From contig NZ_CP008874.1 in NCBI RefSeq assembly GCF_001011115.1, forward strand, positions 186,001 through 250,000: 64,000 nt of DNA, given 5' to 3'. This document shows positions 1 to 64,000 of this stretch, piece by piece. The notes beneath the pieces are model-generated. The model was not told the origin of the DNA. It worked only from the letters and a program-made list of their open reading frames with translations, and ran no database searches. A program made the translations under genes and the position numbers. Numbering within the stretch: the stretch's first letter is position 1; each line of letters begins with the position of its first letter. Source of the stretch: Halanaeroarchaeum sulfurireducens (lineage in GTDB: Archaea > Halobacteriota > Halobacteria > Halobacteriales > Halobacteriaceae).

Positions 1-110
1 ACGTCACGCTCGCGGAACTGGCGGCGGTCCTCACGGCGGGCACGCTGGTGAGCGTCTTGAGCACGCTGACGTTCGCCGTGGTGGAGTCCCGCCGGGCCGA
101 AGCGGCCTGA
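1..110 (+). CDS. C-terminal end of a membrane protein (truncated by window edge)
   Basis: An open frame enters from the left edge and stops at 108-110. About 35 residues are visible: a hydrophobic stretch rich in Leu, Val, Ala and Thr, then a short basic/acidic tail (ESRRAEAA). This fits the last transmembrane helix of an integral membrane protein. The family cannot be named from so little sequence. Its stop codon directly abuts the stop codon of the convergent polyprenyl synthase gene. Confidence 0.5.
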   Translation, partial: VTLAELAAVLTAGTLVSVLSTLTFAVVESRRAEAA

Positions 111-1004
111 TCAGCGCTCGCGCTCGACGACGAAGATGGCGAGGTCTTCGAGATAGGTCCGCGCCTGTCCGTCGTCCATGTCGATGCTGTCGAGGGCGGC
201 GAGCGCCTTCCGTGATTCCTCGCGAGCCTGCTCGGTGAGCGTCTCCGGCGACTGGCCAGTCACCCGGACGATGGAGGGCCGTTCCATCTGGTCGTCGTGA
301 CCGGCCGGTTTGCCGAGCGCCTCGGCGTCGCTGACGGCGTCGAGGACGTCGTCACGGATCTGGAAGGCGATTCCCACCCGCTCGGCGTATTCCCCGAACG
401 CGTCGATGGTCGGGCCGTTCGCGTCGGCCGCGATGGCGCCGAGTTCAGCCGCCGTGCGGAACAGCGCCCCGGTCTTGCGCCGCGCCAGTTCCATGTACTC
501 TGCCTCGGTTGCCGGCTGATCCACCAGCTCTGTCGCTTCTCCCTCGCCGAGTTCCACCAGCGCCCGAGACACCGATTCGAGGGCCCGCGGGTCGGCGGAG
601 AACAGGTGAAATGCCTCCCCCAGGAGGCCGTCGCTGGCGACGATCGCGGGACCGTGACCGTACCGGGCCCACGCGCTCTCCGTGCCGCGCCGTAGCGTCG
701 ACCGGTCGATGATATCGTCGACGACGAGCGAGGCGCTGTGGGCGAGTTCGACGCCCACGGCGAAATCGAGAGCCAGGTCCCCGTCGGCGCCGACCTGGAG
801 TGGTTTCTTCGGTCCGGCATCCGTCGCCCACATGTCGCCGCCGCCCGCCTCACAGGCCAGAATCGTCAACGTCGGCCGAACGCGTTTGCCGCCGGCGAGG
901 ACGACGTGCTCGAGCTCCTCCCGGAGCCGTGGCGTATCGACTCGCTCCACGACCTCCTGAAGGCGCTCTTCGACCGCGTCGCGGCGGGCCTCCACGTACT
1001 CCAT
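111..1004 (-). CDS. Short-chain polyprenyl (geranylgeranyl/farnesyl-type) diphosphate synthase
   Basis: Trans-prenyltransferase of isoprenoid synthesis that condenses isopentenyl diphosphate with an allylic diphosphate, presumably for archaeal lipids or quinones. The 297 residues carry GGKRVRP (residues 38-44), the first Asp-rich motif DDIID (96-100) and the second, DDVLD (219-223). Small residues lie 4-5 positions before the first motif, which in this family favours GGPP or longer products. The protein is shorter than the usual 340-350 residues of haloarchaeal IdsA. It also carries an unusual Gly/Asp-rich segment at about 53-78, between GGKRVRP and the first motif. Haloarchaea have several paralogues, so the product length is not certain. 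It stands alone, convergent with the upstream partial gene. Confidence 0.85.
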   Translation of the reverse strand: MEYVEARRDAVEERLQEVVERVDTPRLREELEHVVLAGGKRVRPTLTILACEAGGGDMWATDAGPKKPLQVGADGDLALDFAVGVELAHSASLVVDDIIDRSTLRRGTESAWARYGHGPAIVASDGLLGEAFHLFSADPRALESVSRALVELGEGEATELVDQPATEAEYMELARRKTGALFRTAAELGAIAADANGPTIDAFGEYAERVGIAFQIRDDVLDAVSDAEALGKPAGHDDQMERPSIVRVTGQSPETLTEQAREESRKALAALDSIDMDDGQARTYLEDLAIFVVERER

Positions 1005-1059
1005 CGTGGACCACTAGGCGTCTGGCGCGGAAATACATAACGAAGCGGTACGCCCCCGC

Positions 1060-2016
1060 TCACCCGAATTGCTCGACGAGGCGCGGGACGACGTCGAAGA
1101 GGTCGCCCACGATGCCGTAGTCCGCGACGTCGAAGATCGGAGCGGAGGGGTCCTCGTTGACGGCGATGACCGTCTCGGCACCTCGCATTCCGGCCACGTG
1201 CTGGATCGCCCCCGATATCCCCAGCGCCAGGTACACCGTCGGTTTCACCGTCTTTCCGGACTGGCCGACCTGCCGGTTTTTCGGCAGCCAGCCGTTGTCG
1301 ACGACCGGTCGCGACGCCGCCACGGTCGCGCCCGTCGCCGCCGCCAGGTCCTCGACGAGCGCGAGGTTCTCTTCGTCTTCGATGCCCCGTCCGACCGCGA
1401 TGAGAAAGTCGGGCTCGGTGATGTCCACGTCTCCGTCGCTCGCTGCCTCGTACCCCCTGACCGAGGAGTCGAGCCCCTCCTCGTCGACGGTGACGTCGTG
1501 GGCCGTGATCTCGGGCTCAGCGAAGTCCTCGGCCGGCGGGAACGCACCCGCCCGAACCGTCACCACGAACGGGCCGTCGGCAACCTCGACGACGGTCTCG
1601 ATCTTCGAAGCGTACATCCTCCGGTTGACGACCAGCGTTTCGTCGTCGACATCGAGTGCGACGGCGTCGGTCACGACCGGTCGGTCGAGACGTTCGGCTA
1701 CCGCTGGTGCGTAATCCAGACCGTTCGCGCTGTGGGGGACCAGCAGGAACGCGGGCTCGAGGTCGTCCACGAGCGATGCGATGACGGTGACGTACCGGTC
1801 GTGGTTGAATTCCTCGCCCTGGGCGACTGTGTGGATCGTGTCCACACCCTCGCGGGATAGCGAGTCCGCGTACCGATCGACGGGCCCACTGACAACCGCG
1901 ACGTGGAGGTCGCCCTCGGCTGCGTCGGCCAGTCCCCGACCGGCTGTCAGAAGCTCGTAGCTCACCGCGCGGAGTTCGCCGCGGCGGGGCTCGGCAACGA
2001 CGAGTACGTCGCTCAT
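1060..2016 (-). CDS. etfA: Electron transfer flavoprotein, alpha subunit
   Basis: FAD-binding subunit of the ETF heterodimer, which carries electrons from acyl-CoA or related dehydrogenases to the quinone pool. The C-terminal FAD domain (about residues 195-318) contains the family signature VGQSGKTVKP followed by LGISGAIQH and AVNEDPSAPIF. The 318-residue length is normal. Its ATG overlaps the stop codon of etfB by 4 nt (ATGA), so the two are co-transcribed and probably translationally coupled. No ETF:quinone oxidoreductase (fixC-like) gene lies next to it here. Confidence 0.95.
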   Translation of the reverse strand: MSDVLVVAEPRRGELRAVSYELLTAGRGLADAAEGDLHVAVVSGPVDRYADSLSREGVDTIHTVAQGEEFNHDRYVTVIASLVDDLEPAFLLVPHSANGLDYAPAVAERLDRPVVTDAVALDVDDETLVVNRRMYASKIETVVEVADGPFVVTVRAGAFPPAEDFAEPEITAHDVTVDEEGLDSSVRGYEAASDGDVDITEPDFLIAVGRGIEDEENLALVEDLAAATGATVAASRPVVDNGWLPKNRQVGQSGKTVKPTVYLALGISGAIQHVAGMRGAETVIAVNEDPSAPIFDVADYGIVGDLFDVVPRLVEQFG

Positions 2017-2807
2017 TCACCGACCACCCCACTGTCCGCGAGAACGTCGGCCACCTGCTCGACCTGCTCGTCGGGGTCGCCGTCGAAGTACGCGACCTCG
2101 CGTTCCGCGACCGGCTCGAACAGGTCTGTGATCTGCAGAGCGGACGCGGCGTCCGCTTTCGTGATGCCGAGGTCGCTGAGCGTCTTCCGTTCGATCTCCT
2201 TGGCCTCCGCCTCGCGAATGCCACGCAGGCTCGCGTACCGGGGTTGGTTGATACCGGTCTGGATGGTAAACACGGCCGGCAGCGTCACGTCGGAGAGTTC
2301 CTCGAGACCTCCCTCGAGTTCCCGCCGGACGTGGGCCCCCCCTTCGTCAGCGTCAAGTTCGAGCGCATTGACGACGGCGGCCCATCCGTAGTCGAGGCGC
2401 TCCGCCAGTGCCACTCCCGTGGCGCCAAATCCGTCGTCGTTGGCCTGGACGCCCGTCAGGACGACCTCGGGTTCCTCCGCCTCGACGACACTCGCGAAGA
2501 TCTCGGCCTTCGTCGCCACGTCGAGGAGGTCCTGTTCGGCGAGTGCGTCGTCCCAGACGCGAATGGCACGATCGGCGCCCTTCGCCAGGGCCATCCGGAC
2601 GCTCTCCTCGGCGCGCTCCGGACCGATTGTCGCCACGATCACCTCGTCGGCGATTCCCGCTTCGACGAGCTGGACGCCGGTCTCGATGGCGTAGGCGTCC
2701 CACTCGTTGAGTTCGTACTCGAGGTAGGTCTCGTCGATCTCCGCGTCCGCGATCTGGAAGTCGGCAGCGAGGTCGGTGACCTCCTTGACGGTGACGAGGA
2801 TCTTCAT
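2013..2807 (-). CDS. etfB: Electron transfer flavoprotein, beta subunit
   Basis: Partner of EtfA in the soluble ETF electron carrier. The protein begins MKILVTVKEV, the typical EtfB N-terminus, so the start is placed at 2807 rather than at an in-frame upstream ATG that would add 17 unrelated residues. A TATA-like CGTTTAG about 28 nt upstream (on the minus strand) fits a leaderless transcript from this ATG. The 264 residues include the nucleotide-fold segments EVIVATIGP and EVVLTGVQANDD. First gene of etfBA. Confidence 0.95.
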   Translation of the reverse strand: MKILVTVKEVTDLAADFQIADAEIDETYLEYELNEWDAYAIETGVQLVEAGIADEVIVATIGPERAEESVRMALAKGADRAIRVWDDALAEQDLLDVATKAEIFASVVEAEEPEVVLTGVQANDDGFGATGVALAERLDYGWAAVVNALELDADEGGAHVRRELEGGLEELSDVTLPAVFTIQTGINQPRYASLRGIREAEAKEIERKTLSDLGITKADAASALQITDLFEPVAEREVAYFDGDPDEQVEQVADVLADSGVVGE

Positions 2808-2882
2808 CGTCCATCGATTTCGACGGCGAGTGCTAAACGTTTGGGAACCGCTCCCCATGGTGCGTGACGGGTCGGCGCCAGC

Positions 2883-3965
2883 TCAGGAGTCCTCGTCGGG
2901 GAGCGAGATGATGTTCTCCCGCCCGAGACGGAGTTTCTCGACGCGACCCTCCTCGGCCATCGAGGAGAGCAACTGTGAGACCTTCGCGTTCGACCACCGC
3001 GTCTCCTCGACGATGTGGGCCTGTTTCATCCGGCCGTCGTTCTCGCGAAGGAGCCGTTCGACGCGCTCCTCGTCGCTGAGCAATTCTGGATCAGCGGGGG
3101 TTTCCTGCCCCTCGTCACTCGGCTCTGGCTGCTCCGGGCCCGGCTCCGCTTCGTCAGGTGCTATCGACTCCTTGGGTTCCGGTTCGACGGAAGCGGGTTC
3201 CTCCTCCTTCTCTTCTTCCGACCCGCTCGAAAGGGGTTTCGTCGCGCCGGTCGGGAACCATCCGCGACGCCATCGTATCAGTAGTGCTGCCACGACGACG
3301 ATCAGGATTGCTACCAACCCGATGGCTGGCATAGCGAACGGCAGCGATTCCGTCGGCGACGGTTCGAACGTGACGACGGGCTGTCCCGCTCCGAATTCCT
3401 GTGGTCCCTCCCAGCGGAGTTCGCCGTCCAGGATCTCCGTCGGTGGCTCCACGGTGTGGACCGTGTAGCCATCCGGCGGTTCGATCCGGAGCGTCTGGTT
3501 CGATCCGAGGTCGCCGAACCAGCCACCCTCGAACGCAGCGCCCACCTGGACGGCCCCGTCGCCGATCTCGGCGAAGTTCGTCCACGTGAACGACAGGGCG
3601 AGTTGTCCGGTCCGCGTGCCATTCACGGACGCTACCCGGGTATCGCGGTCGACATCAGTAATCGCCATCTGCTGGCCCGTCCGCTCGGAGACACGCTGGG
3701 CGGCTTCACGAAAGGGGTCCACCGACAGGTAGCCATCGGCGGTTCCGTCCGTGAACTCCTGGCTCAGCGACTCGAATGCCCGCTCGTCGCTCTCGGTCTC
3801 GAGCGGGATGCGGACGGCGATCGTCCACCGGGCGTCACCGTCCTCCTGGATCGTGATGTGGATCTGAGTATCGGGGGCGGTGGCCGCCGTCTGTGCCTGT
3901 GCAGCCCCGACCGCCGGAACCAAAAGGAGACTCAGGAGCACTGCGAGGAGGGCTGCCCGACGCAT
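2883..3965 (-). CDS. Membrane-anchored protein with extracellular domain and cytoplasmic winged helix
   Basis: The architecture is visible directly. A signal peptide (about residues 1-24, ending near AQAQ) precedes an extracytoplasmic beta-rich domain (about 30-205). One transmembrane helix follows (about 213-233), then a Glu/Pro-rich linker (about 245-295) and a C-terminal winged helix (about 300-355, containing AHIVEETRWSNAKVSQLLSSM). This matches a haloarchaeal group of putative one-component membrane regulators; I believe the domains are Pfam DUF7345 and DUF7343, but cannot confirm this. It is divergent from the secreted protein gene at 4084. It would plausibly sense something outside the cell and bind DNA inside; the target is unknown. 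Confidence 0.75.
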   Translation of the reverse strand: MRRAALLAVLLSLLLVPAVGAAQAQTAATAPDTQIHITIQEDGDARWTIAVRIPLETESDERAFESLSQEFTDGTADGYLSVDPFREAAQRVSERTGQQMAITDVDRDTRVASVNGTRTGQLALSFTWTNFAEIGDGAVQVGAAFEGGWFGDLGSNQTLRIEPPDGYTVHTVEPPTEILDGELRWEGPQEFGAGQPVVTFEPSPTESLPFAMPAIGLVAILIVVVAALLIRWRRGWFPTGATKPLSSGSEEEKEEEPASVEPEPKESIAPDEAEPGPEQPEPSDEGQETPADPELLSDEERVERLLRENDGRMKQAHIVEETRWSNAKVSQLLSSMAEEGRVEKLRLGRENIISLPDEDS

Positions 3966-4083
3966 GTGTTTGTGCTCGCCGCCGCTCGCTGAAAGTAGTT
4001 TCTATTGTGAGGGTTTTCGACGGGTCCCGGTGCACGATCGCCGCTCCGCATTCCTTTTAGCTGTCGCCGTATAAATGTCGCCT

Positions 4084-5259
4084 ATGGATCGCGCGGTCCA
4101 CGCCCTCCTTGCCGCACTGCTCGTAGCGTCGAGTGCGGGCGCCGTCGTGGCCGCATCGCCACCGGGGACGACGGACGTTCGGGCGACGGGGACCGTCGAC
4201 GGAATTTCGACGAACACGACCGACGTGCTGGCCCTGGAATCGATCGACGCCTCGACGTTCGCCCGGGGCGATCTCGTCGTAACCGGGGCAATCGACGTGC
4301 AGGCCGCCACGCTCGTCGAAACCCACGATCGCAAACGCGTGACCGAGGCCGTCGCGGCGGCGGAGACCGACGCGGAACATCGAGCGGCCATCCGGAATGC
4401 GACCGACCGGGCCGAACGGCGAACAGAGGCGCTCCTCGCGGCCGAACGGACCGCACGCGAGGACTACCGTACCGGTGAGACGACCGCCGAGTCGTACCTG
4501 GCGACGGTGGGCCGACTGCACGCTCGGGCGGCGGCTCTCGAAGCGACCGTTCGTGCCGTCGACTCCCTCGACGAGCAGTCGGTCGGCGACGAACGTCGCG
4601 CTCGCCTTCGAGGCCAGTTGATGACGCTGCAGGGGCCGGTTCGGGCGGAACTCGCTGCGGCCCTCCGGGGCGATGGGGTCTCGCCACGGACGTTTGTCGG
4701 CGTCTCCTCGAACGGCCTGACGCTCGCGACGCTCTCGGACGGGGACTACGTGCGGGAGACCGTGCGGACCGATGCCCAGGACGACGATCCCGGCCGATTG
4801 AGCTTCGAGGACGCCCAAACCCGGTTCGCCGAACTGTATCCCTGGGCGTCCGAACACACGGACAAATACAGCCTGCGGGAGCTTGGCTCCGACGTCTACG
4901 ACGTGGAGTACGCTCACACGCACGGCACGATCATTGCCTCGATCGACGGATCGACGGGCGCGCTCTTCCGCGAGTCGCAGACGAAATCGCTCGCCGGGAT
5001 TCCGACAGAGGAGACCCGGCGGACGGAGGCCGATGACGTCGTCGTTGGCGTTTCGGAGACGTATCCGGGGGGCCCCCTCCGGGTGAACGTCACGAACGCG
5101 ACGGGCGAGCCGGTCGGCGCCGCGGTCTCGGTTGACGGGACCGCGGTCGGGAATACCGGTGACGACGGGATCGTCTGGACCATCAGTCCCGCGGGGACGT
5201 ACCCCGTGACGGTCACCACCGACGCCACCACCGTCGACGTGCGGGTCGATGCGACGTGA
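4084..5259 (+). CDS. Secreted haloarchaeal protein of unknown function (DUF7096/DUF7094-like)
   Basis: An N-terminal signal peptide (MDRAVHALLAALLVASSAGA) is followed by a helical, Ala/Glu/Arg-rich region (about residues 75-200). After it come a middle domain containing YPWASEHTDKYSLRELG and a small Ig-like/carboxypeptidase-regulatory-like beta domain (about 320-390). The start is placed at 4084 because a TTTTAG box lies about 27 nt upstream; an ATG at 4075 is the alternative. I recognise it only as a conserved haloarchaeal family, tentatively DUF7096/DUF7094, with no known activity. Divergent from the membrane winged-helix gene. Confidence 0.7.
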   Translation: MDRAVHALLAALLVASSAGAVVAASPPGTTDVRATGTVDGISTNTTDVLALESIDASTFARGDLVVTGAIDVQAATLVETHDRKRVTEAVAAAETDAEHRAAIRNATDRAERRTEALLAAERTAREDYRTGETTAESYLATVGRLHARAAALEATVRAVDSLDEQSVGDERRARLRGQLMTLQGPVRAELAAALRGDGVSPRTFVGVSSNGLTLATLSDGDYVRETVRTDAQDDDPGRLSFEDAQTRFAELYPWASEHTDKYSLRELGSDVYDVEYAHTHGTIIASIDGSTGALFRESQTKSLAGIPTEETRRTEADDVVVGVSETYPGGPLRVNVTNATGEPVGAAVSVDGTAVGNTGDDGIVWTISPAGTYPVTVTTDATTVDVRVDAT

Positions 5260-5323
5260 TGGAGGTCGCGGACGACGTTTCGTGGACGAACGTTGAAATA
5301 CGGGGACCGTCCCAACCGGGGCC

Positions 5324-5830
5324 ATGCCATCCCATTCCCGCACCCGAGCCGTCTCGCCGGTCGTCGGTACCATACTGCTGATTCTGTTGACGATCCTGCT
5401 CGTTGGCGTCATCGGGACGGTCGTCGGCGGGACCGCGGCGCTGGATCCCTCGGCCACGCAAGCGGTCGTGGTGTCGGCGAGTGCCGACGATTCGGGAACG
5501 ATCACTCTCGAGCACCAGGGCGGTCCGCCGATCGACGTCTCGGCGGTGGCCGTTCACGTTTCCGTCGACGGCCGTCCGCTCGAGGAGCAACCGCCGGTCC
5601 CCTTCTTCTCGGCGAGCGGTTTCGAGCCGGGACCGACCGGGGCCTTCAACTCCGCGAGCGACGGAGAGCTCACCGTCGGAGAGATGGCCAGCGTCACGGT
5701 TGCGGGGACGAACGCACCGGCCATCGACGCAGGCTCGACGGTCACGGTTCGCATCAGCCAGGAGAATCAGCTCATCGCGAGCGCGGAGACCTCAGTCGAC
5801 GGGGGTGCGAGCGACGGAGACGAGGGCTAG
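5324..5830 (+). CDS. Type IV pilin-like protein
   Basis: A short N-terminal basic segment is followed by RAVSPVVGTILLILLTILLVG, typical of haloarchaeal class III pilins: processing before or near AVSPVVG by the prepilin peptidase PibD, then a hydrophobic assembly helix. The rest (about residues 45-165) is a beta-rich head with an acidic tail. The 168-residue length is usual. A TTGAAATA box lies about 27 nt before the ATG. Its last 39 nt overlap the 3' end of the convergent methyltransferase gene. No pilus ATPase or membrane platform gene lies nearby. Confidence 0.85.
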   Translation: MPSHSRTRAVSPVVGTILLILLTILLVGVIGTVVGGTAALDPSATQAVVVSASADDSGTITLEHQGGPPIDVSAVAVHVSVDGRPLEEQPPVPFFSASGFEPGPTGAFNSASDGELTVGEMASVTVAGTNAPAIDAGSTVTVRISQENQLIASAETSVDGGASDGDEG

Positions 5831-6412
5831 ATCGCCCAGGTGGTTCGGCCCCATCGTCCGGTGTCGCATGTCGTCGAAGCCCGCGGCCTCGAACATCCGC
5901 TGGGCTTCGGACTCGTCGTAGAAGAACATGATGGCATCCAGGATCTGCTGGACGATGGGCCAGGGCGGGTAGTTCGGTCCCACGACGAGCACCTGCCCAC
6001 CCGGTTTGACGACCCGGTGAAACTCCTCGAGGGCCCGTACCGGGTGCGGCCAGTACTCGATGGATCCCGACGACCAGACGATGTCGAAGGCGTCGTCGTC
6101 GAACGGCAAGCGCTCGGCGTCCCCTCGCGTGAAGGTGACCGGCGTGTCTCCGAGTTTGGCTCGCGCCTTCGCGAGCTGGTGTTCGCTCTGATCGAGTCCG
6201 TAGACGTCCTCGGTGTATTCGAGCAGCCCTTCGGTACCGAACCCCGTGCCACATCCGACGTCGAGGACCCGGTCGTCGGCGTCGATTTCGAGCATGGCGA
6301 GGGCGCGCGACCGCATCTCCTCGTTCCAGATGAAGGGATTGATCCGGTCGTACACTTTCGAGAGGTACTTGTAGAATTGGCGTGCCCGGGCTTTGTCTTC
6401 GAGGATGCCCAT
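5792..6412 (-). CDS. SAM-dependent methyltransferase, MPBQ/MSBQ (VTE3)-like, probably quinone methylation
   Basis: Class I methyltransferase with motif I VLDVGCGTGFG (residues about 49-59), the acidic loop LDQSEHQLAKA and the post-I segment GDAERLPF. The flanking segments FYKYLSKVYDRINPFIW and SSGSIEYWPHP, and the GPNYPPW region, resemble the plant chloroplast enzyme VTE3. From memory, that enzyme is considered to be of archaeal type. A likely job in haloarchaea is ring methylation of menaquinone; this is inference. The 206-residue length fits a single-domain enzyme. The 3' ends of this gene and the pilin gene overlap by 39 nt. Confidence 0.8.
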   Translation of the reverse strand: MGILEDKARARQFYKYLSKVYDRINPFIWNEEMRSRALAMLEIDADDRVLDVGCGTGFGTEGLLEYTEDVYGLDQSEHQLAKARAKLGDTPVTFTRGDAERLPFDDDAFDIVWSSGSIEYWPHPVRALEEFHRVVKPGGQVLVVGPNYPPWPIVQQILDAIMFFYDESEAQRMFEAAGFDDMRHRTMGPNHLGDLALVSVARTPVD

Positions 6413-6470
6413 CGTTCAAACGGAGTGTGGATGCCCACAAATGGGTTGCGTTCCGCCGTTAGCTTTCGCA

Positions 6471-6483
6471 ACTACCATATATG
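6471..6483 (+). promoter_or_regulatory. TATA-like box of the ATP synthase operon
   Basis: ACTACCATATATG at 6471-6483 holds an ATATAT core about 33 nt before the atpH ATG. It is the only clear promoter element in the 102-nt gap that separates the operon from the divergent methyltransferase gene. The spacing suggests a short leader of about 5-10 nt. Not experimentally shown. Confidence 0.5.
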
Positions 6484-6514
6484 ACGTCCTGTAACGTCCG
6501 CCCGGGAAACGAGT

Positions 6515-6847
6515 ATGCCGAGTGAAGAGGTTCTACAAGCAATACGGGATGCGGAATCCGAGGCCGACGAGATGGTGGCCGAGGCCAAGGCGGCGCGTGA
6601 AGAGCGCATCGCCGAGGCACGGGATCGGGCCGACGACATCATCGAAACGGCCGAAGAGGACGCCGAAGCAATGAAACAGGAGCGTCTGGAGTCGGCGCTC
6701 GAAGAGATCGAAGCCGAGCGCGAACGAATCCTCGAGGAGGGCCGCGAGGAGCGGGACGCCATCGTCGCCGAGGCCGAGGACCGCCTCGACGAGGCGATCG
6801 AGTTCGCGGTGGGACGATTCGAGGAGGCGGTGCATGCTCAGACCTGA
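6515..6847 (+). CDS. atpH: A-type ATP synthase subunit H (peripheral stalk)
   Basis: Peripheral-stalk coiled-coil subunit that pairs with subunit E in the archaeal A1Ao ATP synthase. The 110 residues are almost entirely charged heptad-like sequence, rich in Glu, Ala and Arg (for example REERIAEARDRADDIIETA). This matches AhaH in length and position. First gene of the nine-gene operon H-I-K-E-C-F-A-B-D. Its 3' end overlaps atpI by 14 nt. Confidence 0.88.
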   Translation: MPSEEVLQAIRDAESEADEMVAEAKAAREERIAEARDRADDIIETAEEDAEAMKQERLESALEEIEAERERILEEGREERDAIVAEAEDRLDEAIEFAVGRFEEAVHAQT

Positions 6848-8996
6848 GCAAATGAGCAAGGTCTCGGTGACGGGCACCCGCAGGGTCATGCGGGACGTCA
6901 TCGAGGCGACCCACGACCTGCATCTGGTGCACTTCTCCGATTACGACGGCGACATCGAGGGGTTCGAGACCGGATCGCCGCTTTCGGGTGCCGAAGATGC
7001 GGCCGACAAGCTGGTCATCGTCCGCTCGCTCAAGAGTATTCTCGGCGTCTCCGAGGACGACGCCGGCCCGACGCGGATCGTCTCGGAGGAGCGACTCGCG
7101 TCGGAACTCGAGTCGATCCGCTCGGAGGTCAACGAACTCGACGACAGGCGCTCGGAACTCGAGGACGAACTCCGGGACATCGAGGGCAAACTCGAGACGG
7201 CACACCCCTTCGTGGAACTCGGGTACGATCTCGACCTCCTCTCGGGGTACGATCACCTCGACGTCGCCGTCGGCGAGGGGAACGCCGACGAGGTCGTCGA
7301 GGCAATCGAGGCCAGGGACGACGTCGATGCCTACGACGTCGAATCCGAAGGCGGCGTCGTGGCGGCGTTCGCACACGCGCCGGAGACCGACGACGCCCTG
7401 GGCGACGCGCTCCTCGGGATCGACTTCGAACCGCTCGACGTACCGGACGCGAGCGGCGATCCCGAGCAGTACGTCGAGGAACTCGAACACCGCCAGGAGA
7501 AACTCCAGTGGAAACTCGAGCGTCTCGAGAACGAAATCGAAGAATACCGCCTCGAACACGCCGGCTTCCTCCTCGCCGCCGAGGAGAAGCTCACGATCGA
7601 GGTCCAGAAGACGGAGATTCCACTCCAGTTCGCGACCACGGATCACGCCTTCGTGGCCGAGGGATGGATCCCGACTGAAACGTTCGACGAACTCGAATCG
7701 ACCGTCGAGACGGCCGCCGACGGCACGGTGGCCGTCGAGGAACTCGAGGTCGCCGACTACGAGGACTACGCGAGCGAGCATCCCCACGAGCACTCCGAGT
7801 CCGACGAGAAGGAAGCAACCGCAGACGGCGGCATCGCCTTCGAGGAAGACGACGAACCGCCCGTGGTGCAGGATAACCCATCCATTGCCAAACCGTTCGA
7901 GATCCTCGTCGAGATGGTGAATCGGCCGCGGTACTCCGAATACGACCCGACGCTCATCGTCCTGCTGACGTTCCCGCTGTTCTTCGGGTTCATGATCGGC
8001 GACGTTGGGTACGGCATTCTGTACGTGGCGATCGGGTACGCCATGGCCACGCGCCTGGATAGCGACGCGTTGCGGAGTCTGGGCGGCATCGCGGTCTGGT
8101 CGGGCGCGTTCACCGTGCTGTTCGGTATCCTGTACGGCGAGATCTTCGGGATGCACTACATCGGGACGATTCTCTGGGACGGTGCGCCGCCGCTCCACAA
8201 GGGCCTGCAGCCCCACTACACGGCGTACGCCCGTGGCTGGCTGCTGGCGACGTTGTTCGTCGCGCTCGTCCACGTCACCGCAGGGTACGTCATCTCGTTC
8301 GCGAAGGAACTGCGCCACGGCCTCAAGGCGGCCATCACCGAATCCGGGTCCTGGGCCCTGCTCATGCTTGGCCTCTGGGCGTGGATCTTCAGCCGGCACG
8401 CCATCGGTGGAAAGCCCGCGTTCATCTTCGAGGTCTTCAACCAGCCGACGGCCCAGATACCTGCCGAGAACGTCGCAATCGCCCTCGGCTTCGCCGGCTT
8501 CCCCGTCGAGGTCGGACTGGCCGGTCTGGCCGCGGCCGCAATCGGCTTCGGCCTGCTCCTCCTCGGTGAGGGGATCGTCGGGTTACTGGAGAGTCTCAAC
8601 GTTCTCGTGAACGTTCTCTCCTACACGCGGATCGCAGCGGTGCTGCTGGCGAAGGCCGGGATGGCCTTCGTCGTGAACCTGCTGTTCTTCGGAGCGTACA
8701 GCCACGGCGGGGAGTTCCACTTCCTCGTCAGCGAATCTCCCCATCACGTCGTCGAGCAATTCGGCGAGGCCGCACTCACGTTCCCGGGGCTCATCCACAT
8801 GGGCGTTCTCGGGATCCTGGGCGGGATCGTGGTGTTCCTCATCGGACACCTGGTCGTTCTCGCTCTCGGCGTCACAAGCGCCGGTTTACAGGCCGTGCGT
8901 CTCGAATACGTCGAATTCTTTGGGAAGTTTTATGATGGGGGTGGAGCCAAATACCATCCGTTCGGTTACAAGCGCAACTACACTACTGAGGATTAA
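6834..8996 (+). CDS. atpI: A-type ATP synthase subunit I (membrane subunit a equivalent)
   Basis: Membrane stator subunit that forms the ion half-channels against the K ring. The 720 residues split into a cytoplasmic N-terminal arm with coiled coils (about 1-370, very acidic) and a membrane domain with about eight helices (about 375-705). The conserved SYTRIAAVLLAKAGMAF segment supplies the essential stator arginine, R599 in this numbering. Length and layout are typical. A second possible start (M7) lies a few codons in; the first ATG overlaps atpH, as expected for a coupled gene. Confidence 0.95.
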   Translation: MLRPEQMSKVSVTGTRRVMRDVIEATHDLHLVHFSDYDGDIEGFETGSPLSGAEDAADKLVIVRSLKSILGVSEDDAGPTRIVSEERLASELESIRSEVNELDDRRSELEDELRDIEGKLETAHPFVELGYDLDLLSGYDHLDVAVGEGNADEVVEAIEARDDVDAYDVESEGGVVAAFAHAPETDDALGDALLGIDFEPLDVPDASGDPEQYVEELEHRQEKLQWKLERLENEIEEYRLEHAGFLLAAEEKLTIEVQKTEIPLQFATTDHAFVAEGWIPTETFDELESTVETAADGTVAVEELEVADYEDYASEHPHEHSESDEKEATADGGIAFEEDDEPPVVQDNPSIAKPFEILVEMVNRPRYSEYDPTLIVLLTFPLFFGFMIGDVGYGILYVAIGYAMATRLDSDALRSLGGIAVWSGAFTVLFGILYGEIFGMHYIGTILWDGAPPLHKGLQPHYTAYARGWLLATLFVALVHVTAGYVISFAKELRHGLKAAITESGSWALLMLGLWAWIFSRHAIGGKPAFIFEVFNQPTAQIPAENVAIALGFAGFPVEVGLAGLAAAAIGFGLLLLGEGIVGLLESLNVLVNVLSYTRIAAVLLAKAGMAFVVNLLFFGAYSHGGEFHFLVSESPHHVVEQFGEAALTFPGLIHMGVLGILGGIVVFLIGHLVVLALGVTSAGLQAVRLEYVEFFGKFYDGGGAKYHPFGYKRNYTTED

Positions 8997-9002
8997 CACA
9001 CC

Positions 9003-9254
9003 ATGCTTGAAACTGCACTCGCGACAGTTGGATTGATCGCAGAAATCGGTGCGGGCGACGTACAGCTTGCCGGCGCGGCAATCGCCGTCGGCCTTGCCGC
9101 TCTGGGAGCAGGGATCGCGGAGAGCGGCATCGGTGCCGCCGCGATGGGCGCCATTGCGGAAGACGAGTCCCTCTTCGGGACCGGTCTGATCTTCACCGTC
9201 ATCCCCGAAACGCTCGTCATTCTCGCACTGGTGACCATCTTCCTGGTCCAATAA
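9003..9254 (+). CDS. atpK: A-type ATP synthase subunit K (proteolipid c-ring)
   Basis: Rotor-ring proteolipid. The 83 residues form a two-helix hairpin: helix 1 is Gly/Ala-rich (about 17-40) and helix 2 (about 55-80) holds the ion-carrying carboxylate E69 in TVIPETLVI. A single-hairpin proteolipid with one carboxylate is the common archaeal form. It sits between the membrane subunit I and the stalk subunit E, with 6 nt to atpI and 15 nt to atpE. Confidence 0.95.
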   Translation: MLETALATVGLIAEIGAGDVQLAGAAIAVGLAALGAGIAESGIGAAAMGAIAEDESLFGTGLIFTVIPETLVILALVTIFLVQ

Positions 9255-9269
9255 CTCCCTTTTACCACA

Positions 9270-9854
9270 ATGAGTCTCGATACGGTAGTTGAGGACATTC
9301 GAGAGGAGGCCGATGCACGCGTCGCGGAGATCGAGTCGGCGGCGGAGGAGCGCGCCGAGGAGATCATCCGCGAGGCGGAAGCCGAGGCCGACTCGATACG
9401 GGAATCGGCCGAACGCGAGGTCGAACGCGAGATTGACCGCGAGCGAGACCAGCGTATCGCCAGCGCAAACCTCGAAGCCAAACAGGAACGGCTCGAGGCA
9501 CGCCGTGAACTCCTCGCGGAAGTCCGCGAGGCCCTCGAAGAGCGCATAGCGACCCTCCCCGACGAGGAGCGCGAAGAGCTCGTCCGCGAACTGCTCGATG
9601 CGGCGGGATCGGAGTTCGACGACGCCGCGACGCTGCGGGTGTCCACCCGCCCGGAGGACATGGACCTCCTCGAATCCATCCTCGAGGACTACGACGGCTA
9701 CGAACTCGATGGCGAACACGACTGCATCGGTGGCGTCGTGGTCGAGAGCGACGAGACACGCGTTCGTGTGAACAACACCTTCGATTCGCTGCTCGAGGAC
9801 GTCTGGGAGGACAACCTCAAAGAGATCAGCGCACGAATCTTCGAGGAAAAATGA
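9270..9854 (+). CDS. atpE: A-type ATP synthase subunit E (peripheral stalk)
   Basis: Peripheral-stalk subunit linking the A1 head to subunit I, partner of subunit H. Residues 1-110 are charged coiled coil; residues about 115-194 form the globular C-terminal domain with the typical CIGGVVVESDETRVRVNNTFDS core. The 194-residue length is normal. Its TGA overlaps the atpC ATG by 4 nt. Confidence 0.93.
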   Translation: MSLDTVVEDIREEADARVAEIESAAEERAEEIIREAEAEADSIRESAEREVEREIDRERDQRIASANLEAKQERLEARRELLAEVREALEERIATLPDEEREELVRELLDAAGSEFDDAATLRVSTRPEDMDLLESILEDYDGYELDGEHDCIGGVVVESDETRVRVNNTFDSLLEDVWEDNLKEISARIFEEK

Positions 9855-10900
9855 GGGCCAGCGGTACGGCCAACTACGAGTACGTGGTCGCGCGGGTTCG
9901 GCACCGGCGTGGATCGCTATTCACCGAAGAGGACTATCGAAAGCTGCTCCGCATGGGGCCCGGCGAGATCGCGCGCTTCATGGAGGACTCCGAGTACGAG
10001 GAGGCGGTCAACAACCTCGGCGCCCGGTACGAGGACGTCGACCTCATCGAGTACGCGCTCAACGAGAACATCTCGAAAAACTTCGAGGACCTGTTGCGGT
10101 GGTCGAACGGGCGACTGTACGAACTCGTCGCTCGCTATCTCCGGAAGTTCGACGCCTGGAACGCGAAGACGGTTCTCAGGGGCGTGTACACCGACGCGAC
10201 GGACGAGGAGATCCGATCCGATTTGATCGTCGCCGGCGAGTTCGACGAGGCGTTCCTCGATTCGCTGATCGCCTCGGACTCCATCGAAACGGTCGTTGAA
10301 CAGCTCTTGGAGACCGATCTGGAGCTGGGACTCGACAGAGCCCTCGACGAGTATCAGGAAACGGGGCTTTTGGTCCCCCTCGAGAACGCCATCGATCGGG
10401 CATACTACGAAGCGCTCTCCGCGGACGACCTGCGAGGCGGACAGGCCGTCAGGCTCTACGATCGCTTCATCCAGGCCGAGATCGACTTCAGAAACGTCCG
10501 CAACGCGTTGCGTATCCACCACTCCGGGGCGGACATCGATCCCGGCGAGTACTTCATCGAGGGCGGCTCGCTCTTCGACGAATCGGAGATCCGCTCGCTT
10601 ATCGACAATCGGGAGCAACTCGTTTCCCGCATTCGCGAGAGCCGGTACGGTGAAAAGCTGGAAGCCGCCCTCGACGAACTCGAGTCGGCCGGCAACCTGA
10701 TCGCATTCGAACGCGCTCTCGAGGGAGCGCTCGTGTCGTATTCCGATCAACTCTCGCACGTCTACCCGCTCTCCGTCTGTCCGGTTCTCGCGTACATCAT
10801 CGCGAAGGAGCGGGAGGTCCACAACATCAGGGCCATCGCCCGTGCGCACGAGGCGGGTCTCGAACGAGAACAGATCGAAACGGAGCTGGTGAACATATGA
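9851..10900 (+). CDS. atpC: A-type ATP synthase subunit C (rotor-stator connector)
   Basis: Central-stalk subunit, homologous to V-ATPase subunit d, that seats the D-F axle on the K ring. All-helical protein of 349 residues with the family pattern of an N-terminal [10 protein letters not shown] segment and a C-terminal [13 protein letters not shown] segment. Starts and ends in 4-nt ATGA overlaps with atpE and atpF. Confidence 0.93.
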
Positions 10901-11235
10901 GCGAGGAGATCGCGGTCATCGGAAGCCCCGATTTCACGACCGGATTCCGACTCGCCGGCGTCAGGCGCTGGGAGCGAGTCGCGGACGACGACAAGGACGC
11001 CGATCTCGACGACGCCGTCGAGGCCGTCCTCGAGGACGACGATGTCGGTATTGTCGTCATGCACCACGACGACCTCGAATACCTCTCGCGCGAGATGAAA
11101 CACGCGGTCGACACCAGCGTCGAACCCGTCTTCGTCACGCTCGGGAGCGGGGCAGCCGGCGGCACCGGACTCCGCGAACAGATCAAACGAGCCATCGGCA
11201 TCGACCTGATGGAGGAGGAAGGAGACAGCGAATGA
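10897..11235 (+). CDS. atpF: A-type ATP synthase subunit F (central stalk)
   Basis: Small central-stalk subunit that binds subunit D. The 112 residues show the Rossmann-like start [20 protein letters not shown] and a [16 protein letters not shown] core, both typical of the family. Coupled to atpC and atpA by 4-nt overlaps. Confidence 0.93.
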
Positions 11236-12983
11236 GTCAAACACAACGAAACGACTCCGGTCAAATCAACAGCGTGAGCGGTCCGGTCGTGACCGCCACG
11301 GGCCTCGGCGCCCAGATGAACGACGTGGTGTACGTCGGTGACGAAGGGCTCATGGGCGAGGTCATCGAGATCGAAGACGAAATCACCACCATTCAGGTGT
11401 ACGAGGAGACCTCCGGGGTCGCCCCCGGCGAGCCGGTCGAGAACACCGGCGAACCACTCACAGTCGACCTCGGTCCCGGCATTCTGGACTCCATCTACGA
11501 CGGCGTTCAGCGACCGCTGGCGGTCCTCGAAGAGCAGATGGGCGCGTTCATCGACCGCGGGGTCGACGCTCCCGGGATCGACATGGACGCGACCTGGTCC
11601 TTCGAGCCCACCGTCGAGGAGGGCGACGTCGTCGAACCCGGCGACATCGTCGGCACCGTCGACGAGACGGTGAGCATCGAGCACAAGGTCCTCGTCCCCC
11701 CGGACTTCGAGGGCGGGGAAGTCGTCGCGGTCGACGGCGGCACTCACACGGTCACCGAACCGGTCGTCGAACTCGACTCCGGCGAATCGGTGACGATGCA
11801 TCAGGAGTGGCCGGTCAGGGAAGCCCGACCGTCAGAGGACAAGCGAACCCCGCGCGAACCGCTCGTGACGGGCCAGCGCGTTCAGGACGGGCTGTTCCCC
11901 ATCGCGAAGGGCGGGACAGCCGCCATTCCGGGTCCCTTTGGCTCCGGGAAGACCGTCACCCAGCAGCAACTCGCCAAGTGGTCCGACGCCGACATCGTCG
12001 TCTACATCGGCTGTGGCGAGCGGGGTAACGAGATGACGGAGGTCATCGAGGACTTCCCCGAACTCGAGGACCCGAAGACGGGCAAGCCCCTCATGTCGAG
12101 GACGTCGCTCATCGCGAACACCTCGAACATGCCGGTGGCGGCCCGCGAGTCCTCCATCTACACTGGCATTACCATCGCGGAGTACTACCGCGACATGGGG
12201 TACAACGTCGCGCTGATGGCCGACTCCACCTCGCGGTGGGCCGAGGCGATGCGGGAGATCTCCTCGCGACTCGAGGAGATGCCCGGCGAGGAGGGCTACC
12301 CGGCCTACCTCGCCGCGCGACTCTCCGAGTTCTACGAGCGGGCCGGTCTGTTCGAAAACCTCAACGGGAGCGAAGGGTCGGTCTCCGTCGTGGGGGCCGT
12401 CTCGCCGCCAGGCGGCGACTTCTCCGAACCGGTCACCCAGAACACGCTGCGTATCGTGAAGACGTTCTGGGCGCTGGACGCGGACCTCGCCGAGCGCCGA
12501 CACTTCCCATCCATCAACTGGAACGAGTCCTACTCGCTGTACACGGACCAGCTCGACCCGTGGTGGAAAGACGAGGTCGCCGACGACTGGCCGGACATCC
12601 GCCAGTGGGCGGTCGACATCCTCGACGAGGAGACCGAACTCCAGGAGATCGTCCAGCTCGTCGGGAAGGACGCCCTGCCGGAGGACCAGCAGCTCACCCT
12701 CGAGATTGCACGCTACATCCGTGAGGCCTTCCTCCAGCAGAACGCCCTCCACGACGTCGACACCTACTGTGAACCCGCGAAGACCTACCAGATCCTGGGC
12801 GCGATCAAGACCTATCACGACGAGGCCTTCGAGGCGCTCGACGCCGGCGTGCCAGTCGACGAGATCCAGTCCATCGACGCCGCGCCGCGGTTGAACCGTA
12901 TCGGAACCACGGAGGATTACGAACCGTTCATCGACGAGGTCGAACAGGCGATCACCGACCAACTTCGGGAGGCCTACGAATGA
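11232..12983 (+). CDS. atpA: A-type ATP synthase catalytic subunit A
   Basis: Catalytic ATP-forming subunit of the A1 head. The 583 residues contain a beta-barrel N-terminal domain, the A-subunit-specific bulge domain (about 115-190), and the A-type P-loop GPFGSGKT at about 234-241. The segment [25 protein letters not shown], split as [18 protein letters not shown], is characteristic of the family. No intein interrupts the P-loop region, a common insertion site in other archaea. Coupled to atpB by a 4-nt overlap. Confidence 0.98.
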
Positions 12984-14395
12984 AAGAGTATCAGACAATC
13001 ACCGAGATCAGCGGTCCACTGGTGCACGTCGAGACCGACGAGCCTATCGGGTACGACGAAATCGTCGAGATCGAGACGCCCGACGGCGAGGTAAAGCGTG
13101 GCCAGGTCCTCGAGACCTCCGGCGACTTCGTCGCCATCCAGGTCTTCGAGGGCACCGAAGGTATCGGGCGCGACTCCTCCGTCCGATTCCTGGGCGAGAC
13201 GCTCAAGATGCCCGTCACCGAAGACCTCCTCGGCCGGTCGCTCGACGGCGCCGGCCAGCCGATCGACGGCGGTCCGGACATCGTTCCGGAGGAGCGCCGC
13301 GACATCGTGGGTGCCGCGATCAACCCGACCGCACGCGAGTTCCCCTCCGAGTTCATCCAGACCGGCGTCAGCGGCATCGACGGCATGAACACCCTCGTTC
13401 GCGGCCAGAAGCTTCCCCTGTTCTCCGCGTCCGGCCTGCCACACAACGAACTGTCACTCCAGATCGCTCGGCAGGCGACGGTGCCGGAGGAAGTCGAAGA
13501 AGAGGGCGAGGAGTCCGAGTTCGCCGTCGTCTTCGCCGCGATGGGCATCACGGCCGAGGAGGCCAACGAGTTCATGGAGGACTTCGAGCGCACCGGCGCG
13601 CTCGAGCGCACGGTCGTCTTCTTGAACCTGGCGGACGACCCGGCCGTGGAGCGGACCGTCACTCCCCGGATGGCGCTGACCACCGCGGAGTACCTCGCCT
13701 TCGACGAGGGCTATCACGTCCTCGTCATCATGACGGACATGACCAACTACTGCGAGGCGCTGCGCGAGATCGGGGCGGCCCGCGAGGAGGTCCCCGGCCG
13801 CCGGGGCTATCCGGGCTACATGTACACCGACCTGGCGCAACTCTACGAGCGGGCGGGTCGGATCGAGGGCGTCGAGGGGTCCATTACGCAGATCCCCATC
13901 CTGACGATGCCCGGCGACGACGACACGCACCCGATCCCGGACCTGACCGGCTACATCACGGAGGGGCAGATCTACGTCGACCGGAGTCTCAACTCCCAGG
14001 GCATCGAGCCCCCGATCAACGTTCTGCCGTCGCTTTCCCGCCTGATGGACGAGGGTATCGGCGAGGGACTCACCCGCGAAGACCACGGCGACGTGTCGGA
14101 CCAGCTCTACGCTGCATACGCCGAGGGTGAGGACCTCCGCGACCTCGTGAACATCGTCGGTCGCGAGGCCCTCTCCGAGCGGGACAACAAGTATCTCGAC
14201 TTCGCGGACCGCTTCGAGAACGAGTTCGTCCAGCAGGGCTTCGACACGGACCGCACCATCGAGGAGACGCTCGACATCGGGTGGGAGCTCCTCTCCGAAC
14301 TCCCCAAGACGGAACTCAACCGTATCGACGAGGACCTCATCGAGGAGTACTACATCGAGGACACCGAGAGCGAAACGGCCGAGGCAGAGGCCTAA
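12980..14395 (+). CDS. atpB: A-type ATP synthase regulatory subunit B
   Basis: Non-catalytic nucleotide-binding subunit that alternates with A in the A1 head. It is 471 residues long. The P-loop position reads [11 protein letters not shown] and so lacks the GKT lysine/threonine, as expected for B. The conserved [15 protein letters not shown] and [13 protein letters not shown] segments are present. The acidic C-terminus is haloarchaeal in style. It is followed 12 nt later by atpD. Confidence 0.98.
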
Positions 14396-14407
14396 CGGAG
14401 CACCACT

Positions 14408-15112
14408 ATGGCAGAAGACGTCAAGCCCACGCGCAAGAACCTGATGGAGATCGAGGATCGGATCCAGCTCTCCGAACGGGGCCATGACACGCTCGAACAG
14501 AAGCGTGACGGGCTCATCATGGAGTTCATGGATATCCTCGATCAGGCCCAGGACGTCCACCAGTCACTGGAGGACGATTACGAGCGCGCGCAAACGATCA
14601 TCGATACGGCCCGAGCGGTCGAGGGCGACGTGGCGATCCGCGGTGCCGCCGCGGCGCTCAAAGAGCACCCCGAGATCACCGTCGAATCGAAGAACATCAT
14701 GGGCGTCGTCGTCCCCCAGATCGAGTCCAGCAAGGTCGAAAAGGACCTCGACGAGCGCGGGTACGGGGTCCTGGGAACTAGCGCCCACATCGACGAGACC
14801 GCCGAGGCCTACGAGGACCTTCTGGAGTCGATCGTCCTCGCCGCCGAGGTCGAGACGGCGATGAAAAAGATGCTCGAGGAGATCGAGCGGACCAAACGCC
14901 GCGTCAACGCTCTCGAGTTCAAGCTCCTCCCGAATCTCTACGAGAATCAGGAGTACATCCAGCAGAAACTCGAAGAGCAGGAGCGCGAAGAGATCTTCCG
15001 GATGAAGAAGGTCAAGGCGAAAAAGGAACGCGAAGAAAAAGAGGAACGCGAAGAAGCAGCCGAGGAAGCAGCGGACGAAGACGAAGCGGACGCGGCCGCC
15101 GCGAGCGAGTAA
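14408..15112 (+). CDS. atpD: A-type ATP synthase subunit D (central axle)
   Basis: Antiparallel coiled-coil rotor axle that turns inside the A3B3 head. It is 234 residues long. The N-terminal helix ([15 protein letters not shown]) and the C-terminal helix ([13 protein letters not shown]) are the family signatures. A haloarchaeal extension of about 40 Lys/Glu/Ala residues follows the conserved core. Last gene of the operon; a run of six T lies directly after its stop codon. Confidence 0.96.
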
Positions 15113-15122
15113 CCTTTTTTCC
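15113..15122 (+). terminator. T-tract after atpD, also a candidate promoter box
   Basis: Six consecutive T (15115-15120) lie directly after the atpD stop codon, matching the oligo-T terminators of archaea. The same run lies about 26 nt before the ATG at 15143 and could also act as the TATA element of that gene. Which role it plays cannot be settled from sequence. Confidence 0.4.
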
Positions 15123-15142
15123 GTTCGGTCCGTCGCGTGGGT

Positions 15143-15538
15143 ATGCGCTGTCCGAACTGCGGAGCGCCGACGGTCGTGTTCACGATCCCCGAGGCCGTCC
15201 TGGACGCGATGCCCGAAACGCGGCCGGGGGCTGCCCTCTGTACCCGGTGTCTAACGGTCACGCCCGTCGACGAACCGCCAGACGAGACGCCGGACTGGAC
15301 TGCCGTCCACGAGACGTTTCCGACCGATGACGAGGCGGCAGCGACGGTTGGCGCACTGCTCGCGCTCGTCGACAGTCTCGCGCTCTATCGCTCGGAAATC
15401 GAGGAGATCGCCCGTCACGCCGAATCGCTCGGCGTCGACGTCATGCTCGTTCTCGACCGGCTCGCCGCGGACGACGGCGTCGACCCCCACTTCGACATCG
15501 ACCGACGACGCGCCCAGCTCGAACAGCTCCTGGAGTGA
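15143..15538 (+). CDS. Small zinc-ribbon protein, haloarchaeal (DUF6276-like)
   Basis: Short conserved protein of 131 residues. Two Cys pairs, MRCPNCGAP at the N-terminus and LCTRCLTV around residue 36, make a rubredoxin-like zinc ribbon. The rest is an acidic helical domain. The start is placed at the ATG at 15143 because it directly precedes the first CxxC; an in-frame GTG lies two codons upstream. I recognise it only as a haloarchaeal family, probably DUF6276. It lies just after the ATP synthase operon but need not be linked to it. Confidence 0.7.
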   Translation: MRCPNCGAPTVVFTIPEAVLDAMPETRPGAALCTRCLTVTPVDEPPDETPDWTAVHETFPTDDEAAATVGALLALVDSLALYRSEIEEIARHAESLGVDVMLVLDRLAADDGVDPHFDIDRRRAQLEQLLE

Positions 15539-15715
15539 GTTTACGTGTGAAGCCGAGGCCAACCCGGACCATCGCTCACCCGATGGCGCGGGTTCGGCCG
15601 AGGCGGGAGTCCGGTACACCGACTCGCGAGTAGCGGCCGGGACGGCTCAAACGCGTGGGCCGTTCTCGGCGTACCGGCTGTTCGCAACATGCCGAACGGC
15701 AGTAGATCGACCAGC

Positions 15716-16963
15716 TCAGACGCCGGTCGAGTAGCGAAGGATGCCGGCGACGCCGCCGAAGGCCGTGAGTAACTGTTCGCCCTTCTCGAAGTCCGTCGAG
15801 ATGAAGTGCGTCTCTGTCCCGCGGTCGTCGGCGATGTTCATCAGGTGCTCGATTGTGTCCTCGCGCTCGCGCACCTCCGCCGGTTCGCCACACTCCTCGC
15901 ACTCGTGCTCGGGCGTATCACGGCGCGATTCCACGAGCACTCGCTCTTCGTGATCGTTGGGACATTCGTAGGTGACGACGTCCTCGCGGAGGTCCTCGCT
16001 GATGAGCAGCGTCTCCACCGACCCCATCACCAGGTTGCGGCGAGTCGGCTCGAAGCCGTAGGTGGCGAGGTCGCCGCCGTGGAGCTCCTTGAAGAACGTC
16101 TGCATGTCCTCTTTGTCCTCCATGAGCTCGGCGTCCGCGAGCGCGGCGCTCCCGGCATCGACGAGGTCGTATAGTCCCGATTCGTCCGTGTAGGCCACGT
16201 CGAACTTTCCGAGGACCTGGTCCTGGAGCTCGTGGTGGAGGTAGTCGCCGTCGAGGAACTCGTCTTTCGTCGGCGAGGGACCGCCGACAAGGATTCCGTC
16301 GAGATCGTGGCGCTTGGGCACGAACAGGTCGTTGGCCATCTCCGCGACCTCCTGGTAGAAGTTGTCGATGGCCTCGAGGCGGAGTCGGGCGAACCGCTGG
16401 GCGGACTGGCCGCCCTTGCGCTGCTTGCCCGGCACGAGAGAGGTCGCCGATTTCACCGGATCGACGCGTTTGCCATTGAGCCACCCGACGTTCGCCTCGC
16501 GCCTGTCGAGGACGATGAGTCCGTAGAGGCCCTTGTCCGTGAGCATCACCTCGAGCGGTTCGGTCAGGAACTCCGAGTCGCAGTGGTACCGGAACGACTG
16601 GATCGCCTGGGGCGGGTTCTCCAGGACCTCCGTGATCATGTCGGTCTGGCCACCGCCTGCGTCGACGGCGCCAGAGAACAGTACCATTCCGTTCTCCGGC
16701 GGGTTGTCGTAGTACCGCAATCGTGCCTTGATCGAGGAGAGGGCGTCCTGGACGTTCGTGCGCGTGTCTTTCGATTTGATGTTGGACGCTTCGCTGTGCT
16801 CCTGTGTGACGTGGGCGACGACGTCCGAGATCTGCTTGTCCGGCGGGACGTAGATCGTGACGAGCTGGGTCCCGGTCCCACGGTACTCCTGGAGGTCCTC
16901 GATGACCTTCTGAAATTCGTATTTCCGTCGGTCAACGGATTCCTCCGCCTGCGTGCCGCTCAT
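15716..16963 (-). CDS. prf1: Peptide chain release factor aRF1
   Basis: Decodes all three stop codons and triggers peptide release on archaeal ribosomes. It is 415 residues long. The N-terminal domain carries the NIKS motif (SNIKSKDTR) used in stop-codon recognition. The middle domain carries the catalytic GGQ (KQRKGGQSAQRF). The C-terminal domain, which contacts aEF1A/aPelota partners, ends with a Cys-rich mini-ribbon (HECEECGEP). The start at 16963 (MSGTQAEE) avoids 24 unlikely upstream residues and has a CATACTTA box about 28 nt upstream. It lies close to argS, an association I have seen in other haloarchaea, with a MinD-like gene between them. Confidence 0.96.
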   Translation of the reverse strand: MSGTQAEESVDRRKYEFQKVIEDLQEYRGTGTQLVTIYVPPDKQISDVVAHVTQEHSEASNIKSKDTRTNVQDALSSIKARLRYYDNPPENGMVLFSGAVDAGGGQTDMITEVLENPPQAIQSFRYHCDSEFLTEPLEVMLTDKGLYGLIVLDRREANVGWLNGKRVDPVKSATSLVPGKQRKGGQSAQRFARLRLEAIDNFYQEVAEMANDLFVPKRHDLDGILVGGPSPTKDEFLDGDYLHHELQDQVLGKFDVAYTDESGLYDLVDAGSAALADAELMEDKEDMQTFFKELHGGDLATYGFEPTRRNLVMGSVETLLISEDLREDVVTYECPNDHEERVLVESRRDTPEHECEECGEPAEVREREDTIEHLMNIADDRGTETHFISTDFEKGEQLLTAFGGVAGILRYSTGV

Positions 16964-16968
16964 TGTCT

Positions 16969-17016
16969 CCCCATATCCGGCCGGGCGGTAAGTATGCTTT
17001 GACCACCGATATGGGG
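16969..17016 (-). promoter_or_regulatory. Dyad repeat flanking the prf1 promoter
   Basis: Perfect 9-bp inverted arms CCCCATATC (16969-16977) and GATATGGGG (17008-17016) bracket the TATA-like box of prf1 and lie just upstream of its start. A 30-bp spacer is too long for a hairpin of obvious use. The arrangement would suit a DNA-binding protein or simply mark two half-sites. Confidence 0.35.
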
Positions 17017-17090
17017 GCGTCCTCGCCCGCGTCACCGGTCCGCTCGTCTTGGCAATTATTTAAGTCTGGACCGCTGTAGTCCCAGTATCA

Positions 17091-18236
17091 ATGGGCTCAT
17101 CGCACGTCTTCGCGGTCGCGAGCGGCAAGGGCGGGGTCGGCAAGACCACCAGTGCGGTCAACCTCGCGGCGGGGTTCGCCGAAGCCGGTCGGTCCGTCGT
17201 GGTCGTCGACGTCGACCTCGGGATGGCGAACATCCGCGACGTGCTCGACGTCGAGGAGGGGGCGACCCTTCACGACGTCCTCGCCGGGGATGCCGACCTC
17301 GAGGCGGCCCTTCTGGACGGACCGGACGATCTCGACGCTGTCGTGGGCACGCCATCGATCGGGGCGTTCGGCCGCGCCGACACCGAGGGCCTCAGCGAGA
17401 TCGTCGAGACGTTGCGTGATCGCTACGACGTGGTGGTCCTCGACACGGGGGCCGGGCTGAACTACGACGCGGCCCTCCCCCTGGGACTCGCGGACGAGGT
17501 CATCCTCGTCACGACGCCCGACGACGCCGCCCTGTCCAACACGGTGACGACCCGCGATCTCGTCGACCGCCTGGACGGCGACCTCGCGGGCGTGATCGTG
17601 AACCGGATGGGTGGCAGGGCTGGCAGCGCGTCGGACGACGTCGAGGAGCGCCTGGACGCCCCGGTACTCGGCTCGGTTCCGGAGGACAGCGCCGTGGCCG
17701 ACACCGCCGCCGAGGGAACGCCGGTCGTCGTCGCGAACCGGACGAGCCCCGCGGCCCAGTCGTTCCGCGAGATCGCGTACGGTATCCTCGACGAACCGCT
17801 GCCGCGGGACTGGGCGGATGATGAGCTGTCCGGGCACGGTGGCCCCGCAGCGACCACATCGCCCGATACACCGGTTCCAGGCGAGCAGGAGTCCGACGAC
17901 GTGGCGGACGAATCCGACTTCATCGTCGCCGACGAGGGCCCGGAGGGCGGGGTTCTGGACCAGGGTGGGGACGCCGAGGAGGGGCAGGAGGTCCCATCGG
18001 CTGCGGATTCAGCCGCTAGTGAGGCCGGCGACACCGCCGACACCTCGGACGCTGCCGAAGCCGAGACCAGTGACGGCCCGGGCCTGGCCGACGCGATCGA
18101 AACGGCGGAATCCGACCCCGAGGCCGCCGAACGGTCGCCGTTCGGGGATGCGGAAACAGACTCGGGAAGTGACGGGGACGACACGGAGGAGTCCCGATCG
18201 CTCCTTTCGAGAGTGACCGGCGGACTGTTCGGGTGA
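17091..18236 (+). CDS. MinD/ParA-family ATPase with acidic linker and C-terminal amphipathic tail
   Basis: Deviant Walker A ATPase: SGKGGVGKTTSAVN (residues 11-24), the VVVVDVDLGMANI switch segment and the VVVLDTGAG Walker B. The ATPase core ends near residue 240. It is followed by about 125 residues of Asp/Glu/Ala/Ser-rich linker and a final short hydrophobic tail, RSLLSRVTGGLFG. That tail resembles the membrane-targeting sequence of MinD. A TTATTTAAG box about 28 nt before the ATG suggests a leaderless transcript. Haloarchaea encode several MinD paralogues acting in polar positioning rather than Z-ring placement. Which paralogue this is cannot be told. Confidence 0.85.
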   Translation: MGSSHVFAVASGKGGVGKTTSAVNLAAGFAEAGRSVVVVDVDLGMANIRDVLDVEEGATLHDVLAGDADLEAALLDGPDDLDAVVGTPSIGAFGRADTEGLSEIVETLRDRYDVVVLDTGAGLNYDAALPLGLADEVILVTTPDDAALSNTVTTRDLVDRLDGDLAGVIVNRMGGRAGSASDDVEERLDAPVLGSVPEDSAVADTAAEGTPVVVANRTSPAAQSFREIAYGILDEPLPRDWADDELSGHGGPAATTSPDTPVPGEQESDDVADESDFIVADEGPEGGVLDQGGDAEEGQEVPSAADSAASEAGDTADTSDAAEAETSDGPGLADAIETAESDPEAAERSPFGDAETDSGSDGDDTEESRSLLSRVTGGLFG

Positions 18237-18246
18237 GTTCTTCGGG

Positions 18247-20007
18247 TTACATCGAGTCCGGCGCGTCGATCCCCAGGACGTCCAGTGCGTTCGCCATCCC
18301 GTTTCGGGCGGCGACGACCAGGGCGAGCCGCGCGTCACGGCGTTCCGGGCTCACCGCCGGGTCGAGCACGGGACACTCCCGATAGAAACCGTTGAAGGCG
18401 TCGGCGAGTTCGCGGGTATAGGTCGCCACGGCGTGGGGTTCGAGTTCGTCGGCACTTTCCTCGATGACCCAGGGGAACCGGGCGAGCGTGCGCAGCAGGT
18501 GTTCTTCGGCTTCGTCGGTCAATACCTCGGGATCGACGTCTGGCCCGTCGAACTCACCCGCCGCCTCGTCGAGGATGCCACAGGCGCGCGCGTGGGCGTA
18601 CTGGACGTACGGGGCACTCTGCCCCTCGAAGTCGAGGGCGTCGTCCCACTGGAAGGTGATCGGTTTGGTCGGCTGCTTCGAGACGATGTCGTACCGGACC
18701 GCGCCGATGCCGACCTGGTGGGCGATGCGGTCCACGTCGGCCCCGTCGAGTTCGTCGTCGCGGATGCGGGTGTCGAGACGGCTCTCGACGGCGTCTCGGG
18801 CGCGTTCGATCGCCTCGTCGAGCAGGTCGTCCAGATCGACTCCGGTGCCGGCCCGGGTACTCATCTTCCCTTCTGGCAGATTGACGTAGGAGTAGATGAC
18901 GTCCCGGAGCTGGTCGGTATCGTTGCCGAGGACGTCGAGGGCGGCCTGGAGCTGAGCGGCCTGGAGTTTGTGGTCCTCGCCCAGGACCGTCACCGCCCGG
19001 TCGTACGCCGCGAACTTCCACTCGTGGTGGGCCAGGTCTCGCGTCGTGTAGAGGCTGGTGCCATCCGAGCGGAGGAAGACGAGGTCCTTCTCGAAGCCCC
19101 GATCCGAGAGATCGAGGTGCCAGGCGCCCTCGTCCTCGTATGCGAGGTCGGTGTCGATGAGGCGATCGGCGATCTCCTCGGTGCTCCCGTCGCGGATGAA
19201 CCGCGTCTCCTTGACGAACTCGTCGAAGCTGGCGGGGAGTCGTGCCAGACAGTCGGTCATGCCGTCGAGGACCTGATCGACGACCCGGCTCACCCGCTCG
19301 AAGGCCTCCTCGTCGCCGGATTCGAGGCCCTGCATGATGGACTGTATCTCGTCTTCGGCAGCCTCGACGGCGTCGGCGTCAGCGCTCTCCAGGTATTCGT
19401 TGCCCGTGCGATAGTACCGCACCAGATCGTATTCGATACGGTCGCGCTCTGGCTCCTCGCTGAGATCGGACTCCTCGAAGGTCTCGTACGCCCAGGTGAA
19501 GACGGCGACCTGGCGACCCGCGTCGTTGACGTAGTAGTGGACGTCCACGTCGTATCCCGCGTACTCCAGCAGCCGAGCGACGGCGTCGCCCAGGATTGGA
19601 TTTCGGGCCCGCCCGACGTGCACGGGGCCGGTCGGATTCGCGCTCGTGTGTTCGACGACGACCGAGGTGTCCTTCGGGGCGAGCATTCCGTAGTCCTCGG
19701 CCCGGGCAGCGGCCAGCGTGTCGGCCAGGTAGGCGCGGTTCGGCTGGAAGTTGACGTACGGTCCCTGCGTGGACACGGAACCGACGTAGTCGGTCCCGTC
19801 GACGTCGATCTCAGCGGCGACGTCCGCGGCGATCTCGGGGGGCGGGGCCCCCACCACCGACGCCAGTCGGAACGCGGCGCTGGAGGCGAGGACCGCCCGG
19901 ACGTCCTCGGGCGGCTCCTCGATGCCCAGGTCGTCGGTCGGGAGGTCGAGACGCTCGAGCGCTGCGGCGAGCGCCGTTTCGACCTCCTGGCGGAAGGAGA
20001 GCAGCAT
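18247..20007 (-). CDS. argS: Arginyl-tRNA synthetase
   Basis: Class I synthetase that charges tRNA-Arg. It is 586 residues long. The ArgS N-terminal additional domain (about 1-100) precedes the catalytic core with the HIGH-type motif HVGRARN and the GPYVNF segment. The KMSKS-type loop reads KMSTRAG. The anticodon-binding domain ends with [11 protein letters not shown]. All key motifs are intact. Convergent with the MinD-like gene, with a 10-nt gap, and divergent from taw1. Confidence 0.97.
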
Positions 20008-20131
20008 GTTCGTTCGGTCGACGGCGCCGCCTAAAGGCGTTCTGAATGGCTATCGGGGCCAGCCATCGCACGTGGACCGTGTCTCCGGCCGAACACCACC
20101 CTTTTGCCGGTCCGTCGGATACCCGGTGGTG

Positions 20132-21061
20132 ATGGCCGAGCAGGTCGACGGACCCAACTACCACGCTCACAACCACACCGCCGTCCAGACCTGCGGGTGG
20201 ACGAAAAACGCCCTCCGCGGCGAGGGGACCTGCTACAAACAGGCCTTCTACGGCGTCCGCTCGCATCGCTGTATCCAGATGACGCCGGTCGTCCGGTGTA
20301 ACGAGCGCTGCGTGTTCTGCTGGCGCGATCATGGGGGCCACGACTACGAACTCGATGGGGTGGACTGGGACGACCCCGAGGCGGTCGTCGACGCCTCCAT
20401 CGACCTGCAGCGCACACTCCTGGCGGGCTTCGGCGGCAACGACGACGTTCCCCGCGAGCGCTTCGAGGAGGCGATGGAGCCCCAGCACGTTGCGATCAGT
20501 CTCGACGGCGAGCCGACGCTCTACCCTCACCTCCCCGAACTCGTCGAGGCCTACCACGACCGGGATATTACGACGTTCCTCGTGAGCAACGGCACCCGCC
20601 CCGAGGTACTTGCCGCGACGGACCCCACCCAACTCTATCTGAGCGTCGACGCTCCCACACCGTCCGTCTTCGAGGACGTGGTCCGCCCACTGGAGGACGA
20701 CGCCTGGGAGACCCTCCTCGAGTCGCTCGACGTGCTGGCCGAGAAAACGAGTCGAACGACGATCCGGACGACGCTCGTCGCCGGCGAGAACACGGGCGAC
20801 CCCGCTGGCTACGCCGCGTTGTACGAACGTGGCGACCCGGACTTCGTCGAGATCAAAGGCTACATGCACGTTGGCCGGTCGCGCGACCGACTCGACCGGG
20901 AGGCGATGCCGACACACGAGGACGTCTCGGCGTTCGCCGACCGGGTCCAGTCCCACCTCCCCGCCTACGACGTCAAACGGGAGGCCCCGCCCTCGAACGT
21001 GGTGATGCTGGCGAAGCGTCCGGACACCCGGATCGACGAGCTGGCGACCACCGAGGGATGA
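20132..21061 (+). CDS. taw1: 4-demethylwyosine synthase (TYW1/Taw1)
   Basis: Radical SAM enzyme that builds the tricyclic base 4-demethylwyosine from m1G37 of tRNA-Phe and pyruvate. The radical SAM triad is CNERCVFC, and the preceding segment CGWTKNALRGEGTCYKQ supplies cysteines for the second cluster. The DGEPTLYPHLPEL and VSNGTRPEV segments are also typical. The start at 20132 (MAEQVDGPNYH) gives 309 residues; the longer frame into argS has no family resemblance. The flavodoxin domain of eukaryotic TYW1 is absent, as in other archaea. Confidence 0.95.
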   Translation: MAEQVDGPNYHAHNHTAVQTCGWTKNALRGEGTCYKQAFYGVRSHRCIQMTPVVRCNERCVFCWRDHGGHDYELDGVDWDDPEAVVDASIDLQRTLLAGFGGNDDVPRERFEEAMEPQHVAISLDGEPTLYPHLPELVEAYHDRDITTFLVSNGTRPEVLAATDPTQLYLSVDAPTPSVFEDVVRPLEDDAWETLLESLDVLAEKTSRTTIRTTLVAGENTGDPAGYAALYERGDPDFVEIKGYMHVGRSRDRLDREAMPTHEDVSAFADRVQSHLPAYDVKREAPPSNVVMLAKRPDTRIDELATTEG

Positions 21062-21099
21062 CGGTCGGGCCCGGAACCCCTCAAACCTGGGATGCATAA

Positions 21100-21139
21100 C
21101 GGATCCGATAACGTTTAGGTTCGTGATCCGGAACGTTCC
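21100..21139 (+). promoter_or_regulatory. Direct repeats and palindromes over the rbkR promoter
   Basis: GATCCGATAACGTT (21102-21115) and GATCCGGAACGTT (21125-21137) form a direct repeat with 23-bp periodicity. Within them, CGGATCCG (21100-21107) and GGAACGTTCC (21130-21139) are perfect palindromes. The TATA-like GTTTAG (21113-21118) sits between the repeats, about 27 nt before the rbkR ATG. Occupation of the two sites would block promoter access. The encoded protein carries its own DNA-binding domain, so autoregulation is the simplest reading. Confidence 0.5.
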
Positions 21140-21142
21140 TGT

Positions 21143-21850
21143 ATGGCTCTGCAAGCGGGGACGCACGCGGTCGGGTTCGACGAGCTAGCCGTCCTCAAAG
21201 TACTTGCGCTCGACGGCGCCGCTCGCGGCGAAGTCAAGGTCTCGTCTGGCGACATCGCCGAACGGCACGACGTCTCGAACCAGACCGCCTCCCGGCGGTT
21301 GCAGGCACTCGAGAACGCCGGGCACATCGAGCGCGAGACAGTGAGCGACGGACAGTACGTCGTCCTCACCGATGCCGGCGAACGCGCCCTCAAACACGAG
21401 TACGAGGACTACCGGGCCATCTTCGAGGCTCGGCGGGATCTCACGCTCCGGGGCACGGCCACGTCCGGTATGGGGGAGGGCAGGCACTACATCTCGTTGC
21501 CGGGATACAACCGGCAGTTCTCGGAGAAACTCGGCTACGACCCGTATCCGGGCACGTTCAACGTCGATCTGACGGATCGCTCCCGGCGGGAGCGCTCGGC
21601 CATGGCCTCGTTCGACCCCGTTCACATCGATGGCTGGGAGGACGAAGAGCGGACGTACGGGCCGGCCTACTGCTATCCCGCGACCCTCGAGGTCCCGGGA
21701 GGCCACTCAGCCAGTCCGGCACACGTCATCGTCCCGGACCGCACCCACCACGACGAGGACCAGATGGAGATCATCGCGCCGGAGCACCTGCGCGACGAAC
21801 TGGGCGTCATCGACGGAGACGAGGTGATCGTTCGTGTCGCCGCCGAGTAA
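21143..21850 (+). CDS. rbkR: CTP-dependent riboflavin kinase fused to winged-helix regulator (RbkR)
   Basis: Bifunctional protein: an N-terminal winged helix (about residues 10-85, containing [20 protein letters not shown]) and a C-terminal archaeal CTP-dependent riboflavin kinase domain (about 95-235). The kinase domain shows [23 protein letters not shown] and [17 protein letters not shown]. The kinase makes FMN; in archaeal RbkR the winged helix represses riboflavin genes in response to the flavin. It overlaps ribB by 17 nt, so kinase and butanone-phosphate synthase are co-expressed. The ATG lies about 27 nt after a TATA-like box, which suggests a leaderless transcript. Confidence 0.95.
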
Positions 21851-22502
21851 GGCGACAACCGGTGCCGTCGACGCGGCAGTGGAGGCGTTCGCCGCCGGGG
21901 AGCCGGTCCTGGTCCACGACTTCACCGACCGTGAGGGGGAAGTCGATATGGTCTATCCCGCGCGGTCGGTCGAACCTGCGGACGTTGCGACCATGCGAAA
22001 CGACGCGGGTGGTCTGGTCTGCGTGGCGCTCGGGTCGGACGTCGCCGACGCCTTCGAGTTACCGTTCCTGGCCGACGAACTCGACCACCCGGCGGCCGAG
22101 AGCGACCATCTGGGGTACGACGAGCGCTCCTCGTTCTCGCTGTCGGTCAACCACCGCGAGACCTACACCGGGATCACGGACACCGACCGGGCGCTGACCA
22201 TCACGCGACTGGGGGAGGCCGCGTCCAGTCCCGCCACGACCGACTTCTCGGCGTCCTTCCGGGCGCCCGGACACGTTCACGTGCTTCGGGCGGCTCGCGA
22301 CGGCCTGGCCGAACGGCGGGGCCACACCGAGATGGGTATCGCGCTCGCCACGGCCGCGGATCGCGAACCCGCCGCGGTGGTCTGTGAGATGCTCGACGAC
22401 GAGTCCGGCGAGGCACTCTCGCGGGCGGACGCGCGAGCGTACGCCGACAGGCACGATGTCCCATTCGTCGACGGACAGGACCTCCTCGCGGCGCTGGGCT
22501 GA
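21834..22502 (+). CDS. ribB: 3,4-dihydroxy-2-butanone 4-phosphate synthase
   Basis: Makes the four-carbon precursor of riboflavin from ribulose 5-phosphate. The 222 residues contain the acidic loop [10 protein letters not shown], in the REGE form as in archaeal RibB, and the RRGHTEM segment of the active site. The GTG start overlaps rbkR. There is no fused GTP cyclohydrolase II domain, as is usual in archaea, which use GTP cyclohydrolase III. Confidence 0.94.
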
Positions 22503-22505
22503 CGA

Positions 22506-22928
22506 TTAGACGAGCGTCGCGTCGAGTGTGATCTCGAGGCCCGCCAGCGCCTGCGAGACGGGACAGCCCGTTTTGGCCGTCTGCGCTATCTCCTGAAACG
22601 TCTCCTCGTCGATCCCCTCGACTTCGGCTGTGGTTTCGAGGTGACTGTCCGTGATCTCCGGGCCGTCGTCCATCGAGAGGGTGATCGTCGCCTCCGTCTC
22701 GACGGAGATGGGGTCGTAGCCCGCATCGTCGAGTTCGTTGGCGAAGGCCATCGAGAAACAGCCCGCGTGGGCGGCACCCAGGAGCTCCTCGGGATTCGTT
22801 CCCTCGCCGTCCTCGAAGCGGGAGGCGAACGAGAATTCCCCCTCGAACGCGCCGCCCCCGAAGGCCATCTCTCCGTCTCCGCGTGCGAGCGTTCCGTTCC
22901 AGACCGCATTGGCTGAGCGCTGTGGCAT
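22506..22928 (-). CDS. OsmC-family hydroperoxide reductase
   Basis: Thiol-dependent peroxidase of the OsmC/Ohr group. The two catalytic cysteines are in AHAGCFSMAF and TGCPVSQAL, spaced as in OsmC. GTNPEELLGAAHAGC is the family signature. It is 140 residues long, as expected. Divergent from ilvE across a 117-nt AT-rich gap. Confidence 0.9.
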   Translation of the reverse strand: MPQRSANAVWNGTLARGDGEMAFGGGAFEGEFSFASRFEDGEGTNPEELLGAAHAGCFSMAFANELDDAGYDPISVETEATITLSMDDGPEITDSHLETTAEVEGIDEETFQEIAQTAKTGCPVSQALAGLEITLDATLV

Positions 22929-23045
22929 CGTGCGATACTATTATTATCCCAACAATATCAATATACGGACCGGATCGTCCAAACCCCGACAGCGGTAGCG
23001 ACGGGACTGTAATGGTTTTATAGTGCCGCGAAGCTACCACCAGAT

Positions 23046-23978
23046 ATGCCCGGATTCGAGGACATGGACGTCGAGACGATCTGGCAGAACGGCGAGTTTA
23101 CGCCCTGGGACGAAGCGACGGTGCACGTGCTGACACATGGTCTCCACTATGGATCGGGGATCTTCGAGGGGGCCCGTGCGTACGACACGGATCAGGGGAC
23201 CGGAATTTTCCGGTGGGATGACCACCTCGACCGTTTCTACGCGTCCGCGAAGCCCTACGACATGGATATCGGCTACGACCGCGAGGAGCTGACCGAGGCG
23301 ACCCTGGAGTTGCTCCGCCGGGAGGGACTCGAATCTGCGTACATCCGCCCCATCGCCTTCTTTGGCTATCACTCCCTGGGCATCAGCCCGGAGGACGTGC
23401 CGACCGAGATCGCCATCGCCGCCTGGCCGTGGGGCTCGTACCTCGGCGACGACGCCCTCGAGAACGGCGTGAAGGTGATGATCTCCTCGTGGCGCAAACA
23501 CCACTCGAGTCAGATCCCCACCAACGCCAAGACGACCGGCCTCTACGTCAACAGCATGCTGGCCGGCGAGGAGGCCCGTCGCCACGGCTTCGTCGAGGCG
23601 ATCGTCCTGAACAAGGACGGCGACGTCGCCGAGGGCCCGGGTGAGAACCTCTTTCTCGTCCGCGACGGCGAGATATTCACGCCCGCCCTCTCGGAGAGCA
23701 TCCTGGACGGGATCACCCGCGATACCGTCATCACCCTCGCCCGCGAGCGTGGGTACACCGTCAACGAGAACGTCTCCATCAGCCGTGGCGAACTCAACAC
23801 GGCCGACGAGCTCTTTTTCACCGGCTCCGCCGCGGAGGTCACGCCCATCCGACAGGTGAACAACGTCGAGATCGGCAACGGTTCGCGTGGGCCCGTGACC
23901 GAGGAACTCCAGCAGGCGTACTTCGACCTGGTCGAACACCGGGCCGGCGACCACGACGAGTGGTTCACCGACGTGTGA
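23046..23978 (+). CDS. ilvE: Branched-chain amino acid aminotransferase
   Basis: Fold-type IV PLP enzyme for the last step of Val, Leu and Ile synthesis. The PLP lysine lies in TNAKTTGLYVNS. The family patterns HGLHYGSGIFEGARAY and GPGENLFLV are present, as is the LFFTGSAAEVTPI loop. It is 310 residues long. A GGTTTTATAG box about 28 nt upstream supports the first ATG; M7 is the alternative. Convergent with the DUF502 gene, directly abutting. Confidence 0.95.
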   Translation: MPGFEDMDVETIWQNGEFTPWDEATVHVLTHGLHYGSGIFEGARAYDTDQGTGIFRWDDHLDRFYASAKPYDMDIGYDREELTEATLELLRREGLESAYIRPIAFFGYHSLGISPEDVPTEIAIAAWPWGSYLGDDALENGVKVMISSWRKHHSSQIPTNAKTTGLYVNSMLAGEEARRHGFVEAIVLNKDGDVAEGPGENLFLVRDGEIFTPALSESILDGITRDTVITLARERGYTVNENVSISRGELNTADELFFTGSAAEVTPIRQVNNVEIGNGSRGPVTEELQQAYFDLVEHRAGDHDEWFTDV

Positions 23979-24566
23979 TCAGTCGTCGACGACCTTCTCT
24001 ACGGTCGTGGTCTCTGCGGTCTCCCCGAACCCCGCACTGAGCACTCGCGTCAGGGCCTCTTCTACTCGTTCTCCTGTCTCCTCGTATTTCTCGGGTTCGA
24101 GCTCGATGACGAAGCCGGTGGTGATGTTCGGGGCGGTCGGCAAGAACAGGACGTCCCGGCCGTCCTGGGTCTTCTGTCCGGTTTTGAACGCGGTCATCCG
24201 CATGTCGTTCCAGAGGGTCACCTTGACCGGCTTCTGGAGGTCGCTCGTCCCGGTGAGTGCCGTTTCCACGGCCATCTTGGAGGCGTTGTAGACGATGCGC
24301 AACCCCGGGAGCTGGTTGAACAACTCGTCGATGACGCCCTCGACGAACCCGCCCAGGGCCGTCCGCATCATGTACCCGACCGAGAAGACCACCAGCAAGA
24401 ACACCGACAGCGTCAGGAGAACGCCCACCACGGGGTTGGTGACGAGCGGTGAGAGCAACGCGATGGCCGCCAGTTTCACGAATATCCACCAGACAACGTA
24501 CAGCGTTACCACGATGGGCAACAGGACGACGAGGCCGGAGGCGAGGTCCCGCTTCCAGGATGCCAT
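23979..24566 (-). CDS. DUF502-family membrane protein
   Basis: Two N-terminal transmembrane helices (about residues 9-35 and 45-70) are followed by a soluble domain with the DUF502 patterns [13 protein letters not shown] and [13 protein letters not shown]. The start at 24566 ([11 protein letters not shown]) fits the family; the longer frame runs into carS on the other strand and is a high-GC artefact. Molecular function is unknown; DUF502 proteins are widespread in bacteria, plants and haloarchaea. Confidence 0.85.
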
Positions 24567-24656
24567 GCGCAAACACAGGGAGGGAAGGCCTATCAGCCTT
24601 GTTCTCGACCCGTCGAATCGGTCGCCTTTAAGCGCGCGGCGGTCCCAGCGGGAAGC

Positions 24657-25202
24657 ATGAACGTGCTCTACGTCGTGGCCATCGCCGTCTGGGCGATGCT
24701 GCCCGCCTACGTCCCCAACAACGCCGCCGTGCTCGCCGGCGGCGGACGCCCAATCGACGGCGGGCGGACCTATGGCGGCCGTCGGCTCCTCGGCGACGGG
24801 AAAACCTGGCGCGGAACGGCCGTGGGCGTGCTGGCCGGCCTGGCCGTCGCCGGCGTGTTGAACTGGCTCGCACCGACCGTCTCCGTTACCGTAGGCGTCG
24901 CATTCCCTCGATTCCCGCCGATCGTCGCCCTGGCTCTCGCCGCGGGCGCCATGGTCGGGGACATCGCGGCGTCGTTTCTCAAGCGACGCACCGGCCGAGA
25001 GCGAGGGGCGGCCTTCCCGGTCGTCGACCAGCTCGATTTCGTCGTCGTGGCGCTGCTCGCGGCGTTCCTGCTCGCGCCGGGGTGGTTCGGCAGGGTCTTC
25101 ACGCTCCCAGTGCTCGTCGCCGTCGTGGTCCTGACGCCCGCCCTGCACGTCCTCACGAACGGGGTTGCCTACGTTCTGGGCCTCAAGGACGAACCCTGGT
25201 GA
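24657..25202 (+). CDS. carS: CDP-archaeol synthase
   Basis: Transfers CMP from CTP to unsaturated archaetidic acid, giving CDP-archaeol for archaeal phospholipid synthesis. The 181-residue multispanning protein shows [11 protein letters not shown], the GKTWRG motif and [11 protein letters not shown] followed by PVVDQLDF, all typical of CarS (old DUF46). A CCTTTAAGC box about 28 nt before the ATG suggests a leaderless transcript. Confidence 0.95.
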
Positions 25203-25246
25203 GCCCATCTGCGAACGTTTATAGCCGCCATCCCCCCATGTCGAAT

Positions 25247-25774
25247 ATGGCCGACGCGGAACTCATCGAGGCGCTGCAGGACGCCGATGCCGTCAAATTC
25301 GGCACGTTCGAACTCTCTCACGGCGGCACGAGCGATTACTACGTCGACAAGTATCTCTTCGAGACCGACCCGCACTGTCTGGAACTCATCGCCGACGCCT
25401 TCGCTGAACGGGTCGGTGAGACCACCCTGGCCGGCATCGCCCTGGGGGCGGTCCCTCTCGTCGCCGCGACGAGCGTCGCGACGGGCAATCCCTACGTCAT
25501 CGCCCGCAAGCAAGAGAAGGACTACGGGACCGGGAACTTGATCGAGGGCCGACTGGGGGAGGGGGAGGAGGTCGTGGTCCTCGAGGACATCGCCACAACT
25601 GGGCAGAGCGCCCTGGACGCCGTCGAATCCCTCCGCGACGCCGGGGCGGTGGTCGACCGCGTCCTCGTGGTCGTCGACCGACAGGAGGGCGCGGCCGAAC
25701 TGCTCGCCGATCACGGGGTGGACCTCGAGGCCCTCCTCACCGCCGACGACCTGCTGTCCGCTGCCGACGACTGA
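25247..25774 (+). CDS. pyrE: Orotate phosphoribosyltransferase
   Basis: Converts orotate and PRPP to OMP in pyrimidine synthesis. The PRPP-binding motif [18 protein letters not shown] is intact, as are [16 protein letters not shown] and [12 protein letters not shown]. It has 175 residues from the ATG at 25247. A TTTATAG box centred about 26 nt upstream supports this start over the ATG at 25238 (MSNMADA). This is the gene type commonly used as a uracil-auxotrophy marker in haloarchaea. Confidence 0.95.
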
Positions 25775-25852
25775 GCCGGGCCACGGCGGCCCGAAAATGT
25801 GGATGGACGTGGGGAAAAAACCGAACAGCGATTCCGGGATATTCATAGTTGT

Positions 25853-25869
25853 GGAATCGTGTGTATTCC
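25853..25869 (+). promoter_or_regulatory. Palindrome between TATA box and start of the PRTase-type regulator
   Basis: GGAATCGTGTGTATTCC has 5-bp inverted arms (GGAAT/ATTCC) and lies between a GATATTCATAG box and the ATG at 25871. A regulator bound here would block its own promoter. This is one site only, so the assignment is tentative. Confidence 0.35.
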
Positions 25870-25870
25870 T

Positions 25871-26584
25871 ATGAACCGCGCCGAGAAGGCCGCCCTCCAG
25901 CTTCGGGCGGTGTCGGTCCTCCGCACCCTCAAGGAGACGCGAACGTACGACGAACTGGCCGAGGAGACCGGCCTCCCCGCTGGCGACCTCAACCGATACG
26001 TCAATGGCCACGTGCTCCCCAGCGCGGACCGGGCCCGCGAGGTCGTCGACGAGATCGGCGCCACGATGCTCAGGGCGGAGATCCGAGAGCGCGTACGCCT
26101 CGACGACGAGGGCTACGTGGACAATTCCGGCATCGTCTTCGATCAGTCACTGCTCGATCTCGTCGCACCGGTGGCAGCAGAGACCTACGAGTTCGACCGA
26201 CCCGACGTGGTCCTCACGGCCGCGACCGACGGCATCACCCTCGCCGCGTCGCTGGCCCGGTACTACGACGCCCGGTGTGCCTACGCGAAAAAAGCCAAAG
26301 AGACGGCCGTCGAGGAATTCATCGAGGCCCGCCAGCGCCTCGATTCCGGCATCGAACTCACCTACTATCTCCCCGCCGCCGCCCTCAGTGCGGGCGAGAC
26401 GGTTCTGGTCGTCGACGATCTCATCCGCTCCGGGGAGACCCAGGAACTCCTCCTCGACATTGGCGACGAGGCCGGGGCGACGGTCGTCGGCGTGTTCACG
26501 CTCATCGCGGTGGGTCAGGACGGTCTCGAACGGGCCGAGGCGCTGACCGACGCGCCGGTCGGTGCACTGGTTGACCTCGAGTAG
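25871..26584 (+). CDS. Transcriptional regulator with Xre-like HTH and phosphoribosyltransferase domain
   Basis: The N-terminal helix-turn-helix (about residues 18-62, TYDELAEETGLPAGDLNRYVNG) is joined to a type I PRTase domain (about 100-237) that keeps the PRPP loop TVLVVDDLIRSGET (177-190). The fusion parallels bacterial PurR and archaeal GfcR, in which the PRTase senses PRPP or nucleotides. The HTH sequence does not look like haloarchaeal GfcR as I remember it. It sits 86 nt before an NCS2 purine permease on the same strand and just after pyrE, so a purine-salvage role is likely. Enzymatic activity cannot be excluded. Confidence 0.75.
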   Translation: MNRAEKAALQLRAVSVLRTLKETRTYDELAEETGLPAGDLNRYVNGHVLPSADRAREVVDEIGATMLRAEIRERVRLDDEGYVDNSGIVFDQSLLDLVAPVAAETYEFDRPDVVLTAATDGITLAASLARYYDARCAYAKKAKETAVEEFIEARQRLDSGIELTYYLPAAALSAGETVLVVDDLIRSGETQELLLDIGDEAGATVVGVFTLIAVGQDGLERAEALTDAPVGALVDLE

Positions 26585-26612
26585 CCGGCCATCGCCGGCC
26601 GATTCGCAGAAG

Positions 26613-26673
26613 TATGCCAGAACGTGCATAATAACGGTTAAGTGGCCCCTAATAATATGCCCGAACGTGTATG
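26613..26673 (+). promoter_or_regulatory. Two near-identical operator-like repeats around the NCS2 permease promoter
   Basis: TATGCCAGAACGTGCATA (26613-26630) and TATGCCCGAACGTGTATG (26656-26673) match at 15 of 18 positions and are 43 bp apart. The first is also a dyad, TATGC-8-GCATA. A TATA-like GGTTAAG lies between them, and the second repeat covers the start codon. The geometry fits repression by the adjacent PRTase-type regulator. Confidence 0.55.
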
Positions 26674-28086
26674 GGGTTGAGTGAAACGCTGTCCACATTC
26701 TTCGGTTTCGAGGAGCACGACACGGACCTCCGCACCGAGATCCTCGCGGGGGTCACGACCTTCCTCACGATGTCCTACATCGTGGTGGTCAATCCAGCCA
26801 TTCTGACCGATCAGCCCGGCGACGGGGGATTCACGGATGGCATCTCCCTCGCGAACCACTCGCCGGGCGAGGTCCAGCAGATGCTGGCCGTGGTGACCAT
26901 CCTGGCCGCGTCCGTCGCCATCTTCGTCATGGCGTTCTACGCGAACCGGCCGTTCGCGCAGGCGCCGGGACTCGGCCTGAACGCCTTTTTCGCGTTCACC
27001 GTGACCGGGGCGATGGGTATTCCCTGGGAGACCGCGCTCGCCGCCGTGTTCGTCGAGGGACTCGTCTTCATTTTGCTCACCTCCGTCGGCGCACGCGAGT
27101 ACGTCATCTCGCTGTTCCCCGCACCGGTGAAATTCTCCGTCGGGACCGGGATCGGACTCTTCCTTGCCATCATCGGGTTACAGGCGATGGGCATCGTTGC
27201 TCCCGACGAGGCCACGATGATCGCGATGGGCGACCTGGCGCAGGACCCGGTCGCGGTCCTCTCGGTCGTCGGCCTGCTGTTCACGTTCGCGCTGTACGCC
27301 CGTGGGATCCCCGGTGCCATCGTCTTCGGTATCATCGGCACAACGATCGCTGGCTGGGCGCTCACCGCTGCGGGCGTCACGCCGCCGGGGGTCCTCGCTC
27401 CCGAGTCGCTCCCGGGTGCCCAGTACGACATCTCGCCCCTCGCGGGCGCCTTCATCGAGGGATTCGCGAACGTCGAGGCGTTCTCGTTCGCGCTCGTGGT
27501 CTTCACGTTCTTCTTCGTCGACTTCTTCGACACTGCGGGCACCCTCACCGGCGTCTCACAGGTCGCCGGGTTCCTCGACGACGAGGGGAACCTCCCCGAT
27601 GCCGACAAACCCCTCATGGCCGACGCCATCGGCACGACCGTCGGCAGCATGCTGGGCACCTCGACGGTCACGACGTTCGTCGAGTCGGCCACCGGCGTCG
27701 AGGCGGGCGGTCGGACGGGTATGACGGCCTTCGTCGTCGGCGTGCTCTTCTTGCTCTCGCTGGCGATCGTCCCGCTCGCCGCCGCCATCCCGCAGTACGC
27801 GTCCCACATCGCCCTGGTGGTCGTCGCGGTCATCATGTTCGCCAACGTGACGGACATCCAGTGGGATGACCTCACTCACGCCATCCCGGCCGGCCTGACC
27901 ATCATCGTGATGCCCTTTACCTACTCCATCGCGTACGGCATCGCCGCCGGCATCGTGTCCTATCCCATCGTGAAAAGCGCCGTCGGCGAGTACGACGAGA
28001 TTCACGTCGGCCAGTGGGTGCTTGCCGCGGCGTTCGTCCTCTACTTCTTCGTGCGCACCGGCGGCATCCTCACTGGCGCAGTCTGA
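26671..28086 (+). CDS. NCS2-family purine/nucleobase permease (AzgA-like)
   Basis: Integral membrane nucleobase:cation symporter of 471 residues with about 12-14 hydrophobic segments. The N-terminal GVTTFLTMSYIVVVNPAIL, the APGLGLNAFFAFT motif and the TVTTFVESATGVEAGGRTG segment place it in the AzgA-like guanine/hypoxanthine/adenine branch of NCS2. The position after the PRTase-type regulator and the operator-like repeats suggests purine-dependent control. Confidence 0.9.
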   Translation: MGLSETLSTFFGFEEHDTDLRTEILAGVTTFLTMSYIVVVNPAILTDQPGDGGFTDGISLANHSPGEVQQMLAVVTILAASVAIFVMAFYANRPFAQAPGLGLNAFFAFTVTGAMGIPWETALAAVFVEGLVFILLTSVGAREYVISLFPAPVKFSVGTGIGLFLAIIGLQAMGIVAPDEATMIAMGDLAQDPVAVLSVVGLLFTFALYARGIPGAIVFGIIGTTIAGWALTAAGVTPPGVLAPESLPGAQYDISPLAGAFIEGFANVEAFSFALVVFTFFFVDFFDTAGTLTGVSQVAGFLDDEGNLPDADKPLMADAIGTTVGSMLGTSTVTTFVESATGVEAGGRTGMTAFVVGVLFLLSLAIVPLAAAIPQYASHIALVVVAVIMFANVTDIQWDDLTHAIPAGLTIIVMPFTYSIAYGIAAGIVSYPIVKSAVGEYDEIHVGQWVLAAAFVLYFFVRTGGILTGAV

Positions 28087-28120
28087 TCTCCTCTCTCCGC
28101 TCGGCTCCCGACGCGAAAAA

Positions 28121-29083
28121 TCAGGGGTCCGGCTGGGCGCCCCGCTCGCCGACCATGTCCCGGAACTCGTCCGGGTCGTCGATGTCCTCCAGCTCCTCGC
28201 GTTCGATGATGGCCGTGTCGTCGACGGACGTGCGGGTGGCGTCGTCGACGAAATAGACCGCCCGGGTGCGGGTGATGTGTCCGAGCGAACTCATGATGCG
28301 GGCGCGCTTGACCGCGGCTTCGGTGAACGCGGAATGGCCCGTGAGCAGATGGTCGGCGTGCTCGGTATCCTCACTGACGGCGTTGAAGGGGGCTCGTTCT
28401 GTGGGATGGACCTCGAAACCCACCCGGGTGAGGACCGCGACGATGGGTTCGTCCTCCGGGGTCACCTCCGGATCCTCCGGGGTGGGTTCCGCATCGCGGA
28501 TGTCCTCGGCGCCGTCGAGGACGCTAACGGGGCTGGTCAGGCCCCCGTCGAACATCTCTTCGAGCCGGGTCGCAACCTCGACGCTCGCGTTCATCCCGTC
28601 CTCGTACTTCGAGACGGTTCTGCGGGAGACGCCGAGTTCGGTCGCGAGGCGACCGAGACTCCACCCTCGCTCCTCCCGCTCGTCGGCCAGGACGTCGCCG
28701 TCGATGTTGACGTAGAGCCCGCCCGGTGCGGCGTAGATGAGCGGAGCAACGTCGTGGACGAACAGTTCGAGCGCCGCGTCGGGGTTGAGCACCGGGACAC
28801 CGTGTCGGAAGTACACGACGCCGGGCTTGAGATCCTCGTCGCGCGACCGAAGACCGATGAGAAGCGGGGTTCCCCCAAGATAGGCGCCCAGCCGGCGCAT
28901 CTCCCGGCCGGTCGGTCCGTCGAAGGCGTCGATATTGGCCAGTACCTTCACCAGCAGAAGTTCCTCGTCGCGGCGGGCCGCGATGTCGAAGCTCTTGGGA
29001 CGCGTCGAACAGCGGTCGCTCACCATGAACCCGGCGTCCTGCAACATCGCCGTGAGGTTTTCGATGAGTGCTGTTCGCGTCAT
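28121..29083 (-). CDS. Archaeal HTH-type regulator (COG1395)
   Basis: A protein of 320 residues with an N-terminal nuclease-like alpha/beta domain (about 1-125, [12 protein letters not shown]). A Cro/CI helix-turn-helix follows (about 152-195, [26 protein letters not shown]), then a C-terminal domain of unknown role. This is the widespread archaeal COG1395 family, usually annotated as a putative HTH-type regulatory protein with no known target. A T5 run on the minus strand directly follows its stop codon. Divergent from the ZIP transporter gene. Confidence 0.85.
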
Positions 29084-29207
29084 TCACTTCGAATACAGTA
29101 CTCACGAGGTAAATGCGTTTTGGCGGTGAGGGGCCTTCTGTCGGGTGATTTCTAAATTTTGGTAGTCGTGTGGTTCCGGGTCCCGACTGTTCTCCGACGG
29201 CGCAAGG

Positions 29208-29241
29208 GTTATTAATCTAGAGTACTGGATTGTTAATATCC
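29208..29241 (+). promoter_or_regulatory. Promoter and AT-rich dyad upstream of the ZIP transporter
   Basis: GGTTATTAATC (29208-29217) includes a good TATA-like box. ATTAATC (29211-29217) and GATTGTTAAT (29228-29237) form an imperfect dyad centred between the box and the predicted start. TSS spacing of about 27 nt would put the transcript start at or next to the ATG at 29242, that is, at a 10-codon upstream ORF. Confidence 0.4.
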
Positions 29242-29274
29242 ATGGTTCGAGACCTGAAAACGGGGGTACAGTGA
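29242..29274 (+). CDS. Ten-codon upstream ORF overlapping the ZIP start
   Basis: ATG at 29242 opens a 10-residue frame (MVRDLKTGVQ) whose TGA (29272-29274) shares its last A with the transporter ATG (TGATG). The predicted leaderless transcript would begin at this ATG, making the short ORF the first translated unit. It may be a coupling or attenuation leader, or chance. No sequence homology can be claimed. Confidence 0.35.
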   Translation: MVRDLKTGVQ

Positions 29275-30143
29275 TGGAGACAGGGTTAGCCCAACGAGGT
29301 TCGACGTCCCGGAATCGACTCGCGCTCGGGATCAGTGCCCTCGTCTTCGCCGCATTGATCGGGGTCCTCGCCCTCGGACTGGTCTACGGTCGGACCAAAC
29401 TCGTCGGCATCGTCGTCTTCGGGTTCGTCGCCATGATGCTGGGCGTGCTGGTCAGTCAGCTCGGCGAGTTCGCCACGCCAGCACGACAGATCTGGGCGTA
29501 CGGTCTCGCGAGCGGCGCGATGCTGGCGAGCGCGGCGGCCCTGATCGCCCCGAAGGCCATCGCCCAGCACCCGGAGTACGGCGGCTTCGCCATCGCGTTC
29601 GGCTACCTGATCGGGTATGCAGCCCACGAACTGGGCCACCTCATGACCCACTACGAGATGCCGATCAACGCCGCCACCGGCGAACTCACGCTGCACGCGC
29701 TGGCAGCCGGGAGCATTATGGGTGTCGTGTACGGCGCGCTGCCGTCGCTAACGGCGCTGTTCGGATACGGGATCGTCGCCCACAAGTTTCCTGCCGGCTT
29801 CACGGGGACGGAGGCGGTCAAGCAGGCTGACCTGCCGATCAGCGTCATGATCGTTCCGGCGTCCGCGGTCGCCATCGCCGCGATCCCACTCTCGATTGTG
29901 ACGCCGGACCTCTCCCCGATCGTCAAGGCCATCTTCTTCGGGGTATCCGCCGGCGTGTTCGCCCACGTCGGGATCGACATGCTTCCCGAGTGTTCACACG
30001 TGGGATCACATTCCGATTCCACGGGTCATGGGGCCGTCCAGTGCTCGCGCGAGGTCGACCGACTTCGGCAGTACGCCGTCCTCAGCACCCTCCTCGGAGC
30101 GGGTGCGATCTTCGCGATGTGGCAGATCCTCGCGATGGGCTGA
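29274..30143 (+). CDS. ZIP-family divalent metal transporter
   Basis: Membrane protein of 289 residues with about eight hydrophobic helices. The metal-site helices read TLHALAAGSIMG (H141) and GIVAHKFPAGFTG (H170), the latter corresponding to the HExPEG motif of GufA-type ZIPs. The acidic partner residue of that motif is replaced by Ala. A further AHELGHLMTH segment (about 118-126) and a His/Cys-rich loop (CSHVGSHSDSTGHG, about 241-254) could bind metal. Substrate (Zn, Fe or Mn) is not determinable. ATG at 29274 is preferred over the GTG one codon upstream. Confidence 0.75.
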   Translation: METGLAQRGSTSRNRLALGISALVFAALIGVLALGLVYGRTKLVGIVVFGFVAMMLGVLVSQLGEFATPARQIWAYGLASGAMLASAAALIAPKAIAQHPEYGGFAIAFGYLIGYAAHELGHLMTHYEMPINAATGELTLHALAAGSIMGVVYGALPSLTALFGYGIVAHKFPAGFTGTEAVKQADLPISVMIVPASAVAIAAIPLSIVTPDLSPIVKAIFFGVSAGVFAHVGIDMLPECSHVGSHSDSTGHGAVQCSREVDRLRQYAVLSTLLGAGAIFAMWQILAMG

Positions 30144-30151
30144 ATCAGGCC

Positions 30152-30235
30152 GGACCGACACCGTGACCGCACCGTTTTTGGACCGACACCGTGACCGCAC
30201 CGTTTTTGGACCGACACCGTGACCGCACCGTTTTG
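30152..30235 (+). repeat. Three tandem copies of a 28-bp unit ending in a T-tract
   Basis: Units start at 30152, 30180 and 30208. Each reads GGACCGACACCGTGACCGCA and then CCGTTTTT, and the third differs only in its final base. The unit is not a multiple of three and lies between the ZIP stop (30143) and the tiaS start (30260). Each unit ends in a GC-rich to T-tract transition like an archaeal terminator. Confidence 0.95.
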
Positions 30236-30259
30236 TACGCCGACCGCCTACCGCCCAGC

Positions 30260-31519
30260 GTGCATACCGTCATCGGGATCGACGATACGGACTCCCGCGA
30301 GCGCGGCATGTGTACCACCTACGCCGCCCGCCTCGTTGCCCGTCGCCTCCGGGAGCGGGGCCACCGGGTCGACGACCTCCGTCTCGTTCGGCTCAACCCC
30401 GCCGTCGAGCACAAGACGCGGGGCAATGCCGCCCTCGCTATCCATACGAACGCCCCGGTAGAGACCGCGTACACGGTCACGACGGCTCTCGTCGATGCGA
30501 TCGCCGAGACGGACGACGACAGGACCAACCCGGGCGTCGTGGTGGCGGCCGACCTCGACGACGAGGTCGCCGACTTCTCCCAGGAGGCGGTCACCGGGTT
30601 CCACGACATCTCCGACGCCGAGCGCATCATCGAAGGACGGGGCTACCGCAGCGAGGCCTGGGGCATCGGTCGGGGGACGATCGGTGCGCTTGCAGCCGTC
30701 GGCGCCCACGAGGCCTTCCACGACTGGACCTACGAATACATCGCCTACCGCGAACCCGATCGCCGTGGGACGCCACGGGACGTCGACGTCGATTCGCTGT
30801 TCGCGGCTGCCGACGAGGCCTACCCCGACGCCTGGGACACCGTCGATCGGACGGCTGGCGCTCCGGTCGCCGTTCCAAACGCGCCCGGCCCGATCCTCTA
30901 CGGTATCCGGGGTGACGACCCGGTCGCGGTCGCCCGGGTGGCCGCGGGCGTCGAGTCCGAACCCGTCCACGACCGGGCGCTCTTCGTGACGAATCAGGGG
31001 ACCGACGTCCACGTACAGCCGGGCGATCTGGACGCGATCGAGGACGGCCGGGCCTACCGGCTCTCCGCGGACGTCGTCGCGGCCCCCGAGACCCGCCCGG
31101 GTGGGCACGTCTTCTTCACCGTGGGTGACGGGGAGCATCGACTGGAGTGTGTGGCCTTCGAACCGACCAAACGCTTTCGCGATCGGGTGCGTGACCTCCG
31201 GGTCGGGGACCGGGTGACCGTCGTCGGCGAGGTCGGCGAGGGGACGCTCAAACTCGAGAAGTTCGCGGTTCGTGACCTCGTGGAGACGACCCGCGTCACG
31301 CCGACCTGCCCCGTCTGTGGGACGTCGATGGAGAGCGCGGGCGCGGGCCAGGGCTATCGCTGTCGGGACTGTGGCACGAGCGCGCCGGGGAAGGCCGAGG
31401 CCCCACTCGATAGAGCCCTCGAAGTGGGCTGGTACGAGGTCCCACCGGTCGCCCGGCGCCACGTGGCCAAGCCCCTCGTCAGGGGCGGATTCGATGCACC
31501 GACCCACCCCGAGCGCTGA
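30260..31519 (+). CDS. tiaS: tRNA(Ile2) 2-agmatinylcytidine synthetase
   Basis: Modifies C34 of tRNA-Ile(CAU) with agmatine so that it reads AUA codons; essential in archaea. The N-terminal catalytic part begins VIGIDDTDSRERGMCTTY, and GYRSEAWGIGRGTIGALAAV is typical. An OB-fold domain follows (about residues 275-350), then a C-terminal zinc ribbon (CPVCGTSM...YRCRDCG). The GTG at 30260 is chosen because the family starts right at this motif; the frame upstream runs into the 28-bp repeats. It has 419 residues. Confidence 0.93.
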   Translation: MHTVIGIDDTDSRERGMCTTYAARLVARRLRERGHRVDDLRLVRLNPAVEHKTRGNAALAIHTNAPVETAYTVTTALVDAIAETDDDRTNPGVVVAADLDDEVADFSQEAVTGFHDISDAERIIEGRGYRSEAWGIGRGTIGALAAVGAHEAFHDWTYEYIAYREPDRRGTPRDVDVDSLFAAADEAYPDAWDTVDRTAGAPVAVPNAPGPILYGIRGDDPVAVARVAAGVESEPVHDRALFVTNQGTDVHVQPGDLDAIEDGRAYRLSADVVAAPETRPGGHVFFTVGDGEHRLECVAFEPTKRFRDRVRDLRVGDRVTVVGEVGEGTLKLEKFAVRDLVETTRVTPTCPVCGTSMESAGAGQGYRCRDCGTSAPGKAEAPLDRALEVGWYEVPPVARRHVAKPLVRGGFDAPTHPER

Positions 31520-31633
31520 TCATCGGCTCTGCCGGCAGGAGTGGCCCGAAGGCCCAGTGTCTCTGCGAACCGTCGGGCTTCTGTCGGTTCCGGCTCGTCG
31601 GTCGCGGCCGGCCGGACAGCGAAGCCGATGCCA

Positions 31634-32590
31634 TCAGATTGTGTCTATTCCTCTTCCGATCGAGCAGACGTACTCACCCGTGGCGACCTGCGGGAGGCGT
31701 CGCGATCGCCAGAAGACGCCGTCGTGGTCGGCGGTGATCCGGGCCCTGACCGATCCGAACGCGTCGATAATTTCGAAAATCACGTCGCCGCGTGCGACCT
31801 CCTCGCCAAGGTCGACGGTGAAACGGACCAGACCGCCCTTCGGCGCGCCGTACCGTTCGAAGCTTCGTGCACGGACCTGTGATCCTGGCTGCGGATCGCC
31901 GTCCAGGAACCCGTAGTGCTCGAGGACGTTGAACACGCCGCGCACACCCACCTCGATGCTGGACTCGTCCCAGCCGATCGCACCGCCGAGTTCGGGATCG
32001 ATGGCCGGGATGCCGTCGTCCGGCGCGACGCGAGCGAGCTGCCCGTCCGGTCCCCGCCGGTCCAGGACGTGGCCGGTGTCGAAGACGCGTGCGAGTTCCA
32101 GACAGTCGTCGTGCAGCCGGTGATGCCGACCGCACCGCACGCGGGCCTCGTCGATCATTCGGGACGTCGACCCCTGGTGGAGATCCAGCACGAGATCGGC
32201 CTCCGCGGCCACCTCGTAGGTGGCGTCGGCGATGCGTTCGGATGCGCTTCCGATCGGGTCCCCGGGATAGGTCCGGTTGAGCTTCGTATCGTCGATGGGA
32301 TTGCGGTGTTCGGCCACCTGAAACGCGTGGTAGTTGGCGATACCGACGACCAGTACCTCGCCCGCCAGGTCGGTGGGATCGAGTCGCGGGACGACCCGGC
32401 TGACGACGCCGAGGCCGTTGAGTTCGTCGCCATCGCTGACGGCCTGCAGGTACAGTGTCTTCCCCTCTTTGCGCCCGTTGACGACCGCTACCGGGAGTCC
32501 GAATTCCGCGCCATCCCGGGTCTCCCCGACGGCCAGCCGCCCCGTGTCGATTTCTCCGGGCGCTGCACTCGCGGACCCGACCGTTCTCAT
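31634..32590 (-). CDS. Succinylglutamate desuccinylase/aspartoacylase-family protein
   Basis: M14-like zinc amidohydrolase fold of 318 residues. Recognisable family segments are SDGDELNG (residues 52-59), DTKLNRTYPGD (101-111) and VLDLHQG (134-140), followed by a C-terminal beta domain often seen in AspA-like proteins. The first zinc-ligand motif, normally HGDE or HGNE, has Asp53 in place of His, while E56 and H138 are kept. The substrate is unknown; haloarchaeal members need not act on N-acyl amino acids. Confidence 0.75.
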   Translation of the reverse strand: MRTVGSASAAPGEIDTGRLAVGETRDGAEFGLPVAVVNGRKEGKTLYLQAVSDGDELNGLGVVSRVVPRLDPTDLAGEVLVVGIANYHAFQVAEHRNPIDDTKLNRTYPGDPIGSASERIADATYEVAAEADLVLDLHQGSTSRMIDEARVRCGRHHRLHDDCLELARVFDTGHVLDRRGPDGQLARVAPDDGIPAIDPELGGAIGWDESSIEVGVRGVFNVLEHYGFLDGDPQPGSQVRARSFERYGAPKGGLVRFTVDLGEEVARGDVIFEIIDAFGSVRARITADHDGVFWRSRRLPQVATGEYVCSIGRGIDTI

Positions 32591-32642
32591 TGTCTCAGTT
32601 GGCCGTCGCTACCACCTTGAGCGATTCGGTTGGGCCGGCGAC

Positions 32643-33854
32643 TCACTCCTCGTGAATCGGCTCGCGGCCCGCGAGTTCGCGGAGGCGGTTCGCGCCAGCC
32701 CGCGTTCCCTTGGAGAGAAGAACGTCGCCCGCCTTGAGGTCGGTCGTCGGACCGGGCTGGACGACCCACTCGTCACCCTCCGCTCCCGGCCGCCGCACCG
32801 CGATGACGCGCATCCCTGTCTGGGTCTTGACCGCTCGTTCACCGATGGTCGTCCCGTCGAGGTCGCTGCCCTCGGCGACCGACGTGCGGGCGATGATCTC
32901 GTCGGACTCCTCGACGGCCTCCTGGACGACGACGTGGGTGTCGAGTCCCCGCAGGACTCCTTCGGAAATCTCCAGGGCGGCGTCGCTGATGATCTCCGTC
33001 GAGGTGGCGATCTGCATGAGCCCTCGGAGGGCCACCGGGTCGTCGACGCGGCCGGCGGCCCGGAGCGTCCACGCCTCGAACCGGGATTTCAGCGCGTCGA
33101 CCTCGGCTTCGAGTTCCACGACCTCCTCGGCGAGGTCCGTGCTGTGAAAGAGGACGCTCCCATACGCGAGGTCGACTGCCAGTTCGCTCATGGTCTTCAT
33201 CAACACGAGTGAGTTCACGGCTCGTTCGAGGTCCGCGACGTTCGGCTCACTCGGCGGCGGCCGCTCGTACGTATCGCCCGTTGCGCGCTCGTAGACCGTT
33301 TCGATCCCTTCCTCGGGACCGCGGAGCAGGAGGACGTCCTCGCCCTGGAGCGTCGTCGACTTATCCGGGTTCATGACCCAGTCGCCGCCGCGGCGGATCG
33401 CCAGCACTCGGACCCCGGTTTCGGTCTCCATGTTGATGGCGCCCAGGGTTTGGTCGGCGTACGGCGAGGCCGAGCGAACCTTCGCCCGGACCAGGGTCTC
33501 GACCGCTTCCGGGAGCGCCGAGCGGATATGGTCGGGGACACCGATGTCCTCGAGGACGACTTTCGCGATGTCGCCGGCCGCGTCGCTCACCTTTTCGGCC
33601 GCACCGATGATCCCAAGGACGGGCGCGAGCGTCTCGGCGTCCTCCGGATTGCGTGCGGCGAGCAGGATACTCATGCGCGCACGGAGCTGCAGGACGTCCA
33701 TGCGCTCTTCGAGTTCGAGGACTTCCGCCGCGACGGCGTCGCTGCGGTGGAGGACGGCCGAGTAGGAAAGGTCGATGAGTAGCTCCGAGGTGTCCTTCAT
33801 TTCGGCGAGGAGCGCTTTCACGCTCACGGGCTCGTACTCGACGCGGCTGGACAT
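32643..33854 (-). CDS. Tandem PhoU/RCK_C protein, likely regulator of ion transport
   Basis: The protein is an internal duplication. A helical PhoU-like domain (about residues 5-95) and a TrkA-C (RCK_C) ligand domain (about 105-190) are followed by a second PhoU-like domain (about 205-305) and a second RCK_C domain (about 315-395). The two halves share the pattern MKxxSELxxDLxYxxxLxxS...EVxELE. There is no membrane helix and no Rossmann NAD domain, so it probably regulates a partner channel or permease. The start at 33854 (MSSRVEYEPVSVK) drops a 21-residue unlikely extension. It has 403 residues. Confidence 0.82.
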   Translation of the reverse strand: MSSRVEYEPVSVKALLAEMKDTSELLIDLSYSAVLHRSDAVAAEVLELEERMDVLQLRARMSILLAARNPEDAETLAPVLGIIGAAEKVSDAAGDIAKVVLEDIGVPDHIRSALPEAVETLVRAKVRSASPYADQTLGAINMETETGVRVLAIRRGGDWVMNPDKSTTLQGEDVLLLRGPEEGIETVYERATGDTYERPPPSEPNVADLERAVNSLVLMKTMSELAVDLAYGSVLFHSTDLAEEVVELEAEVDALKSRFEAWTLRAAGRVDDPVALRGLMQIATSTEIISDAALEISEGVLRGLDTHVVVQEAVEESDEIIARTSVAEGSDLDGTTIGERAVKTQTGMRVIAVRRPGAEGDEWVVQPGPTTDLKAGDVLLSKGTRAGANRLRELAGREPIHEE

Positions 33855-33936
33855 GGATTGAGGTTCCGTCCCGGTGGGCAAAAGTGTTGCTCGACCGCCA
33901 GCCACCGACGACCGCACCTATCGGTCGACACTCGAG

Positions 33937-33949
33937 AAAAACGGAAAAA
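33937..33949 (-). terminator. Oligo-T terminator after citrate synthase
   Basis: On the minus strand, two T5 runs separated by three bases (33945-33949 and 33937-33941) lie 23-35 nt after the citrate synthase stop. They are in the gap before the next gene and match the oligo-T signals of archaeal termination. Confidence 0.5.
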
Positions 33950-33971
33950 TCGGCGGGATTGAGTGTAGTCC

Positions 33972-35153
33972 TTACCGCTCGTCCATCGGGGTCCACTCGA
34001 GGTCGACGGGACCGGTGTACTGCGCGCGCGGACGGATGATGCGGTTATCGGAGTACTGCTCAACCATGTGACCGACCCAGCCGCCGACGCGGCTGACCGT
34101 GAACAGGTTCGTGTAGATGTCCGTCGGGATGTCCATCTGCTGGTAGATGGTGCCGGAGAAGAAGTCGACGTTGGGCGCGATGCCCTTCTCCTCCAGCCCC
34201 TTCGCGTCCATGTGGGCCTCGACTTCCTTGGCCAGCTTGTACCACTTGTCGTCGCCGTACTCGGAGTCGATGATGTCTTCAGCGTAGTCCTGCAGGATGA
34301 ACGCACGCGGATCTTTGGTCTGGTAGACGCGGTGGCCGTACCCGTAGACGACGCCACCCTCGTCGATGGTGTCGTCGATCCACTCGCCGACGTCCTTGTC
34401 GCTGGCGTCGATCTCGCGCAGCATGTTCAGCGTGTCCTGGTTGGCCGCGCCGTGGAGCGGTCCGGCGAGTGCGCCCATCGCCGACGAGGTGGCTTCGTAG
34501 GGGTTCGCCATCGTGGAGGCGACGACGCGGGCGGTGAACGTCGAGGCGTTCGTCCCGTGGTCCATGTGGATCTGGAATGCCGTCTCCATCAGGTCGGAGA
34601 ACAGCTCTGGCGGTTCCTCGTCCTGAAGCATGTAGAGGAAGTTCTCGCCGGTGTCCATGTCCTCCCGCGGCTCGACGGGCTCGTCGCCGTCGCGGAGCCG
34701 GTTGTAGGCGGCCGTGATGGTGGGGAGCTTCGCCGCGATGTTCTTACCTGCCTCCCTGACCTCGTCGATACTGTCCTCGAAGGTCTGGGGTGCGTTGGGG
34801 TCGATGTTCTCGTCGTAGCCCGAGAGGTTGACCGTCGCGGCCATCATCGCGTCCATCGGGTGAAGGTTGGCCTCCGCGTAGTTACGGAGACTGTCCATGA
34901 CCTCGGGTGGGATCTCACGTCGTTCCGCCATGTCGCCGGCGAACTTCTCGTACTCTTCCTCGGTCGGCAGCTCGCCGTTCCACACGAGGTAGAGCGTCTC
35001 GGGATAGTCCGCGTTCTCCGCGATGTCGTTGATTTCGTAGCCGCGGAGAAGCAGTTTCCCCTCTTCGCCGAACACCCGGCTGATTTCCGATTCGTCGATG
35101 ATTACGCCTTCGAGACCTTTCTGAACCTCGCCTTCCAGCTCTTGTGGTGCCAT
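33972..35153 (-). CDS. citZ: Citrate synthase
   Basis: Condenses oxaloacetate and acetyl-CoA at the entry of the TCA cycle. It is a type I-like archaeal enzyme of 393 residues. The catalytic residues lie in GPLHGAANQ (His), YGYGHRVYQTKDPRA (His) and PNVDFFSG (Asp). The start at 35153 (MAPQELEGEVQKGLEGV) matches the family, and a CTTAAG box lies about 28 nt upstream on the minus strand. It is distant from acnA by 12 kb. Confidence 0.96.
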   Translation of the reverse strand: MAPQELEGEVQKGLEGVIIDESEISRVFGEEGKLLLRGYEINDIAENADYPETLYLVWNGELPTEEEYEKFAGDMAERREIPPEVMDSLRNYAEANLHPMDAMMAATVNLSGYDENIDPNAPQTFEDSIDEVREAGKNIAAKLPTITAAYNRLRDGDEPVEPREDMDTGENFLYMLQDEEPPELFSDLMETAFQIHMDHGTNASTFTARVVASTMANPYEATSSAMGALAGPLHGAANQDTLNMLREIDASDKDVGEWIDDTIDEGGVVYGYGHRVYQTKDPRAFILQDYAEDIIDSEYGDDKWYKLAKEVEAHMDAKGLEEKGIAPNVDFFSGTIYQQMDIPTDIYTNLFTVSRVGGWVGHMVEQYSDNRIIRPRAQYTGPVDLEWTPMDER

Positions 35154-35439
35154 TACAACCATAAAATTGCCCACAATTGAGCTTAAGGGTTTCTGTTTAG
35201 GGAAGGAATAGCATGCCACTGAAACGATTAAACGATACTAATTCCATCGCCGAGCGCTGTGAGACCCCATCTGCCGTCGGCCCGTCTTCACTTTCACTTT
35301 CACCATGCTTTCATCGATTTTAGTATGCCACGTCCCGTACGATTCAGTGCGGGTCACACGCCGGGAACGATCCCATTCCCCATCCCATTTCTCCGGGAAT
35401 ACACGAATCGTTAACAATCGTCGGTGGGTAGTCGACGGT

Positions 35440-36651
35440 ATGCTCTCCGAGGACGACGTGCTGGCGGCCCGTGACCGGGTCGCCGACGTCGCACGTCACA
35501 CGCCGCTGGATCATTCCTATAGCTTCTCCGCGATGACGGACGCGGCTGTCCACCTCAAACTCGAGAACACCCAACGGACGGGCGCGTTCAAGATCAGGGG
35601 AGCGGCCAATCGAATCCGCACCCTCACCGACGCCGAGCAGGCGGCCGGCGTCGTCACGGCCAGCGCCGGCAACCACGCCCAGGGGGTAGCGCTCGCCGCG
35701 AGTCGCAGCGGCGTCGACGCGACGGTCGTCATGCCCGAGTACGCTCCCTATTCGAAGGTCACCGCGACCCGGAGCTACGGGGCCACGGTGGTGCTCCACG
35801 GCGAGGACTACAACGACGCACAGGCCAGGGCCCACGAGATCGAGCGGGAGAGTGACCGCGTCTACGTCCACGCCTTCGACGACGAGGACGTGATGGCGGG
35901 CCAGGGGACGATCGGCCTCGAGATTCTCGACGACCTCCCCTCGGTCGAGACGATCGTGGTGGCCATCGGTGGCGGGGGACTCATCGCCGGCATCGCCACG
36001 GCCGTCAAAGCCCGGAAGCCGGACGTTCGCGTGGTGGGCGTTCAGGCCGAGGGCGCACCGTCGGCGGCCCGAGCCCTGGAGCAGGGGTCGGTCTGCGAAC
36101 TCGACGGCGTCGACACCATCGCGGACGGGATCGCGACGCGGTCCGTCGGCGAGCGAACCTTCCCCTACATTCAGGACCGGGTCGACGAGGTTGTGACCGT
36201 CTCCGACGACGAGATCGCCCTCGCGGTCACGCTCCTGCTCGAGCGGGCGAAGACGCTCGTCGAACCGGCCGGCGCCGTCCCGGTGGCCGCGCTGCTAGAG
36301 GAGCGCTTCGACGTCGACCCCGACGAGGTGGTCGTCCCGCTGTTGAGCGGTGGCAACATCGACATGAACCTGCTCACCACGGTCATCCTGCGAGGGCTGG
36401 CCGATCAGGGACGCTACCTCAAGATCCGGATGACCCTCCCCGACCGGCCCGGCTCGTTGCGACAGGTCACCGACGTCATCGCCGACGAGCGGGCGAACAT
36501 CTACGCCATCGAGCACGACCGGACCAGCGGCGACATCGCGATGAACGACACGGAGATCGAGGTCGACATGCAGACCCGCGGTGAGGAACACGTCGAGGGC
36601 TTGCTGTCCCGACTCCGGGAGAAGGGCTACGACGTCGAGGTTCTCGTGTAG
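35440..36651 (+). CDS. ilvA: Threonine ammonia-lyase with ACT domain
   Basis: PLP enzyme that deaminates threonine to 2-oxobutanoate for isoleucine synthesis. The PLP lysine lies in GAFKIRGA, the phosphate loop is GGGGLIAG, and the asparagine loop is TASAGNHAQGVA. The C-terminal domain (about residues 325-403) is an ACT-type regulatory domain, typical of the shorter IlvA/TdcB group. The ATG at 35440 follows a GTTAACA box by about 28 nt. It is followed by ridA 39 nt later. Confidence 0.94.
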   Translation: MLSEDDVLAARDRVADVARHTPLDHSYSFSAMTDAAVHLKLENTQRTGAFKIRGAANRIRTLTDAEQAAGVVTASAGNHAQGVALAASRSGVDATVVMPEYAPYSKVTATRSYGATVVLHGEDYNDAQARAHEIERESDRVYVHAFDDEDVMAGQGTIGLEILDDLPSVETIVVAIGGGGLIAGIATAVKARKPDVRVVGVQAEGAPSAARALEQGSVCELDGVDTIADGIATRSVGERTFPYIQDRVDEVVTVSDDEIALAVTLLLERAKTLVEPAGAVPVAALLEERFDVDPDEVVVPLLSGGNIDMNLLTTVILRGLADQGRYLKIRMTLPDRPGSLRQVTDVIADERANIYAIEHDRTSGDIAMNDTEIEVDMQTRGEEHVEGLLSRLREKGYDVEVLV

Positions 36652-36690
36652 TTGGCGTGTATTTAAGTTACGGCGCGTCAACGATGGGGT

Positions 36691-37074
36691 ATGAAACGCG
36701 TCATCGACACGTCCGAGGCCCCCGCCGCCGTCGGTGCGTACAGCCAGGGGGTGACCGACGGGTCGCTTTTGTTCACCGCCGGTCAGATTCCGCTTACACC
36801 GGACGGTGACCTCCTCGACGAGGAGGACATCGCTGTGCAGACCCGGCAGTGTCTCGAGAACGTCAAGGCCATCCTCGAGGAGGAGGGGGTGACGATGCAG
36901 GACGTCCTGAAGGTGACCGTCTACCTCGACGACATGGACGACTTCGACGCCATGAACGAGGCCTACGGGGAGTACTTCCGGGACAACCCACCCGCACGGA
37001 GCGCGGTGGAGGCGGGTGCGCTCCCGAAGGATGTCGACGTCGAGATCGAGGCCATCGCCACCCAGCGGGACTGA
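36691..37074 (+). CDS. ridA: RidA-family enamine/imine deaminase
   Basis: Hydrolyses the reactive 2-aminocrotonate/2-iminobutyrate released by IlvA. The 127 residues match the Rid family: VGAYSQGVTDGSLLFTAGQIPL, the QCLENVKAILEEEG helix, and the NPPARSAVEAGALPKDVDVEIEAIA end with the active-site Arg. Its position directly after ilvA fits this role. A TATTTAAG box about 27 nt upstream suggests its own leaderless transcript as well. Confidence 0.94.
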   Translation: MKRVIDTSEAPAAVGAYSQGVTDGSLLFTAGQIPLTPDGDLLDEEDIAVQTRQCLENVKAILEEEGVTMQDVLKVTVYLDDMDDFDAMNEAYGEYFRDNPPARSAVEAGALPKDVDVEIEAIATQRD

Positions 37075-37078
37075 ATTC

Positions 37079-37279
37079 ATGTCGGGACGACGGGAACACC
37101 TGCTAAGGGGGCTCGTCGGCGCCCTCTCGTTTCTCGTGTTGGTACAGGGATACCGGCTGCTCTCGGGACGCGGTCCCTCGCTTCCGGTGTTGCTCGGCGT
37201 CGCGGTCGTCGTCTGGGCTGTCGGGTCGGCCGGGAGCGCGCTGCTGGATGCCTGGCTGGCCGAGAAAAGAAGGGTTTAA
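37079..37279 (+). CDS. Small two-helix membrane protein
   Basis: A 66-residue protein starting 4 nt after the ridA stop. A basic start (MSGRREHLLRG) precedes two hydrophobic helices (about 10-26 and 33-55) and a charged end (AEKRRV). The helix-turn-helix membrane pattern and tight spacing suggest a real gene co-transcribed with ridA. The family is not recognised. Confidence 0.6.
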   Translation: MSGRREHLLRGLVGALSFLVLVQGYRLLSGRGPSLPVLLGVAVVVWAVGSAGSALLDAWLAEKRRV

Positions 37280-37306
37280 ACGCCGGACGCGGGTACGATA
37301 CGGTGA

Positions 37307-37388
37307 GCCGGGATGGCCGAATGGCAAAGCGCACGCCTGGAAAGCGTGTCCCCTTTCGGGGTTCTGGGTTCAAATCCCAGTCCCGGCG
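37307..37388 (+). tRNA. tRNA-Ser (GGA anticodon)
   Basis: Full cloverleaf with a long class II variable arm. The acceptor stem is GCCGGGA/TCCCGGC with discriminator G at 37388. The anticodon stem-loop CACGC-CTGGAAA-GCGTG gives anticodon GGA (codons UCC/UCU). The variable arm is CCCC-TTTC-GGGG, and the T-arm is CTGGG-TTCAAAT-CCCAG. No intron and no encoded CCA. Confidence 0.95.
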
Positions 37389-37407
37389 TCGTTCTCCGAT
37401 CCACTCG

Positions 37408-37511
37408 CACCTTTTTCCCGATCGGGTTTCCTCGCGCCTGCGGCGCTGCGGGAACCTCTCTCGGCAAAAATCTGCACCAAAAACACGCAGCCGCGAGCCT
37501 TCGGCTCGCGG
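37408..37511 (-). repeat. Structured tRNA-flanking element, copy A
   Basis: Read on the minus strand. Hairpin I (37491-37511, CCGCGAGCC-GAA-GGCTCGCGG) is followed by CTGCGTGTTTTTGGTGCAG and ATTTTTGC. A GC-rich hairpin region between GGTT and AACCCGA comes next, and the element closes with AAAAAGGTG. The same order of parts occurs in copy B at 45778-45870. The element ends 20 nt from the 3' end of tRNA-Ser and converges on it. No coding capacity is evident. It may be a non-coding RNA, a terminator-like structure or a mobile repeat. Confidence 0.6.
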
Positions 37512-37853
37512 AACGCGAATCGGTGGACGACCGCACAGCTACGCGGGATTACGGAATATCAAGGAGAAAGCCTCGCGCTTCAGCGCGGGGAGGAAGTCAA
37601 GCGATACCAGACGCGTGCAGCGGGCGAGACGCGAAACGTCCCGGAGACGCGAACGGCGATAGCGCGGTACTCCGGTCCGCGGACCGTTCGAGCGGGCCAT
37701 CGACCCGCGAGAAGAAGCCGTGTGCAAGCGAGCCCGTCTGGTTCTGGGTTCAAATCCCGAGAGACGCGCTACGCTCGTCTCTCGACGTCCCGTTCACCTC
37801 GCTCACTGGCGGTTCGCGGGATTCGCATTTTCGGCGGAGGTCTCGAGCGTCTC
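37512..37853. other. Gene-free repeat region: IS200/IS605-like right-end remnant and tRNA-Ser fragment
   Basis: No credible gene lies here. At 37561-37605, GAGAAAGCCTCGCGCTTCAG and the following GCGGGGAGGAAGTCAAGC form a hairpin (37571-37590). This is how haloarchaeal TnpB (IS1341-type) elements end: one frame reads IKEKASRFSAGRKSS, the usual TnpB terminus. The transposase body is missing. CGGTCCGCGGACCG (37673-37686) is a perfect palindrome. At 37740-37758, 19 nt repeat the tRNA-Ser 3' half, followed by a hairpin with 9-bp arms (CGAGAGACG/CGTCTCTCG). The region looks like a scar of mobile DNA next to a tRNA gene. Confidence 0.55.
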
Positions 37854-38711
37854 TCAGTCTCCTCGGACCCACCGTCCCACACGATTCGCCGTCCCCGTCC
37901 CCTGGAAGACCACGTCGAACCGGTCGGTCGCAAGGAGGCCGGCCAGGAGTGTCAGGGCCACGCCCGTCGCGAGCCAGTTGCCGTAGAAGGCGTTGACCCC
38001 TCCCCACAGGAGGACGAAACTCACCATGTCGTCGAGGGCGAACTCGGCGGTCTCGAGCCGTTCGAGCAGCGCGGTCCGTGAGAACGCCGCGTCGAGTGTG
38101 ACCACGGACACCGTTCCGCTGAGCACCCACCCCGCGTAGTTCGAGAGGGGCACTCCGTATATCGGGCCGCCGCCGTAGGTCCAAAAGCGGAGTGCCACCG
38201 CACCCGGATCGAGCACCAGGTCAATGGCCAGGACCACGGCCAGCGTCGCCGGCAGCCGGACGAGCCGGGCGTCGGCTCGCTCGCCGAGTACCAGGACGGT
38301 CAGCAGGTAAGCGTTCACCACGAGCGGCACGAAAAACACCGGGAGGCCGACCGGAATACCGTGTACCATCGGCCCGAGGGCGATCTCGTAGGCGAACTCT
38401 CCGTAGGGCCACCCCGTCGTGATGCCCACGTACTCGATCCCGTACGCGTAAGCCATCAGACCACCCACGATGGCAGCCCCGCGACGGTCGAAAAGCGGGA
38501 CGATCGCCGCCACCAGTGGGAGACGCATGACGGCCGTCCCGAAGAGGAGCAGTGTCGGTTGAAAGGCGTACGGCTCCGGAATGAGCCCCTCCGCACTCGC
38601 AACGAGCAGGACGACGCCCACTGCGGGGAAGGTGACCGCGATGGTAAAGCGATTTCGCCGGACGAAATCGTCCAAGCGCGTCTCCAGGCCCCGACGGGTC
38701 TCAGCCCCCAT
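37854..38711 (-). CDS. cruF: Bisanhydrobacterioruberin hydratase
   Basis: Carotenoid C-2'',3''-hydratase that completes bacterioruberin by hydrating bisanhydrobacterioruberin. Integral membrane protein of 285 residues with about seven helices and the family segments YGIEYVGITTGWPYGEFAY and LDPGAVALRFWTYGGGPIYG. Last gene of crtB-crtD-lyeJ-cruF; its ATG overlaps the lyeJ end by 11 nt. Confidence 0.9.
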   Translation of the reverse strand: MGAETRRGLETRLDDFVRRNRFTIAVTFPAVGVVLLVASAEGLIPEPYAFQPTLLLFGTAVMRLPLVAAIVPLFDRRGAAIVGGLMAYAYGIEYVGITTGWPYGEFAYEIALGPMVHGIPVGLPVFFVPLVVNAYLLTVLVLGERADARLVRLPATLAVVLAIDLVLDPGAVALRFWTYGGGPIYGVPLSNYAGWVLSGTVSVVTLDAAFSRTALLERLETAEFALDDMVSFVLLWGGVNAFYGNWLATGVALTLLAGLLATDRFDVVFQGTGTANRVGRWVRGD

Positions 38712-39540
38712 GGGTCAGCCCCCACAGCCCCGCCATCGTCAAGATTGCGCCGACGGCCGTGTTGATGGCGGGAAAGTACCAGTACGCCCGCCCGACGTCG
38801 ACATTGCCGGTGAGGACCCACAGCGCGAGCGCCGGGTAGACCGCCAGTAGGACGCCGCCCCGCCAGTCGAGCGTGGCGAACGCCAGGGCGGCGAGTCCCC
38901 AGGTCGTCGCACAGTAGACCAGCGCGCCGCGGGCGCCCAGAACGGTCGCGGTGGTACGAATCCCGCTTTTTCGGTCTGGCCCGACGTCGGGGACAGCGGA
39001 GAAGGTGTGCATCGCCATCGCCCACAACCACCCCCCGGCGATGGCGGCGATCGGCGGCTGGCCGCCCGCCACGGCGGCGTAGGCCGCGCCGCCGGGGAGC
39101 ACGTAGAGTCCGTTCGACAGCGAGTCGAGCGGCGGTCGTACCTTCAGTCTGACCGGCGGGACGCTGTACGCCGCCCCGAGCAGGAGAAAGCCCCCGATCC
39201 ACGGCGCGGCGGGCCGGGGAACGAGCGGGAGGAGGGCCACCCCGGCGACCAGACTGGCGATCACGGCCAGGGGTGTCGCCCGCTGGCCACGATAGCGCAC
39301 CTCGCGGCGCTCTTTCTTGGGGTTTCGTCGATCCACCTCGCGGTCGAAGACGTCGTTGACCCCGTAGAGGTAGACGTTTGCAGGGACCAGAAAGTACGCG
39401 AACAGCACGAGCGGGACGACCCCGACGAGCGCCGTCGGCCGATCCGCCCCGAAGGTCACCCCAACCAGGACTGGCCCGGCGAGGTAGAGCCAAAACCGCG
39501 GACGCGACTGCTTGAGCAGGTAGCCGATGGTCACGGTCAC
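38701..39540 (-). CDS. lyeJ: Lycopene elongase/1,2-hydratase (UbiA family)
   Basis: Adds C5 prenyl units and water to lycopene ends to give the C50 backbone. UbiA-type prenyltransferase of 279 residues with the two Asp motifs NDVFDREVDRRNPKK and DVGPDRKSG, and about eight transmembrane helices. It starts with GTG in a 4-nt GTGA overlap with crtD, indicating coupled translation in the bacterioruberin operon. Confidence 0.92.
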   Translation of the reverse strand: MTVTIGYLLKQSRPRFWLYLAGPVLVGVTFGADRPTALVGVVPLVLFAYFLVPANVYLYGVNDVFDREVDRRNPKKERREVRYRGQRATPLAVIASLVAGVALLPLVPRPAAPWIGGFLLLGAAYSVPPVRLKVRPPLDSLSNGLYVLPGGAAYAAVAGGQPPIAAIAGGWLWAMAMHTFSAVPDVGPDRKSGIRTTATVLGARGALVYCATTWGLAALAFATLDWRGGVLLAVYPALALWVLTGNVDVGRAYWYFPAINTAVGAILTMAGLWGLTHGG

Positions 39541-41069
39541 AGGTCGTCGAGGACGTACTCGGCGGTGTGTTCCCCGCTGATGAGGGTCATGGGGACGCCG
39601 ATGCCTGGCGTGGTGTACGAGCCGGTGAAATAGAGGCCATCCACGGCAGAGGAGCGGTGAGGTGGCCGGAGGACGGCCGTCTGGCGCAGCGTGTGCGCGA
39701 GTCCCAGGGCGCTACCGGCCTCGCTATTGAACATGGAGCGGTAGTCGTCGACGCAGGTCGTTCGCTCGAAGACGATCCTGTCGCGGAGGTCCTCGCCCGT
39801 ATTCTCGGCGAGATCCGCGAGGATTTGCTCCCGATATGCTGCCCGTCGGTCTGGCCCGTCCGGGAGGCCCGCGGCGATCGGCACCAGGACCACGACGGCG
39901 CTGTGTCCGTCTGGGGCCACGGAGTCGTCCGTCTTCGAGGTCACCGACACGTAATAGGCCGGGTCCTCGGGCCACGCGGGGTGCTCGAAGATCGTCTCGA
40001 AGTGTGGATCCCAGTCGCCGGGCAGCACGAGGGTGTGGTGTTCGAGCGCTGGAACCGCGCCCTCGACGCCCAGGTAGAGCATGAACGCGGAGGGGGCGTA
40101 GGTTCGGGAGTCCCAGTACGACTCGTCGAACTGTCGTTTTACGGGCGGGAGGAGATCCCGCTCGGTGTGGGCGTAATCCGCGTCAGAGACCACGACATCG
40201 GCTCGATGAGCGCCAGTGGGAGTCCTGACCGAGAAGCCATCGCGCGAGCCGACGATCGCGGTCGCGGGCTCGCCCGTGTGGTAGTCAACTCCGAGTTCCG
40301 CGCCGAGGTCGACCAGTGCCTCGACCACGCCATACATCCCGCCCTCGGGGTAGAATACGCCGAGGTTAAAGTCCACATGACTCATCAGGTTGTAGAGTGC
40401 GGGCGTATTCTGCGGGCTCCCGCCCAGAAAGACCAGGGTGTACTGCAGTAACTGCTGGAGTTTCGGGTGGTCAAAGTACTCCTCGACGTGGTCTTGCATC
40501 GATCCGAGCAACGACAGGCCACGGGCGTAAACGGCCAGCCGTGGGTCGAGGAAGTCCCGGAGGCGGGAGCGGTCCTCGTAGACGAAGTGCTCCATGCCGA
40601 TCTCGTAGTTCTCTTTGGACGTTTCGAGGTACTCCCGGAAGGTGTCGCCCGCTCCCGTTTCGTGGGCCTCGAACAGCGCCTCGATCTGGTCGAGATCGTC
40701 GGTGACGTCGAGGATGTCGCCAGTCGGTCCGTCATGGCGTCCCGGTGGGTCCCCGGTTGGCGCGGGTCCCACGTCCTCCTTGAAGAAGATCCGGTAATGT
40801 GGGTCCAGGCGCGTCAGTCCGTAGTACTCGGCGGGGGTTCGATCGAAGTGCCCGAAAAACCGCTCGAAGACGTCCGGCATCAGATACCAGGAAGGGCCAA
40901 GATCGAAGCGAAACCCCTCGCCTTCGAGGGTCGACGCGCGCCCCCCAAGCTGGTCGTTCTTCTCGACGACCGTCACGTCGGCCCCGGCCTCGGCCAGGTA
41001 ACACGCGGTGGCGAGCCCGCCGAATCCGCCGCCCACGATAACGACATCGGTATCCGCTGCCCCCCTCAC
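39537..41069 (-). CDS. crtD: Carotenoid desaturase (CrtD/CrtI family)
   Basis: FAD-dependent desaturase of the phytoene-desaturase family. The N-terminal dinucleotide motif is VVIVGGGFGGLATACYLAEAG, and LGGRASTLEGEGFRFDLGPSW follows. The C-terminal part reads GLYFTGSYTTPGIGVPM. Adjacency to lyeJ and cruF suggests the 3,4-desaturase CrtD of bacterioruberin synthesis. A phytoene desaturase role (CrtI) is possible because crtB is also adjacent. The GTG start at 41069 forms a GTGA overlap with the crtB stop; another GTG lies three codons upstream. It has 510 residues. Confidence 0.85.
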   Translation of the reverse strand: MRGAADTDVVIVGGGFGGLATACYLAEAGADVTVVEKNDQLGGRASTLEGEGFRFDLGPSWYLMPDVFERFFGHFDRTPAEYYGLTRLDPHYRIFFKEDVGPAPTGDPPGRHDGPTGDILDVTDDLDQIEALFEAHETGAGDTFREYLETSKENYEIGMEHFVYEDRSRLRDFLDPRLAVYARGLSLLGSMQDHVEEYFDHPKLQQLLQYTLVFLGGSPQNTPALYNLMSHVDFNLGVFYPEGGMYGVVEALVDLGAELGVDYHTGEPATAIVGSRDGFSVRTPTGAHRADVVVSDADYAHTERDLLPPVKRQFDESYWDSRTYAPSAFMLYLGVEGAVPALEHHTLVLPGDWDPHFETIFEHPAWPEDPAYYVSVTSKTDDSVAPDGHSAVVVLVPIAAGLPDGPDRRAAYREQILADLAENTGEDLRDRIVFERTTCVDDYRSMFNSEAGSALGLAHTLRQTAVLRPPHRSSAVDGLYFTGSYTTPGIGVPMTLISGEHTAEYVLDDL

Positions 41070-42073
41070 GACGACCACCGCATGAGACCGTCAGCCACCG
41101 TGTGGACGGCCGGACCGAACCGTCCGCCGGACGCCGACGGTCGGGAGTCGGGTGTAGACTCGACCGGGACGGCGCTCGCTCGCTCGAATGTCACAACGGG
41201 GTCGTTCGTCATTTTCCAGTGGAGGGTCGTCCGGGCCACTGCCCGCGCGCGGTCGAGCCACGATAGCTCCGGCGGATTCGTCAGCACGTCGTAGCCGCGC
41301 CGCCGAATCAACCGGTGGTGTTCGGCGTAGAGAATCGCAGAGAGCAACACCGCGAACTGGACATCCTCGGGCAGGTATTCGATCCCTTCGACCCCGGTCC
41401 GATAGCGTTCCTCGGCCCGCTCGAGTTCGTGCAGGACGGCCGCGGCCACGCCGGGGGTAAACTCTTTCGCCCGGATGTCCCGCTCACCGACGCCATACTT
41501 CTCGAGAGTGGCGAGCGGGAGGTAGATGCGATCGTAGTCGTCAACGTCCTCGCGCACGTCCCGGACGAAGTTCGTGAGCTGGAACGCCTCAGCGAGTGCC
41601 CTGGCGTGGGACTGGGCCGACTCGGGGAGATCTGGGGCCATCACGTCGACGAGCATCCTGGCGACGGCGACCGACGACCCGCGGAGATAGGACTCCAGAT
41701 CCGCGTACGTCTCGTACCGGCGCACGGAGACGTCCGAGAGCATGGCGTCAATGAAGACGTCGATCTCCGAGGGGTCGAGGTCGTGGGTCTGGCGGAGCCG
41801 GTTCGTCGCGGCGAGGACGGGGCCGTCCGCCTCTCGTTCGCCCTTCGCCACGGCTCGGATCCGCTCCAGGCCCTCCCGTTGCTCGGCGGCCGTCGCGTCC
41901 CCCGGGTCGTCGACTATCTCGTCGGCAATCCGGAAGAAGGCATAGAGGACGTAGGTCGGATGGCGAGCCCGCTCCGGGAGGACGCGCGTTGCGACGTGGA
42001 AGGTAGCCCCGGTCTCGCGTTGTATCGCCTTGCTCTCGGCGATATCGTCCTGCGATGGCTGTTGCTGACTCAC
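41066..42073 (-). CDS. crtB: Phytoene synthase
   Basis: Condenses two geranylgeranyl diphosphates to phytoene, the entry step of carotenoid synthesis. A squalene/phytoene synthase fold of 335 residues. It has two Asp-rich sites, RIADEIVDD and NFVRDVREDVDDYDRIYLP, the latter being the second signature. First gene of the C50 carotenoid operon. The polyprenyl synthase at 111 could supply its substrate, although other GGPP synthases are likely elsewhere. Confidence 0.93.
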   Translation of the reverse strand: MSQQQPSQDDIAESKAIQRETGATFHVATRVLPERARHPTYVLYAFFRIADEIVDDPGDATAAEQREGLERIRAVAKGEREADGPVLAATNRLRQTHDLDPSEIDVFIDAMLSDVSVRRYETYADLESYLRGSSVAVARMLVDVMAPDLPESAQSHARALAEAFQLTNFVRDVREDVDDYDRIYLPLATLEKYGVGERDIRAKEFTPGVAAAVLHELERAEERYRTGVEGIEYLPEDVQFAVLLSAILYAEHHRLIRRRGYDVLTNPPELSWLDRARAVARTTLHWKMTNDPVVTFERASAVPVESTPDSRPSASGGRFGPAVHTVADGLMRWSS

Positions 42074-42155
42074 GTTGACATATCAAACACCAGCATGATG
42101 CAAGAGTGTTGGGGTAGTGGCGGGTTCGGCCCTCGAACGACCGAGTATGTCCGTC

Positions 42156-43556
42156 CTACCTGTCGAGTTCGGCCGATGCGTCCCGAAACATGGCGTCCAG
42201 GATTTCGGGCGTCGTCGGGTGGTAGGCCCGGTCGGGCAATCTCCGGACGTCCAGTTCCATTTCCACGACGATCTGCATCGTCTTGGCCATCGCGTCGGCG
42301 TGGTAGTGCAGCCCCTGGTAGCCCAGTACCGTCCCGTCGCGGGCGACGACGAGCGTCGCCAGCCCCTCGGGAACGTTCTTCGCCTTGAAGACACCCTCGT
42401 GGTCCGCCCGTTGGGAGACGGTGATCGGGTCGTACCCGGCTTCCTGGGCCGACTCCTCGGTGTGGCCGACCCGCGCGAACGGCAGGACGCCGAGCCCCGA
42501 AAAGACGACGTGGTGGTGGATCGGATCGTACTCCGCGAGCGAGTCGCCGGCGACGTCTCGCTGGATGTTCTCCGCGGCGTGGTAGCCCTCCTCCTTCGCG
42601 ACGTGCAGGACGGGCTGGCGGCCGTTGGCGTCGCCCACCACGTAGACGCGCTCGTCGTCGATGGCCCGGAGTGTGTCGTCGACCCAGCCGGGGCCCGGCT
42701 CGATCGACGTCTCGTCGATGTCGACCCCCTCGAGCGCTGGTTTCCGGCCCGTGAACGCGAACACCTCCTCGGCCTCGAGGTCGCGGGTTTCGCCCTCGTG
42801 GGTGACCGTCATTCGGACGCCCCCCGTTGCCGTGGTTTCGATGGCCTCCGTTTGCGCCGCGAGCATGACGTCGATGTCGAAGGCGTCCTCGTAGAAGGTC
42901 CGTAGCTCCTCGCCGAACGCCTCGTCGGCCTGTCCGAGAAGCTGGGGTAACATCTCCACGACGGTCAGGTCCATCCCACCGGCCTCGCTCAGATACGGGA
43001 CGAGTTCCAGCCCGACGACGCCCATTCCGATGACGAGCCCGGTGTCGGCGAAATCCGTCGCGTCGAGGACGTCGGCGCTCGTCTGTACCGGCACGTCGTC
43101 GATCCCCGGGATCGGCGGGACGTTGACGTTCGAGCCGGTTGCGACGACCACGTAGTCCGGTTCGATCGTCCGGTCACCGACCTGGAGGACTCGGTCGTCG
43201 ACGAACCGGGCGGTCTCTCTCAGGAACTCGACGTCGTCGCGCTCGGCCAGCTCCTCGACGGCGTCGCGCCGGTAGCTGGCCCACTCGGCGGTATGGTCGT
43301 TTTTCCGCTCGACGACGGCCTCGATGTCGACGTCTGGAACGTCACCGACGAGCCGGTCGTCGTGTCGGGCCGCAAAGCGGTGTTCGGTGGCCGAGAGCAC
43401 CTCTTTCGAGGGCATACACCCGCGGAGGATACAGAGCCCTCCCCCCGGATCGGCGTCGTCGATCATCGTCAGGTCAATCTCGGGGTCCTCGGCCAGGCGC
43501 TCGGCGGCGGCGACGCCGGCGCTGCCGTAGGCCCCGATGACTGCGACGTGGGTCAT
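42156..43556 (-). CDS. Class I pyridine nucleotide-disulfide oxidoreductase (lipoamide dehydrogenase-like)
   Basis: FAD/NAD(P) flavoenzyme of 466 residues. The redox-active pair lies in LCILRGCMPSK (C42 and C47). The NAD domain shows GLVIGMGVVGLE, the second FAD motif reads DERVYVVGDANG, and the C-terminal catalytic dyad is YHPTTPE (His and Glu). The N-terminal FAD motif is GAYGSAG, not the common GxGxxG. The set of residues predicts an active disulfide reductase. Absence of E1/E2 genes nearby leaves the substrate open. The start at 43556 (MTHVAVIG) is the first ATG next to the FAD domain. Confidence 0.85.
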   Translation of the reverse strand: MTHVAVIGAYGSAGVAAAERLAEDPEIDLTMIDDADPGGGLCILRGCMPSKEVLSATEHRFAARHDDRLVGDVPDVDIEAVVERKNDHTAEWASYRRDAVEELAERDDVEFLRETARFVDDRVLQVGDRTIEPDYVVVATGSNVNVPPIPGIDDVPVQTSADVLDATDFADTGLVIGMGVVGLELVPYLSEAGGMDLTVVEMLPQLLGQADEAFGEELRTFYEDAFDIDVMLAAQTEAIETTATGGVRMTVTHEGETRDLEAEEVFAFTGRKPALEGVDIDETSIEPGPGWVDDTLRAIDDERVYVVGDANGRQPVLHVAKEEGYHAAENIQRDVAGDSLAEYDPIHHHVVFSGLGVLPFARVGHTEESAQEAGYDPITVSQRADHEGVFKAKNVPEGLATLVVARDGTVLGYQGLHYHADAMAKTMQIVVEMELDVRRLPDRAYHPTTPEILDAMFRDASAELDR

Positions 43557-43665
43557 ACTCTCCGTTGGGGCAAGCCGGACAAACGCCCTTTGATCCCTGC
43601 CCGGTCTCGCCGCTATTCGTCGCGGTTCCGCCACACTTAGTAGCGCTGTAGCCCAGCACTGGCGT

Positions 43666-43869
43666 ATGGATCTCCCGATTCGCGACCGTCTCGACCCGGT
43701 CGGCACGGTGGCGGGCGCGTTCGTCGTCTTGCTCTCGCTCTCGATTCTCCTCACCCGGCCCTGGCGATACACGGGCGAGGGAGCAATGATGGGGCTGCAG
43801 ATCGTCGGTGCGGTGGCCGCCCTCGCCATCGGTGTCGGCCTCGCCTATCTCGCTCACGTCGTCGAGTAA
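43666..43869 (+). CDS. Small two-helix membrane protein
   Basis: A 67-residue protein with two hydrophobic helices (about 13-30 and 41-64) around a short loop. The ATG lies about 29 nt after a weak TTAGTAG box. It is squeezed between two minus-strand genes and looks like a small haloarchaeal membrane protein of unknown function. Confidence 0.55.
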   Translation: MDLPIRDRLDPVGTVAGAFVVLLSLSILLTRPWRYTGEGAMMGLQIVGAVAALAIGVGLAYLAHVVE

Positions 43870-43900
43870 CGCACTCGTTCGCCGGGCGTGACGTCGCCGG

Positions 43901-45064
43901 TCAGACGATGGGGAGAAACCGGAACGTCAGGTACGAGAGCCCCGTCGCGACCGACGGCCCGATGATCCAGAAGGCGACGAATCGGGCCACGGTCGAGGGG
44001 TCGAACAGCTGTGTTACGTTCTTTACGTTCTCGGGATCCTCCTCACCCACTCCGGAGACCTCGTCCGGCTCGGCGGTGAGCGAGTCCACGGAAACCGGTG
44101 CCTCGACGTCGCCTTTCACCAGATCGGCCCCCGACGTCGGCCGGGTCGCACGCCCCCAGCCCAGACCCACGATCGTCATGACCGTCGACAGCGCGAGACT
44201 GATGGGGATCCCAAGCCACGACGCGGCGGTCGTGATGCTGGCGCCGACGACCATGACGATCAGCGCCGCCAGCAACGGCAGGTCGGTCAGGTCGTTTCCG
44301 ACCGACTCCATCGTCCGCCGGGCGATCGTGAACGCGCCAAGCCCGATCGCGACCGTCCCCAGCACGATCGCCTGGTCCATGCCGACGAGACCCCCGCCGA
44401 CCAGGGGCGCGACCGCGTTCGCGACGTTGCTCGCGCCCGCGCTGAACGCCATGTACGAGGCGATGAGAAGAACGGCCACCGTACTGGCGACCTCTTTGTG
44501 TGTCGTCCCCGGTCCCAGCTGCGGCACGGGGAGGGTTCCCGACCGGTCGATCGTGACGAGCGGGCCACTCGACTGCTGGAGTGCGACGGTCCGATCGAGT
44601 TGAGGGTAGAGGTACCGGCCGATGAACGCCCCGATCCAGAAGCCCAGCACGGGCGCGATGAGCCACCAGACCACGATCGACCCGATGACTGCCCAGTTCA
44701 GCTGTCGGGTGGCCAGCCCAAGCCCGGAGATCGCTCCCACGGCCGTCATCGACGTCGAAACGGGGACGCCGTACAGGTTCGCGAACAGCATTCCCAGGCC
44801 GATGAACCCGAGAACGACGATGCTCGCCTCGATAGTGAACGCCGCCTGCGGAACGAGCTGGCCCCCAAGGGTATCGATGACGTTCCGCCCGACGGTCCAG
44901 CCACCCAGAAAGACGAAAAAGGTCATGAGTGCCGCCGCGCCCGTCTTGCTGACGACCTTCGCCCCGACGGCCGGCCCCCAGGCGACACCGGTCGACGACC
45001 CCCCAATATTGAATCCAACGAAGCCAGCGGCCCCAACGGCGATGGCCAGGAGAAGCGAAATCAT
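43901..45064 (-). CDS. pit: PiT-family inorganic phosphate permease
   Basis: Low-affinity phosphate:cation symporter of 387 residues with about 10 transmembrane helices in two inverted halves. The PiT signatures are GFNIGGSSTGVAWGP with YGVPVSTSMTAVGAISGLGLA in the N-terminal half, and GASNVANAVAPLVGG with WLGIPISLALSTVMTIVGLG in the C-terminal half. The start at 45064 (MISLLLAIAVGAAG) is preferred over a longer 56-residue extension. Divergent from the UspA gene at 45166, with which it may share control. Confidence 0.9.
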   Translation of the reverse strand: MISLLLAIAVGAAGFVGFNIGGSSTGVAWGPAVGAKVVSKTGAAALMTFFVFLGGWTVGRNVIDTLGGQLVPQAAFTIEASIVVLGFIGLGMLFANLYGVPVSTSMTAVGAISGLGLATRQLNWAVIGSIVVWWLIAPVLGFWIGAFIGRYLYPQLDRTVALQQSSGPLVTIDRSGTLPVPQLGPGTTHKEVASTVAVLLIASYMAFSAGASNVANAVAPLVGGGLVGMDQAIVLGTVAIGLGAFTIARRTMESVGNDLTDLPLLAALIVMVVGASITTAASWLGIPISLALSTVMTIVGLGWGRATRPTSGADLVKGDVEAPVSVDSLTAEPDEVSGVGEEDPENVKNVTQLFDPSTVARFVAFWIIGPSVATGLSYLTFRFLPIV

Positions 45065-45165
45065 GTGATAACTTAGGGAGAGGATTGACGTATGGATTGT
45101 GGTTAGCCCGGCCGCTCGCCCGTTCGTGGGGCATGGTTTATCGCACTCGCAGGCGTAGCGGGCGT

Positions 45166-45585
45166 ATGCCAATTCGGGTCCTGGTAGCGATGGACGGATC
45201 GGAGATTGCCAAGGCCGCTCTCGAATACGCACTCGACGTTCACGCGGACGCGGACATCACCGTCCTTCACGTCGTCGGTCAACCGACGGCGATGATGGGC
45301 GAAGCGGTCAGCCTGGCGTTCGAAGACGACATAGAGACGGCGGCCGAGGATCTCGCGGCAGACGTTTTCGACGAGGCGCGGGATATCGCGGCGGCGCACG
45401 ACGCCGAGATTTCGACGGAGGTTGGCTGGGGAACTCCTGCCAAGGAGATTGTCTCGGAGGCCGAGGGGTTCGATACCGTCGTCATCGGGAGCCACAGTGG
45501 CTCACTGGCCGATCGCCTCTTCGTCGGCAACGTCGCCGAGAAGGTTTTCCGGCATTCACCCACGCCGGTCACGGTCGTTCGGTAA
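45166..45585 (+). CDS. Universal stress protein (UspA), ATP-binding type
   Basis: Single Usp domain of 139 residues. IRVLVAMDGSE opens the fold, and the ATP-binding pattern G-2x-G-9x-G is kept in GSHSGSLADRLFVGNVAEKVF. A GGTTTATC box about 27 nt upstream of the ATG suggests a leaderless transcript. Its position opposite the phosphate permease suggests a role tied to phosphate or stress, but this is not certain. Confidence 0.92.
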   Translation: MPIRVLVAMDGSEIAKAALEYALDVHADADITVLHVVGQPTAMMGEAVSLAFEDDIETAAEDLAADVFDEARDIAAAHDAEISTEVGWGTPAKEIVSEAEGFDTVVIGSHSGSLADRLFVGNVAEKVFRHSPTPVTVVR

Positions 45586-45777
45586 ATTGCTCACGGGCCC
45601 GATCCGCCGCGGTCGTGGCGGGAGGTGACGAACAGGGCGTCGGCGATGAGCGCCCCGCTTACAAAATCAATTAGATAGAAGTTCGAGAACGTTGGCACTT
45701 CTACTGAGAGTGATGATCTGATATTGCGTTACTGTTCTCCGAGTGAGCGGTTCGAAGAACCCGAACGAGGAGATCCC
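45586..45777. other. Gene-free stretch before the tRNA-flanking element
   Basis: A patch of lower GC (TACAAAATCAATTAGATAGAA, near 45660-45680) is followed by unremarkable sequence. There is no ORF with family resemblance and no clear promoter. It leads into the structured element at 45778. Confidence 0.4.
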
Positions 45778-45870
45778 CCGCGACCGCGATAGCGGTCGCG
45801 GAACGTTTTTAGTCCAGGTTTTTGCGACGAGTGGTTCGCCGGAGGCGAACCCGAGGAGTAAAAAAGTGGA
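45778..45870 (+). repeat. Structured tRNA-flanking element, copy B
   Basis: Hairpin I (45778-45801) has 10 perfect pairs, CCGCGACCGC-GATA-GCGGTCGCGG. It is followed by AACGTTTTTAGTCCAG and GTTTTTGCGACGAGT. Hairpin II (45833-45851) is GGTTCGCC-GGA-GGCGAACC. The tail CGAGGAGTAAAAAAGTGGA follows; its A-run and TGGA can pair back with TCCAGGTTTTT. The same parts in the same order occur in copy A (37408-37511). The element abuts a 23-nt copy of the tRNA-Lys 3' end. Confidence 0.65.
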
Positions 45871-45951
45871 GCGGGCCGGGAGGGAGTTGAACCGAGCCGA
45901 GACGGTCGCTCACTGCGTTCGCGCTGCGTCTCGTCGGGCTCAACTCCCTCC
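45871..45951. repeat. tRNA-Lys 3'-end duplicate inside a large imperfect inverted repeat
   Basis: Positions 45871-45893 are identical over 23 nt to 45989-46011, the 3' end of tRNA-Lys plus one flanking base. The copy is the left arm of an inverted repeat: GGAGGGAGTTGA (45879-45890) pairs perfectly with TCAACTCCCTCC (45940-45951). Pairing continues imperfectly inward (GAGACG against CGTCTC). Confidence 0.85.
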
Positions 45952-45989
45952 ATGGCCGCTTCGCTCCTCACCTTTGTTCGTCGCAGAAG

Positions 45990-46063
45990 CGGGCCGGGAG
46001 GGAGTTGAACCCTCGACCGTCTGGTTAAAAGCCAGACGCTCTCCCTAACTGAGCTACCGGCCC
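45990..46063 (-). tRNA. tRNA-Lys (TTT anticodon)
   Basis: Cloverleaf of 74 nt on the minus strand. The acceptor is GGGCCGG/CCGGCCC with discriminator G. The D-arm contains GCTCAGTTAGGGAGAGC. The anticodon arm TCTGG-CTTTTAA-CCAGA gives anticodon TTT, and the T-arm is GAGGG-TTCAACT-CCCTC. No intron and no encoded CCA. It lies 27 nt from the end of the beta-CASP gene. Confidence 0.95.
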
Positions 46064-46090
46064 TCACTACAACTCACCGGCCGGCTGAGG

Positions 46091-47356
46091 TTAAACGCTT
46101 TCCTTCCGGACGCCACGCTTCGACGACGCCACCGCGACCGTCTCGCCGGGTGCGGGCGCGCTCGCGTCGAACCCCATGTCCCGGAGATCCGCGGCGAAGC
46201 GTTCGCACTGGTCGCCGTGGTTGACGAACACCGTCGCGTCGCGATAGGATTCGAGGAGCGAGAGCACCCCCGTACGATCGGCGTGCGCGGAGAAGTCGAA
46301 CTGTCGCACACGCGCGCTGACGGGCCTGTGCCGCCCGTCGATCTCGGCGCTCCCCGTTTCGAGGAGGTCCCGACCCGGCGTCCCCTCGACCTGGTAGCCC
46401 GTCATCGCGATGAGGTTGGTCGGATTCCCGGCGACGGCCGGGACGTACGTCATCGCGGGACCACCGGCAAGCATCCCGGCGGTCGTCACGATCACCGTGT
46501 TCTTCGCCGCGATGCGCCGCCGCTGGCCGTCCCGACCGGTGACGAATCGTGCGTGCCCGCTGGCCCGTCGGTATCTCTCTGGATCACGGACAAACGCGGG
46601 TGCGTGCCGCAGACGATCGGTCACTTCGATCCCCATGCCGTCGACGTAGCACTCGATGTCGTTCGACTCACAGAGCAGCATCATTTCCTGTGTTCGACCG
46701 ATGGCGAACGCCGGCACGACGACCGTCCCGCCCCGGTGGACCGTTTCGGTGACTGCTTGGACGAAGGCGTCCTCGATCTCCGAGCGCGGGGGCCGAGTCA
46801 CGTCCGCGTAGGTGCTCTCGACGATCACTGCGTCCGCGGCCGGCCGGGCCGTCGACGGCTCGACGAGGCGCTGGTCTCCGGTATTGAAATCGCCCGTATA
46901 GAGCACTCGGGTGTCACCATCGTCCACGAGGACGTGGGCGCTGCCCGGGATGTGGCCCGCGTCGAACAACGTCACCTCGTAGCCGGCCGCCTGGAAGGAC
47001 TCGCCGTAGGGGTGGGTCACGGAGACCTCGCCGAGGGCCCCGATCTCCGCCCGGGTGAATGGCTGATCGTAGCGATCCCCCTGAATGGAGAGCGTGTCCT
47101 CAGCGAGGAGGGTGGCCAGATCCCGCGTCGCCTTCGTCCAGTGCACGGGCGGTCGTCTGGTTCCCTTGAGCAGGGCCGGCACCATCCCCGTGTGATCGAG
47201 GTGTCCGTGAGAGACGACGACCGCCTCGGGCTCGACATCGGGTGGATAGCGGGAATGGGTCCCGCCGCTCATGCCATAATCGAGCAACAGCGAATCGTCG
47301 ACGAGGACGGCACTACGCCCGACCTCCCGCGCCCCTCCCAGGAACCTGACCCGCAT
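46091..47356 (-). CDS. Beta-CASP metallo-beta-lactamase RNA nuclease (aCPSF2-like)
   Basis: Single-chain MBL/beta-CASP nuclease of 421 residues. The MBL motifs are SHGHLDHTG, AGHIPGSAHVL and YTGDFN. The beta-CASP motifs are VIVESTYAD (A), FDFSAHADRTG (B) and VFVNHGD (C). It lacks the N-terminal KH domains of aCPSF1 and is closest in layout to aCPSF2 (COG1236), a likely RNA processing or decay enzyme. All metal ligands appear intact. Confidence 0.87.
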   Translation of the reverse strand: MRVRFLGGAREVGRSAVLVDDSLLLDYGMSGGTHSRYPPDVEPEAVVVSHGHLDHTGMVPALLKGTRRPPVHWTKATRDLATLLAEDTLSIQGDRYDQPFTRAEIGALGEVSVTHPYGESFQAAGYEVTLFDAGHIPGSAHVLVDDGDTRVLYTGDFNTGDQRLVEPSTARPAADAVIVESTYADVTRPPRSEIEDAFVQAVTETVHRGGTVVVPAFAIGRTQEMMLLCESNDIECYVDGMGIEVTDRLRHAPAFVRDPERYRRASGHARFVTGRDGQRRRIAAKNTVIVTTAGMLAGGPAMTYVPAVAGNPTNLIAMTGYQVEGTPGRDLLETGSAEIDGRHRPVSARVRQFDFSAHADRTGVLSLLESYRDATVFVNHGDQCERFAADLRDMGFDASAPAPGETVAVASSKRGVRKESV

Positions 47357-47434
47357 CGAGTCGTACTAGTGGCCGGGAATCCTTTCCTCCGTCGATTTTC
47401 GGTCGAGGGCGATCGAGCCGCTGGTCGGGTGAAG

Positions 47435-47440
47435 AAAAAA
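47435..47440 (-). terminator. Oligo-T terminator after acnA
   Basis: A T6 run on the minus strand lies 27 nt after the acnA stop, in the gap before the beta-CASP gene. It matches archaeal oligo-T termination signals. Confidence 0.5.
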
Positions 47441-47466
47441 CGCGAACGGTCGAGTCCTCGGGTCGG

Positions 47467-50250
<2,784 letters not shown>

Positions 50251-50780
50251 TGATATTCATAACACACGCCTCCCCCTTCAAAGGTACTGTTCCGGTAACC
50301 CAATCTCGCCCCAAATGCCCCCTACTACCCTCAGTTTTTTGGCTCCCCCGCCCACCTGGTCGGGGGTGCCGGTACCGGCCGCCCTATCACCAATCTGATA
50401 ATCCTTCTGACACGTTTTGGGCGGATGGCGCACCGCGACCGCGTCGCGGTGACGGCTGCGAAACCCATCCATTCGATGATAGGTGCGTGGTACCCATTCA
50501 CGTATGGTACCTAATCGCGCCCGTCGGCGGAACCCGGACATCTTCGGGGGCGGTCTTGGCCGCGCTGGCGGCGACCTGTCAATGAATAGGGTAACCCGGC
50601 CCCCGGCCGGTGGAATCGCACTTCACTCTTGAATGGCCCGAGTATTGGGGCGTCGGTTTGGAGTAGGTCAGGCTCATAGGTATGGACGCCGAATGCGAGG
50701 CCGCCTATTCGCGAAACCGTCGATGCCACGAAGATACAGTCGGGAGGGCGGTATGTCACTCGTTATCGGAGGTACTTTAT
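50251..50780. other. 530-bp divergent intergenic region with palindromes, no gene
   Basis: No ORF here resembles a protein family. Visible structures are GCCGGTACCGGC (50368-50379, perfect palindrome), a hairpin CACCGCGAC-CGC-GTCGCGGTG (50431-50451), and a near-palindrome with GGTACC in both arms (50489-50511). A TTTATAT lies directly before the ATG at 50781. The region must hold the promoters of acnA and of the leuCD-like pair, and is unusually long for this window. Confidence 0.5.
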
Positions 50781-52049
50781 ATGGGACAGACAATGACCCA
50801 GAAGATTTTGAGTGAGCACGCAGGCCAAGACGTAACACCGGGCGATACCGTCACGGTGGACGTCGACAAGGCGCTGCTGCAGGATGGTACGGGCCCGCTG
50901 ACGGTCCGCCAGCTGCGAGACATGGACATGGAACAGACCGCCATTCCGGAGGGAACCGTGGTCTTCCTCGACCACCAGGCTCCGCCGATGAACGCGGATA
51001 TGGCGAACGAACACGACCTGCTTCGTGACTTCGTGAAGAACACCGGCGCCCAGCTTAGCGATGTGGGCGACGGTATTTGTCACCAGGTCATGACGTTCGA
51101 TTACACCGCGCCGCGCGACATCCTCATCGGCGCGGACTCCCACACCGTGACCGGCGGGGCCGTCGGTGCCCTCGCCACGGGCATGGGGAGTACGGACGTC
51201 GGCGTCGGGTTTGCCACCGGGCAGACCTGGATGCGCGTCCCCGACACCGACGAGGTGCGCCTCGAGGGCGAACTCGGAGAGGGTGTCTACGCCAAGGACC
51301 TCATTCTCCAGATCATCGGAGATCGCGGTGCCGACGGCGCGAACTATCGGTCGATGGAGTTCGTCGGCCCCCTGGTCGACGACCTCCGCATCGACGAGCG
51401 GATGACCATCTCGAACATGGTGGTCGAGGCCGGCGCGAAGTCCGGCATCTTCCCCTCGGACGAGACGACCAAGGAGTTCTACGAGGATCGCGGCCGTGCC
51501 GACGAGTGGGAAGCGATCGAACCCGACGAGGACGCCGAGTACCAGATGGAGTTGACGTACGACGTCAGCGAGCTGGAACCCCAGGTCGCCTACCCCCACC
51601 AGGTGGACAACGTGGTCCCGGTCTCCGACGACCGCGTCCAGGACGTCCCGATCGACCAGGCCTTCCTCGGCTCCTGTACGAACGGTCGACTCGAGGACCT
51701 TCGGATCGCCGCCGACATTCTCGAAGCTTCGGGCATGGAGATCAACGACGACACGCGCCTCATCGTGAACCCCGCCTCGCGCGAGATCTACGAGCAGGCG
51801 ATGGAAGAGGGCGTCTTCGAAGTCCTCAACGAGGCTGGCGCCGCCATCAACACGCCTGGCTGTGGCATCTGTTACGGTGGCCACCAGGGCGCACTCGCCG
51901 ACGGCGAGAACGCGATCGGCGCGAACAATCGCAACTTCAAGGGTCGCTTCGGGAACCCCGAGTCCGACGTCTACCTCGGGAGTCCCGCCACGGTCGCCGC
52001 CAGTGCGATCAAGGGTGAAATCACCGATCCCCGGGAGGTGCTCCCCTAA
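50781..52049 (+). CDS. Aconitase-superfamily dehydratase, large subunit (LeuC/homoaconitase-type)
   Basis: [4Fe-4S] hydro-lyase large subunit of 422 residues. It shows GADSHTVTGGAVGALATG, FLGSCTNGRLEDLRIAA and NTPGCGICYGGHQG, the last two with cluster cysteines. The short archaeal/bacterial split form covers isopropylmalate isomerase, homoaconitase and related enzymes. The start at 50781 (MGQTMTQKIL) may be four codons too early; MTQKIL at 50793 is the alternative. TAATG overlap with the small subunit. Substrate is unclear because no leuA or leuB lies nearby and acnA is divergent to it. Confidence 0.85.
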   Translation: MGQTMTQKILSEHAGQDVTPGDTVTVDVDKALLQDGTGPLTVRQLRDMDMEQTAIPEGTVVFLDHQAPPMNADMANEHDLLRDFVKNTGAQLSDVGDGICHQVMTFDYTAPRDILIGADSHTVTGGAVGALATGMGSTDVGVGFATGQTWMRVPDTDEVRLEGELGEGVYAKDLILQIIGDRGADGANYRSMEFVGPLVDDLRIDERMTISNMVVEAGAKSGIFPSDETTKEFYEDRGRADEWEAIEPDEDAEYQMELTYDVSELEPQVAYPHQVDNVVPVSDDRVQDVPIDQAFLGSCTNGRLEDLRIAADILEASGMEINDDTRLIVNPASREIYEQAMEEGVFEVLNEAGAAINTPGCGICYGGHQGALADGENAIGANNRNFKGRFGNPESDVYLGSPATVAASAIKGEITDPREVLP

Positions 52050-52636
52050 TGGTCGACGCACACACCACGGAAGAAATCGCGCTCAAGGTCCGGGAGGGCA
52101 TGGAGATGGAACGCGATCTCTCGAACCTCGAGGGCTCGGCCTGGCACACCGGCGACGGTGTCTCCACGGACCTGATCGCGCCGGGTCGGTACTTCGACCT
52201 GCGCTCGGACATCGTGAAGCTCGCCGAGCACACCCTCGAAGACGCCGACCTCGTCACCACCGACGAGGACTTCATGGAGGCCATGGAGCCCGGCGACTTC
52301 GTTCTCGGCGGAGAGAACTTCGGTCAGGGATCCTCTCGCGAGCACGCGCCGGCCATCATCGAGATGGCGGGCGTCTCCGCGGTCATCGCGGAGTCGGTCG
52401 CACGGATCTTCTACCGCAACTGCGTGAACGTCGGCCTGCCGATCATCACCTGTGACACCTCGCAGTTCGACGAGGGCGACGAGCTTCAGGTAGACCTGAT
52501 CGAGGGAGAGATCCACGACAAGACGAAGGATCTGACCGTCGAGATCGATCCGCTGCCGGACGTCATGATGACGATCCTCGAGGACGGTGGCCTCAAGCCC
52601 CACGTCGAGGAGCACCGCGAGCTGAAGGTGGAGTAG
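52049..52636 (+). CDS. Aconitase-superfamily dehydratase, small subunit (LeuD-type)
   Basis: Swivel-domain subunit of 195 residues that completes the active site. GDGVSTDLIAPGRYF and the catalytic segment GGENFGQGSSREHAP are conserved. The specificity loop reads GRYFDLRSD, where IPM isomerases usually have YLVM and homoaconitases YLRT. The true substrate may therefore differ or overlap with that of aconitase. A T7 run 18 nt after the stop is a likely terminator. Confidence 0.85.
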   Translation: MVDAHTTEEIALKVREGMEMERDLSNLEGSAWHTGDGVSTDLIAPGRYFDLRSDIVKLAEHTLEDADLVTTDEDFMEAMEPGDFVLGGENFGQGSSREHAPAIIEMAGVSAVIAESVARIFYRNCVNVGLPIITCDTSQFDEGDELQVDLIEGEIHDKTKDLTVEIDPLPDVMMTILEDGGLKPHVEEHRELKVE

Positions 52637-52654
52637 CGCCGAATTCCCGACGCA

Positions 52655-52661
52655 TTTTTTT
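52655..52661 (+). terminator. Oligo-T terminator after the leuCD-like pair
   Basis: Seven consecutive T lie 18 nt after the small-subunit stop and before the msrA start. It is the strongest T-run in this part of the window. Confidence 0.5.
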
Positions 52662-52719
52662 CGCGACCCGCCCGATGACCGGAGACAGGTCTATCCCCGT
52701 CGAACCCGGAGCCCCGACC

Positions 52720-53244
52720 ATGACCCGGACCGCGACGGTCGCCGGCGGCTGTTTCTGGTGTATCGAGGCCGCGATGAAGGAACTCGACGGCGTCCAGTCC
52801 GCTACGTCGGGCTACGCGGGTGGGTCGGTCGCGGAACCGACCTACGAGGAGGTTTCCACCGGGGAGACCGGCCACGCGGAGGCCGTTCAGGTGGAGTACG
52901 ATCCTGCGATCATCGCGTACGAGGGCCTACTCGCCGTTTTCTTCACGATTCACGATCCCACGACGCGAAACCGGCAGGGCCCGGACGTGGGCAGCCAGTA
53001 CCGCTCGGCCATTTTCACCCACGACGAGGGCCAGCGGGAGGCCGCCGAACGGTTCATTCGGGATCTCGAACGCGAGGACGCGTACGACGGCTCGACGATC
53101 GTGACCGAGATCGAACCGCTGGAGGCCTTCCACGAGGCCGAGGCCTACCACCAGGACTACTACGAGAAGCACCCGAACGACCGATATTGCTCCGTGTACG
53201 CCGAGCCGAAGGTCGAAAAAGTCCGCGAGGAATTCGTCGACTAG
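52720..53244 (+). CDS. msrA: Peptide methionine-S-sulfoxide reductase
   Basis: Repairs oxidised methionine. The catalytic Cys is in AGGCFWCIEAAM. The family segments GYAGG, GHAEAVQVEYDP and VGSQYRSAIF are present. It has 174 residues from the ATG at 52720, which is placed right before the MsrA core; a longer start at 52675 is possible. The stop overlaps the convergent kinase stop by 4 nt (CTAG). Confidence 0.95.
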   Translation: MTRTATVAGGCFWCIEAAMKELDGVQSATSGYAGGSVAEPTYEEVSTGETGHAEAVQVEYDPAIIAYEGLLAVFFTIHDPTTRNRQGPDVGSQYRSAIFTHDEGQREAAERFIRDLEREDAYDGSTIVTEIEPLEAFHEAEAYHQDYYEKHPNDRYCSVYAEPKVEKVREEFVD

Positions 53245-54770
53245 TCGTTCCCCGCCCCGTCGGCGACCGTCTCGGTTCCCCCTCTCGGCAGTGGCAAAAA
53301 GAGTTTTACCGCGGTCCCCCGCGGCTCCCTGTCCTCGATCTGGAGCCGACCGCCGTTCATCGTGACGATCCAGTAGACGAGCCAGAGACCGAGTCCGCTC
53401 CCGTGAGACAGCGGCGTCTCCTCGCCTTCGCGGAGGACCGCACGCTCGTGTTCGGGAATACCCGGACCGTCGTCTGCGACGGTGACGACGACGCTTTCCG
53501 ATCGAACGTCCATCGTGAGATCGACATGGGGCTCGTCGGTGTCGTTGTGTTCGACGGCGTTCTCGATCAATTCGGAGAGGGCCGTTCGCATCGATTCTTT
53601 GCACGGGATCGTCGGCGCGTCCGGAATCGAGAGCGTGATATTTCCCTCGGGAAACTCCTGTTGAACCCTGTCGCGTTCTGTCCTGAGGTGTTCTGACAGG
53701 GGCTGTTCTCCCCCCGACTCCTCCGTGAATTGTGTGACAGTATCGGCCTTGCTTGCCTTCTCGTTGAGCTCCTGGAGACGTAGCCCCGCCTCGACGACCA
53801 TATCTGTGTGTTCGTGGACCGATTCGGCGATCTCATCGACGGTCTCGGCGAGGTTGGCCATATCCACGTCCGGTTCGACGGCCCCGCCGTCGGGGGCGGC
53901 GGTCGACGCCCGGATGTCGTCGGCGACCTGCTCCAGCCGTCTCGCGTACCTGTCTCGGACGAGTTCCGCGTTGCCCGTGACGACGTTCACCCGGTTGCGG
54001 AGGTTGTGTCGCAGGACGCGATTGAAGACCTCGAGGACCTGGTTGCGCAGTTTCTGGTCGGTGACGTTCGCACTGATGGAGACGTATTTCTCCGTCGAGC
54101 CGCCGTCCCTTTCGATGGGGGCGATGGTCTGTTGGACGTACTGTCGCTCTCCCGTCTTGCGGCGGTTGACGAGCTCCCCTTTCCAGGTCTCGCCCGCCGA
54201 AATCGTCTCCCACATGTCCTCGTAGACCTCCTCGTCGGTCTCGCCCGAGGCGAGGATGCGCGGGGTTTTTCCGAGCGCCTCCGCCTCGGAGTAGCCCGTA
54301 ATTCGTTCGAAGGCCGGGTTGACGTACTCGATCGTCTCGTTCGAATCGGTGATGACCACCGCGTTCCCGGTCTCCTCGACGGCCCGCTCGAACGTTTTGG
54401 TCTCCTCGATGTGGTCGAAGAGTTGATCACGCATTTCCTGGACTGCACGGGTGAGACTCCCGATTTCGTCGTCTCGATTGACCTGTTCGATCTCCCTGTC
54501 GAGGTCTCCGTCGGCGATGGCGACGGCGTCCCGCGTCAGTGTCTTGAGAGGGGAGAGGACCCTGACGTGAAACAGATAGGCCATCGCCCCGACGGCAATC
54601 AGCCCTAAAACCTCGAGCGCGAGAAGGAACTGGTGGAGGGTACTCAGCCGTCTCGTCTGCCCCTCGATCAGCCAGACCGTACTTCCAACGCTCAGCGTGA
54701 GCAAGACGAGGACCGCGAGCAGATTCACTGTCGCTTTCAAGCCGATTCGATGCCGTTTTAGATCCTTCAT
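53241..54770 (-). CDS. Membrane histidine kinase with HAMP and PAS domains
   Basis: The sensor kinase has two transmembrane helices (about residues 14-34 and 47-67) with almost no extracellular loop, then HAMP (about 68-122) and a PAS/PAC domain (about 128-245, GNAVVITDSNETIEYVNPAFE). The haloarchaeal H-box FNRVLRHNLRNRVNVV follows, then a HATPase_c domain (about 395-500) with ELIENAVEHN, DDGPGIP and GSGLGLWLV. The short loop suggests sensing in the membrane or by PAS. No response regulator is adjacent, which is usual in haloarchaea. Confidence 0.93.
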   Translation of the reverse strand: MKDLKRHRIGLKATVNLLAVLVLLTLSVGSTVWLIEGQTRRLSTLHQFLLALEVLGLIAVGAMAYLFHVRVLSPLKTLTRDAVAIADGDLDREIEQVNRDDEIGSLTRAVQEMRDQLFDHIEETKTFERAVEETGNAVVITDSNETIEYVNPAFERITGYSEAEALGKTPRILASGETDEEVYEDMWETISAGETWKGELVNRRKTGERQYVQQTIAPIERDGGSTEKYVSISANVTDQKLRNQVLEVFNRVLRHNLRNRVNVVTGNAELVRDRYARRLEQVADDIRASTAAPDGGAVEPDVDMANLAETVDEIAESVHEHTDMVVEAGLRLQELNEKASKADTVTQFTEESGGEQPLSEHLRTERDRVQQEFPEGNITLSIPDAPTIPCKESMRTALSELIENAVEHNDTDEPHVDLTMDVRSESVVVTVADDGPGIPEHERAVLREGEETPLSHGSGLGLWLVYWIVTMNGGRLQIEDREPRGTAVKLFLPLPRGGTETVADGAGND

Positions 54771-55022
54771 GTGTGCGTCGATATCACTGGGCCACGATCA
54801 CCCTGCTCGCAGTCCGGCCCCGCCTTGGGGACGGTATTTGTTCACTCTCGGGAACGGGATTCGTCCGAAAATCGGAAGCGAACCGACTTCAACGTTTGGA
54901 CGGCGGCGGAATCGACGACTGGCGGTCGGATGTGACCGTCGACCGGGCCACGGCCCAGTCACGCGAGGCCGTGGCGACGTCGGTTCGATGGCCTTTTTGC
55001 CCGCGGAGCAGTCCACCCATTT
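54771..55022. other. Divergent promoter region of the kinase and rps6e
   Basis: A 252-bp gap without a credible gene. The only clear element is a T-rich GGCCTTTTTGC box about 30 nt before the rps6e ATG. GGCCACGGCC (near 54950) is a short palindrome of unknown relevance. Confidence 0.4.
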
Positions 55023-55457
55023 ATGGCTACGTTCAACGTCGTCGTCTCGGACCCCGACTCCGGGCAATCGGTGACCCGCGAGATCGACGGGCAGGACGCG
55101 AATCGATTCATGGGACGCGAGATCGGTGACGAGGTCGATGGGAGCGCCGTGGACCTCGATGGGTTCACCGTCGAAATCACCGGCGGATCGGACGACGCGG
55201 GTCGTCCACTCCGACCCGACGTCCGCGGCCCCGCGCTCAAGGAGATCCTGCTCACCGGCGGGACCGGCTACAACCCGACCCGCGAGGGCGAGCGCCGACG
55301 CGTGACCGTTCGCGGTCGCGAGATTTCCGACGCCGTTGCCCAGCTCAATGTCAAAATCTCCGAGGGCGACGGCGATCGGCTCGTCGCAATGGGTGTCGAA
55401 GAGCCCGAAGAGGAGGCCGCGGATGACGACGAAGACGAATCCGACGACGCGGAGTAA
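55023..55457 (+). CDS. rps6e: 30S ribosomal protein S6e
   Basis: Small-subunit ribosomal protein of archaea and eukaryotes, 144 residues. The sequence [13 protein letters not shown], the [21 protein letters not shown] core and [11 protein letters not shown] are diagnostic. The C-terminus has a haloarchaeal acidic tail in place of the basic eukaryotic extension. It stands as a single gene with its own promoter. Confidence 0.95.
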
Positions 55458-55511
55458 TCGCTGGGACCGCGTGCCAACGACCTTTTCCCGGCACGCGTCG
55501 TAGCGACGCCG

Positions 55512-55952
55512 ATGACTGATGACCGGGTCGCGGCGTTCCTCGCTGGCGACCGCCCGGACGACGTCGCCCTCTATCTGGCGGCCGATCGCGTCTCGAATCT
55601 CGACGCCCTGCTCGATCAGCCTGCCGTCCACCCCGCCGGTGATGGTGCCCTTCTGGTCGTGGATGGCGAGACCGGTCGGTCGGTCTTTCAGCGCTTCACC
55701 GACGAGGACGCGATGGCGTTCACGGGCGAGGCGATGGGACGCGACGGCCACGTCGACGCCACGCTGACGGACGGTACGTGTCCGGACGCGGACGGCGAGG
55801 GGGACCACGAGCCGCGATTCGTGTTCTCGTTCGTCGAGGAACAAAACGAGGAGGTCGGAGGACTGTACGAGCGTGGCGACGTCGTCCACGCGTACGCGCA
55901 GTGTTCTTGCGGGACGGCCTACTCGGATACGTGGGTCGTCGACGAGCGGTAA
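55512..55952 (+). CDS. Haloarchaeal conserved protein (DUF5807-like)
   Basis: Acidic protein of 146 residues with no membrane helix. The N-terminal VAAFLAGDRPDDVALYLA and the C-terminal CSCGTAYSDTWVVDE, with a CxC pair, are noticeable. I believe this is haloarchaeal family DUF5807, here next to rps6e; the function is unknown. Convergent with the DHH phosphoesterase gene. Confidence 0.65.
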   Translation: MTDDRVAAFLAGDRPDDVALYLAADRVSNLDALLDQPAVHPAGDGALLVVDGETGRSVFQRFTDEDAMAFTGEAMGRDGHVDATLTDGTCPDADGEGDHEPRFVFSFVEEQNEEVGGLYERGDVVHAYAQCSCGTAYSDTWVVDER

Positions 55953-55964
55953 ATCGTCGGGCTG

Positions 55965-57035
55965 TCACTCCTCGCGGTCGAGCCGTTCGAACGCGTCGAG
56001 GATGACCCGTTTGGCGGTCGCACCCTGGGTCGTCCAGTGGTGGGCGTAATCGAGCATATCCTCGTAGATGTGGGGCTTGCAGCCGGCGGCCCGCGGGTGG
56101 CCGCCGCCGTCCACCTGCCGGGCGACCTCGTGGGCCCGCTCGAAGCCCTCACTCCCGCGAATGCTGGCGCTGCCGGCGGGTTTGACGATGACCGCCGCGT
56201 CGGTCCCCTGCTCTTTGAGCGCCTCGGCCACCTCGTTCTGCGAACAGCGCCCGTAGGTCACGCCGACCGTCCAGCCGTTCACCTTGTGGACGTCCGCTCG
56301 GGCGACGGCCCGCTCGATGAGCGCCTCCTTCTCGACGCGCCGCTCCGCCAGGAACGCCTCGACGTCCTCGGGGAGGTCCACGCCGTGTTCCTGAATCACG
56401 TCGACGTACTCCTCCGGATCGACCCAGTACGCGTAGTCGGCCAGATCGTCGCTGCGCTCGTCCTCCTGGAGCCAGAGGTCGTGATCCCGGGTGACCTCGG
56501 CCAGTTCGACGAGGTAGTCCGGAACGTCGGCCTCGAGGGCGCGGACGGCAACGTCTGCAGTACACTCCTCGTCGGAGTCGCCGACGACCAGGCGGACCCC
56601 CGCGTCCTCGACGGCCGCCATCGCGTCGTCCGTCCACTGGTGGTGGTCGAACCACGAAACCGCTCCAGCGTGGTCGACCAGGTCGTTTAGGGGGTCAGCG
56701 ATGGTCGCGGGGTGGTCGGGCGCGAGGTCACAGACGAAGACCGTGGATCCCGGTTCGCCGTATTCCGCGGCTCGTTCGATCCCATCCGCCAGTTCGTGGG
56801 GGCTGGCCGGGATCAGTGCCCCCTCGCCGAACACCTCGCGAACGATCGCCACGCAGGCCAGTCCGTCCGCGTCGGGGTCGGCGACGACCAGTACGTCGGC
56901 GCCGGTCGCCCGCTCTTCGATCTCCTGATCCTTGCGCCTGTCGGCGATGTCGTCGGGGACGAAAAACCCCGTCCCGGGAAGAAGCGATTTCCGTTCGAGG
57001 GAGAGGTCCTCGTCGTCGATAACCCATTCTTTCAT
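55965..57035 (-). CDS. DHH-family phosphoesterase (NrnA/RecJ-like)
   Basis: Phosphodiesterase with DHH and DHHA1 domains, 356 residues. The metal-site motifs are VVADPDADGLA (with DxD), VFVCDLAPDH and SWFDHHQW (DHH). The substrate-binding loop GGGHPRAAG lies near residue 310. The length fits nano-RNase/oligoribonuclease or pAp phosphatase types rather than full RecJ. The start MKEWVIDDEDLSLERKSL has the usual haloarchaeal N-terminal extension. Confidence 0.88.
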   Translation of the reverse strand: MKEWVIDDEDLSLERKSLLPGTGFFVPDDIADRRKDQEIEERATGADVLVVADPDADGLACVAIVREVFGEGALIPASPHELADGIERAAEYGEPGSTVFVCDLAPDHPATIADPLNDLVDHAGAVSWFDHHQWTDDAMAAVEDAGVRLVVGDSDEECTADVAVRALEADVPDYLVELAEVTRDHDLWLQEDERSDDLADYAYWVDPEEYVDVIQEHGVDLPEDVEAFLAERRVEKEALIERAVARADVHKVNGWTVGVTYGRCSQNEVAEALKEQGTDAAVIVKPAGSASIRGSEGFERAHEVARQVDGGGHPRAAGCKPHIYEDMLDYAHHWTTQGATAKRVILDAFERLDREE

Positions 57036-57077
57036 ACGTTCCTCTGGGGGCCGCGGGCCAAGAATGACCCGGTCTCC

Positions 57078-57527
57078 CTATCCTGTGACCTCGTTGGTCT
57101 CCCCCTCGTCCAACCGGCGAACCGTGAGCACGGGGACTGGGCAGGTTCGAACGACCTGCTCGGCCACGCTCCCGACGAGGAGCCGGTTCTCACCGTGACG
57201 GCCGCGCGTTCCGGTGGCGACGACGTCGGCGTCCACCTCGCGCGCGTACGCTCCGATCTCCACCGAGGGACGCCCCTCTCTGACTGCGGTGACGACGGGC
57301 CGTTCGGCGTCCGCCGCCAGCCCTTCGACGGCCTCCTCGCAGTGTGCTTCGAGTGCCGTTCGCAACTGGTCGCGCACGTCCTCGGGCGCCGAGGAGATCT
57401 CGCTCTCCTCGACGACCGAGAGGGCGTGGACGGTGGCGTCGAAGCGGTCCGCGAGGTCGAGGGCGACCCGTACCGCGCGCTGGACGCACGCCGAACCGTC
57501 GGTCGCGATGACTACCGTGTCGATCAT
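57078..57527 (-). CDS. Universal stress protein (UspA), ATP-binding type
   Basis: Usp domain of 149 residues with IDTVVIATDGSACVQRA at the start and GTRGRHGENRLLVGSVAEQVV, which keeps the ATP-binding pattern. The start at 57527 (MIDTVVIATDGS) fits the fold. Divergent from another Usp gene at 57604; together with the Usp at 58585 they form a small stress cluster. Confidence 0.9.
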   Translation of the reverse strand: MIDTVVIATDGSACVQRAVRVALDLADRFDATVHALSVVEESEISSAPEDVRDQLRTALEAHCEEAVEGLAADAERPVVTAVREGRPSVEIGAYAREVDADVVATGTRGRHGENRLLVGSVAEQVVRTCPVPVLTVRRLDEGETNEVTG

Positions 57528-57603
57528 ATTCTTCGCTACCACGCCGGCGCTTGTAAAGGGTATCGCGGTGCGTTTATTGTACCGGGCCCTCGAACCTGGA
57601 GCA

Positions 57604-58047
57604 ATGACGCTGGCCGTAGACATGGTACTCGTCCCCGTCGACGGGAGCGAGGCCTCCGCCGACGCCGCGGAGTACGCGATGACGATCGCCGAACGCTACG
57701 ACGCGGACGTGCACGTCCTCTACGTGGTCGGCGATTCCGTCGCGCGCGGAATCGAGGGCGGGGACCTCGACCGAACGGATATCGCGGACGAGACGCTGCA
57801 GTACGTCGAAAAGATCGCTGCGTTGGCCGACGATCCCGACCGTGTCCAGTGTTCGATGGCCTACGGCTACTCGACGGTCCGCAAGACCCACCATCCGGGC
57901 AGCGTGGTGCTGGATACGGCCGAGGACCTCGACGTTGATTTCGTCGTCATTCCCCGCGAATCGACGACGGGCGGGCAGGGCGACGTCCTGGAGAAGGTCG
58001 CAGAATACGTGTTACTCTACGCCAGTCAACCCGTGCTGTCCGTGTAG
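57604..58047 (+). CDS. Universal stress protein without ATP-binding motif
   Basis: Usp fold of 147 residues: VDMVLVPVDGSEASADAAEYA opens the domain. The end of the domain reads VIPRESTTGGQGDVLEKVAEYVLLYASQPVLSV and lacks the G-2x-G-9x-G(S/T) ATP-binding loop. The N-terminal half is intact. It may bind another ligand or act as a partner of the divergent ATP-type Usp. An alternative start at 57622 would remove six residues. Confidence 0.85.
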   Translation: MTLAVDMVLVPVDGSEASADAAEYAMTIAERYDADVHVLYVVGDSVARGIEGGDLDRTDIADETLQYVEKIAALADDPDRVQCSMAYGYSTVRKTHHPGSVVLDTAEDLDVDFVVIPRESTTGGQGDVLEKVAEYVLLYASQPVLSV

Positions 58048-58057
58048 CCGTCCCGGG

Positions 58058-58588
58058 TCAGGTATCCAGCCTGATGGTCATGCGCAGTTCGCAGCCCTCC
58101 GTTTCCGCCCGCTCGAAGCCGACTTTCTCGTACAGCTCGACCGCCGGGCGGTTCCACCGCTCGACGGTGAGCCAGACCTTCTCGACACCGTTCGCCTGGC
58201 CGTGGCCGAGGAGCGTCCGCAACAGCCGTGTTCCGATGCCCGATCCCTGGAAGTCCTGATGGACGAAGATCGCAAGCTCGTAGCCGGCCTCGGCGTCCTC
58301 GACGAGCGCCGCGTGGCCGACGACGTCGCCGTCCGAGACGGCCACGACGTTCAGACACCCTTCATCGAACAGTCGATCCAGCCAGTTCCGTATCTCCTCT
58401 TCGCCGATCGGTGGAATCCCCTGGGCCCGATCCGCCGGGTTGAATTGGTCGTACATCTCCACTACGCTCTCGAAATCGTCCTCGAAGGGCCGCACCGTGA
58501 CCGGCCGGTCGTTTCGATCCGTGAATTCGACCGGTGGCTCCGGGAACGGGCCTGCCGCGGTCTCGGGGTACGAATTTGGCGTCGTCAT
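58058..58588 (-). CDS. GNAT-family N-acetyltransferase
   Basis: Acetyl-CoA-dependent acyltransferase of 176 residues with the acetyl-CoA loop QGSGIGTRLLRTLL and the C-terminal WNRPAVELYEKVGF. The substrate is unknown; the layout (RPFEDDFESVVEMYDQF) resembles protein or small-molecule GNATs. It overlaps the upstream Usp gene by 4 nt and is therefore in one operon with it. Confidence 0.88.
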   Translation of the reverse strand: MTTPNSYPETAAGPFPEPPVEFTDRNDRPVTVRPFEDDFESVVEMYDQFNPADRAQGIPPIGEEEIRNWLDRLFDEGCLNVVAVSDGDVVGHAALVEDAEAGYELAIFVHQDFQGSGIGTRLLRTLLGHGQANGVEKVWLTVERWNRPAVELYEKVGFERAETEGCELRMTIRLDT

Positions 58589-58953
58589 CTGACTAGGGTT
58601 ACCGTTACGGGTGAGTTGAGGAGGACGTACTCGGCGAGGTGACTCAGGCGAATTTTTTCCATGGGTGTCTGCTTTCCGTCGCCGAGGACGATCCGATCGA
58701 ATCCGTCACGCTCGGCTGTTCGGACCAGTTCGCTGCCCCCGTTTTCCTCCAGGCGGCGGATGTCCGCCTCGCAGTCCGCTTCCGCCAGTGTCGATCTGAC
58801 GTCCGATTCGAACGCGTCGGCCGATTGGTCTGCCCCTTCATCTTCGAGTATCGCGACGGTGAGGTCGTCACCGGCCCTCTGGGCGCGTTCGACCGTCCGT
58901 CGCAGGACCCCGATGGAATTTTCGCCGCCCTCGATGCCGAGCAACACCTTCAT
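58585..58953 (-). CDS. Short UspA-like protein
   Basis: Compact Usp domain of 122 residues: MKVLLGIEGGENSIGVL at the start, GFDRIVLGDGKQTPMEKIRLSHLAEYVLLNSPVTVTLV at the end, given here only as landmarks GFDRIVLGDG and SHLAEYVLL. The ATP-binding loop is reduced. First gene of an operon with the GNAT enzyme (4-nt overlap), which hints that the two act together. Confidence 0.8.
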   Translation of the reverse strand: MKVLLGIEGGENSIGVLRRTVERAQRAGDDLTVAILEDEGADQSADAFESDVRSTLAEADCEADIRRLEENGGSELVRTAERDGFDRIVLGDGKQTPMEKIRLSHLAEYVLLNSPVTVTLVR

Positions 58954-59092
58954 GCGCTTATATCACTGTTCTTTCGCAAAAGGATTACGGGAACACGAGG
59001 AGAACGCCTCGTCCTTTTAGCGCATGATGAATGTCACGGCCAGAACGGGCCACCCCGACATTCTTTTGCGGCCGGCGGGGGTAGCCAACGCC

Positions 59093-59881
59093 ATGCCAGC
59101 GGACGAACGGCCGTCTGACTCCTCGTCGGACCCGGACGACGAACCCGCGGACCGGCCGGAGACGGCGTCCGAGACCTCCGCGGACGGCGAGGGTCCGACC
59201 GAGTTCACCGACACCGGCGGGCAGCCCGTGGGGGAACCGCCAGCCGGGCGGCCAGAGGTCGACGTCGATGCCGACCCGGATTCGGCGGACGACCCGAGTT
59301 CGTCGATCGACCAGTCGACGGACGCGTCCGACGTTCCACCCGACGTCCGCACGTACGATCGGTTCAAGAAGGTCGACGGCGCCCAGTACGAGCGCGTCAA
59401 CGACTTCCTGCGCGACCGGACGTACATCACCGCCCGCGAATGGGCCATCGCCCGCCTGTGCTCGGATTTCAGGACCGAAACGGGTGTCGAGATGACGAAG
59501 ATCGGCGAGAACCTCCCCCATCTGGTCCCCTTCATGACCGACACCTACACCCCGCAGGCGGTCAATCAGGCTCGCTCGTCCTTCGAGGAGAAGGTCCGGA
59601 AAGCCGGCGCGACCTTCCTCTACGGTGCGATGAGCGACTTCTTCACCGCCGACGAACTCGACGAACTGATGTACGAGGTGACCGAGATCGCCAAATTCCT
59701 CCTCGAGGTCGAGGGTGTCGATCTGGCAGTGGAGGAGGAACTCGACTCGGAGGAACGAATCTCCTCGGTGATGCGGGAGGTGCGCGAGGCGAGTGACGAA
59801 CTCAGACACGAGGGCACCACGTGCCCGGAATGTGGCCACGAGATCGGCGGGGCGGACGACGAGACACACGCCGAGGAGTGA
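59093..59881 (+). CDS. Haloarchaeal conserved protein with disordered N-terminus (DUF5806-like)
   Basis: The first 85 residues are Asp/Ser/Pro-rich and probably disordered. Residues about 90-235 form a helical domain (RVNDFLRDRTYITAREWAIA, AGATFLYGAMSDFFTADEL), and a C-terminal CPECGHEIGG makes half a zinc ribbon. I believe the domain is haloarchaeal DUF5806, function unknown. The start at 59093 (MPADERPSD) avoids a 23-residue unlike extension. Convergent with pyrC. Confidence 0.7.
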   Translation: MPADERPSDSSSDPDDEPADRPETASETSADGEGPTEFTDTGGQPVGEPPAGRPEVDVDADPDSADDPSSSIDQSTDASDVPPDVRTYDRFKKVDGAQYERVNDFLRDRTYITAREWAIARLCSDFRTETGVEMTKIGENLPHLVPFMTDTYTPQAVNQARSSFEEKVRKAGATFLYGAMSDFFTADELDELMYEVTEIAKFLLEVEGVDLAVEEELDSEERISSVMREVREASDELRHEGTTCPECGHEIGGADDETHAEE

Positions 59882-59888
59882 CGTGGTC

Positions 59889-61178
59889 CTACAGGTCGCG
59901 GACGTTTTTCCCTTGCTCTCCGAAAAACCGACCGACGCCGCGTTCCGGGTCGTCGCTTTCCCACACGACCGATCCCCTGACCATCGACAGTTCTGGGAAG
60001 ATACCCGTCATTCCCTCGAAGGGCGTCCAGTCGCAGTTCGTGTGGAGGTCGCTCGCTCGGATCTCGCGTTCGGCAGACGGATCGACCAGCACGAGGTCGG
60101 CGTCCCGACCCGCCTCGATGCGCCCCTTTCGCGGAAGTGAGAAGATGTCCGCGACGTTCGCCGCCGTGAGGTCGCGCACGCGCTCGTAGGACAGTCTCCC
60201 GCGCTCGGCTTCCGCCAGCAGGAGCGGCAGGGCGGTCTCGACGCCCGGGACGCCGCTCGGGGCGTCCCAGATGCCCGCGTCCTTCTCCTCGCGGGTATGG
60301 GGAGCGTGGTCGGTTGCGACGATGTCGACGGTCCCGTCGGCGACTCGATCGAACACCGCCAGTCGTCGTTCCTCGCTCCTGAGCGGTGGATTCATCCGAC
60401 CGAACGTGCCCAGGTCGGGCTGATCCTCCCGGGAGAGAAAGAGGTGGTGGGGAGAGACCTCCGTCGTCGCCCCCGCCGCATTCGCCTGATCGATCCCCTC
60501 GGGGGTGCTGGCGTGGGCGATGTGGATCGACGCGCCGACATCCTCCCCGACTTCCACGGCCTGTGCGACGGCGACGGCCTCCGCCTTCGCAGTCCGGTAG
60601 GCCGACCAGGCCTCCGGGTCGTCGCGCTCCCGTGCGCTCTCGTCGAAGTACGAGGCGTCCTCGGCGTGGACGGTGACGACCACCTCCTCTTCGGTGGCCC
60701 GTCGCACCGCCCGCTCGAACAGCTCGGGATCGATCCCCATGTCGCCGGTCGAGTCCGCGAGGAAGACCTCCCCCAGGGCGAACAGCGGTCGGTCGAACAG
60801 GGCCTCGGGGTCCCAGTCGCCGGTGACGCCGCCGTTGATGCCGAAGTCCACGAGCGAATCGCGGGCGAGCGTGGCCTTCTCGTCGAAGGCCGCGCCGTCG
60901 ACGGTCGGCGGGTCGGTGTTCGGCTGGTCGACGACCGTCGTCACGCCCCCGGCGGCCGCGCTTCGCGACCCGCTCGCCCACGTCTCCTTGTGCCCGTAAC
61001 CGGGCTGTCGGAAGTGGACGTGGGCGTCGATCATGCCGGGCAACAGGCGTTTCCCGGTGGCGTCGCGGAGCGTCTCACCGGCGAGATCCGTCCCCACGGC
61101 GTCGATGTGGCCGTCGTCCCCGATGCGAACGTCGCGGACCCGGCCGTCGGCAAGGGTGGCATTGCGAATGACGCGCAT
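59889..61178 (-). CDS. pyrC: Dihydroorotase
   Basis: Cyclises carbamoyl aspartate to dihydroorotate in pyrimidine synthesis. Amidohydrolase of 429 residues with the metal motif DAHVHFRQPG. The carbamylated-lysine region and VVTVHAEDASYF and IHIAHASTPEG supply further His ligands, and the catalytic Asp is in VATDHAPH. Class I-type length. pyrE lies at 25247, so the pathway genes are scattered. Confidence 0.95.
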   Translation of the reverse strand: MRVIRNATLADGRVRDVRIGDDGHIDAVGTDLAGETLRDATGKRLLPGMIDAHVHFRQPGYGHKETWASGSRSAAAGGVTTVVDQPNTDPPTVDGAAFDEKATLARDSLVDFGINGGVTGDWDPEALFDRPLFALGEVFLADSTGDMGIDPELFERAVRRATEEEVVVTVHAEDASYFDESARERDDPEAWSAYRTAKAEAVAVAQAVEVGEDVGASIHIAHASTPEGIDQANAAGATTEVSPHHLFLSREDQPDLGTFGRMNPPLRSEERRLAVFDRVADGTVDIVATDHAPHTREEKDAGIWDAPSGVPGVETALPLLLAEAERGRLSYERVRDLTAANVADIFSLPRKGRIEAGRDADLVLVDPSAEREIRASDLHTNCDWTPFEGMTGIFPELSMVRGSVVWESDDPERGVGRFFGEQGKNVRDL

Positions 61179-61202
61179 ACTTCCAGTCGATGGCCACTCG
61201 GC

Positions 61203-61868
61203 CTAAATCTGACGAAGGTGAAGGACCGATGGGGACGTCCCCCGAGCGAGGGCCGTCTCGAGTGTCGGGAGGACCGCGTCGACGTCGCCCCCGGATCGTT
61301 GGACGCTCCCCACCGAATCCGGATCGAACGGGACCGCCAGTGCGTCGTAGACGTCCGCGAGTACCCGGCCGATCGCCTCGTGGCCGTCGAGGACCAGGAC
61401 GCCTGCGGTCACCGCCGCGCCCTCGGTCACCCGCTGGGCCAGGCCGACCAGTTTGCCGCCGTCTTGCAGGGAGTGCTCGCCCGGGCAGAACGAGTCCTGC
61501 GGTTCCCCGGGTCGCGCATCGACGCCGACCGCGTCGAGGGCGCGAGCCACGTCCTCGGACAGGGCCTCGTACCGCCCGCCGATGCCGCGTCTGGCGTCGT
61601 CGATCGGCTCGTATCGGGCGAAGGCGACCGTCCGCCCCGTATAGGCGACGGCCCGTCCCCCCACGCGTCGCTCGAGCGTCTCAAACCCGTGGGAAGCCGC
61701 CCGCTCGACGGCCGTCTCGTACCCGGGTTCGGTGGCGTCGAGGCGCCCGAAGACGACCTGGCGGGGCGGCTGCCAGACCCGGATCGCGGCCTCGTCGTTC
61801 TCCGCGACCCACGACAGGATTCGTCGGGTGTCCTCGGGCGCCAGGGCCCCACCCCGGAGGAGGCGCAT
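61203..61868 (-). CDS. Lipoate-protein ligase A-like protein
   Basis: Biotin/lipoate A/B ligase fold of 221 residues. The lipoyl-AMP loop reads RRVGGRAVAYTGRTVAFA (usual form RRxSGGGAVYHD), and GKLVGLAQRVTEGA contains the catalytic-type Lys. It is shorter than bacterial LplA (about 340) and lacks the C-terminal accessory domain, like archaeal LplA-N proteins that need a separate LplB. No lplB lies next to it. Octanoyl transferase activity cannot be excluded. Confidence 0.8.
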   Translation of the reverse strand: MRLLRGGALAPEDTRRILSWVAENDEAAIRVWQPPRQVVFGRLDATEPGYETAVERAASHGFETLERRVGGRAVAYTGRTVAFARYEPIDDARRGIGGRYEALSEDVARALDAVGVDARPGEPQDSFCPGEHSLQDGGKLVGLAQRVTEGAAVTAGVLVLDGHEAIGRVLADVYDALAVPFDPDSVGSVQRSGGDVDAVLPTLETALARGTSPSVLHLRQI

Positions 61869-61920
61869 ACGTCCCCTAGGACCCGGGGGCGATAAACGCT
61901 CCCGGTCGTCGCCGACGTAC

Positions 61921-62493
61921 TCAGACGAAGGCGACCTCCCCGACGGTCGTCGTCTCGCCGAAGAGCCAGGTGGCGTGTTCGAGGGCGTACTCGCGGTGGT
62001 CCGCCTCGATGTATCCGACGGCGTCCTCGACGATGACGGGACGGTAATCGCGGAGGCCCGCGCTGCCGGCTGTGTGGAGGACGCAGACGTTTGCGAGCGT
62101 GCCGACGATCAGCAGGTCGTCGATGCCGTGTGTGTCCAGATACCCCTCCAGATCCGTTCGGTAGAAGGCGTCGTAGGTGTGTTTCTCGACGACGTGATCT
62201 TCCTCGCGGACCGGCAGTTCGTCCACGATGGCGGCGTCCCAGGTTCCCTCGACGACGTGCTCTCCCCATCGCTCGAACTCGTCGTAGTAGTGGGCATCCT
62301 CGAACTGCTCGGGTGGGTGGACATCGCGTGTGAACACGACTGACGTGTCGGCGGCTCTCGCGTCCTCGAGCAGATCGGCGATGGGCTCGATCACCTCCTC
62401 GCTCGCGGGAGTGTACAGACTCCCGTCGGGGTGACTGAATCCGTTCTGCATGTCGACGATGACGAGTGCGGTGGCCGCGGAGTCGAACTCCAT
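61921..62493 (-). CDS. Isochorismatase-family cysteine hydrolase (nicotinamidase-like)
   Basis: Cysteine hydrolase of 190 residues. The catalytic triad is Asp in LVIVDMQNGF, Lys in VVEKHTYDAFYRTDL and Cys in VGTLANVCVLHTA. The metal-binding region (VFTRDVHPP) resembles nicotinamidase PncA (DxHxxxH), although the exact His pattern is not complete. Nicotinamidase or another amide hydrolase is likely. The start at 62493 (MEFDSAATALVIVD) is chosen over a longer 68-residue extension without homology. Confidence 0.85.
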   Translation of the reverse strand: MEFDSAATALVIVDMQNGFSHPDGSLYTPASEEVIEPIADLLEDARAADTSVVFTRDVHPPEQFEDAHYYDEFERWGEHVVEGTWDAAIVDELPVREEDHVVEKHTYDAFYRTDLEGYLDTHGIDDLLIVGTLANVCVLHTAGSAGLRDYRPVIVEDAVGYIEADHREYALEHATWLFGETTTVGEVAFV

Positions 62494-62572
62494 GTCGGTG
62501 TGTATACACGTGTCGGCCAAAGTCGTACCGGCCGGCGGAGGGGTTTTGTTTCCTGCCCGTCGATCTACTGGT

Positions 62573-64000
62573 ATGCGGCGATCGCTCGTCGTTCTCGCGG
62601 TCCTCGGCCTCGTCGTCACCGCCGGCTGCCTCGGGTCCACGCCGGCGCCGGCAGGACCGGCGGAACCGGTACCGACCACCACGGCGACAGACACCACGAC
62701 GTCGGTTCACCCGGCGGACCCGCCCGAGGACACGCTCGGCTGGGAGGACGGCTACTGGTACAACGAGACCCTCGACGTCGATCGATCGGACGGGTTGAAC
62801 GATTCGGAACTCGACGCCGTGGTCTCGCGAGCCATGGCCCGGGTCGAACACATCCGAGGACTCGAATTCGAGCACCGCGTGCCGGTGGAAATCATCTCGC
62901 GCGAGGAACATACCAACCGCACGTCCGGCCAGTACGAGAACGTCTCGCAGAACGGGTCGCTCCATCAGAACGTCAAGTACGAGGCGACGTTCCTGATGGG
63001 CGAGTCGACGTCGGCGGTCGGACAGCAGGAACGCAACCAGGCCTCGAACGTCCTCGGGTACTACTCACCGGGCCAGGATCGCATCGTTATCGTCTCCGAG
63101 GACACCGACTCGCCCCGGATCGACGAGGTGACGCTCGCCCAGGAACTCTTCCACGCACTGCAGGAACACCGGTTCAACGTCTCCGAATACGAGGCCAACA
63201 CCGAGGAGACCCACAACGCGCGCATGGGCATCGTCGAGGGGGACGCCAACTACGTCGATTATCGCTACGAGCAGGAATTCATCGAGGACGACGAGAATGG
63301 CAGCGCCGGCGGGAGCGACGTCCACCTCGGACTCCTGGCGCTTCGGTCCCAACCGTACAGCGACGGGCCGGTCTTCGTGGACGAACGCTACGAAGAGGGC
63401 GGCTGGGACGCGGTCAACGCCGTCTACGACGACCCGCCGCAGAGCACCGAACAGACCATTCACACCGAGAAGTACCGCACCGACGAACCGACCGAGGTGC
63501 GGATCGACGACCGGAGCGCCGCCGCGTGGGCTGTCCCCGACCTCGGGAACGGATCGGTGGACTACGCGCAGTTCGGGGAGGCCGGCATGTACGTGATGCT
63601 CTGGTACCCGAGCTACGAGACGAAGCAAGACGTGGTCATTCCCCTGAATAACTTCCTCGACACGGACGGCGAGGTGGACCTCTACAATTACGATCACCGG
63701 TACTCCGCCGGCTGGGACGGGGACCGCCTGCTCCCGTACACGACGAACGATTCCGCCGAGACGGGCGAGACCGGCTACGTCTGGAAGTCGGTCTGGGACT
63801 CCGAGACCGAAGCGACACAGTTCCTCGACGGCTATCACCAGTTGCTCGAGCACCACAACGCCGAACCGGTGCCCGAACGGCCGAACACGTACCGGATCTC
63901 CGAGGGGGAGTTCGCCGACGCGTTTTACGTCGAGCAGTCCGGTGAGACGGTGGTAATCGTGAACGCGCCGACGGTCGAGGAACTCACCGAGGTTCGCGAG
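62573..64000 (+). CDS. Surface lipoprotein, Hvo_1808-like, with degenerate gluzincin motif (runs off window)
   Basis: The frame is open from ATG 62573 to the right edge (476 codons visible). A signal peptide with lipobox TAGC (Cys19) is followed by a Thr/Pro-rich linker (about 20-50) and a large extracellular domain. It resembles the haloarchaeal Hvo_1808-type surface protein family. Around residue 190 the sequence TLAQELFHALQEH has Gln where zinc peptidases have His (HExxH). EGDANY (222-227) matches the EGxAxY third-ligand motif. It would be an inactive or altered peptidase on the cell surface. The C-terminus lies outside the window. Confidence 0.75.
   Translation, partial: MRRSLVVLAVLGLVVTAGCLGSTPAPAGPAEPVPTTTATDTTTSVHPADPPEDTLGWEDGYWYNETLDVDRSDGLNDSELDAVVSRAMARVEHIRGLEFEHRVPVEIISREEHTNRTSGQYENVSQNGSLHQNVKYEATFLMGESTSAVGQQERNQASNVLGYYSPGQDRIVIVSEDTDSPRIDEVTLAQELFHALQEHRFNVSEYEANTEETHNARMGIVEGDANYVDYRYEQEFIEDDENGSAGGSDVHLGLLALRSQPYSDGPVFVDERYEEGGWDAVNAVYDDPPQSTEQTIHTEKYRTDEPTEVRIDDRSAAAWAVPDLGNGSVDYAQFGEAGMYVMLWYPSYETKQDVVIPLNNFLDTDGEVDLYNYDHRYSAGWDGDRLLPYTTNDSAETGETGYVWKSVWDSETEATQFLDGYHQLLEHHNAEPVPERPNTYRISEGEFADAFYVEQSGETVVIVNAPTVEELTEVRE

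Follow-up and report, generated by a model that had tools for sequence, protein, structure and literature searches.

Hairpin units carrying copies of the host tRNA tail behind tRNA genes of Halanaeroarchaeum sulfurireducens and other haloarchaea

Short repeats that contain part of a tRNA gene have long been known from the tyrT locus of Escherichia coli. There, two direct copies of the tRNA tail (D) enclose a flank, an inverted tail and a GC-rich hairpin, in this order; the arrangement occurs three times with a spacing of 178 bp and is annotated as RttR (rttR/rtT RNA) and tpr. Integron attC and CRISPR arrays consist of identical repeats and variable cassettes, with imperfect hairpins that have conserved mismatches and a variable end. 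In archaea, integrases are also known to target the T-stem loop and 3' end of tRNA genes (PMC8371274), and 22 nt of tRNA-Ala are duplicated at the borders of a Haloquadratum prophage inserted at this gene (PMC3119063).

The locus studied here lies in a window of 64,000 nucleotides from the Halanaeroarchaeum sulfurireducens genome, the whole stretch of DNA that was analysed; its features are listed in Table 1. A preliminary description had reported that one copy of a repeated element of about 100 nt, copy B, ends at 45870 (AAAAAAGTGGA) and is followed directly by a duplicate of the tRNA-Lys 3' end. This is correct, as positions 45871-45893 are identical to 45989-46011 over 23 nt. An inverted copy of the same tail had been overlooked, and together with it the duplicate forms an arm of a hairpin. 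The order along the tRNA strand is tRNA-Lys, h1, I, h2, D, and only after D comes copy B. The tail unit (45871-45988, period 118 bp) thus occupies the space between the tRNA and copy B, and it folds with z = -6.7 relative to shuffled sequences. The resemblance to elements that integrate at tRNA 3' ends, first attributed to the element of about 100 nt, applies to this 118-bp unit and not to the element. A T6 run lies on the minus strand just past D2, within copy B. The two tRNAs of Table 1 are the sole Rfam matches in the window, which has no RtT match. The gene next to tRNA-Lys (46091-47356, minus strand) encodes a beta-CASP/RMMBL metallo-hydrolase, likely an RNA-processing nuclease.

Table 1. 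Features of the tRNA-Lys and tRNA-Ser loci (window positions) and of the alphaproteobacterial tail units (own contig positions)
Feature	Position	Strand	Basis or remark
tRNA-Lys(TTT)	45989-46063	-	ARAGORN; Rfam RF00005, 71.6 bits
D1, tail of tRNA-Lys(TTT), GGTTCAACTCCCTCCCGGCCCGC	45989-46011	-	ARAGORN call
h1, segment separating tRNA-Lys from the inverted tail	45960-45988	-	unit segmentation
I, tRNA-Lys tail copy in inverted orientation, GCGGCCATGGAGGGAGTTGAGCC	45937-45959	-	unit segmentation
h2, type-a hairpin core, GAGACGCAGC...GACCGTCTC	45894-45936	-	model R1, 75.2 bits, E 4.2e-14; covariation
D2, exact 23-nt tRNA-Lys tail copy closing the unit (the duplicate of the preliminary description)	45871-45893	-	
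Copy B of the dispersed hairpin element	45778-45870	+	
Core of copy B, TTTTTAGTCCAGGTTTTTGC	45806-45825		
tRNA-Ser(GGA)	37307-37388	+	ARAGORN; Rfam
Copy A of the dispersed hairpin element	37406-37511	-	core at 37464-37483
Degenerate tail copy 3' of tRNA-Ser (CTGGTTCTGGGTTCAAATCCC context)	37740-37758	+	exact short-word matches to the tRNA-Ser tail
Tail units of an alphaproteobacterial MAG	L232 6527-6720 (JAGOQV010000021.1) and L339		one locus tandem, 100-bp steps

Tail units follow about half of the tRNA genes in this genome and in its relative. Two genomes were compared in full, the present one (G000) and one of the same genus (G147), and a sequence was counted as an own-tail copy if it had at most 4 mismatches in 21 positions and lay no more than 600 nt downstream on the sense strand. 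Such copies were found 3' of 23 of the 44 tRNAs in G000 (34 copies) and of 21 of the 43 in G147 (40 copies). Controls in G000 gave 0 copies upstream, 1 on the antisense strand and 1 with swapped tails; own-tail copies near tRNAs are not due to chance. Arrays contain one to three units in G000 and up to six in G147, each bearing the tail of that very gene, and their general formula is tRNA(D1) - [h1 - I - h2 - D]n, with a median cassette period of 115 bp. R1, a covariance model built from 28 I-h2-D units, has 36 sense matches in its own genome (E ≤ 1e-3), all situated at a tRNA end or up to about 410 nt downstream of it, on the tRNA strand. A different 3' flank, TAATATTTTGTTCAGAGCCAGGTTT, is shared by the array-free tRNA-Thr(TGT), tRNA-Thr(CGT) and tRNA-Cys genes of G000 (L032, L038, L061), and some of this flank is found again 3' of the tRNA-Cys array in G147.

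The limits of the direct copy are sharp. D comprises 22 bases, from tRNA position 52/53 at the edge of the T-loop to the 3' end. Across indices 0-21 the identity between copy and tRNA is 0.91-1.00 (91-93% at index 0, which is position 52, and 100% at index 1, position 53; index 21 is the 3' terminal base), while outside D it is near background just to the left and 0.3-0.6 on the right. The identity block is located inside the tRNA and ends at its 3' end, and the tRNA stays intact. The inverted copy I is less uniform: deviations are very rare in its 11 nt mirroring the T-loop core and more frequent in the acceptor part. A neutral placement test of I (39:16:21) matched it to the tRNA tail 39 times and to its own partner D 16 times; an earlier count of 109:4 in favour of the tRNA tail was biased by alignment to the tail and was discarded.

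The segment between the arms, h2, occurs in several types. Different types can separate identical D copies within one array (L257), and a single type can recur at tRNAs that are unrelated and differ in their tails. Among 113 type-a h2 sequences, Watson-Crick pairing holds in 110 at one of the two outer pairs and in 109 at the other, each pair occurring in three main types; 102 sequences retain a T·T mismatch. This covariation indicates selection on a folded strand, whether RNA or single-stranded DNA. Exceptions to h2 pairing (14 G·U, 8 A·C) do not separate these two forms, and I:D pairs have no excess of G·U except at one position of I.

Comparison of the two species reveals turnover of units. 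Where their tails differ (Lys, Leu-TAG, Arg-CCT, His, Asp and Gly-TCC), D corresponds to the local version. At tRNA-Lys, with AACT in G000 and AAGT in G147, this is true of both D and I; the T-loop part of I reads AGTTGA here and ACTTGA in the other genome, the own tail of each species. The number of units differs at most tRNAs, for example three against one degenerate unit at Ser-TGA, none against two at Leu-GAG, and one against six at Gly-TCC (G000 against G147). At Ser-TGA the older unit adjoins the tail in G147, and two further units with exact D intervene in G000, so that the sister species G147 resembles a pre-insertion state at this tRNA. The unit common to the genus pair is also the outer one of the longer array at Glu-TTC, Gly-GCC, Met and Leu-TAG. 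Strict growth on the tRNA-proximal side, as favoured by this pair, was not borne out as a general rule in a wide survey at a loose 75% identity, in which 28 of 46 pairs had their single shared unit innermost and 13 had it outermost. The outermost D is generally the most decayed; the last D was worse than the first in 35 arrays and better in 1, a pattern that insertion and unequal exchange predict alike.

Among haloarchaea the units are widespread. R1 matches were obtained in 137 of the 147 genomes sampled, in 120 of the 123 high-quality ones and in 51 of 56 genera; at E ≤ 1e-6 the model had no match in 204 genomes of the phylum from outside the haloarchaea. Haloferax sulfurifontis is one of the species that carry units. 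Two haloarchaea with a GC content of about 48% had no tail copy at any of the 22 tRNA calls checked by tail matching, and a third genome lacking an R1 match had one or two tail copies by the same approach at fetched tRNAs. A scan of all species genomes with a generic pattern of inverted and direct T-arms listed 80 loci, of which 76 are haloarchaeal, and 49 of 86 matches contained an exact 21-nt copy of the upstream tRNA's tail; these loci are biased in the T-loop core, and the counts that partly rest on them (own-tail copies, boundaries and I) are to be read beside the G000 and G147 figures. In one alphaproteobacterial MAG, tRNA-Pro(TGG) is followed by a single unit and tRNA-Pro(CGG) by units in tandem, with a D that begins at GGTTC and extends through the encoded CCA. 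The layout is therefore not unique to haloarchaea, and it is far commoner there among the genomes sampled. On a Woesearchaeota MAG contig (L178, DUFX01000036.1), a predicted tRNA-Ser with an intron is followed by a similar unit, with a tail 4 mismatches off. No units were recognized among the matches inspected in viral and plasmid collections, and phage and plasmid BLAST searches with the unit were empty. Three patterns matched 2, 0 and 6 contigs of the viral collection; the two of the first pattern were rejected as units, as they lack an appropriate tRNA next to them and appear to be chance matches. A literature search found no description of tRNA-tail hairpins in haloarchaea, and this order-wide feature appears to be undescribed and unannotated.

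Copies A and B belong to a separate dispersed intergenic hairpin repeat and are not part of the tail units. Both are oriented against their tRNAs, as originally noted; copy A is adjacent to tRNA-Ser, although it starts 17 nt past the tRNA end and not 20 as first given. The degenerate tail copy 3' of this tRNA, at which R1 has no significant match, is probably a relic of a tail unit, judging from its short-word matches. The core TTTTTRGTSCAGRTTTTTGC has 17 genomic copies (≤ 2 mismatches). Eight are located within 700 nt 3' of a tRNA, all convergent, and nine are more than 2.9 kb distant. The association suspected in the preliminary description is thus an enrichment beyond intergenic location (P 3e-11 for the whole genome; about 3e-4 for intergenic DNA only, with an assumed intergenic fraction of 12%), but the element is not tied to tRNAs. 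Of 59 haloarchaeal genomes 25 contain it, and controls gave no match. Haloarchaeal plasmids have it too, between protein genes; flanking orientations are mixed around six plasmid copies, whereas at tRNAs the flanks are convergent. Copy B folds with z = -7.0 relative to shuffles. Its T-runs on both strands (T5 tracts on the plus strand, T6 on the minus strand) make a terminator role for A and B plausible; copy B may perhaps form the transcript end of the tail-unit array. Small dispersed repeats of the REP or MITE type are likewise short, structured, intergenic and present in several copies per genome. A and B differ from these in being enriched and oriented at tRNA ends, and no transposase partner or target duplication was evident for them. 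Three tandem copies of the element with 118-119 bp steps are found 3 kb from tRNA-Arg(TCT) (G000:C1:2041907-2042163), and six tandem 39-bp repeats about 5.6 kb past the same tRNA (L068 9555-9854). A sister form of the element, CCACTTTTT...GCAAAAACGTGGGGAAAAAG, stands behind the last tail copy of the tRNA-Leu(TAA) and tRNA-Leu(TAG) arrays (L058, L051).

To explain the tail units, we tentatively favour the gain of cassettes by recombination at the block from the T-loop to the 3' end, since both limits of this block are fixed, each D is the host's own tail and the region is a known archaeal integrase target. Recombination would take place within the type of block used as attB by tyrosine integrases in tRNA genes. 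Insertion would place a cassette between the tail and the flank, and leave the tRNA intact. Displaced tails would become distal D copies and decay, and recombination of D with D could add, shuffle or delete cassettes. The imperfect hairpin I-h2-D with its T·T mismatch may be the recognition target of a protein, as folded single-stranded DNA or RNA. The tail duplication of the Haloquadratum prophage has the same length as D. Around the tyrosine-recombinase (PF00589) genes checked in two genomes, the only tail copies were tRNA genes and an array, and none were found at prophage ends near integrases. The 118-bp unit contains no integrase gene, and no recombinase was linked to the units. We hold the anatomical description of the units with much more confidence than the mechanism, of which we infer the recombination step, the involvement of any recombinase and the role of the hairpin. 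A bolder extension, which we regard as unlikely, is a dedicated cassette system of haloarchaea, an integron-like array platform built on tRNA genes: almost any tRNA gene would offer its T-loop as the recombination site and the folded, mismatch-bearing hairpin would be the substrate, with a parallel in some bacteria (tyrT, the alphaproteobacterium).

Several other explanations were weighed against recombination. Array dynamics without a dedicated enzyme are possible, though rather doubtful: one duplication of the tail plus flank could be followed by unequal exchange, slippage and gene conversion in polyploid cells, and inverted-repeat correction would keep I similar to the tail. Near-identical tandem units at Leu-TAG, Arg-GCG and Met agree with this, as do the strong divergence of the outermost D and the E. 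coli tyrT repeats, which share the layout and have no known integrase. At Leu-GAG in G147, the tail and flank were duplicated together, a pattern no less compatible with copy-duplication than with integration. However, D is sharply bounded at 52/53 and at the tRNA end while the flanks differ, the same h2 types stand at unrelated tRNAs with different tails, and inverted-repeat correction should erase the T·T mismatch that is so widely kept. An unlikely reading is that the units are cis-acting 3' trailer structures of tRNA transcripts (for termination, for processing or as an rttR-like small RNA) with a selected fold and drifting copy number. The location on the sense strand only, the strong predicted fold, h2 covariation and the small-RNA annotation of the tyrT repeats are consistent with it, and T5 runs occur within 40 nt past the last D in 9 of 48 arrays against 8 of 870 in the background. 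On the other hand, the low-GC haloarchaea without any unit at the tRNAs checked mark it as dispensable, neither the h2 exceptions nor the I:D pairs, outside one I position, give a clear RNA signature, and I resembles the tRNA tail more often than its partner D, so that pairing with D is not clearly maintained.

A cut-and-copy reaction of the Cas1 or casposase kind is very unlikely. Here, hairpin DNA would be inserted at the tRNA tail, which would be duplicated as the target site like a CRISPR repeat; fixed D ends and a D that is always the host's own tail would come free at any tRNA. Target duplication leaves unexplained that I also matches the host tail, tRNA-proximal growth is not general, and no nuclease was linked to the units. 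Scarcely credible is the reading suggested by the preliminary description, in which the element of about 100 nt is small and mobile and duplicated the tRNA-Lys tail when it inserted. Copy B does adjoin D2 exactly, and the element is enriched beside tRNA ends and always convergent there, but the duplicate belongs to a hairpin unit distinct from the element, many tRNAs have tail duplicates and no element, and the nine distant element copies have no tRNA nearby. The element was ruled out as the source of the duplicate because tail units exist without it.

About half of the tRNA genes in both fully examined genomes carry this apparently unannotated, order-wide feature, and partial tRNA tails near haloarchaeal tRNAs should not automatically be taken for provirus scars. 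It makes testable how short tRNA-derived hairpins multiply and why tRNA 3' ends are recombination hot spots. The likeness to integron attC and CRISPR arrays is purely structural: the tail-unit arrays, too, alternate identical repeats with variable cassettes and have imperfect, mismatch-bearing hairpins. Their repeats, in contrast, are host tRNA sequence, no link to an integron integrase or to Cas was found, and no general polarity of gain was seen. With the integrase attachment sites of archaeal proviruses and plasmids the units share a duplicated tRNA 3' end, but they are only about 115 bp long, gene-less and tandem, contain an inverted tail and are found at many different tRNAs. The E. coli tyrT repeats are also tandem, 3' of a tRNA and on the same strand. 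Each has an inverted copy (GGGGAAGGAT) and a GC-rich hairpin ahead of the direct tail copy that begins in the T-loop (AATCCTTCCCCCACCACCA) and closes the repeat, and the same plan is realized in haloarchaea. The two are unrelated in sequence, the D of tyrT has a later start within the T-loop, and in E. coli a single operon is involved, compared with about half of all haloarchaeal tRNA genes. The haloarchaeal units make it testable whether the tyrT puzzle of E. coli is one case of a general phenomenon.
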